Below, piece after piece: positions 1 to 26,503 of a stretch of DNA of 26,503 nucleotides. Under the pieces are notes generated by a model. The model ran no database searches. It saw only the letters and a program-made list of their open reading frames with translations, and was not told the DNA's origin. Each line of letters opens with the position of its first letter. Positions within the stretch are counted from its first letter, which is position 1. The translations under genes and the position numbers were made by a program. The stretch is from a virus: IMG/VR virus record IMGVR_UViG_3300044675_004586, positions 1 through 26,503 of that record; one strand, 5' to 3'.

Positions 1-1
1 C

Positions 2-19
2 ACAGTTTTGAAATTGTAA
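2..19 (+). CDS. 3' end of an upstream gene (partial)
   Basis: Five codons and a TAA stop, ending one base before the ATG of the next gene. The tight junction matches the stop-then-ATG packing elsewhere in the window, so this is probably the tail of a gene starting outside it. Nothing can be said about its function. Confidence 0.3.
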   Translation, partial: TVLKL

Positions 20-178
20 ATGAAAATCAATAAACACGACTCCCTCGAACAACTTTTAATTCTCAAGGAAATCTGTAACAAAATTTATATTGCTCGAAAC
101 ATTTCACTGGATAATGAAGGAGTGATCGCTCAATTGGAACTTATCGATAATCTATTTAGAGAAGAAAATTTAAATTAA
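20..178 (+). CDS. Small hypothetical protein (52 aa)
   Basis: A 52-residue open frame starting MKINKHDSLEQ and ending LFREENLN. It looks mostly helical, with leucine/isoleucine spacing in its first half. The ATG follows directly on an upstream TAA, and its own TAA is followed directly by the next ATG, which supports a real gene in a compact operon. I recognise no family. There is no Shine-Dalgarno sequence. Confidence 0.55.
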   Translation: MKINKHDSLEQLLILKEICNKIYIARNISLDNEGVIAQLELIDNLFREENLN

Positions 179-523
179 ATGAAATTAAAAAACAGATTCA
201 ACCACCGCTTCGATGAGCCTGATCTAACCAAAAGGAATTGGGTAGAAAATACCGACATCGACGAAGAGTTGAAAAAACTAGAAGCATTGTTTGAAGGTGA
301 AATAATCGTCGAAGAATTGTATATTCGTCATTGGCTGTATTGTGCTGCTAGTTCTCCTTCTGACCAAGCCACATTTGAAGTTCAAGATTTGGTAAAAGAG
401 CTTGACTCTGCCAGTGCTGGTGATATAATCCAGATCTGGACATTATCATGTACTCAGCCAGAATACATTGAACTGAGATGCCCGAATCAAGATGGATTGT
501 TCCCAACCAAAGGAGCATACTAA
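179..523 (+). CDS. Hypothetical acidic phage protein (114 aa)
   Basis: Not recognised. The protein is acidic with a charged N-terminal third (residues 1-45), a central segment rich in W, Y and C (RHWLYCAASSPSDQ), and a C-terminal part ending CPNQDGLFPTKGAY. The start is the ATG directly after the previous stop. Its TAA abuts the conserved promoter element at 524, so it is the last gene of an operon entering from the left edge. Confidence 0.7.
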   Translation: MKLKNRFNHRFDEPDLTKRNWVENTDIDEELKKLEALFEGEIIVEELYIRHWLYCAASSPSDQATFEVQDLVKELDSASAGDIIQIWTLSCTQPEYIELRCPNQDGLFPTKGAY

Positions 524-542
524 TAAAACGTTAATATAGAAT
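524..542 (+). promoter_or_regulatory. TAAAACGTTA-type promoter, copy 1
   Basis: TAAAACGTTA followed by a TAGAAT -10 box at 537-542, then six bases (AAAATT) before the ATG at 549. The linker here (AATA) differs most from the common AGAG. The predicted transcript begins at or next to the ATG. Confidence 0.85.
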
Positions 543-548
543 AAAATT

Positions 549-992
549 ATGAGAATCTTTAGGCCATTTTTCTGGAAGTATGATGTGTTGTATCCGCTTT
601 GTGCTTGGTTCAATCCCCGTCAAAAGTGGTTAACCAAACTCATCCCAAATCAATGGATGGACAAACCAGAATTGATCAAAGACATTCTATTTGCCTGTCT
701 CGTTCATTATGTTGAAGAAGAAAAGGGCATCAACAGCTGCGAGTTCTACGAAACAGATTATAAAGAAGGCCACATCAGCAAGGAGTATTTGGATCATTGT
801 ATTGAAGTAAACACAGATCTCCAAAATATTTATAATTACATTAAAACTGAAAGACCAAAATTTGAACTGGTGATTGAGCGAGAATGGAAAACGAATTCTC
901 GTATTGCTATCAAAATGGAATCTGAAATGACCGACAAGGATGTGTGGGCTATGACCACCATTGTTAAATACTCTCCCTATTTATGGACTTAA
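549..992 (+). CDS. Hypothetical phage protein (147 aa)
   Basis: No family can be named with certainty. The N-terminal 35 residues are aromatic and basic (FRPFFWKYDVLYPLCAWFNPRQKWL), followed by a segment with a PNQW motif and a helical acidic region containing HYVEEEKG. The pattern of an aromatic N-terminus followed by RQKWLTKLIP resembles a hypothetical protein I believe recurs in large phages, but I cannot verify that. It is the first gene of a three-gene run (549-2041) under promoter copy 1. Confidence 0.7.
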   Translation: MRIFRPFFWKYDVLYPLCAWFNPRQKWLTKLIPNQWMDKPELIKDILFACLVHYVEEEKGINSCEFYETDYKEGHISKEYLDHCIEVNTDLQNIYNYIKTERPKFELVIEREWKTNSRIAIKMESEMTDKDVWAMTTIVKYSPYLWT

Positions 993-1016
993 AGAAACTA
1001 AAAACAATAATTTAAT

Positions 1017-1451
1017 ATGAAAATTAAAAGATATAAAGTCGAATATGATTCAATCTCTCACACCATTTTTGGTGTGGAATGTGATAACGGTAGATTCGTA
1101 GAATATAAGGATTACGAATATCTGTCTGATTACTGTGATCGTCTTGTTGAAGTGGGTAAGCTACCTTGCCTACCTAAAGATCTTGAAGTGCTTAGAAAAG
1201 CTAATCATGATTTTGCTATCGAAAACGCTCATCTTCAGGGTATTATTGAAGATTTGAAAGGGCAGCTTGAAGGTATGGATAAGAAGTGGGAGTGTGCTGT
1301 TGATATGGCAGCACAAGCTGAGTTAGCTAAAGAAGAGGCTCTCAAACTGAGAGATAAGTGGCACGCTAAGTGGATGAATTCTCGTCATGAGTGTCATGCT
1401 AAAATCGATGCTCTTATAGCAAGGCTTGATGAAATCGGAAGTGAAGCATAA
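1017..1451 (+). CDS. Coiled-coil hypothetical protein (144 aa)
   Basis: Residues 1-50 form a small mixed domain (YKVEYDSISHTIFGVECDNG) that looks beta-rich. Residues about 60-140 are a long charged helix with heptad-like leucine and alanine spacing (ENAHLQGIIEDLKGQLEG onward), a likely coiled coil that may oligomerise. It sits between two other hypotheticals in one operon, with A/T-rich start context and no Shine-Dalgarno. Function unknown. Confidence 0.7.
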   Translation: MKIKRYKVEYDSISHTIFGVECDNGRFVEYKDYEYLSDYCDRLVEVGKLPCLPKDLEVLRKANHDFAIENAHLQGIIEDLKGQLEGMDKKWECAVDMAAQAELAKEEALKLRDKWHAKWMNSRHECHAKIDALIARLDEIGSEA

Positions 1452-1456
1452 CATTT

Positions 1457-2041
1457 ATGAGAATTGAACTAGAAGAAACCTTTGAAGAGTATTTGATGTC
1501 TAAATATCCCGAACTCTTCCCACGAGATGAACAGGGAAACACCATACCTTCATCTTGTGGAGTTGGTGGTCGGGAAGACTGGAGGGATATTATTGATAAT
1601 CTGTGTGGTGCTATTGTTCAATATACAAAAACATCATTCAAATCGGAAAAAAATCCTAATAAACTAATTAGACTTTGGTACTTCCTTTGGACTAAACTGT
1701 GGAAACCAATCCATAATAAACTATACACTATACTTAATCCTTATAATAAGTATGCTCCCAAGGATTCCAAGGGGAGTTGGCTAATTCGTAAAGATGTTCA
1801 GAAAAAGGTTGAAGCTAGTAGAAAGGAAAAAATCCGAAAGAAGCTTTTTCACTTGACTTATTATGTTCTATGTCCTAAAAATCCTTTCGTCAGTAAACCT
1901 TCATGTCCGAAAGTAACCATCGCTCAAATCAAATCCAAATTCGGGGGATTGAGATTTTATGTTGATGGTGCTGATGATGCTGTTCATGGCATGATTCGGT
2001 TTGCTGAATATCTCTGTGAACAGGAGACAAAAAAAGAATAA
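1457..2041 (+). CDS. Conserved-type hypothetical protein (194 aa)
   Basis: The N-terminal part contains a CGVGGREDWRDIIDNLC segment. The C-terminal part contains IAQIKSKFGGLRFYVDG followed by an acidic helix. The combination of '..GW/DW..II..LC' with 'IK.KFGGLRFY' is one I associate with a widespread family of phage and bacterial hypotheticals. The basic middle (residues 60-140) looks like an insertion rich in K, W and Y. The cysteine cluster that often follows the FGGLRFY segment is missing. The TAA stop (2039-2041) is made by the first bases of promoter copy 2. Confidence 0.7.
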   Translation: MRIELEETFEEYLMSKYPELFPRDEQGNTIPSSCGVGGREDWRDIIDNLCGAIVQYTKTSFKSEKNPNKLIRLWYFLWTKLWKPIHNKLYTILNPYNKYAPKDSKGSWLIRKDVQKKVEASRKEKIRKKLFHLTYYVLCPKNPFVSKPSCPKVTIAQIKSKFGGLRFYVDGADDAVHGMIRFAEYLCEQETKKE

Positions 2042-2057
2042 AACGTTAGAGTAGAAT
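2039..2057 (+). promoter_or_regulatory. TAAAACGTTA-type promoter, copy 2
   Basis: TAAAACGTTA, AGAG linker and TAGAAT at 2052-2057. The ATG is 27 bases beyond the -10 box, so a leader of about 20 bases is predicted. A perfect TATAAT at 2072-2077 lies seven bases before the ATG and could supply a second, leaderless start. The first TAA of the element is the stop of the upstream gene. Confidence 0.8.
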
Positions 2058-2084
2058 CAAAGGAACACTAATATAATATATAAA

Positions 2085-2783
2085 ATGAACGATCAATCAA
2101 TTCTAATTCACGGCGATAACCACGGCAGTTGGGATCGTCTCTTTAAAAAGATCGAAGATGCTGATATCACTGATTGTATTTTGATTGGTGTTGGAGACAC
2201 TGGGATTGGATTTAAAACCAATGAAAAACAGCTTCGTGAAATTGAATTTCTGAACAATAGATTTAAAAAACGCAATATTAAGTATATGACTATTCGTGGA
2301 AACCATTGTGATCCTACATACTTCTTTGGAACTGTCAAACTGTCTAACTTTGAATTAATCCCAGATTACACCTACCGTGAACTGAATGGAGAAAACTTTT
2401 TGTTTGTTGGGGGAGCGATCAGCATTGATCGTAAGATGAGAACCCTCAACTCCACATATTGGAGGGATGAAGTGTTTGTTCTAAAGCCAGAACTGGTGAA
2501 GAAGTGCGATGTCTTGATTACACATAGCGTTCCCACATGGAATGGACCATTTTCTAAACAAGGTCTTGAAAGTTGGTGTATCAAAGATGTTCATCTGTGG
2601 GACGATTGTAAGAAGGAGCGTCGAGATCACAATAAGCTCTTAGATTTGTGTAATCCAAAATATCACTATGCTGGACACATGCATATGTCAAGTATAGTCA
2701 GTAATAATGGCCGTGTTTCAAGAATTCTTAATATTGATGAGATTGTTGAACACAAGCAAATCTCCAGAATGACCGTAGCATAA
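2085..2783 (+). CDS. Calcineurin-like metallophosphoesterase (232 aa)
   Basis: A binuclear metal phosphoesterase. The signature blocks occur in order: HGDNHG (D11 and H13), GVGDTG near residues 35-40, IRGNHCDP near 74-81, ITHSVP near 146, and AGHMHMS near 197-203. The substrate may be a phosphodiester, phosphomonoester or nucleotide; sequence alone does not say. The single domain fills the protein, with no signal peptide. This is the first of three unrelated-looking metallophosphoesterases in the window. It is alone between two promoter elements, so it is probably controlled separately. Confidence 0.9.
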   Translation: MNDQSILIHGDNHGSWDRLFKKIEDADITDCILIGVGDTGIGFKTNEKQLREIEFLNNRFKKRNIKYMTIRGNHCDPTYFFGTVKLSNFELIPDYTYRELNGENFLFVGGAISIDRKMRTLNSTYWRDEVFVLKPELVKKCDVLITHSVPTWNGPFSKQGLESWCIKDVHLWDDCKKERRDHNKLLDLCNPKYHYAGHMHMSSIVSNNGRVSRILNIDEIVEHKQISRMTVA

Positions 2784-2802
2784 TAAAACGTTAGAGTAAA
2801 CT
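2784..2802 (+). promoter_or_regulatory. TAAAACGTTA-type promoter, copy 3
   Basis: TAAAACGTTA, AGAG, TAAACT at 2797-2802, then six bases before the ATG at 2809. It begins directly after the TAA stop of the phosphoesterase gene (2781-2783). Confidence 0.85.
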
Positions 2803-2808
2803 CTGATC

Positions 2809-3144
2809 ATGGAAACATACAAGACATCTTTCGAGGTTTACCTCCCTGCCACATCATTCTGTAAAACCACAGGAAAACCAGAAAATGCCAAGTATATCAA
2901 AACAATCATGATTGATGTTTATGATGATTTTGGATATCAGCTGTTGACACCTCAAGCCCATATTGATATTGACAGAGAGCGTATTCTAGCATATTTTGCT
3001 GAACTGATACACGATGACATGTGGGTAGACATTCCCAACAAACTCTTCAACAACAAGAAACCCATTGATATGATTAATGATGCTGATGGACAGTTAGAAC
3101 TTATTAAATTCATCATCTCTTTGAGAGACAGTTCCAATGATTAA
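2809..3144 (+). CDS. Hypothetical protein (111 aa)
   Basis: Not recognised. It has a beta-rich first half (KTSFEVYLPATSFCK, TIMIDVYDDFGYQLL) and a helical second half with an acidic surface (RERILAYFAELIHDDMW). There are no cysteine clusters or membrane segments. It is the first gene of a five-gene run (2809-4189) and overlaps the next gene by eight bases, implying translational coupling. Confidence 0.7.
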   Translation: METYKTSFEVYLPATSFCKTTGKPENAKYIKTIMIDVYDDFGYQLLTPQAHIDIDRERILAYFAELIHDDMWVDIPNKLFNNKKPIDMINDADGQLELIKFIISLRDSSND

Positions 3145-3346
3145 GAGACCCGCTGTATATTATTATTATGCTTACAAGTCAGAAGATGGGACTGTTTTAT
3201 CACTACCAAATATCCCAACATCTCAAAGTGTTGAACAGTTGAAGAAACTCTACAACATGTATAAGGATAATTTGAGTGGTAATTTAAAATCAAAACAACA
3301 CATCATCATCGAAGTCACCACAACATACAAAGAAATCAAAGAATAA
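3137..3346 (+). CDS. Small hypothetical protein (69 aa)
   Basis: A Tyr-rich N-terminus (AVYYYYAYKSEDG) is followed by a helix around SVEQLKKLYNMYK and a beta-like C-terminus (QHIIIEVTTTYKE). It overlaps the preceding gene by eight bases in a different frame. Six A-rich bases separate it from the next ATG. Unknown function. Confidence 0.65.
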   Translation: MIKRPAVYYYYAYKSEDGTVLSLPNIPTSQSVEQLKKLYNMYKDNLSGNLKSKQHIIIEVTTTYKEIKE

Positions 3347-3352
3347 AAAAAT

Positions 3353-3676
3353 ATGACCCCACAATACATCGTAATCAACTCAAGCGGAAGCAAGTTTTAC
3401 TACAAGGACAGAGAGATGAAGATTTTCCATCGAGAAGATGGTCCAGCCTTATCTTATAGACATGGAGACAAGCTATGGTATTTAAATGGACAACCACATC
3501 GTGAAGATGGACCTGCCGTGGAATATTGCTCAGGTGAAAAAGCATGGTATTTAAATGGAAAGTTACTTTCCAAACGAGAATTCCTCAAGCGTACTGCTAA
3601 AGAAATTGTCTTGACTATGGATGAAATCGCTGCCAAGTTTGGTATCGAAGTTAGCAAGCTCAAGATCGTTAAGTAA
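3353..3676 (+). CDS. HREDGPA-repeat protein (107 aa)
   Basis: Two copies of a repeat of about 20 residues, HREDGPA followed by a W-Y/F-LNG block (residues about 24-45 and 46-68). The repeat resembles MORN-like modules that I associate with large-phage proteins. A tail of about 35 residues follows (EFLKRTAKEIVL, then MDEIAAKFGIEVSKLKI) and is almost identical in the next gene and in the gene at 24196. Part of a dispersed family of four in this window. The function is unknown; a protein-binding scaffold is a guess. Confidence 0.8.
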   Translation: MTPQYIVINSSGSKFYYKDREMKIFHREDGPALSYRHGDKLWYLNGQPHREDGPAVEYCSGEKAWYLNGKLLSKREFLKRTAKEIVLTMDEIAAKFGIEVSKLKIVK

Positions 3677-3689
3677 ATAAATAAAAAAT

Positions 3690-3965
3690 ATGACACCACA
3701 ATACATCGAAATTGACAAAGACAACAATAAGTCTTACTACAAGGATAAAGAGATGAATACTCTTCATCGTGAAGATGGACCTGCTCTTGAATACGCTGAT
3801 ATTAGTAAATCTTGGTTTCCTAATGGAAAAGCATGGTATCTGAACGGAGTATATCTTACCGAGCAAAACTTCCTTCTTAAAACTGCTAAGGAAATTGTCT
3901 TGACAATGGATGAAATTGCTGCTAAGTTTGGGATCGAAGTTAGCAAGCTGAAGATCGCTAAGTAA
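3690..3965 (+). CDS. HREDGPA-repeat protein, shorter paralogue (91 aa)
   Basis: A tandem paralogue of the preceding gene. The N-terminus (MTPQYIEIDKDNNKSYYKDKEM) aligns with its neighbour, but only one clear HREDGPA unit remains (residues about 27-33). The second unit is reduced to a WYLNG block. The C-terminal module with MDEIAAKFGIEVSKLKIAK is kept nearly unchanged, suggesting this tail is the functional constant and the repeats vary. The 13-base A-rich spacer has no Shine-Dalgarno. Confidence 0.8.
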   Translation: MTPQYIEIDKDNNKSYYKDKEMNTLHREDGPALEYADISKSWFPNGKAWYLNGVYLTEQNFLLKTAKEIVLTMDEIAAKFGIEVSKLKIAK

Positions 3966-3970
3966 AAATT

Positions 3971-4189
3971 ATGAACACAACTCCACATATTCAAGAAATA
4001 GAATTTAGAATGATGACAGATGAACAATATGACCGTCAAATCAGTGAACTAGCTGATTATCTATGTGGTATGAGTTGTGGAACCGCTGTAGATGTCGTCG
4101 TGAATTATGTTAAACGACCAGACTGTTCTAAGCATCAACTCCATCGTTTGATCGAAGAGTTGCAATCCCTTTATAAAACGTTAAAGTAA
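3971..4189 (+). CDS. Small hypothetical protein (72 aa)
   Basis: A mostly helical small protein with three cysteines (CGMSCG and a later DCS). The family is not recognised. Its last residues (KTLK) and stop codon are encoded by promoter copy 4: the reading frame passes through AAAACGTTAAAG and stops on the TAA that begins the -10 hexamer. It is the last gene of the 2809-4189 run. Confidence 0.65.
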   Translation: MNTTPHIQEIEFRMMTDEQYDRQISELADYLCGMSCGTAVDVVVNYVKRPDCSKHQLHRLIEELQSLYKTLK

Positions 4190-4192
4190 GAT
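4174..4192 (+). promoter_or_regulatory. TAAAACGTTA-type promoter, copy 4
   Basis: TAAAACGTTA, AAAG, TAAGAT at 4187-4192, six bases (AACAAC), then the ATG at 4199. It lies inside the 3' end of the upstream gene, whose stop codon is within the -10 box. Confidence 0.85.
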
Positions 4193-4198
4193 AACAAC

Positions 4199-5263
4199 AT
4201 GAACAAAATCGCAAGCGTAGAAAAAATCAAAGATGTAATCCATCATCCAAACGGTGATCGTCTGGATATCGTCACTGTGTTGGGATACCAATGCATCACC
4301 CAGCGTGGATTGTATAATCCCGGTGACATTGTGATTTACATTCAACCTGATAGTATTCTTCCTGAATTGGAATGGGCTGAAGATTACCGTAAGTATAGTC
4401 CAAAGCGTATCAAGGCCGTAAAGCTTCGTGGATCATGGAGTGAGGGGTGTCTGGTGAGTAAGAATTTGTTGGAGGGTGTTATCGACACCTCTATTTTCAA
4501 TTCGACCCAAATTGGTAATGATGTTTCCCATCTACTTGGAATCACTCATTATGAACCACCAGCACCGCAAGAGCTTAATGCAAAGGGATTCCTTCCTTAT
4601 GGCATTGGTAAAACTGATGAAGAGCGTTGGGAGAACATGGTGGAGCTTCTTCCTCTAGGCGAGCCAGTTGACATCACTTTGAAGCTTGATGGGCAAAGTT
4701 GGAGCGCGTATTACAAGCTAGACACTGATGAATTCGGTGTGCTTGGTCGTAATATGGAATACAAGCTGGATTCTCACAATAACTACACTGCTCAAATCGA
4801 GCGGTACGATATTGAGAACAAGCTGAAAAATTTCTGCAAGCGGCACAATGTATCACTGTGTATTCGTGGAGAATCTTATGGCAACAGCATTCAAAAGGGA
4901 AGTCATAATCCTCATAGCAGCAAACCCGCTGGTCTTGCTATCTTCAGCGTGTATCTCTTAGATGACCGCAGGTATGCTCGTAGAGGAGATAAGTTCTATT
5001 TCCCAAATGTCTGTAAAGAAATGGATCTTCCGCATGTTCCAATCATTCAACAGGATGTCATTCTGACTATGGATCTCATTAATTACTATTCTTCTGAATT
5101 GGTGCTTATCGACGGTGATTCGTTTGAGGGCGTCGTTGTTAATCATTCTGCGTTCACCAAAGAAATTGAAATTGACAAAGGAGAAAGTTCTGTTAAAGTT
5201 AAATTTAACGGACCCGCTGGATCATTCAAGATCATCAACAAGAACTACGATGCGAAGAAGTGA
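4199..5263 (+). CDS. RNA ligase, DRB0094-like (354 aa)
   Basis: An ATP-dependent RNA ligase of the nucleotidyltransferase superfamily. The N-terminal region (residues about 1-115) has the OB-like sequence with HPNGDRLDIV and an LRGSWSEG motif typical of DRB0094-type ligases. Catalytic motif I is LKLDGQS, with K162 as the expected adenylated lysine. RGESYG (about 223-228) fits motif III, FEGVVV (309-314) motif IV, and KVKF (about 333-336) motif V. All key motifs are present, so the enzyme is probably active. Expected role: sealing RNA ends, perhaps tRNA repair together with the kinase and second ligase near 12-13 kb. It follows promoter copy 4 at leaderless spacing. Confidence 0.9.
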   Translation: MNKIASVEKIKDVIHHPNGDRLDIVTVLGYQCITQRGLYNPGDIVIYIQPDSILPELEWAEDYRKYSPKRIKAVKLRGSWSEGCLVSKNLLEGVIDTSIFNSTQIGNDVSHLLGITHYEPPAPQELNAKGFLPYGIGKTDEERWENMVELLPLGEPVDITLKLDGQSWSAYYKLDTDEFGVLGRNMEYKLDSHNNYTAQIERYDIENKLKNFCKRHNVSLCIRGESYGNSIQKGSHNPHSSKPAGLAIFSVYLLDDRRYARRGDKFYFPNVCKEMDLPHVPIIQQDVILTMDLINYYSSELVLIDGDSFEGVVVNHSAFTKEIEIDKGESSVKVKFNGPAGSFKIINKNYDAKK

Positions 5264-5287
5264 CAGCTCGATCCGCTTAAATACAAT
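5260..5287 (+). promoter_or_regulatory. Candidate sigma70-like promoter
   Basis: GTGACA at 5260-5265, a 16-base spacer and TACAAT at 5282-5287, then eight bases before the ATG at 5296. The -35 box begins in the last codons of the RNA ligase gene. Spacer length and start-codon distance match the promoter-like sequence before rIIB. Confidence 0.5.
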
Positions 5288-5295
5288 AATAATTC

Positions 5296-6360
5296 ATGAA
5301 TGTAAAACAACAAATACAAGAAGCCCGTAATAACGGAATGTCTATCAGAGAGATTTCAAAACAATACGGAGTGCCGCGAACAACGGTGTTCGATTGGACC
5401 AAGGAAAAGACAGCACCTGCGTCGTCTGGTTTTGTGAATGAAAATCTTCAACGAGAAAAGCCCGAAAAGTTCTCGAAAACTTCAGATGAAGTATTGGAGT
5501 TTCTCAGCAATCTAGCGCCAATCAAACTGGATAAGAAGGTTGTTAGAAAGTCAGCATCATCATCTAATTCAGATTATGCTGTTGTTATTGGGGATATGCA
5601 CTTTCCAAAACATTGTCAGAAAACGATTGATATCTTTCTGCAAGTAGTTGAGGAACTATCACCATCCAAGATTATCCTAAATGGTGACACCATCGACATG
5701 TTGGCAGTTTCCAGATATCCAAAAGATATTCGAAACAACTATAATCTTCTTGATGAACGCAAAGCTTATCATGAATTCCTATCTGATCTGTTCAGCGTTA
5801 CAGATTATGATACCGAAATCTTAGAAGTAAACGCAAACCACAGTGGTAATGATGTCACTGGTCGGTGGTGGAGATATCTCTCTGAACGGATCAGCGAACT
5901 TGCGTCTCTTCCTGAAATCCGACAAGTGCTTTCATATGAAAGCATCTTCTTGGCTGAATATGCTGATTCTGTCAAGCTTGTTGACTATGCTAATATCACA
6001 GATGACTTTATCATTCTACACGGTGATATCGTTCGAAAGAATGGTGGATATTCTGCCCGTGGCATGTTGGACAAGTTTAACATCTCACTGATGCATAACC
6101 ACACTCACCGATTTGGTTCAACTGCTCAGAGAATTCCGGGAATCGCAAACCGAAAAGACAGGCAGATCTTTGCTTGGGAAAATGGCTGTGCTTGTGATCT
6201 CAATCCTGTATATGCATCTTCTCCAAACTGGCAGAACGGTTTCAGCATCATTGGATATGATAAGTCAGACGAACCACAATCATACTCCGTTGAGCAAGTA
6301 ATGGTGAATGATGGGGTTGCCACAGTAGGCACTCTTGGTCGGACTATAAGAGCATATTGA
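5296..6360 (+). CDS. HTH-metallophosphoesterase fusion (354 aa)
   Basis: Residues about 3-37 form a resolvase/Hin-like helix-turn-helix (NNGMSIREISKQYGVPRTTV, then FDW). After a polar linker, residues about 93-300 form a calcineurin-like phosphoesterase with VIGDMHFPK (D100, H102), LNGDTID (G130, D131), VNANHSGND, ILHGD and MHNHTHR. The HTH suggests it is directed to specific DNA, so a nuclease or DNA-repair role is plausible. That is inference. I have a vague memory of similar two-domain proteins in other phages. It starts a short run that includes the metalloprotease. Confidence 0.85.
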   Translation: MNVKQQIQEARNNGMSIREISKQYGVPRTTVFDWTKEKTAPASSGFVNENLQREKPEKFSKTSDEVLEFLSNLAPIKLDKKVVRKSASSSNSDYAVVIGDMHFPKHCQKTIDIFLQVVEELSPSKIILNGDTIDMLAVSRYPKDIRNNYNLLDERKAYHEFLSDLFSVTDYDTEILEVNANHSGNDVTGRWWRYLSERISELASLPEIRQVLSYESIFLAEYADSVKLVDYANITDDFIILHGDIVRKNGGYSARGMLDKFNISLMHNHTHRFGSTAQRIPGIANRKDRQIFAWENGCACDLNPVYASSPNWQNGFSIIGYDKSDEPQSYSVEQVMVNDGVATVGTLGRTIRAY

Positions 6361-6366
6361 TTAAAT

Positions 6367-7236
6367 ATGTTAATGGATAGTTTTGAAATGTTCTTTGAGC
6401 GTGTTAAGAATCCTCTGCGTAAAGCGGAGGTTTCTAAAACAACGAAAAATAAATCGAGTATTGTCAAAGGCTTAGTCACGAAGGCTAAGAACAAGCCATC
6501 TTTTCAGGAATACTCAAAGAACTTTCCAACCAGAGCATCCAAGAATATAGAGAACATTGAAAATAAGTACAAGTCTAAATTATTTAGACCATCCTTAACA
6601 CCGGACAAATATGTGAAAGTAAATATCAAAGGGTTTGATGTTTACTTTGACAAAAATCTTCCGGTGGTGAATGATGAATCATCATTCTATAAAGCGCAAC
6701 GAATGTTGAGGGGAACACTTCACAATGCACTAGTTCAATACATCAAAGGGGTTGTTCCCATCAGGAAACCTAAAATTGTAATAGCTGATCTAACTGGCGA
6801 AGACGCTAGTTATAGCGCAGGTAGCTCAACACCAGCGTATTATTTCAATCGTTTGATATTTATTGACGAATATAAAATATCTGACTCAGCATTATTCGCA
6901 CATGAGTATGCTCACTACTTAGCTGACAGTGTTGGAACACAAAGCCGTCCAGTGTTGATCAAAGCATACAACGATATGATAGAGGCTTATTACAATAAGC
7001 TATCAAAAAAGAAAATTGATTTACAAGATCGCCAAACAGATTCCAAGTGGAAGGCTAGAAATAAATTAAGAGAAAGAAAGAAAATAGCAAAAGCTATTGG
7101 GTTTCCCGGTGAATATGGATTGAATAACTTCGATGAGTTCTTTGCTGAAATCATCACAAATTGGAATGAAATGCCAAAGAACTCATCAACATATAAATTT
7201 AAACAAGCTGTTAAGAATGTAATTAATAGAGTATGA
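6367..7236 (+). CDS. Zinc metalloprotease, HExxH type (289 aa)
   Basis: The zinc site HEYAH sits at residues 179-183, and FDEFFAE (255-261) about 75 residues later supplies the likely third glutamate ligand, as in gluzincin-type peptidases. The 75 N-terminal residues are basic and low in complexity (SKTTKNKSS, SKNIENIENKYKSK) and may be a DNA- or protein-binding extension. There is no signal peptide, so it is predicted to act in the infected cell's cytoplasm or be carried in the virion. The substrate is unknown. A second ATG lies two codons downstream. Its TGA overlaps the next ATG. Confidence 0.8.
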   Translation: MLMDSFEMFFERVKNPLRKAEVSKTTKNKSSIVKGLVTKAKNKPSFQEYSKNFPTRASKNIENIENKYKSKLFRPSLTPDKYVKVNIKGFDVYFDKNLPVVNDESSFYKAQRMLRGTLHNALVQYIKGVVPIRKPKIVIADLTGEDASYSAGSSTPAYYFNRLIFIDEYKISDSALFAHEYAHYLADSVGTQSRPVLIKAYNDMIEAYYNKLSKKKIDLQDRQTDSKWKARNKLRERKKIAKAIGFPGEYGLNNFDEFFAEIITNWNEMPKNSSTYKFKQAVKNVINRV

Positions 7237-7412
7237 AGACGAATAGTAAATTCAACTATGGTAAGTACATTATCGAATATAGGCTTACGAAAAACGAGCC
7301 GATTTCTTTTCTTAAAAAGAAAATCGATAATGTAGATCTTGCAATGCAAGAGTTCGACAAATTAAAAAACAAAGGATACCACGACGTTTTAATCAGAACA
7401 AACAACCAGTAA
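7233..7412 (+). CDS. Small hypothetical protein (59 aa)
   Basis: An open frame of 59 residues (MKTNSKFNYGKYIIEYRL to HDVLIRTNNQ). It begins at an ATG overlapping the TGA of the metalloprotease gene and ends with a TAA followed directly by the next ATG. The coupled junctions on both sides argue that it is real. The protein is basic and helical, with no recognised family. Confidence 0.65.
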   Translation: MKTNSKFNYGKYIIEYRLTKNEPISFLKKKIDNVDLAMQEFDKLKNKGYHDVLIRTNNQ

Positions 7413-7610
7413 ATGAACAAGAACAAATACGAAGCCGATATTAATAATTATTATTTCATCATGACCGAAGCAAACACGATTGAGGTTTGGTCTGATAAAG
7501 ATAGTGAATATCCATTCAGCTATATATATGTCAAAGAGGGAAGTATCAAGTCCGAGAAAGATTTCCATTATGAAATCAGCGACTTTTTCCTCAAGAACTG
7601 CTCGCTATAA
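7413..7610 (+). CDS. Small hypothetical protein (65 aa)
   Basis: An acidic small protein rich in aromatic residues (INNYYFIMTEANTIEVWSD) with alternating hydrophobic residues suggesting beta strands, then a short helix (SEKDFHYEISDFFLKN). Not recognised. It is the last gene before promoter copy 5. Confidence 0.65.
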   Translation: MNKNKYEADINNYYFIMTEANTIEVWSDKDSEYPFSYIYVKEGSIKSEKDFHYEISDFFLKNCSL

Positions 7611-7617
7611 ATCTCAA

Positions 7618-7636
7618 TAAAACGTTAGGGTAGCAT
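7618..7636 (+). promoter_or_regulatory. TAAAACGTTA-type promoter, copy 5
   Basis: TAAAACGTTA, AGGG, TAGCAT at 7631-7636, six bases, then the ATG at 7643. Confidence 0.85.
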
Positions 7637-7642
7637 ACAGAC

Positions 7643-8596
7643 ATGCAACTTGACCATCAACGAATTGGATTCACTCGTATCAGCGATGTGAATATTCCAG
7701 ACAGCTTTTACAATCGTCTAAAAACTGGAGAAGACGAAATTGATACCATCTTCGGGGATGGTATCCTACTTGGATCGACGATGACAATGATTTCTGATCC
7801 GGGTGTTGGTAAAAGTATCTTTTGCCGAACAGTTCTGGAAAAGCTTGGGAATGCTGGATACGATGTTGGTTATGCTTCTGGGGAAGAAGACATCAATCAA
7901 ATTGCATACAGTGCAGCGTCTCTTGGCATCAAGAATCTACAAACTGCTACAATCACAGACATCGACGAATTGTGTGATGCTATGGAACAGTTTGATGTAT
8001 TGGTGATTGATAGTTTCCAAACGATCACCACCAAACGAGATTTAAACTCACGAACAAAAGTTCAATACTTTTGTAATAGTATTGTAAAAAGTGCAAAACA
8101 ACATAACTGTGTTGTTATTGTGATTGTTCAAAAAACTTCAAGTGGGGAGATCCGAGGAGGTACGACACTGCCATTCGCTGTGGATGTTAATATCCGTATC
8201 CTTAAAGATACCGAGGTCAGTGAGGAATTCCGTTTGATCGAGGTTTATAAAAATCGGTTTGGACGCACTGGTAAGTATGAAATGGAAATGACATCATCTG
8301 GATACATTTTCAAGGGGGTGTATGTCGAGCCTGAACAGCCCGCAAAGGTCGCCAAGATCTCCATCTCAGAACAGCGCAAGGAACTGATCCTGTCGATCAC
8401 AGAACCTCCTCTCATCACTGTGGATAGGGTCATGGAAGAGATCGGGATCGCATACCAAACCGCAGCGAACCTGTTACGAGAGCTTACATTTGAACGAAGA
8501 CTTAAAAAGTATGGTCGAGGTGTGGGTGCGATCTGGAAAAATGTGGAAGTTAAACAAATAGAAATTGAAGAATTGTGTGAGCAAGAAGAATCTTGA
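7643..8596 (+). CDS. RadA-like recombination ATPase (317 aa)
   Basis: A RecA-fold ATPase. Walker A is SDPGVGKS (residues 51-58), Walker B is VLVIDS (119-124), and a KNRFG motif at 203-207 is the signature that separates RadA/Sms from RecA. Residues 80-180 show the expected core, including IVQKTSSGEIRGGTTLPFAVD. The N-terminal zinc finger and the C-terminal Lon-like domain of bacterial RadA are absent. In place of the latter, residues about 240-305 look like a winged helix (ITVDRVMEEIGIAYQTAANL). The expected role is DNA branch migration in recombination or replication restart. The overlap with the next gene suggests coupling. Confidence 0.85.
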   Translation: MQLDHQRIGFTRISDVNIPDSFYNRLKTGEDEIDTIFGDGILLGSTMTMISDPGVGKSIFCRTVLEKLGNAGYDVGYASGEEDINQIAYSAASLGIKNLQTATITDIDELCDAMEQFDVLVIDSFQTITTKRDLNSRTKVQYFCNSIVKSAKQHNCVVIVIVQKTSSGEIRGGTTLPFAVDVNIRILKDTEVSEEFRLIEVYKNRFGRTGKYEMEMTSSGYIFKGVYVEPEQPAKVAKISISEQRKELILSITEPPLITVDRVMEEIGIAYQTAANLLRELTFERRLKKYGRGVGAIWKNVEVKQIEIEELCEQEES

Positions 8597-8828
8597 AATA
8601 CCGTTCTCTTTAGCGGAAGAGAACTTGACATTATCAGAGATCGGTGCTATAGTGGTGCTGATGGCATCTCCGAGTATATCATGGACTGCTAAAAAACTTT
8701 GGGACAATGACAGGAATTTTACGAAAACTATTGAGAGTTTGCAACGTCAAAAGATCATTTCCATTGATCTGGACGGATCTATTGTTGTTGATTTCAAAGG
8801 TGAAAAAGTTTCTACCGAAACTAACTAA
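8577..8828 (+). CDS. Small winged-helix-like protein (83 aa)
   Basis: The start is uncertain. The chosen GTG at 8577 overlaps the end of the RadA-like gene by 20 bases; a TTG at 8565 and an internal ATG at 8661 are alternatives. The sequence (LTLSEIGAIVVLMASPS, ESLQRQKIISIDLDG) has the helix-helix-wing rhythm of replication-initiator or MarR-like winged helices. A DNA-binding role, perhaps with the ATPase, is inferred. A near-consensus sigma70-like promoter lies inside this gene, seven bases before the internal ATG. Confidence 0.55.
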   Translation: MSKKNLEIPFSLAEENLTLSEIGAIVVLMASPSISWTAKKLWDNDRNFTKTIESLQRQKIISIDLDGSIVVDFKGEKVSTETN

Positions 8829-8908
8829 GCACTCTAATTCCGAGAAGGTAATTTGCATCATCATGCTTTGCACAGCTTTGATATGCATCTGGTCCCTGAA
8901 AAAAATTA

Positions 8909-8927
8909 TAAAACGTTAGACTACACT
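8909..8927 (+). promoter_or_regulatory. TAAAACGTTA-type promoter, copy 6
   Basis: TAAAACGTTA, AGAC, TACACT at 8922-8927, six bases (AAGAAC), then the ATG at 8934. The 80 bases between the previous stop and the element hold no convincing gene. Confidence 0.85.
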
Positions 8928-8933
8928 AAGAAC

Positions 8934-9113
8934 ATGAACATCACAAAAGCGCTAAGCATCCTAAAAGACGGTCTGGTCAGCGATCAAGACATTCTTGATC
9001 AAATTCAGACATTGTTGGAAGAAGTTTCCAATTTCGCATATGTTGCTGGGATTCGGGATTCTGACAGCACAGACCAAGTATTCACCGCATACGGCACAAC
9101 TCAAGACTGGTAA
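8934..9113 (+). CDS. Small hypothetical protein (59 aa)
   Basis: An acidic helical protein (MNITKALSILKDGLVSDQDI onward) ending TAYGTTQDW. The frame is open further upstream, to an ATG at 8853, but the ATG at 8934 is chosen because it lies exactly six bases after the -10 box of promoter copy 6. Not recognised. It heads the run that carries the macro-domain gene. Confidence 0.65.
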   Translation: MNITKALSILKDGLVSDQDILDQIQTLLEEVSNFAYVAGIRDSDSTDQVFTAYGTTQDW

Positions 9114-9116
9114 GAT

Positions 9117-9593
9117 ATGATTAATATGATTAATTACACTAAAGGAGATCTTCTAAAAGAATACAATCAAAGTGCATGCGATGTAATCGCGCATTGCACG
9201 AATACATGCGGGGTCATGGGTTCCGGCATTGCCCTTCAAATCAAAAATGAAATGCCTGCTGTTTTCGATGCATATAAGTATCACGAAGAGTGCAATGGTC
9301 TTAAACTTGGCACAATTTCTTATGCCAAGATCGGTAAAGGTATTGTGGTGAATCTACACGCTCAAAACCTATATGGTTACGATGGTTCTCGCTTTGTAAA
9401 TTACGAAGCTATCTACGAAACCCTTCGACAAACCAAAGAAGTAATGATCTCTAAGAATCTTAAAACTCTAGGAGTTCCTTATAAGATGGCGTGTGATCGA
9501 GCAGGAGGTGATTGGAGGATCATCGAAACCATGTTGAATGTTATTTTTGAGAACAGCGGTATTGATATTCTTGTAGTGGAATACGCACCATAA
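9117..9593 (+). CDS. Macro-domain protein, ADP-ribose binding (158 aa)
   Basis: A single macro domain. It has TKGDLLK (residues 8-14), the CDVIAHCTNTCGVMGSGIAL segment that forms the ADP-ribose pocket (21-40), a VNLHAQNLYG block and the C-terminal VPYKMACDRAGGDWRII loop. The C-terminal loop with its GGDW resembles the Poa1p/TARG1-like branch, whose members remove ADP-ribose from proteins or dephosphorylate ADP-ribose 1''-phosphate. The exact reaction cannot be read from the sequence. In this neighbourhood it could clear ADP-ribose signals made by host defences or recycle products of RNA repair (inference). A second ATG at codon 4 is a possible alternative start. Confidence 0.88.
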   Translation: MINMINYTKGDLLKEYNQSACDVIAHCTNTCGVMGSGIALQIKNEMPAVFDAYKYHEECNGLKLGTISYAKIGKGIVVNLHAQNLYGYDGSRFVNYEAIYETLRQTKEVMISKNLKTLGVPYKMACDRAGGDWRIIETMLNVIFENSGIDILVVEYAP

Positions 9594-9594
9594 T

Positions 9595-9870
9595 ATGAAA
9601 TACAAAATCCAAATCACAGACGGTTGTGTAGCAGGTGGTACCACCATCAATGGAAAGGATTGGAGTGGGGAGTATATCCCTACTACAATGAATGAGGAAG
9701 AGCGTAACGACTTCTTCAAATATCTGATGGGTAAGATTGAAGAAGAGTATAATGACGGTTCGATCCATATCGATAGTTTGATTTCTCTGTTTCATTACGA
9801 TGATTATCATTGCAGTAGTCCGTGTGATCAGTGTGGTGACTCTGTAACCACAAGAACATGGGAATTATAA
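9595..9870 (+). CDS. Hypothetical protein with C-terminal Cys motif (91 aa)
   Basis: Not recognised. The N-terminal part looks beta-rich with a WSGEYIP block, the middle is an acidic helix (EEERNDFFKYLMGKIEEEY), and the C-terminus has CSSPCDQCGD, three cysteines that could bind zinc together with the neighbouring histidines (HYDDYH). It starts one base after the macro-domain stop, so the two are almost certainly co-expressed. Confidence 0.65.
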   Translation: MKYKIQITDGCVAGGTTINGKDWSGEYIPTTMNEEERNDFFKYLMGKIEEEYNDGSIHIDSLISLFHYDDYHCSSPCDQCGDSVTTRTWEL

Positions 9871-9876
9871 TATAGT

Positions 9877-10074
9877 ATGAAAAAGATTTACATTCATAGT
9901 GGTAAAGGCTGCTGGCTAGGTTCCAAGGTTATTGTTGTCGCTTCAAGCAAGGAAGAAGCTGAAACTTTAATCTCTGAAGTTTTGATATCCAATGGTTTGA
10001 AGGAGCCATTGAATATTGAAGAGATGTCGATTAAAAATAATTTGGTGATCTATACCGACAATGTAGACTATTGA
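9877..10074 (+). CDS. Small hypothetical protein (65 aa)
   Basis: A compact alpha/beta small protein: MKKIYIHSGKGCWLGSKVIV, then a helix around SKEEAETLISEVLISNG and a final strand. A TATAAT at 9866-9871 lies five bases before the ATG, so an extra local promoter is possible but weakly supported. Its TGA is followed directly by the next ATG. Unknown function. Confidence 0.65.
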   Translation: MKKIYIHSGKGCWLGSKVIVVASSKEEAETLISEVLISNGLKEPLNIEEMSIKNNLVIYTDNVDY

Positions 10075-10278
10075 ATGAGAACAGACACAACAATTTTATC
10101 CCAGTCTTTACGTATCATTGTTAATGATTTGATTGATGAAGAAGGAGTTGTAAGTGGCGCTATTCTTGAAGCTGCTGATCGGTTGGATGAACTGCATGGC
10201 GACAACATCCATTTGAATGCCCAAAACAACAAACTAAAATCTGATATTGAAAGATTGAATAATAAAACGTTAGGCTAG
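10075..10278 (+). CDS. Small coiled-coil hypothetical (67 aa)
   Basis: The second half is a coiled coil (ILEAADRLDELHGDNIHLNA, then NNKLKSDIERLNN), a form I have seen in many phage small proteins. The final residues KTLG and the TAG stop are encoded by promoter copy 7. The stop is the first triplet of the TAGAAT box, and it is one of only two TAG stops among the genes called here. Confidence 0.65.
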   Translation: MRTDTTILSQSLRIIVNDLIDEEGVVSGAILEAADRLDELHGDNIHLNAQNNKLKSDIERLNNKTLG

Positions 10279-10281
10279 AAT
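10263..10281 (+). promoter_or_regulatory. TAAAACGTTA-type promoter, copy 7
   Basis: TAAAACGTTA, AGGC, TAGAAT at 10276-10281. The next ATG (10307) is 25 bases beyond the -10 box, so this copy predicts a leader of about 19 bases. A TACAAT at 10296-10301, five bases before the ATG, might be a second start. The element overlaps the end of the upstream gene. Confidence 0.8.
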
Positions 10282-10306
10282 CGAAGGAACAACGATACAA
10301 TAAATT

Positions 10307-10453
10307 ATGAAAGCACTGATTGAAATTCTTGAAGCTCTGCTATTAGTCTCAACTTTCCTTTTCACGATTTGTCTTTTCATGGCACTGTATTATATCGGTG
10401 TATTCGTTGGTGAAATGATTCTGTGGGGGATTTACTGGTTTCAACAACTCTAA
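10307..10453 (+). CDS. Small membrane protein (48 aa)
   Basis: A 48-residue frame made almost entirely of hydrophobic residues (EALLLVSTFLFTICLFMALY, then a short polar break and MILWGIYWF). It predicts one long or two short transmembrane helices, so the product should sit in the host inner membrane. Small membrane proteins of this type in phage accessory regions include superinfection-exclusion and lysis-control factors, but no family is recognised. It heads a four-gene run to 11247. Confidence 0.65.
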   Translation: MKALIEILEALLLVSTFLFTICLFMALYYIGVFVGEMILWGIYWFQQL

Positions 10454-10461
10454 AATATATT

Positions 10462-10635
10462 ATGATAGACGACGACTGGAATATTTATGAATCTCTCAAG
10501 GATGAAATTGCTGAACTGAGACGTAGTAACCGTAGACTATATTATTTGCTGAATGAGATCATGGATGATATTCAATACGAATACGGATTCGACAGTCCTG
10601 CATTTGCCAAACTTAAAGAATTCTTTGACGAATGA
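10462..10635 (+). CDS. Small coiled-coil hypothetical (57 aa)
   Basis: An acidic protein (MIDDDWNIYESLKDEIAELR onward) with a helical core likely to form a coiled coil. The frame is open upstream of this ATG, but that part overlaps the membrane-protein gene. The ATG at 10462, after an A/T-rich spacer, is the likely start. Its stop overlaps the next ATG by four bases. Confidence 0.65.
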   Translation: MIDDDWNIYESLKDEIAELRRSNRRLYYLLNEIMDDIQYEYGFDSPAFAKLKEFFDE

Positions 10636-10874
10636 AAACCGATAGAAGATTTTACGATAAAGAAGATTTTGACGCTAAGTTAAAGTGTAAAATCAAAACA
10701 TCAGGTTACATCCGATACATTCCAGAATACTCTCTGAAACAGTATCACAAAGATGATCGGGATTCTGTTAAAGAACAAAAAGAATGGTTTACCAAAAGCT
10801 GGAACTGGTGGGTTGATCCTGCTGGAAAAATCATTCCTGCCTATGAAATGCTAGACAAGTTGAAGGAAGAATAA
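10632..10874 (+). CDS. Hypothetical protein (80 aa)
   Basis: A strongly charged small protein with several aromatic residues (YIRYIPEYSLKQYHKDDRDS, then EWFTKSWNWW). It begins within the stop region of the preceding gene (ATGA overlap), so translation is likely coupled. No family is recognised. Confidence 0.65.
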   Translation: MKTDRRFYDKEDFDAKLKCKIKTSGYIRYIPEYSLKQYHKDDRDSVKEQKEWFTKSWNWWVDPAGKIIPAYEMLDKLKEE

Positions 10875-10878
10875 ACAT

Positions 10879-11247
10879 ATGAAACCAGAAGAACAACGAA
10901 TCGCAATCGCAAAAGCCCATTTAGGTTACGAAGACTTTGATTGGTTAGTATGGTGGGACGAAGAAACTATCCCATTTTGGACAGGTCGAAAACTTCACGG
11001 CGCGTCAGGCGACAACGAATGGGAGCCAGTTCTCGATTACCTGAACGATCTCAACGCAATGCACGAAGCGGAAAAAACGCTGAAGAATCTAGATTTATAT
11101 CGAAAGTTTCTTTATCTAATTGTTTTGGAAGATCTACTAAACACCTCAAATGAGCCAGCGTGGGCAACCGCTGCCCAACGCGCTGAAGCTTTTATTCGTA
11201 CAATCGGTAAATGGAACTCTGATATAATTAATAAAACGTTAGAGTAG
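10879..11247 (+). CDS. Hypothetical phage protein (122 aa)
   Basis: A mostly helical protein. The part with DYLNDLNAMHEAEKTL and ATAAQRAEAFIRTIGKW resembles small phage proteins I have seen described as hypothetical, in which a similar 'DYLNDLNAMHEAE' and 'A..RAEAF..T...W' pair occurs. I cannot give a function. Its last codons (KTLE) and TAG stop are read from promoter copy 8, as in the genes ending at 4189 and 10278. Confidence 0.7.
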   Translation: MKPEEQRIAIAKAHLGYEDFDWLVWWDEETIPFWTGRKLHGASGDNEWEPVLDYLNDLNAMHEAEKTLKNLDLYRKFLYLIVLEDLLNTSNEPAWATAAQRAEAFIRTIGKWNSDIINKTLE

Positions 11248-11250
11248 AAT
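11232..11250 (+). promoter_or_regulatory. TAAAACGTTA-type promoter, copy 8
   Basis: TAAAACGTTA, AGAG, TAGAAT at 11245-11250, six bases (AACACC), then the ATG at 11257. The upstream extension GGAACTCTGATATAATTAA, shared with copies 9, 17 and 18, begins at 11214. The upstream gene's TAG stop is the start of the -10 box. Confidence 0.85.
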
Positions 11251-11256
11251 AACACC

Positions 11257-11694
11257 ATGCTAAGCGGACTTGGAAAAATCCATGTGGATAAAAAGGCTCA
11301 GCGGATTGTGGTGGATCTCTCCAGAGATTTCATTCCCTACTATCTGTGGCTCATCAAGAAAGAGTATTGGATTGATTTACAGGCTCCCATGCATTATGGT
11401 CACATCACTCTAGCCAACAAGAAACTCTATACAGGTGTAGACTATCAACAAGCCGCTGATAGTTATCATGGACAGATTGTGGACTTCATGTATGATGTCA
11501 ACGCTGTAAGAGGTGGCTACACCAAAGGATTTGTCATGTTCTACTTGAAGGTTTATTCTGAAGAACTTGATGACATCAAAAGAAAACTTAACATTGTAGA
11601 TCGTTATGACTACAGAGGTCTACACATTACTCTTGGCAACTCTAAAGCGGGCCTGAGAACATATTGGCCCGAAATGATTGAAATTAAAAAATAA
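11257..11694 (+). CDS. 2H phosphoesterase, possible Acb1-like anti-CBASS protein (145 aa)
   Basis: Two HxT motifs, GHITLAN (H49, T51) and LHITLGN (H123, T125), about 74 residues apart, are the hallmark of the 2H (LigT-like) phosphoesterase fold. The length fits a minimal single-domain member. Known 2H enzymes open cyclic phosphates on RNA ends or on ADP-ribose 1'',2''-cyclic phosphate. The T4 anti-CBASS protein Acb1, as I recall, is a phage 2H enzyme of similar size and motif spacing that cuts cyclic oligonucleotide signals. Both roles fit: the gene is coupled to an RNA kinase-like gene and ligase, and sits in an accessory region. The fold is fairly sure, the substrate is not. Confidence 0.8.
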   Translation: MLSGLGKIHVDKKAQRIVVDLSRDFIPYYLWLIKKEYWIDLQAPMHYGHITLANKKLYTGVDYQQAADSYHGQIVDFMYDVNAVRGGYTKGFVMFYLKVYSEELDDIKRKLNIVDRYDYRGLHITLGNSKAGLRTYWPEMIEIKK

Positions 11695-11695
11695 T

Positions 11696-12103
11696 ATGAA
11701 AACCGTAATTCTGCTCCGCTCTGTATCTGGTGCTGGTAAAAGCACTCTTGCCAATCTTCTTGCTTCCAATGAACGTTGGGTTAGTGTTTGTGCTGATGAT
11801 TACTTTACTGATATCAACGGTAATTATAATTTTGATGCTAGTAAACTGGGGGAGGCTCACCGCTTGTGTCAGGAAAACTTCATGTATTGGTTGGACAATG
11901 CTGTTGTTGGTATCATCGTTGCTAATACCAGCACCAAAGAACGAGACTTCTCTTTCTATGAAAACGCTGCCAAGGAAGCTGGAGCTATGTTTATCTCCCT
12001 TGTTGTCGAGAATCGTCATGGTAACAAGGACATTCACAACGTGCCTCAGAGCGTCCGTGAGATGCAAGCTGAGAACATCAAGAATTCTCTCTTGCTTCTC
12101 TAA
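11696..12103 (+). CDS. P-loop kinase, polynucleotide-kinase-like (135 aa)
   Basis: A Walker A motif (SVSGAGKST, residues 9-17) and a following ADDYF block (33-37) match the AAA_33/T4 Pnkp kinase domain, where the acidic residue after strand 2 activates the 5'-OH. ANTSTKERD (about 81-89) fits the segment after Walker B. It is shorter than T4 Pnkp (301 residues) and lacks the 3'-phosphatase (HAD) domain, so it would be kinase only. It starts one base after the 2H gene and precedes an Rnl1-like ligase, a T4-like 'kinase plus ligase' set. An upstream TTG in the same frame (11678) is rejected in favour of the ATG. Confidence 0.8.
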   Translation: MKTVILLRSVSGAGKSTLANLLASNERWVSVCADDYFTDINGNYNFDASKLGEAHRLCQENFMYWLDNAVVGIIVANTSTKERDFSFYENAAKEAGAMFISLVVENRHGNKDIHNVPQSVREMQAENIKNSLLLL

Positions 12104-12122
12104 GGAACTCTGATAAAATTAA

Positions 12123-12141
12123 TAAAACGTTAGAGTAGAAT
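12123..12141 (+). promoter_or_regulatory. TAAAACGTTA-type promoter, copy 9
   Basis: TAAAACGTTA, AGAG, TAGAAT at 12136-12141, six bases (AAGAGC), then the ATG at 12148. It is preceded by the GGAACTCTGATAAAATTAA extension directly after the kinase stop. Confidence 0.85.
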
Positions 12142-12147
12142 AAGAGC

Positions 12148-12336
12148 ATGCTACGATACATCACAACCGATACGATGGGAGATAAATTCTTCTTTAAAGA
12201 CAAAGATCGTCAAATTCTTCATCGTGAAGACGGTCCTGCCATCGAGTGCCGTAAGGGTGAGAATTTTTGGTTTTTAAATGGGGTTGAAATTTCTGAAGAA
12301 GAGTTCAATAAAAAAGTCAAAGGAACAACGCTATAA
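12148..12336 (+). CDS. HREDGPA-repeat protein, minimal form (62 aa)
   Basis: A short member of the window's HREDGPA family: one LHREDGPAIE unit (residues about 29-38) followed by the FWFLNG block and an EISEEEF segment. It lacks the MDEIAAKFGIEVSKLKI tail of the other three, ending instead VKGTTL. It may be a truncated derivative or a distinct short form. Its last bases contain the TATAAT used as a candidate -10 box for the ligase gene downstream. Confidence 0.75.
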   Translation: MLRYITTDTMGDKFFFKDKDRQILHREDGPAIECRKGENFWFLNGVEISEEEFNKKVKGTTL

Positions 12337-12337
12337 T
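12332..12337 (+). promoter_or_regulatory. Candidate -10 box for the Rnl1-like gene
   Basis: A perfect TATAAT with exactly six bases before the ATG at 12344, the same start-codon spacing as the 19-bp elements. No TAAAACGTTA box or clear -35 hexamer precedes it, although an AAAGGAAC sequence lies just upstream. It overlaps the end of the preceding gene. Confidence 0.45.
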
Positions 12338-12343
12338 ATACAT

Positions 12344-13429
12344 ATGAACCTGCCTGATCCAGAATATTTCTCATTTAAAGAAGGCGAAGTCGCTGGGGAT
12401 GAATGCATCCTAATCACTCCTAGCAATATCAAGTGTAAGTGGTCAGAAGAAACTTTAAAGTTTCGTTCTTTGCTCATCAGAAAGTCCGATCATAAAATTA
12501 TCAGCCGTGGTTATGACAAATTCTTTAACTATGGTGAACAACCTGATCTGGATGTATTTCCTGATGGTCCTTTTGATGTCATCGAAAAGAAGGATGGCTC
12601 CCTGATTATTTGGGGCGTTTACAAGGATGTTCTTATCCATAGAACCCGTGGCACCTTTGATGCCAGCAACATGCCTAATGGTCATGAAATTGAATTCCTG
12701 AAGAAGAAGTATCTTCAGTTGATCGTAGCAATCTTTAATAATAGACAATACAGTTTCCTGACCGAATGGCAGACCAAGACTAATATTATTGTTGTTAATG
12801 AAGTTGATGAACCTACCCTCAATCTGATCGGAGTTATCAATAATGAAACTGGAGAACTTATTCCTCAAAAAGAACTTGATAAGATTGCTGAAGTTTGGGG
12901 GTTGGCTCGTCCTGTTCGTTATCATTATAATTCATTGGCTGAATGTGTCGCTGATGTTGACTTGTGGAGAAACAAGGAAGGTGTTGTTGTATATTCTGAA
13001 GATGGTCAACACCTCCGTAAGTGTAAGTCTGAATGGTATAGAGCGTTACATGCTCTGGCAACTGGTATCAAAACCCCTAAGCATGTGATGGAGTTGTTTC
13101 TAGCATCTCCTAAGTTTACTTCTGGGGATGAGTTCTACAAGTATGTCGAAACTACTCTGGATTATGAAATTGCTGAAAAGATCAAGCCAGAAATCAACAT
13201 CGTTGTTCAGGCATATAATAATTATCTGGTTAAAGTGGATAAAATTATTGAACTTGTGGACAGTTTCAGATTTGTCGAAACTCGTAAAGAATGTGCGATG
13301 CTGATTACTTCTCGTTATAAAGACTGGAGAGCGGGTTGTTCATTCACTTTGCTTGACAATCGAGAAATCTCTGATAAAATCCTGAGCAATGCAGTTTTCC
13401 AAGAACTCAGCGCTCTAACAAACATATGA
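12344..13429 (+). CDS. rnlA: T4 Rnl1-like RNA ligase (361 aa)
   Basis: Motif I is EKKDGS, with K82 as the probable adenylated lysine (T4 Rnl1 has KEDGS). SFLTEWQTKTNIIVV (about 137-151) corresponds to motif III and the block after it, KEGVVV (211-216) to motif IV, and LRKCKSEW (224-231) to motif V. The length is close to T4 Rnl1 (374 residues). With the kinase upstream it should seal broken RNA, classically tRNA cut by the host anticodon nuclease PrrC. The frame is open 22 codons further upstream, but that start lies inside the preceding gene, while the chosen ATG is six bases after a TATAAT. The stop overlaps the next ATG. Confidence 0.9.
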   Translation: MNLPDPEYFSFKEGEVAGDECILITPSNIKCKWSEETLKFRSLLIRKSDHKIISRGYDKFFNYGEQPDLDVFPDGPFDVIEKKDGSLIIWGVYKDVLIHRTRGTFDASNMPNGHEIEFLKKKYLQLIVAIFNNRQYSFLTEWQTKTNIIVVNEVDEPTLNLIGVINNETGELIPQKELDKIAEVWGLARPVRYHYNSLAECVADVDLWRNKEGVVVYSEDGQHLRKCKSEWYRALHALATGIKTPKHVMELFLASPKFTSGDEFYKYVETTLDYEIAEKIKPEINIVVQAYNNYLVKVDKIIELVDSFRFVETRKECAMLITSRYKDWRAGCSFTLLDNREISDKILSNAVFQELSALTNI

Positions 13430-13665
13430 AACTAATACTAGCAACCTCTAAGTTCTGTGGTCCATGTCATCTTCTCAAGCGAAAGTTACAAGATGACAAT
13501 CTAGAGGTAGAGACAATTGAGATGGAGGAAAACACTGATAAGTTTCGACATTACGGTGTAAGGGCAGTACCTCGTCTTTTAATCGTAGAAAACGATGAAG
13601 TAACTGAAGTGATTCAAGGCAGCGACGATATCATTAAAAAAATTAAAGAACATGCTAAAGATTAA
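13426..13665 (+). CDS. Mini-thioredoxin/glutaredoxin (79 aa)
   Basis: A thioredoxin-fold redox protein. The active site KFCGPCHLLK has C11 and C14 near the N-terminus, and VRAVPRLLIV carries the cis-proline typical of the fold. At 79 residues it is the size of NrdH/T4 thioredoxin-type proteins, which reduce ribonucleotide reductase. No reductase gene is in the window to confirm this. It overlaps the ligase stop by four bases and the next gene by 14 bases, so all three are coupled. Confidence 0.88.
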   Translation: MKLILATSKFCGPCHLLKRKLQDDNLEVETIEMEENTDKFRHYGVRAVPRLLIVENDEVTEVIQGSDDIIKKIKEHAKD

Positions 13666-14299
13666 AAAGTCTCGTAAAGATTACAACAAGATCAAGATCA
13701 ACTCTGATTTCCATTACGGACATGATAGGGATTTCCTATATGGTCCCCGTGGATTCAGCAGTGGTAAAGAACACTCTGATTGGAGTGATGCACAGATTGC
13801 TTCATTAGATCCTAATGATTTGTTAATCTGTCTTGGTGATGTCGGATTGGGTATTGGTGCTGCTCCTATCATTGATTTCATTGAACGGATTCCTTGTGAG
13901 ACTCTGATGGTGTGGGGTAATCATAACTCTGGTGTTTATCAGGCTTATAAGAACAACCTGCCTCTTGGGTTTGAAAATCATGAAATCTACCCTCTAAGAA
14001 TCGCTAAGAATGTCACCATGATGGGAGAGTCGTTTCTTCTTGATGTGGATCGAGATAGGTTCTTCTGTACTCATATGGCACCTCTGGTGTTCCATGATCA
14101 GAACAGGGGTCGTGTTTGCTTGTGCGGTCATTCACACAGCAATCTAAAGCAGATCAATCCTGATCGGGATGATTTTGGAAAAATCCTTGACTGTGGAGTT
14201 GAGAATGCTAAGATGTTCAACGGCACTGCGTTCTTCGACATTGATGAAGTCGTGGATATTCTAGCGAAAAAGAATTCTTCAAAATTGGATCACCACTGA
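13652..14299 (+). CDS. Calcineurin-like metallophosphoesterase (215 aa)
   Basis: The motifs occur in order: NSDFHYGHDRDF (the D and H near residues 15-17), CLGDVGLG, VWGNHNSG, FCTHMAP and CGHSHSN. The 'HYGH.....YGPRGF' and 'GNHN' pattern suggests a phage subfamily of small phosphoesterases related to bacterial UDP/nucleotide phosphoesterases. The substrate is not predictable. The first 13 residues are highly basic and shared with the end of the thioredoxin gene in another frame. This is the third metallophosphoesterase in the window. Confidence 0.88.
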   Translation: MLKIKKSRKDYNKIKINSDFHYGHDRDFLYGPRGFSSGKEHSDWSDAQIASLDPNDLLICLGDVGLGIGAAPIIDFIERIPCETLMVWGNHNSGVYQAYKNNLPLGFENHEIYPLRIAKNVTMMGESFLLDVDRDRFFCTHMAPLVFHDQNRGRVCLCGHSHSNLKQINPDRDDFGKILDCGVENAKMFNGTAFFDIDEVVDILAKKNSSKLDHH

Positions 14300-14327
14300 T
14301 TGACAAACCGGGTCGGTGTAATAGAAT
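14300..14327 (+). promoter_or_regulatory. Candidate sigma70-like promoter
   Basis: A perfect TTGACA at 14300-14305, a 16-base spacer and TAGAAT at 14322-14327, then seven bases before the ATG at 14335. The spacer matches the candidates at 5260 and 17802. The spacer is GC-richer than its surroundings. Confidence 0.6.
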
Positions 14328-14334
14328 AGCATTT

Positions 14335-14553
14335 ATGGAACAGGAACAAGAACAAGATGAAACAGACAGAAAACTAATAAAAATTGAAAATCAACTGAAT
14401 ACGATTCTAGAAAGAGAAGTATATACAGAAGAAGAAATCATCAAACAAGAACAAGATTTAGCAAAACTAAAAAAGAAAGTCGATAAACTTATGTGCGAAC
14501 TTGAAGTGGAACACTTCTTGTTAGCAGGTCCAATGGGAGCAGATCCAGAATAA
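14335..14553 (+). CDS. Small coiled-coil hypothetical (72 aa)
   Basis: Almost wholly charged and helical: Gln/Glu-rich at the start (MEQEQEQDETD), followed by a coiled coil (QLNTILEREVYTEEEIIKQE onward) and a short apolar end (FLLAGPMGADPE). Probably an oligomeric or partner-binding small protein. Unknown function. Confidence 0.65.
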   Translation: MEQEQEQDETDRKLIKIENQLNTILEREVYTEEEIIKQEQDLAKLKKKVDKLMCELEVEHFLLAGPMGADPE

Positions 14554-14559
14554 AAATTT

Positions 14560-14787
14560 ATGAAAAACAACAAGAAAAACAAACAGTGGCTACGCAATCG
14601 CAATCAACGCAAGAACCCTAAGATCTTTTCTGCCAAGTTCGTGCAGAATCCTGATGGGTCTTTTCATATGATTGGCGGAGAAACCATGGTTCTAGAGCGA
14701 CTCAACCAACACTCATCAAATTGGGTTCGTGTTGATACTCGCGATTTCACATGTGAGCTTCGTAACAATGCTATTGTAGCACTGTAA
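14560..14787 (+). CDS. Small basic hypothetical (75 aa)
   Basis: The N-terminal 22 residues are very basic (MKNNKKNKQWLRNRNQRKNP), which suggests nucleic-acid binding. The rest looks like a small beta-rich domain (VQNPDGSFHMIGGETMVLE). No family recognised. A tRNA-like sequence starts six bases after its stop. Confidence 0.65.
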   Translation: MKNNKKNKQWLRNRNQRKNPKIFSAKFVQNPDGSFHMIGGETMVLERLNQHSSNWVRVDTRDFTCELRNNAIVAL

Positions 14788-14792
14788 ATTCT

Positions 14793-14863
14793 TTCGGCGT
14801 GATGTAAGGAGCATGGAGGATGTTGAGTGTCCTCTTGTCTTGGTTCAAGACCAAGCGCCGAAA
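14793..14863 (+). tRNA. tRNA-like gene, anticodon UGA, atypical
   Basis: The 7-bp acceptor stem TTCGGCG/CGCCGAA is perfect. A T arm CTTGG-TTCAAGA-CCAAG (14839-14855) has the canonical 5-bp stem and 7-base loop. A D arm is at 14801-14815 with three firm pairs and a GG in its short loop. The anticodon arm has a stem AGGAT/GTCCT (plus an outer G-C) and loop GTTGAGT with U33. The anticodon TGA (14824-14826) reads serine UCA. Odd points: 71 bases, a five-base variable loop instead of the long arm normal for tRNA-Ser, G32, G37, A73 as discriminator, and no encoded CCA. It may be a degenerate or repurposed tRNA. Confidence 0.62.
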
Positions 14864-14869
14864 TCTTAA

Positions 14870-14888
14870 TAAAACGTTAGAGTAAGCT
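14870..14888 (+). promoter_or_regulatory. TAAAACGTTA-type promoter, copy 10
   Basis: TAAAACGTTA, AGAG, TAAGCT at 14883-14888, six bases, then the ATG at 14895. It starts seven bases after the tRNA-like gene. Confidence 0.85.
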
Positions 14889-14894
14889 ACCGAC

Positions 14895-15815
14895 ATGGCA
14901 AACGCACCCCGCTTCGGTTTAGTATGTATCAGCGAAATCCTCAAGGATAAAAAGATCGCTTTTCAAACAATGACTCGCAAATCTTTCAACTCAATGAGTA
15001 GAGATGCAGCTATTGTTCAGCTTTCTAAGAAAATTCTCAACAATGCAAAAGTTACTGGTCAAGCTATCGTTCAATGTGCATCGACTGGTATTTCGCATTA
15101 CCGAGTTTCTTCTTCTATTTTTCCACTGATCACAGATGCAACTCTTGCTCTGTCATACGATGACCTTCCTGATTATATCGCAATTTGCGATGCTCTAAAG
15201 TTTGCAGGTAATCATGCTCGTAGGGTTGGGGTTACTCTTTCTTCTCACCCAGATCAGTTCAATGTGTTGGCTTCTTATACTCCAGACACAGTTCGTCGTA
15301 GTATTAAAGAACTCAATCATCAAGCATGGGTTCTTGATACCATGGGTTGCGAGCAAGATTTCTCTACTCCCATGTGTTTGCATGTTAGTAAGAATCCTGA
15401 TCTAAATGCAGAAACTATCACTGATTACCGCAAGCGGTTCCTTGCAAACTTTGCAGAGTGTGATCTTGGAGTTCGCGGTCGTCTCGTTCTTGAAAACGAA
15501 GACAATGGTTACTGGAACTGTGCAAACCTTTACGCACTGTTTGGTTCATCATTCCCTCTTGTGTATGATAATCTTCACAATCAATGCAATCCATCTGATC
15601 GTTGTTACATTCAAGACTTCAAAACCACATGGGGATCATTTGTTCCCGTGTTCCACCTAAGCGAAGGTATCTGTGGTTCCCGTAGCCACAGCGACTACAT
15701 CACCAATATTCCAGAATGCGTTCTTAATAATACAGACTGCATTTGGGAAGTTGAAGTCAAGGCCAAAGACAAATGCATTCTCAAACTAATCACTGAAATC
15801 TGCAACCTCCAATAA
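14895..15815 (+). CDS. uvdE: UV-damage endonuclease UvdE/UvsE (306 aa)
   Basis: A TIM-barrel repair nuclease that nicks 5' of UV photoproducts. Family features in order are RFGLVCISE at the N-terminus, CASTGISHYRVSSSIFPL (the YR.SS.. block), VTLSSHPDQFNVL, HVSKNP, VLENEDNGYW, VYDNLHNQ and the C-terminal FHLSEG with SHSDYI. The H, D and E residues of these blocks are the expected metal ligands. The length (306) matches bacterial UvsE. It stands alone between two promoter elements and has nothing in common with the T4 DenV glycosylase, so it is an independent repair solution. Confidence 0.92.
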   Translation: MANAPRFGLVCISEILKDKKIAFQTMTRKSFNSMSRDAAIVQLSKKILNNAKVTGQAIVQCASTGISHYRVSSSIFPLITDATLALSYDDLPDYIAICDALKFAGNHARRVGVTLSSHPDQFNVLASYTPDTVRRSIKELNHQAWVLDTMGCEQDFSTPMCLHVSKNPDLNAETITDYRKRFLANFAECDLGVRGRLVLENEDNGYWNCANLYALFGSSFPLVYDNLHNQCNPSDRCYIQDFKTTWGSFVPVFHLSEGICGSRSHSDYITNIPECVLNNTDCIWEVEVKAKDKCILKLITEICNLQ

Positions 15816-15834
15816 TAAAACGTTAGGCTACACT
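15816..15834 (+). promoter_or_regulatory. TAAAACGTTA-type promoter, copy 11
   Basis: TAAAACGTTA, AGGC, TACACT at 15829-15834. There is no ATG six bases on (the triplet there is ATC). The rIIA-like ATG lies 23 bases beyond the -10 box, giving a predicted CAAC-rich leader of about 17 bases with no Shine-Dalgarno. It abuts the uvdE stop. Confidence 0.8.
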
Positions 15835-15857
15835 AGGCACATCAACCACAACAACCT

Positions 15858-17771
15858 ATGAAAACTGGAATCACATCATCACCTTCAATTGCTTCGGAAG
15901 AACTGGTAAAAAGCACCATGGGACTAGCTGCGGAAAGCTCAGATATGTTTTCTTACTTCCTTCGGGATAAGATTTACACTGATAAGATGCTTGCGTGCAT
16001 TCGTGAATATGTTTGTAACGCAATCGATGAACATATTAAGTATGATATCAATCGTCCAGTCGAGATCCGTATTGATAAGGATGACGACAATAATCCCACA
16101 TGGAGTGTTCGAGATTATGCAAATGGTCTTAGTGAGGATAATATTCGAAATATTTTTGGAATGTATGGCCGATCAACCAAAACAAAATCAAATGATTTGA
16201 TTGGATGCTACGGAATCGGATCTAAAGCGGGACATTGCTACACTGATACCTTTTATGTAAGGTCTTGGTTTGAAGGTGTATGCACTCTTTATGCTTGTGT
16301 GCTGGGAGGTGGCAGCAAGGGTGTTCCTGTCGGGGAGATTTATAAGATCGACGAACAGCCTACATCAGAAAGCGGTATTGAGATCTCTTTCAATATCAAA
16401 GATTCTGATACATATAGCTTCTCTGATAAAACTGCGGGTTTTGTTGCAAAGTTTGGCAATCGAGCAGCAATCAAGTTTGAGGATACATATCGAAAGTTTG
16501 TAATGTCTCCATCTGAGTCAGATATTTCATATGAAGATGAAGGATTCGTTTTCAATCTCTACAAAGCATCCAATGGAGCAGACATCCATAATCATGTCAC
16601 AAATGCTCGATTGCATATTCGTATGGGAGGTGTGGTTTACGCAACCCTACCATGCAGTTATCTTGTCAATGGTATTATTGTAGTGGATGTTCCGATTGGC
16701 AAGCTCACTATTCCAATTTCCCGTGAGCATCTTGATACAACTCCTGCGAATAACATCGTGCTTGATAAGATCAAGACTAAGATTGCTGATCTATACAAGA
16801 AAGAAAGTGCAGAAACTCCCAAGATTTCGATGGGTGCTTACCTTGCAACATGCGGTCCATATGAAAATATCCCGCGTGAGTGGTTCACATTCTCAGCCCG
16901 TGAAACTTATCCAGCAGAATCAAAGATCGCATATTCATTCAAGCTGTATGATATGGGATATTCGGGGCGGGCTAAGTTTGATGCAAATGGGAAAATCGTG
17001 GTGTATACTGTTCCTGATAACAAATCCAAAAATGCATGGATTCGGCGGCTCGCTACCCATCTAACCACTGTTAAAGGCACTGCTTATGCTGGGTTTTCCT
17101 ACATGTATGAAAATGAAAAGATCAAAATCGTGGATAACGATACGGGTAATATTGACTTCTCTGATTTCACATTCATCAGTATTCGCAAGGCTGGCATTCC
17201 TCCAATTCCACGAACAAAGGCAGATCCAAATGCGGTGAAGCGGTTCACCATGTATGAAGGTATGCAACGGTTGGGTGTATACACAGCAGAAGAGTTTGAA
17301 GAAATCACCACAGAAAAAACCGATTTCGATGTTTATGACAAGTGGTGGGAATCTGCTAAAACATTCGATGAGCTTGACAAGCGCACTGTATCTTATAAGC
17401 CTATTGTCGGATCGCATGGTTTCTCCACTCAGAGTGTAAACATGTTCAATCAACTTATTGAACTTGGATGGATTGATCGTCGATCCACCCTCTATAGGGA
17501 TCAGGTTGCTCGTATTCAAGGTATTGTAAATGAGCGTCGTAAAGCGGTTGAGGCGACTTATAAGGTCAGTCAACTGATCAAGACGAATATCAATCCTAAA
17601 GCCATCGAGCGTCTTAGTAAGAAGCCATCTCTACTTTCCCGCTTCGACAATCTTGTAAATAAGATCAAGAAGGAAGACAGTACTCGCGGTCGTATTATCA
17701 CTGCACTGAACAGCACTTACACGCAGATTCCCCGCGAGGACATTCGCAAAATCCTCAAGCTCACAGAGTAA
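15858..17771 (+). CDS. rIIA: RIIA-like protein, GHKL ATPase (637 aa)
   Basis: A homologue of T4 rIIA. The N-terminal third is a GHKL-type ATPase: N-box IREYVCNAIDEH (E50, N54), VRDYANGLS (86-92, equivalent to DxGxG), and a glycine-rich CYGIGSKAG lid (117-125). A basic, mixed alpha/beta region follows to the end. At 637 residues it is a little shorter than T4 rIIA (725). In T4, rIIA and rIIB are membrane-associated and protect against RexAB-type exclusion. The adjacent rIIB-like gene supports the call. The first 40 residues are Ser/Thr-rich. The long antisense open frame here is a shadow. Confidence 0.9.
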   Translation: MKTGITSSPSIASEELVKSTMGLAAESSDMFSYFLRDKIYTDKMLACIREYVCNAIDEHIKYDINRPVEIRIDKDDDNNPTWSVRDYANGLSEDNIRNIFGMYGRSTKTKSNDLIGCYGIGSKAGHCYTDTFYVRSWFEGVCTLYACVLGGGSKGVPVGEIYKIDEQPTSESGIEISFNIKDSDTYSFSDKTAGFVAKFGNRAAIKFEDTYRKFVMSPSESDISYEDEGFVFNLYKASNGADIHNHVTNARLHIRMGGVVYATLPCSYLVNGIIVVDVPIGKLTIPISREHLDTTPANNIVLDKIKTKIADLYKKESAETPKISMGAYLATCGPYENIPREWFTFSARETYPAESKIAYSFKLYDMGYSGRAKFDANGKIVVYTVPDNKSKNAWIRRLATHLTTVKGTAYAGFSYMYENEKIKIVDNDTGNIDFSDFTFISIRKAGIPPIPRTKADPNAVKRFTMYEGMQRLGVYTAEEFEEITTEKTDFDVYDKWWESAKTFDELDKRTVSYKPIVGSHGFSTQSVNMFNQLIELGWIDRRSTLYRDQVARIQGIVNERRKAVEATYKVSQLIKTNINPKAIERLSKKPSLLSRFDNLVNKIKKEDSTRGRIITALNSTYTQIPREDIRKILKLTE

Positions 17772-17790
17772 TAAAACGTTAGACTAAAAT
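17772..17790 (+). promoter_or_regulatory. TAAAACGTTA-type promoter, copy 12
   Basis: TAAAACGTTA, AGAC, TAAAAT at 17785-17790, with no ATG at leaderless distance. The rIIB ATG is 47 bases beyond the -10 box, and a second promoter candidate (17802-17829) lies between. It abuts the rIIA stop. Confidence 0.75.
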
Positions 17791-17801
17791 CAAATCACCA
17801 A

Positions 17802-17829
17802 TTGACAACCAAGTAAACACTGATACAAT
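17802..17829 (+). promoter_or_regulatory. Candidate sigma70-like promoter for rIIB
   Basis: A perfect TTGACA at 17802-17807, a 16-base spacer and TACAAT at 17824-17829 with a TG extension before the -10 box (TGA at 17821-17823). Eight bases separate it from the ATG at 17838. It gives rIIB a second start that is nearly leaderless, downstream of copy 12. Confidence 0.65.
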
Positions 17830-17837
17830 ACAAACAT

Positions 17838-18836
17838 ATGACATACATCATTAACCAAACCGGAATCGTCTTGTTCATTAACAACAAGAGCATCAAGATC
17901 GAAAAGTCAGATCGTCGTTATTCGAAGATCATCGAGTGCTTTTCATTGGACAAGCAACAGCAAGAATCTGCTGTTCTGCAAGTAGTCGAATCAGTAGCAA
18001 CCAAGCTTAACAGCCTTCATGGTAAGGATGGGTTTGAAGTCGTGGATGATATTGTTTGGTATAAGGGTGAGCGTCTTCCAAATGCTCTCTCAACCAAGGT
18101 TAAGAGCATCATTCGTGAAGGTCTTCCTCTGGATGCATTTGAAAAGTTCTGGGAAAATATCTCAGAAAACCCAACTGCAAGCTCTGTAAATGAGCTGATG
18201 GAATTCCTTGAATACAAGGAACTGCCGATCACTGAAGATGGCTATTTCCTTGCCTACAAGGGCATCACAAGCGACGATTGGAGCATCCACGGCAACCTCA
18301 ACACCGTCGTCGTGGATGGCGTCGTGGACGGTTCTGGACGCATCAAGAACGAAGTGGGAAACCGGATCGAGGTGAAGCGTCGGGATGTTGATGACAACCG
18401 TGATCATCATTGTTCCTTCGGTCTTCATGTTGGTTCTCTGGAATATGCAAGTTCTTTTGCATCAAAGGTGGTTGTTGTTAAGGTTAATCCAAAGGATGTT
18501 GTCAGTGTTCCAACTGACTATAGCTGCCAGAAGTGCCGTGTTAGTGCTTACGAAGTCGTGAGTGCTTATGAAGGGGAGATCCTATCTCCTATCACTTCGG
18601 AAGATGGCGATGAGCTTGTTGATGATAGCGTGAAGGAGCGTGATGAATTCGTGGAGCGTGTTTATCGCTACATTGACAAGAAGATCGGTGAAGGGGTTTG
18701 CCAAGTCACTGTTCGACAAGTTCAGAACAGCTTCTCTCCTGATTATCCTTCCCGTGAGAAGGTTCTGGATGCTCTTCAAGATCTTCAGCTTGGATGGTAT
18801 GAAGACGAAGGTGTTCTTGTAATTGATCTTGAGTGA
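17838..18836 (+). CDS. rIIB: RIIB-like protein (332 aa)
   Basis: A homologue of T4 rIIB by sequence character and position. The N-terminal ~90 residues (TGIVLFINNKSIKIEKSDRR) match the RIIB start. A segment around SVNELMEFLEYKELPITEDG and GYFLAYKGITSDDW is typical of rIIB and related phage proteins, followed by HHCSFGLHVGSLEYAS. The length (332) is close to T4 rIIB (312). The C-terminal 60 residues (EFVERVYRYIDKKIG onward) look like a small winged helix. It presumably acts with the preceding RIIA-like protein. Confidence 0.88.
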   Translation: MTYIINQTGIVLFINNKSIKIEKSDRRYSKIIECFSLDKQQQESAVLQVVESVATKLNSLHGKDGFEVVDDIVWYKGERLPNALSTKVKSIIREGLPLDAFEKFWENISENPTASSVNELMEFLEYKELPITEDGYFLAYKGITSDDWSIHGNLNTVVVDGVVDGSGRIKNEVGNRIEVKRRDVDDNRDHHCSFGLHVGSLEYASSFASKVVVVKVNPKDVVSVPTDYSCQKCRVSAYEVVSAYEGEILSPITSEDGDELVDDSVKERDEFVERVYRYIDKKIGEGVCQVTVRQVQNSFSPDYPSREKVLDALQDLQLGWYEDEGVLVIDLE

Positions 18837-18845
18837 TCGAATCAT

Positions 18846-18877
18846 GAAGGGGGTGTGCTTAAACCCACACCCCCTTC
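18846..18877 (+). terminator. GC-rich hairpin after rIIB, probable terminator
   Basis: A perfect 12-bp stem GAAGGGGGTGTG/CACACCCCCTTC with an eight-base loop, starting nine bases after the rIIB stop. It stands out sharply in AT-rich DNA. No U-tract follows (TCACTAATAAAAC), so it may stall polymerase, protect the 3' end from exonucleases, or terminate with help. Confidence 0.75.
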
Positions 18878-18884
18878 TCACTAA

Positions 18885-18903
18885 TAAAACGTTAGAGTAG
18901 AAT
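18885..18903 (+). promoter_or_regulatory. TAAAACGTTA-type promoter, copy 13
   Basis: TAAAACGTTA, AGAG, TAGAAT at 18898-18903, six bases (AAAAAC), then the ATG at 18910. It lies seven bases after the hairpin. Confidence 0.85.
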
Positions 18904-18909
18904 AAAAAC

Positions 18910-19713
18910 ATGAAAGGTTACAAAGCAACAAAGAACATGAAGTGTCTAGATCTTACTTATGAAGTGGGTAAGACTTACAGCATTGATAAACTAACGATTT
19001 GTTCTCATGGATTTCATTTCTGCCAAGAAATGAAGGATGTGGTTAATTATTATCAACCAACAGAATATTTTGTTCTTCTTGAAGTAGAAGCACTTGGAAA
19101 GATGCAAACACAGGATAATAAATCTGCTACTGATAACCTCAAAGTAATCCGAGTTGTTCCAAAAGAAGAATATACTTTTGATGTCTGTCAGTATGAATAC
19201 GATTCCTTTGGAAATAAGATCAAGGAAACCACTCCATGTGGAATTGTCTGGCAGTATGAATACGATTCCTTTGGAAACAAGATCAAGGTAACTACTCCAT
19301 CTGGAGATGTCGTTCAGTATGAATACGATTCCTTTGGAAATATGATCAAGCGAACTAATCCATCTGAAGGTGTCTATCAGTGGGAATATGATTCCTTTGG
19401 AAACAAGATCAAGCAAACTTATCCATGTGGAACTGTCCATCAGTATGAATACGATTCCTTTGGAAACAAGATCAAGGAGAGTTATCCATCTGGAATTGTC
19501 TATCTGTATGAATACGATTCCTTTGGAAACACGATCAAGCAAACTTATCCATGTGGAACTGTCTGTCTGTATGAATACGATTCCTTTGGAAACAAGATCA
19601 AGGAGAGTTATCCATCTGGAATTGTCTATCTGTATGAATACGATTCCTTTGGAAACAAGATCAAGCAAACTAATCCAAATGGTGATACTTGGAACATCAC
19701 GATTGAGGAATAA
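18910..19713 (+). CDS. YD-repeat protein, first paralogue (267 aa)
   Basis: Residues 1-93 form a small domain (MKGYKATKNMKCLDL, HGFHFCQEMKDVVNYY, LLEVEALGK) that resembles a phage/bacterial domain I associate with DUF7666; the name is from memory. Residues 94-261 are eight 21-residue repeats of the form QYEYDSFGNKIK then T-x-P-x-G-x-V-x. This is the YD-repeat pattern of Rhs and teneurin shells. A six-residue tail NITIEE follows. No signal peptide or membrane helix. A close paralogue lies at 21358, so a recent duplication is clear. Function unknown; repeat shells usually enclose or bind other molecules. Confidence 0.85.
   Translation: MKGYKATKNMKCLDLTYEVGKTYSIDKLTICSHGFHFCQEMKDVVNYYQPTEYFVLLEVEALGKMQTQDNKSATDNLKVIRVVPKEEYTFDVCQYEYDSFGNKIKETTPCGIVWQYEYDSFGNKIKVTTPSGDVVQYEYDSFGNMIKRTNPSEGVYQWEYDSFGNKIKQTYPCGTVHQYEYDSFGNKIKESYPSGIVYLYEYDSFGNTIKQTYPCGTVCLYEYDSFGNKIKESYPSGIVYLYEYDSFGNKIKQTNPNGDTWNITIEE
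19189..19692 (+). repeat. Eight tandem 63-bp YD repeats
   Basis: Eight units of exactly 63 bases. The core GAATACGATTCCTTTGGAAA is almost invariant; the last ~27 bases vary and encode the T-x-P-x-G-x-V positions. The phase is preserved, so unit gain or loss would keep the frame. Confidence 0.95.
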
Positions 19714-19729
19714 AACGTTAGAGTACTAT
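19711..19729 (+). promoter_or_regulatory. TAAAACGTTA-type promoter, copy 14
   Basis: TAAAACGTTA, AGAG, TACTAT at 19724-19729, six bases, then the ATG at 19736. Its first three bases are the TAA stop of the YD-repeat gene. Confidence 0.85.
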
Positions 19730-19735
19730 AAAGCC

Positions 19736-20044
19736 ATGAAGCAAACACTGATTAAAGAATACATTCGAAACAAGAAAAATGATCCACGGGGAGTGGCAAT
19801 TGCCATCAAATCGAATGACCAAGTTTTTTATGGTTATTCCCTCTGCAATCCTTGTGACAAATACAACAAGGAGTTTGGTATTAACATCGCAGTTAATCGC
19901 GCTCTTGCGACAGATGGATACAGTCTTCCAGAAAGCCCTGAAACTGTTCGTACTATTGTTACGAAGTTTAAGAATTTGGAAGCTAGGGCGCTGCGATACT
20001 TCAAAGATCTAGCTCCCGAAAATATCGTATTTGACGCGGAATGA
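19736..20044 (+). CDS. Hypothetical phage protein (102 aa)
   Basis: Begins MKQTLIKEYIRNKKNDPRGV and contains the block GYSLCNPCDKYNKEFG followed by a helical region (SPETVRTIVTKFKNLEARAL). The 'GYSLCNP.D.YNKE.G...A..RA' arrangement resembles small hypothetical proteins I have seen in several large phages. The function is unknown. The frame is open far upstream through the YD repeats, but the ATG six bases after the -10 box is the start. Its TGA overlaps the ATG of the TilS-like gene. Confidence 0.75.
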   Translation: MKQTLIKEYIRNKKNDPRGVAIAIKSNDQVFYGYSLCNPCDKYNKEFGINIAVNRALATDGYSLPESPETVRTIVTKFKNLEARALRYFKDLAPENIVFDAE

Positions 20045-20667
20045 TTAAGATTGCATCATCTTTGATGCCTGATGATGGGTTTTGTGTTGCGGTGAGTGGA
20101 GGCATCGATTCAATTGCTTGCCTCCACTTGCTGCACCGGATCTATAAAGATAAAGTTGCAGCTTGTCATATCAACCACAATTATCAATCGGTTAATGATG
20201 ACATGCAATCATCGGTTTCAAAGTTTTGCAATGATTATAATATTCCTTTAAATATAATCGTCAGGCGCGGCGATGATTTGATTACTAATAATGTTGAAGC
20301 TCGCTTGCGTGAGTTTCGTTTGAATGCCTTTAAAACATTGCAAAAGGATGTTATCCTTTGCCATCACTTGAATGATGCAGTAGAGTCCTACTTGATGAAT
20401 GCATTCAAAGGATGCCCTGAGTATAAACCAATTCAAGAAATCACCAAGTTGGATGGAGTTCCTTTCAAATTGATCAGGCCATTTTTAACCAATCCGAAAC
20501 TTAATATTCAGCGTTACGCTGCTAATAACGGATTAATGAAATATATTGTGGAAGATCCATCCAATTCTGATAATAGGTTCAGGCGCAATCACATTCGTAA
20601 TCAAATCATTCCCATGCTTGACGATTTTGGTTTAGAGAAAATCGTATATAAAAAGTTCTACCAGTAA
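20041..20667 (+). CDS. tilS: Short TilS-like tRNA(Ile)-lysidine synthetase (208 aa)
   Basis: An N-type ATP pyrophosphatase. The PP-loop is SGGIDS (residues 19-24), followed by ACHINHNYQS, EARLREFR (86-93), CHHLNDAVESYLMN (107-120, equivalent to the HHxDDxxET block), LIRPFL and EDPSNSDNRFRRNHIRN (171-187), all landmarks of the TilS N-terminal domain. Bacterial TilS proteins are usually longer (E. coli 432 residues), so the C-terminal substrate-recognition domains are missing. The known reaction lysidinylates C34 of tRNA-Ile(CAU) so that it reads AUA. Whether the short form does so is open. Coupled to the preceding gene by a stop/start overlap. Confidence 0.85.
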   Translation: MIKIASSLMPDDGFCVAVSGGIDSIACLHLLHRIYKDKVAACHINHNYQSVNDDMQSSVSKFCNDYNIPLNIIVRRGDDLITNNVEARLREFRLNAFKTLQKDVILCHHLNDAVESYLMNAFKGCPEYKPIQEITKLDGVPFKLIRPFLTNPKLNIQRYAANNGLMKYIVEDPSNSDNRFRRNHIRNQIIPMLDDFGLEKIVYKKFYQ

Positions 20668-20672
20668 ATTAA

Positions 20673-20691
20673 TAAAACGTTAGGCTACACT
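20673..20691 (+). promoter_or_regulatory. TAAAACGTTA-type promoter, copy 15
   Basis: TAAAACGTTA, AGGC, TACACT at 20686-20691, six bases (ACACAC), then the ATG at 20698. Confidence 0.85.
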
Positions 20692-20697
20692 ACACAC

Positions 20698-20937
20698 ATG
20701 AAGCAAGTCAAATCATACCAAACCAAAGACAATCGGCTGTTCAATGATCGAACGGAAGCAGAGAATCATGAACTGATGTTGAATATCCGTGGGTTCCTGC
20801 ACACTTCTGGTCGAAACGGAAGTCTTAGCAGCACTGATGTTGCCAGCATCATCGCTAGTAATCAAGACGCTGTTTATGCGATTATCGGCAAGTATCGCAA
20901 AACCTTGGCGGGTATCAAGAGCAACGCTGTAAAGTAA
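20698..20937 (+). CDS. Small hypothetical protein (79 aa)
   Basis: A basic protein: MKQVKSYQTKDNRLFNDRTE is followed by a Ser/Asp-rich helical region (SSTDVASIIASNQDAVYAII) and a basic end. The opening (a lysine-rich strand, then 'DNRLF.DR.EAE.HE') resembles phage proteins that I know only as hypothetical. It heads a three-gene run with the deaminase-fold and second YD-repeat genes. Confidence 0.7.
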   Translation: MKQVKSYQTKDNRLFNDRTEAENHELMLNIRGFLHTSGRNGSLSSTDVASIIASNQDAVYAIIGKYRKTLAGIKSNAVK

Positions 20938-20941
20938 CCAA

Positions 20942-21355
20942 ATGGCTATCAATTTTTCCAAGCTTGAAGAAATCACTAAAGCTTTGAAAAGTTCAAAGCA
21001 GACTGGTAAGTGCTTTCACACCACATTTGCATTTCGTGGAAGCAAGTTGCTTTCAATTGGAATTAACAATTATAAGAAACAACACCCTGCTCGTAAGTTT
21101 GGAAACTATGTATCAACCAAAGGAGGAGGAGATTATGTCGCTGGTATCCATTCAGAGGTAAGCTCTCTGATCAAACTTGGAATGGAAGATTGTAGCGACA
21201 TTACCTTTGTGAACATCAGGGTTGACAATAACAATCGATTGGCTAATAGTCGTCCTTGTTCTAATTGTCAGAGAGTTTTAAATCAGATCGGTTACAAAAA
21301 CATTTGGTTCTACGATGGAACAACTTACATCAAACATAACAACAACATCAAATAA
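20942..21355 (+). CDS. Deaminase-fold zinc protein (137 aa)
   Basis: A cytidine/deoxycytidylate deaminase-like core: AGIHSEVSSL (H70, E72, the HxE zinc/proton-shuttle pair) and SRPCSNCQRVL (C106, C109, the PCxxC zinc ligands). The spacing fits the superfamily. The protein is short and lacks obvious allosteric or nucleotide-specific motifs, so it could act on a free nucleotide, a modified base or a nucleic acid. Neighbouring genes do not settle the substrate. Start ATG four bases after the previous stop. Confidence 0.8.
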   Translation: MAINFSKLEEITKALKSSKQTGKCFHTTFAFRGSKLLSIGINNYKKQHPARKFGNYVSTKGGGDYVAGIHSEVSSLIKLGMEDCSDITFVNIRVDNNNRLANSRPCSNCQRVLNQIGYKNIWFYDGTTYIKHNNNIK

Positions 21356-21357
21356 TA

Positions 21358-22221
21358 ATGAAAGGTTACAAAGCAACAAACAACATGAAGTGTCTAGATC
21401 TTACTTATGAAGTGGGTAAGACTTATACTAGTGATAAACTAAAGATTTGTTTACATGGCTTTCATTTCTGCCAAGAAATGAAGGATGTTATCAATTATTA
21501 TCAACCAACAGAAGACTTTGTTCTTCTTGAAGTGGAAGCTCTTGGAGAGGTTCAAACACAGGATAATAAATCGGTCACTGATAAACTTAAAGTAATCCGG
21601 GTTGTTCCAAGAGAGGAATATACTTTTGCTGTCGTTCAGTATGAATACGATTCCTTTGGAAACAAGATCAAGGCAACTGATCCATATGGAGATGTCTGGC
21701 AGTGGGAATACGATTCCTTTGGAAATAAGATCAAGCAAACTACTCCATCTGGAGATGTCTGGCAGTGGGAATACGATTCCTTTGGAAATATGATCAAGCA
21801 AACTACTCCATATGGAACTGTCTATCAGTATGAATATGATTCCTTTGGAAATATGATCAAGGAGATTTATCCATCTGGAACTGTCTATCAGTATGAATAC
21901 GATTCCTTTGGAAACAAGATCAAGGAGATTTATCCATCTGGAACTGTATATCTGTATGAATACGATTCCTTTGGAAATAGGATCAAGGAAACTACTCCAT
22001 CTGGAGATGTCTGGCAGTGGGAATACGATTCCTTTGGAAACAAGATCAAGGAAACTGATCCGTCTGGAACTGTCTATCAGTATGAATACGATTCCTTTGG
22101 AAATAAGATCAAGGCAACTACTCCATCTGGAAATGTCTATCAGTATGAATACGATTCCTTTGGAAATAAGATCAAGGAAACTGATCCATCTGGAGATGTC
22201 TGGAACATCACGATTGAGTAA
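21358..22221 (+). CDS. YD-repeat protein, second paralogue (287 aa)
   Basis: Almost identical at the N-terminus to the protein at 18910 (same MKGYKAT, KCLDLTYEVGKTY and GFHFCQEMKDV blocks), so one arose from the other by duplication. Residues 94-282 are nine 21-residue YD repeats, one more than in the paralogue, with the same tail NITIE. Variable positions differ between copies: here Q-W-E-Y and T-D-P or I-Y-P versions are common. It has no promoter element of its own and should be expressed from copy 15, unlike its paralogue, which has copy 13. Confidence 0.85.
   Translation: MKGYKATNNMKCLDLTYEVGKTYTSDKLKICLHGFHFCQEMKDVINYYQPTEDFVLLEVEALGEVQTQDNKSVTDKLKVIRVVPREEYTFAVVQYEYDSFGNKIKATDPYGDVWQWEYDSFGNKIKQTTPSGDVWQWEYDSFGNMIKQTTPYGTVYQYEYDSFGNMIKEIYPSGTVYQYEYDSFGNKIKEIYPSGTVYLYEYDSFGNRIKETTPSGDVWQWEYDSFGNKIKETDPSGTVYQYEYDSFGNKIKATTPSGNVYQYEYDSFGNKIKETDPSGDVWNITIE
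21637..22203 (+). repeat. Nine tandem 63-bp YD repeats
   Basis: Nine units of 63 bases in phase with the gene. The near-invariant core is the same as in the array at 19189-19692. Divergence is concentrated in the same ~27-base segment. Similarity within and between the two arrays suggests unequal exchange or gene conversion. Confidence 0.95.
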
Positions 22222-22240
22222 TAAAACGTTAGAGTAGAAT
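22222..22240 (+). promoter_or_regulatory. TAAAACGTTA-type promoter, copy 16
   Basis: TAAAACGTTA, AGAG, TAGAAT at 22235-22240, six bases (AACAAC), then the ATG at 22247. It abuts the stop of the YD-repeat gene. Confidence 0.85.
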
Positions 22241-22246
22241 AACAAC

Positions 22247-23197
22247 ATGAAGCAATACCTACACATTCGCTGGAGCGCCGTTCCAGATCAAACTTTTGTT
22301 TTGAACCTTGATCCAACCTTTGATCCTATCAAGGAAAAGAATAATCTGTTTTATCTCAAGCACAAGTCCTTTAACTTTCTAGGAGGAGAACCTCACTTTC
22401 AAATTACAACCCCTGACATTGCTGATCTACAGGGCAAGAAGCTTATCATCTCTCAGCGTGTCCTCAGTGTTAGTGATCTGTTCACTGTCATTCTGGCTGT
22501 GGATGCTGCTCGTCGGATGAATTTCAATTCCATTAAACTCATCCTACCTTATTTCCCTGCTGCTCGTCAGGATCGGGTTTGTAATGAAGGAGAACCTCTC
22601 ACTCTGAAAATCTTCACTGATGTGATTAATCAGTGCAATTTTGAAAAGGTGTTTATCTTCTCTCCTCACAGTGAAGTTGCTCCTGCTCTACTGAATAATG
22701 TTGAGGTTGTGGATGAACTGGAATATGCTGAGAAGGTGATTGAACATAACCTGTCTCAAGATGCTCTGAACACCAAGTTCAATATTGTTTGTCCTGATGC
22801 TGGTGCTGGCAAGCGGGTTGGTAAGATTGTCAGTCACCTTGCCAATAAGTTCAATCGTTGTTCATTCAATCTGATTCGTTGTGAGAAGATCCGTGATGTA
22901 AAGGATGGCAGCTTGAAGGATTTCTTTGTTCAAGCTGATGATCTTCAGGGACTTCCTACAATCATCTTTGACGATGTGCTTTCGCTAGGGGGTACGTTTA
23001 AAGGACTTGGAAATGTTTTAAAATCCAAAAAAGCTGGTAAATGTATGCTATACACATCTCACTGTGATTGCTTGGAAGGTATCCAAAACATGGTAGGATT
23101 TTTTGATCATTTCTACACTGTAGATACAAAGAAAGACTGGGAATCTTTGGATAATAAACTGGATGGTAAATTTACATGTTTCCGTTTTAAAATTTAA
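22247..23197 (+). CDS. PRPP-synthetase-like enzyme, candidate Adps of NARP1 (316 aa)
   Basis: A member of the ribose-phosphate pyrophosphokinase family. PYFPAARQDR (residues 101-110) is the ATP/flexible-loop motif, FSPHSEVAP (138-146) the active-site histidine region, CPDAGAGKR (182-190) the PRPP-type block, and IFDDVLSLGGT (240-250) the ribose-phosphate loop. That loop departs from the usual DDMIDTAGT. The length (316) is normal for the family. Paired with the NAMPT-like gene, it could be a PRPP supplier or, as in the phage NARP1 system, an ADP-ribose pyrophosphate synthetase. The last ~200 bases look more AT-rich, and a homologous second 3' end lies downstream (24053-24151). Confidence 0.88.
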   Translation: MKQYLHIRWSAVPDQTFVLNLDPTFDPIKEKNNLFYLKHKSFNFLGGEPHFQITTPDIADLQGKKLIISQRVLSVSDLFTVILAVDAARRMNFNSIKLILPYFPAARQDRVCNEGEPLTLKIFTDVINQCNFEKVFIFSPHSEVAPALLNNVEVVDELEYAEKVIEHNLSQDALNTKFNIVCPDAGAGKRVGKIVSHLANKFNRCSFNLIRCEKIRDVKDGSLKDFFVQADDLQGLPTIIFDDVLSLGGTFKGLGNVLKSKKAGKCMLYTSHCDCLEGIQNMVGFFDHFYTVDTKKDWESLDNKLDGKFTCFRFKI

Positions 23198-24052
23198 AAA
23201 AGTCCAACTCATACACTAAATATATATGTATGAGCCAATTGATAAAACCTCAAATAAAATGGACGCCGGAAAAAATCCAATTGTTGAAGGATGAATACCC
23301 ATCTGGAGATAAATCAAAATTAGCAGAGCGTTTAGGAATAAAAAGATCAACTCTTAAAGATGCCGCTAAAAGATTCAAAGTTAAATGTTTGCTACGCCCA
23401 AATGGACATCCTCCAAGAGGACATAAGGCTAAAGAATTATTAAATGATACATTAGAATCTTATTATTGGCACGGATTTATAATGGCTGATGGTCATATAA
23501 CCAATAAGGGGGGTATACTAATTACATTGGCGGAAAAAGATAAAGAACAATTAGAAAATTTAAAATTGTTTTTGAATGTAGATCAGCCAATTGTTCATAA
23601 AATTTATAGCACAACATATTCTGAAGCAACCAAGTCTGTACACTTGGCTTTATTTGATGTAGATACTTGTAATAAGCTTAGGGAAAAATATAATGTAACT
23701 AATAATAAAACAACCAACCCGCCAAATCTTGATTCTTTACAAAACCAAGAAAAATTTATGTCATTTTTTATTGGGTTTTTTGATGGTGATGGATGTTTCG
23801 GTCGCGATTATAAAAATAAAGTCAGTATGATGAAGATAGAATGTCACGGAAGTTGGTATTCAACATTAGAATCGATGGGAATAAAATTAAAAGAATTATT
23901 TGATATTGGGTCAACTTTAAAAATGACCAAGCGTGGACATGCCTGTTTTAGAATTTATAAAAAAAGTAATTTTATTAAGTTGAAAAACTTTATCCATGAT
24001 AACAATATACCAGCCATGAAACGAAAGTGGGATGGTGTTATATAAACACTCG
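22990..24052 (+). mobile_element. Inferred homing-endonuclease insertion with replacement 3' end
   Basis: The boundaries are estimates. The segment would contain the present AT-richer 3' end of the PRPP-synthetase-like gene plus the LAGLIDADG gene, inserted into the ancestral gene. The displaced original 3' end remains as the 32-codon remnant that follows. Support: the remnant's protein aligns with the last 35 residues of the intact gene, including the terminal KFT-x-F-x-FK and the stop. Confidence 0.45.
23230..24045 (+). CDS. LAGLIDADG-type homing endonuclease (271 aa)
   Basis: Two LAGLIDADG-like dodecapeptides, YYWHGFIMADGHI (residues about 77-89) and FFIGFFDGDGCFG (about 179-191), each with the key acidic residue. 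An N-terminal region (WTPEKIQLLKDEY, LAERLGIKRSTLKDA) looks like a helix-turn-helix. It is free-standing, not in an intron or intein. Base composition is more AT-rich and codon use poorer in G/C than in its neighbours, a sign of transfer. It lies between the PRPP-synthetase-like gene and the HREDGPA gene and likely spreads by cutting phages that lack the insertion. A TACACT lies eight bases before an out-of-frame ATG at 23226; the start at 23230 is in frame. Confidence 0.82.
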   Translation: MSQLIKPQIKWTPEKIQLLKDEYPSGDKSKLAERLGIKRSTLKDAAKRFKVKCLLRPNGHPPRGHKAKELLNDTLESYYWHGFIMADGHITNKGGILITLAEKDKEQLENLKLFLNVDQPIVHKIYSTTYSEATKSVHLALFDVDTCNKLREKYNVTNNKTTNPPNLDSLQNQEKFMSFFIGFFDGDGCFGRDYKNKVSMMKIECHGSWYSTLESMGIKLKELFDIGSTLKMTKRGHACFRIYKKSNFIKLKNFIHDNNIPAMKRKWDGVI

Positions 24053-24151
24053 ATGATCAACTACTTTGATTGGTATTACACCACAGACAGTCGTCATAAT
24101 GAAAAAGATTATGACTATGATAAATTCACTGTCTTTGAGTTCAAGCTGTAA
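24053..24151 (+). pseudogene. Orphaned 3' end of the PRPP-synthetase-like gene (32 codons)
   Basis: A 32-codon frame, MINYFDWYYTTDS through to DKFTVFEFKL and a TAA. It aligns with the C-terminus of the intact gene upstream (MVGFFDHFYTVDT through DGKFTCFRFKI): M, FD, Y-T, D and the whole KFT-x-F-x-FK end match, and it stops at the same place. Both the intact and the remnant sequences end with a TAA. It is not likely to be a functional gene on its own, since it follows the endonuclease stop by only seven bases. This is my alignment by eye. Confidence 0.6.
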
Positions 24152-24170
24152 GGAACTCTCTTAAAATTAA

Positions 24171-24189
24171 TAAAACGTTAGAATACAAT
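24171..24189 (+). promoter_or_regulatory. TAAAACGTTA-type promoter, copy 17
   Basis: TAAAACGTTA, AGAA, TACAAT at 24184-24189, six bases (AAACAC), then the ATG at 24196. It carries the GGAACTCTCTTAAAATTAA extension, which follows the remnant's stop. Confidence 0.85.
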
Positions 24190-24195
24190 AAACAC

Positions 24196-24522
24196 ATGAA
24201 ACCACAATACATCGAAATCAACGCAAACGGAAGCAAGTTTTACTACAAGGACAAAGCGATGACCATTCTAAATCATCGTGAAGACGGTCCAGCTCTTGAA
24301 TATTCCACTGGTCGTAAAGAATGGTATTTAAATGGAAAGCTTCATCGTGAAGATGGTCCTGCTGTTGAACGGTGTGATGGTACCGTAAATTGGTATCTCA
24401 ATGGAGAGATTCTAACTGAACAAGAATTCCTCAAGCGGACTGCTAAAGAAACTATCTTGACAATGGACGAAATTGCTGCTAAGTTTGGTATCGAAGTTAG
24501 TAAGTTGAAGATCGCTAAGTAA
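24196..24522 (+). CDS. HREDGPA-repeat protein (108 aa)
   Basis: A paralogue of the proteins at 3353 and 3690. Two NHREDGPALEY/LHREDGPAVER units (residues about 25-35 and 46-57) each precede a WYLNG block. The C-terminus LTEQEFLKRTAKETIL with MDEIAAKFGIEVSKLKIAK is nearly identical to those 20 kb away. It stands alone between copies 17 and 18 inside the candidate NAD+ locus, so its position is probably accidental, or it serves the region as a separate cassette. Confidence 0.8.
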   Translation: MKPQYIEINANGSKFYYKDKAMTILNHREDGPALEYSTGRKEWYLNGKLHREDGPAVERCDGTVNWYLNGEILTEQEFLKRTAKETILTMDEIAAKFGIEVSKLKIAK

Positions 24523-24541
24523 GGAACACTCTTAAAATTAA

Positions 24542-24560
24542 TAAAACGTTAGAATACAAT
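24542..24560 (+). promoter_or_regulatory. TAAAACGTTA-type promoter, copy 18
   Basis: TAAAACGTTA, AGAA, TACAAT at 24555-24560, six bases (AAACAT), then the ATG at 24567. It carries the GGAACACTCTTAAAATTAA extension just after the preceding stop. It is almost identical to copy 17. Confidence 0.85.
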
Positions 24561-24566
24561 AAACAT

Positions 24567-26168
24567 ATGCAAACACAAGCACTAACACAATCAGATGCCT
24601 ATAAACTGTCACACCATGGATTCATGAATCCGAAGACTGAATACATCTATGCCAATAAAACCGCTAGAGGAAGTAAGTATCTTCCAGTATTGAAACAATT
24701 TTATGATGAGAAAAGTGTTTTATTCGGTCTTCAACATTTCATCAAGGATTTCTTAATCAATGAATTTAATACTTCATTTTTCAATAAGCCGAAAGATGAA
24801 GTGATCAAACGGTTTAAGCGTCGATGCGATACATATCTTGGCACCGGGAGTGTTGATATGGATCGGTTTGAAGAACTTCACGATCTTGGATATCTCCCTA
24901 TTAAAATCAAGGCTCTTCCAGAAGGAGCAAGAGTCAATATCAAGGTTCCATTTCTTACTATCATTAACACTCATCCAAATTTTGCTTGGTTGACTAACTA
25001 TTTGGAAACCATCATTTCCTGTGAGATTTGGAAGCCTATCACCACTGCAACCATTGCATTTGAATTCCGTAAGATGTTCAATAAGTTTGCCATGGAAACT
25101 GTTGGCAACACGAACGGTGTTTGTTTCCAAGGGCATGGATTTGAGTTTAGAGGTATGAGTGGTCGGCACGATGCTGCCATTTCTGGCGCTGGATTCCTTC
25201 TAAGCTTTGCTGGAACTGATACCATTCCTGCAATTGATCTTCTGGAAGATTATTACAATGCTGACGCTGAAAAGGAATTGATTGCAGCATCGGTTCCAGC
25301 TTCGGAACACAGTGTTTCCAGCCTTGGAACATCATTGACTGGCGAGCTTGATTTCTTTCGGGATGCTATCACCAAACAATATCCAACGGGTATTGTAAGC
25401 TTGGTCAGTGACACCTATGATTATTTTAAGGTCATTACTGAATACGCTTCTATTCTAAAGGAAGATATCCTTAACAGAATTCCAAATGAATTGGGGCTTG
25501 CTAAAGTGGTATTCCGTCCAGATTCTGGAGATCCTGTTAAGATTGTTTGCGGCTATACTGAAGATGAAATCATCCGAGAAGATGGTAAGTTTTACGAAAA
25601 GGTAAAACTTCAATCTGAAGGTCCAAATAATAATCCTGTTCTAATTGAAACTAAGGGTGTAGAACTCACCGAAAACCAAGTCAAGGGATCTATCGAATGT
25701 CTATGGGATATCTTCGGTGGAACTGTATCTGACAAAGGATACAAGATGCTCAATGAACGATTGGGCTTGATATACGGAGATTCAATCACTCAACAACGAG
25801 CCTTTGACATTCTTAACAAGCTCAAGGATAAAGGTTTTGCATCTAACAACATTGTATTTGGTGTCGGTTCCTACACACTAAACCTACTCAGCAGGGATTG
25901 CCTTGGAATGGCTATTAAAGCAACTTGGGCGCAAGTTGACGGTGTTGGTTATGACATTTATAAAGATCCTGTCACAGACGACGGCTTGAAGAAATCCGCG
26001 AAGGGTCTGCTTAGAGTTGATCTAATCAACGGTGAATATGTATTGAAAGATCAATGCACCCGTGAAGAAGAAGAGGGTGGTGAACTTCAAGTGGTATTTT
26101 GTGATGGGCAACTCAAGAAGGACTGGACATTAGCTCAGATTAGAGAGAGAGTTAGCAAAAACTTCTAA
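24567..26168 (+). CDS. nadV: NAMPT-like transferase, NadV or candidate Namat of NARP1 (533 aa)
   Basis: A nicotinamide phosphoribosyltransferase homologue. It has the N-terminal SDAYKLSHHGF, GHGFEFRGMSGRHDAA (about 189-204), LSFAGTDTIPAI, SVPASEHSVSSLG with the catalytic-type H248, VSDTYDYF, VFRPDSGDPV with D319, and VGSYTLNLLSRDC, with SAKGLLRV near the end. At 533 residues it is slightly longer than human NAMPT (491). It could make NMN from nicotinamide and PRPP or, if paired as in phage NARP1, make NAD+ directly from ADP-ribose-pyrophosphate and nicotinamide. The two cannot be separated by motif. The gene ends in an overlap with the minus-strand endonuclease. Confidence 0.92.
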   Translation: MQTQALTQSDAYKLSHHGFMNPKTEYIYANKTARGSKYLPVLKQFYDEKSVLFGLQHFIKDFLINEFNTSFFNKPKDEVIKRFKRRCDTYLGTGSVDMDRFEELHDLGYLPIKIKALPEGARVNIKVPFLTIINTHPNFAWLTNYLETIISCEIWKPITTATIAFEFRKMFNKFAMETVGNTNGVCFQGHGFEFRGMSGRHDAAISGAGFLLSFAGTDTIPAIDLLEDYYNADAEKELIAASVPASEHSVSSLGTSLTGELDFFRDAITKQYPTGIVSLVSDTYDYFKVITEYASILKEDILNRIPNELGLAKVVFRPDSGDPVKIVCGYTEDEIIREDGKFYEKVKLQSEGPNNNPVLIETKGVELTENQVKGSIECLWDIFGGTVSDKGYKMLNERLGLIYGDSITQQRAFDILNKLKDKGFASNNIVFGVGSYTLNLLSRDCLGMAIKATWAQVDGVGYDIYKDPVTDDGLKKSAKGLLRVDLINGEYVLKDQCTREEEEGGELQVVFCDGQLKKDWTLAQIRERVSKNF

Positions 26169-26503
26169 CGATATACCTTGAAGTAGGTCCACGGAGAAAA
26201 GTTCCGTGGACCATCTTCTAAAAATTCTATATTGTTTATGAGTTGAAAGAATTTTTTGTTCCAGTTGAAATGCCTCATATAACGAAAGGTTGAGTTCGTC
26301 AATAATTTCGAATTTTCTAGGTTGTCCATTTTTCTTAGACAAAAATTTCAAAGATTTTATTCTATCTTTTGTAGAGTTTTTACTAATTCCAATTTTGTAA
26401 TATTTTCCATTATCAATTTTAATATAATATAAAATAGCTGGAACACTCTTAAAATTTTCATTATTCAGGAAAAACTCTTCACTATAACCTCCCAACAATT
26501 CAC
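26130..26503 (-). CDS. GIY-YIG-like homing endonuclease (partial at 5' end)
   Basis: An open frame running off the right edge, so the true start is outside; in-window residues are about 124. AILYYIKIDNGKYYKIGIS matches the GIY-YIG signature region (two Tyr-rich strands with KIG), TKDRIKSL gives the arginine, and the helix SLYEAFQLEQKIL supplies the glutamate. The block RRWSTELF resembles the T-E-x-F end of T5orf172-like members. The N-terminus LLGGYSEEFF suggests a further domain upstream. It is the only minus-strand gene, AT-rich, and its 3' end overlaps the NAMPT-like gene by 39 bases. Confidence 0.7.
   Translation of the reverse strand, partial: ELLGGYSEEFFLNNENFKSVPAILYYIKIDNGKYYKIGISKNSTKDRIKSLKFLSKKNGQPRKFEIIDELNLSLYEAFQLEQKILSTHKQYRIFRRWSTELFSVDLLQGISLEVFANSLSNLS
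26186..26212. terminator. Perfect hairpin after the NAMPT-like gene
   Basis: A 10-bp perfect stem (GGTCCACGGA/TCCGTGGACC) with a seven-base loop, 17 bases after the NAMPT-like stop. There is no U-tract in either direction. It also lies within the coding sequence of the minus-strand endonuclease. A factor-assisted terminator or mRNA-end stabiliser for the + strand is likely. Confidence 0.55.

Follow-up and report, generated by a model that had tools for sequence, protein, structure and literature searches.

The 3′ end of a PRPP-synthetase-like gene (prs) in the phage studied here was very probably replaced by a homing cassette, i.e., a LAGLIDADG endonuclease gene together with a recoded version of the last ~70 prs codons, which would have restored the gene, with a remnant of its native end left downstream. 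By sequence comparison, we show a replacement with a remnant, a common ancestry of the cassette in different phages, its movement between them, and its conserved location. The window, i.e., the whole stretch of DNA that we analyzed, is the 26.5-kb virus record IMGVR_UViG_3300044675_004586, and the rIIA/rIIB-like proteins and the RNA ligase that it encodes identify the genome as that of a phage. Between positions 22200 and 24600 it contains, in order, the prs-like gene, a LAGLIDADG ORF, a 32-codon frame, a small gene for a repeat protein and the first part of a NAMPT-like gene (Table 1).

Table 1. Coordinates of features at the prs locus of the window
Feature	Position	Strand	Evidence
prs (PRPP-synthetase-like), hybrid ORF in full	22247-23197	+	ORF list, stop at 23197
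prs native body, ribose-phosphate pyrophosphokinase-like	22247-22974	+	97.7% DNA identity to L004; Pribosyltran_N 2.4e-9; phrog_619 2e-60
prs replacement 3′ end, cassette-borne, in-frame fusion	22975-23197	+	~52% identity to L004; fixed bases of cassette tails
RNA hairpin, 8 bp, endonuclease start codon within its 3′ arm	23208-23234	+	folding z, compensatory pairs
LAGLIDADG homing endonuclease, two motifs, N-terminal helix-turn-helix-like part	23230-24045	+	Pfam, model, D87/D187
Stranded native prs 3′ end, 32 codons and stop	24052-24151	+	97.8% identity to L004 end, common downstream flank
Native downstream flank with small repeat-protein gene (24196-24522)	24152-24566	+	24052-24569 95% identical to L004 2866-3381
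NAMPT/Namat-like gene, prs partner in NAD+ synthesis	24567-26168	+	closest solved structure Namat 9W5X

Comparison with an uninterrupted relative

A contig from another metagenome, L004, is a close relative of the window that lacks the endonuclease and has an uninterrupted prs gene. Up to base 22974 the two prs genes differ at 17 of 728 bp (97.7% DNA identity), and from base 22975 on at 99 of 208 aligned bp (~52% identity; Fisher p = 2e-56 for the contrast), with the maximum-likelihood switch point at base 22975. This position is in the second Asp codon of IFDDVLSLGGTF, the PRPP-binding loop, near which the original prediction, made from the window alone, had tentatively placed the breakpoint. 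The prs body therefore reads through in frame into a divergent 3′ end, with the endonuclease ORF located behind it. Homology to L004 resumes at window position 24052 (L004 position 2866), and window 24052-24569 is 95% identical to L004 2866-3381. The remnant at the start of this region (reading frame 24053-24151, translated as MINYFDWYYTTDSRHNEKDYDYDKFTVFEFKL and followed by a stop codon) differs from the native end of L004 at 2 of 92 aligned bp (97.8% identity) and by one in-frame 3-bp insertion, and the same flank, GGAACTCT, lies directly 3′ of the native end in L004 and of the remnant in the window. A native 3′ end near-identical to that of an uninserted relative has thus been left downstream. 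This confirms the earlier proposal that the 32-codon frame is the orphaned end of prs, and that uninterrupted relatives should end in sequence like 24053-24151 with GGAACTCT directly after it; the frame matches the prs end of L004 and is not an independent small gene, and neither L004 nor a second, more distant uninterrupted relative, L019, has a C terminus like that of the window. L019 carries the same kind of native prs end as L004 (support for an L004+L019 tail clade, 96/94), so this native end is the older state.

The segment 22975-24051, made up of the new 3′ end and the LAGLIDADG gene, measures 1077 bp in the window opposite 114 bp in L004, and the event was therefore a replacement and not a plain insertion, with ~114 bp (38 codons) of native prs sequence lost from the window. 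The comparison with L004 thus supports the arrival of a divergent 3′ end together with an endonuclease, as had been suggested, but not its description as an insertion. Since the remnant matches L004 as closely as the remaining native prs sequence does, we consider the event recent relative to the split between the window phage and L004. The predicted higher AT content of the prs end is seen in total GC, which falls from 41.8% in the body to 34.2% in the tail; the accompanying shift in third-position GC, from 0.40 to 0.29, is not significant (p = 0.10), and composition by itself is thus only suggestive.

We also made several observations on the surroundings of this locus. The NAMPT-like gene (window 24567-26168, L004 4310-5923) is only ~50-55% identical between the two phages whereas its neighbors are 92-97% identical, which indicates that this gene has also been replaced in either the window or L004. 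A T5orf172/GIY-YIG-type endonuclease-like ORF at window 26130-26498 (minus strand) lies tail-to-tail with the NAMPT-like gene, with an overlap of ~39 bp, and is possibly a second homing gene, located where the next gene ends; a tail swap in the NAMPT-like gene beside it was considered and rejected, as identity is uneven along the gene with no clear switch. A recurrent, phage-promoter-like leader, AATAAAACGTTAGAATACAATAA followed by ATG, is found upstream of several genes (window 22219, 24168, 24539 and other starts), and the T4 late-promoter consensus TATAAATA has one match in the window, at chance level and located elsewhere than at this locus. Small genes with several copies of HREDGPA...W.LNG repeats occur at window 3353-3965 and 24196-24522, and in L004 too. 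Window 18910-19713 and 21358-22221 are a paralogous pair composed of tandem 63-bp units (EYDSFGNKIK...PSG repeats), with a different order of units in L004. The repeat-protein gene preceding prs (window 21340-22246) is absent from L003, a contig from another metagenome sample in which a deaminase-like gene directly adjoins the prs start, i.e., there is presence/absence variation inside one virus species.

Endonuclease genes at prs 3′ ends in other phages

All five members of the endonuclease family that we found are located at the 3′ end of a prs gene. For example, prs in L005 and in L010 (the same phage record as L016) is followed by a hairpin-containing gap of 30 bp and then by an endonuclease 56-58% identical to that of the window. 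The prs bodies of these two phages are 78.8% identical and their tails 91.1%, and high identity persists through the intergenic gap (96.7%), the endonuclease gene (96.1%) and the next 222 bp (92.3%). This rise in identity, which begins at the loop codons and continues through tail, gap and endonuclease as in co-conversion, indicates that the whole block moved as a unit. The best switch point falls at the TTTGATGAC codons, i.e., the IFDD codons at which the window also switches, within a two-unit interval that runs on into the tail, and codon changes between the two tails are mostly silent (14 silent, 4 not). Behind the endonuclease in L005 and L010 we found no remnant, and our search yielded no empty-site relative of either phage. 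These alignments show that other phages carry this cassette (tail, hairpin and endonuclease) in the same position, and that it has moved between them. Also present behind the endonuclease in both phages (L005 7770-7946; L010 after 5801) is ~220 bp of common sequence with a small ORF whose reading frame is disrupted at the end in L005, and the cassette in these phages may extend over this region.

Two further family members adjoin distant prs genes. In L012 the endonuclease gene follows prs, and in L013 it lies tail-to-tail with prs (5001-5855 on the plus strand and 5820-6704 on the minus strand), i.e., inverted but still at the prs 3′ end. The prs tails of L012 and L013 are 44% alike and their bodies 29%, which is suggestive only, and no empty-site relative was found for either.

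An HNH (NUMOD4-type) endonuclease family occupies the interval between prs and the NAMPT-like gene in the cultured phages FBKp34, FKP3, phiTE, DU_PP_I, Omen and H101, and D1-2 has an HNH gene in this interval as well. The prs gene of Klebsiella phage FKP3 is 96% identical to that of KP13-26, which lacks an endonuclease, up to locus base 2262 (interval 2258-2262) and 62% identical thereafter, with flank homology resuming just behind the endonuclease. Compared with both KP13-26 and phi1, DNA identity is 93-96% in the body and 63-65% in the tail (62% after the KP13-26 switch), and at the protein level FKP3 and phi1 are 97% identical in the body and 61% in the tail (p = 5e-14). The FKP3 switch is located ~four codons from that of the window, and there is no native remnant at the FKP3 locus. 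On this pattern we class FKP3 as the same kind of event, involving an endonuclease unrelated to the LAGLIDADG family. Some other carriers of HNH genes were not counted: the comparison of FBKp34 with KP13-16 (0.85 body, 0.65 tail) has no sharp switch at the loop, and Certrevirus phiTE and DU_PP_I differ only mildly in the tail (phiTE against Cronobacter phage PBES 02, where the endonuclease gene is absent: 0.86 body, 0.71 tail).

These data bear on whether the tail was swapped by ordinary homologous recombination between phages, with the endonuclease gene a later and unrelated insertion downstream. Phage genes are mosaic in nature, and phiTE, with an HNH gene at the prs end and a tail only mildly different from that of PBES 02, would fit such a history. 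We nevertheless judge it improbable, since tail, hairpin and endonuclease form one high-identity block in L005 and L010, since switch points agree to within a few codons in three comparisons that span two nuclease families, and since the LAGLIDADG genes are at prs ends in five of five cases.

Ancestry of the tail, the endonuclease and the hybrid protein

To compare tails and bodies we counted bases that are fixed in the three cassette carriers (window, L005 and L016) and that none of six uninterrupted, endonuclease-less relatives has, and found 16 such bases among 192 in the tail and 0 among 681 in the body. The value of 16 is the highest of all 84 possible three-against-six groupings in the tail, the next best being 6. 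Six of the 16 differences fall in the 11 codons starting at the DD pair, and for the Phe of GGTF every native gene uses TTC and every cassette TTT. The protein tree of the body joins the window to L004 (support 100/99), and this pairing is rejected by the tree of the tail (p-AU 0.029), in which placement is weak owing to its short length (about 72 columns); over the same columns, a clade of window, L005 and L016 is neither supported nor rejected (p 0.26). Different histories for the two parts of prs, as previously suggested, are supported by these trees and base counts. The best identity of the window tail to any relative is ~53%. The tail had been described as foreign; it is best seen as a part of the mobile cassette itself, because its ancestry is common with other cassette tails and not with any identified ordinary donor gene.

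This common signature also argues against a tandem duplication of the native tail within the window phage, after which the upstream copy would have diverged and an endonuclease gene would have been captured between the two. Two homologous tails do flank one endonuclease gene in tandem; yet the remnant is 97.8% identical to L004 against ~52% for the upstream tail, with a sharp switch at 22975, and the 16 derived bases of the upstream tail are found in the cassette tails of other phages, which already refutes a duplication unless L005 and L010 obtained their tails from the window phage. We regard this history as very improbable. The same holds, to our minds just as firmly, for an intron or intein at 22975-24051 whose splicing would join the body to the remnant into the full protein. 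Homing endonucleases are commonly housed in introns, the prs body plus the remnant is partly co-linear with L004, and phage introns in such genes are documented (e.g., in NAMPT of phage CB7; PMC7344957). Against this, the reading frame of the body stays open through a complete, homologous prs tail and closes at the stop codon of that tail, a join of body to remnant would miss 38 codons including the PRPP loop, and an Rfam scan of 22200-24600 matched no intron at E ≤ 1; the endonuclease ORF is separate, has its own start and lies beyond the prs stop (23197), and the element is therefore not an intein. An assembly chimera, conceivable for a 26.5-kb metagenome contig, is practically negligible and already refuted by independent assemblies, since L002 and L003, from two other metagenome samples, are identical to the window across 22247-24151, so that three samples carry the arrangement, and the same layout is found in other contigs.

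The endonuclease encoded by the cassette matches LAGLIDADG_3 (1.6e-9) and LAGLIDADG_1 (3.7e-5) in Pfam, and carries the two motifs GFIMADG (D87) and GFFDGDG (D187), with both Asp residues invariant in five relatives. Its AlphaFold model (pLDDT 85) has I-SceI (1r7m) as its best PDB match (E 1e-8, TM 0.55-0.65), consistent with a LAGLIDADG fold. The ORF is free-standing, outside any intron or intein, and adjoins its putative target, prs. Annotated phage records gave only one weak partial match to this LAGLIDADG protein, from which we conclude that this family is nearly absent from cultured phages, and two profile scans of bacterial and archaeal genomes gave no relative of the endonuclease.

Folding z scores of the hairpin that precedes the endonuclease are -3.5 in the window, -5.4 in L005, -6.3 in L010 and -4.1 in L012, where it is built from different bases; the L013 hairpin is not significant. 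Between L005 and L010 a U-A pair is changed to C-G, with a Ser-to-Gly change at residue 2 as a consequence, and a second compensatory pair sets the window apart from both. The statistics of these two compensatory pairs among three sequences are modest, with 66 of 500 shuffles as good. By covering the endonuclease AUG, this conserved hairpin probably delays translation or keeps it low. T4 endonucleases are held back by hairpins that mask the ribosome site, whereas the window hairpin hides the start codon itself.

The hybrid Prs protein retains the loop residues (DD....GGTF), and its model (pLDDT 82) is a complete PRPP-synthetase fold with E. coli PRPP synthetase (7XMU, E 1e-13) as best match. 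As loop and fold are kept, and as the changes between the L005 and L010 tails are mostly silent, the hybrid gene is probably functional. Of the solved structures, the best match to the NAMPT-like protein is Namat (9W5X, E 1e-132; also 9W5W), compared with 1e-62 for NAMPT entries such as 2H3B. In the NARP1 pathway, which reconstitutes NAD+ (Adps and Namat; PMC12774641), Namat serves as the ligase, and a Namat-like gene close to a prs-like gene, as found here, resembles that pathway. Given this neighbor, the prs-like protein may be an Adps instead of a PRPP synthetase, a lead for which no Adps structure is available for comparison according to PMC12774641.

Proposed homing mechanism and relation to known systems

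We propose that a free-standing LAGLIDADG gene whose target is prs carries along, as it moves, the final ~70 prs codons in recoded form. The endonuclease would cut uninterrupted prs genes in the region coding for the PRPP loop, and, when the cell is co-infected with a donor phage, repair of the break would use the cassette of this donor as a template. Homology for the 5′ crossover may come from the conserved loop codons, and the 3′ join in the window phage would be illegitimate; one-sided repair with microhomology and resection occurs in T4 (PMC2988022). The carried tail would then restore a working enzyme, and the carrier may be shielded from its own endonuclease because the loop DNA of the carried tail is recoded, although this recoding could be inherited drift instead of selected protection. 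An intron or intein protects its carrier by interrupting the cut site. A recoded, uncuttable gene end would be a third in-gene lifestyle beside these two, and on balance we favor the view that it is one, that it arose at least twice (LAGLIDADG and HNH) at nearly the same prs codons, and that it spreads chimeras of a possible NAD+-based anti-defense gene.

The closest parallel, as was recognized for atp6 in the original prediction, is with mobile ORFs carrying a foreign C terminus in fungal mitochondria, described for Allomyces atp6 and for Glomus atp6, atp9, cox2 and nad3 (PMC3630166). There too the 3′ end of a gene is replaced in frame with an endonuclease ORF behind it, the native end is abandoned downstream and near-identical to that of an uninserted relative, and the element in Glomus atp6 is also of the LAGLIDADG type (PMC3630166). 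The inserted end is recoded in both systems, largely synonymously in fungi (PMC3630166), whereas the window tail is diverged in protein as well (about 50%). Moreover, the host here is a phage and the target is an NAD+/nucleotide enzyme instead of a mitochondrial gene, other phages carry related cassettes at these codons, and an unrelated HNH family is involved too. The window element works like the fungal elements but is not classed among them.

Free-standing endonucleases of the T4 type (e.g., SegG, SegF and MobE; PMC2988022) are likewise intron-less and located beside a conserved metabolic gene, their transfer drags along neighboring gene sequence (co-conversion), and a translation-blocking hairpin precedes the ORF (PMC2988022). 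Described mob and seg insertions adjoin genes or split them into two polypeptides (PMC2988022); in the window, unlike these, a replacement end brought in with the cassette keeps the gene intact, and a native remnant persists. Homing endonuclease islands also place nuclease genes at the boundaries of exchanged DNA near important genes, but that report concerns T5orf172 and HNH genes and large islands, and in the passages searched neither prs nor a tail replacement is described (PMC10448857). In the open literature we found no phage description of such a tail replacement.

The window, its empty-site relative and the remnant together present, in phages, a selfish endonuclease that occupies an important gene without splicing, and thereby a concrete route by which phage enzymes become chimeric. 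Trees of phage prs genes mix two histories that meet at the PRPP loop, and this should serve as a warning. FKP3 and KP13-26 are a cultured pair that is tractable for direct study of homing with tail replacement. If the prs-Namat pair is NARP1, the endonuclease would be reshaping a counter-defense gene.
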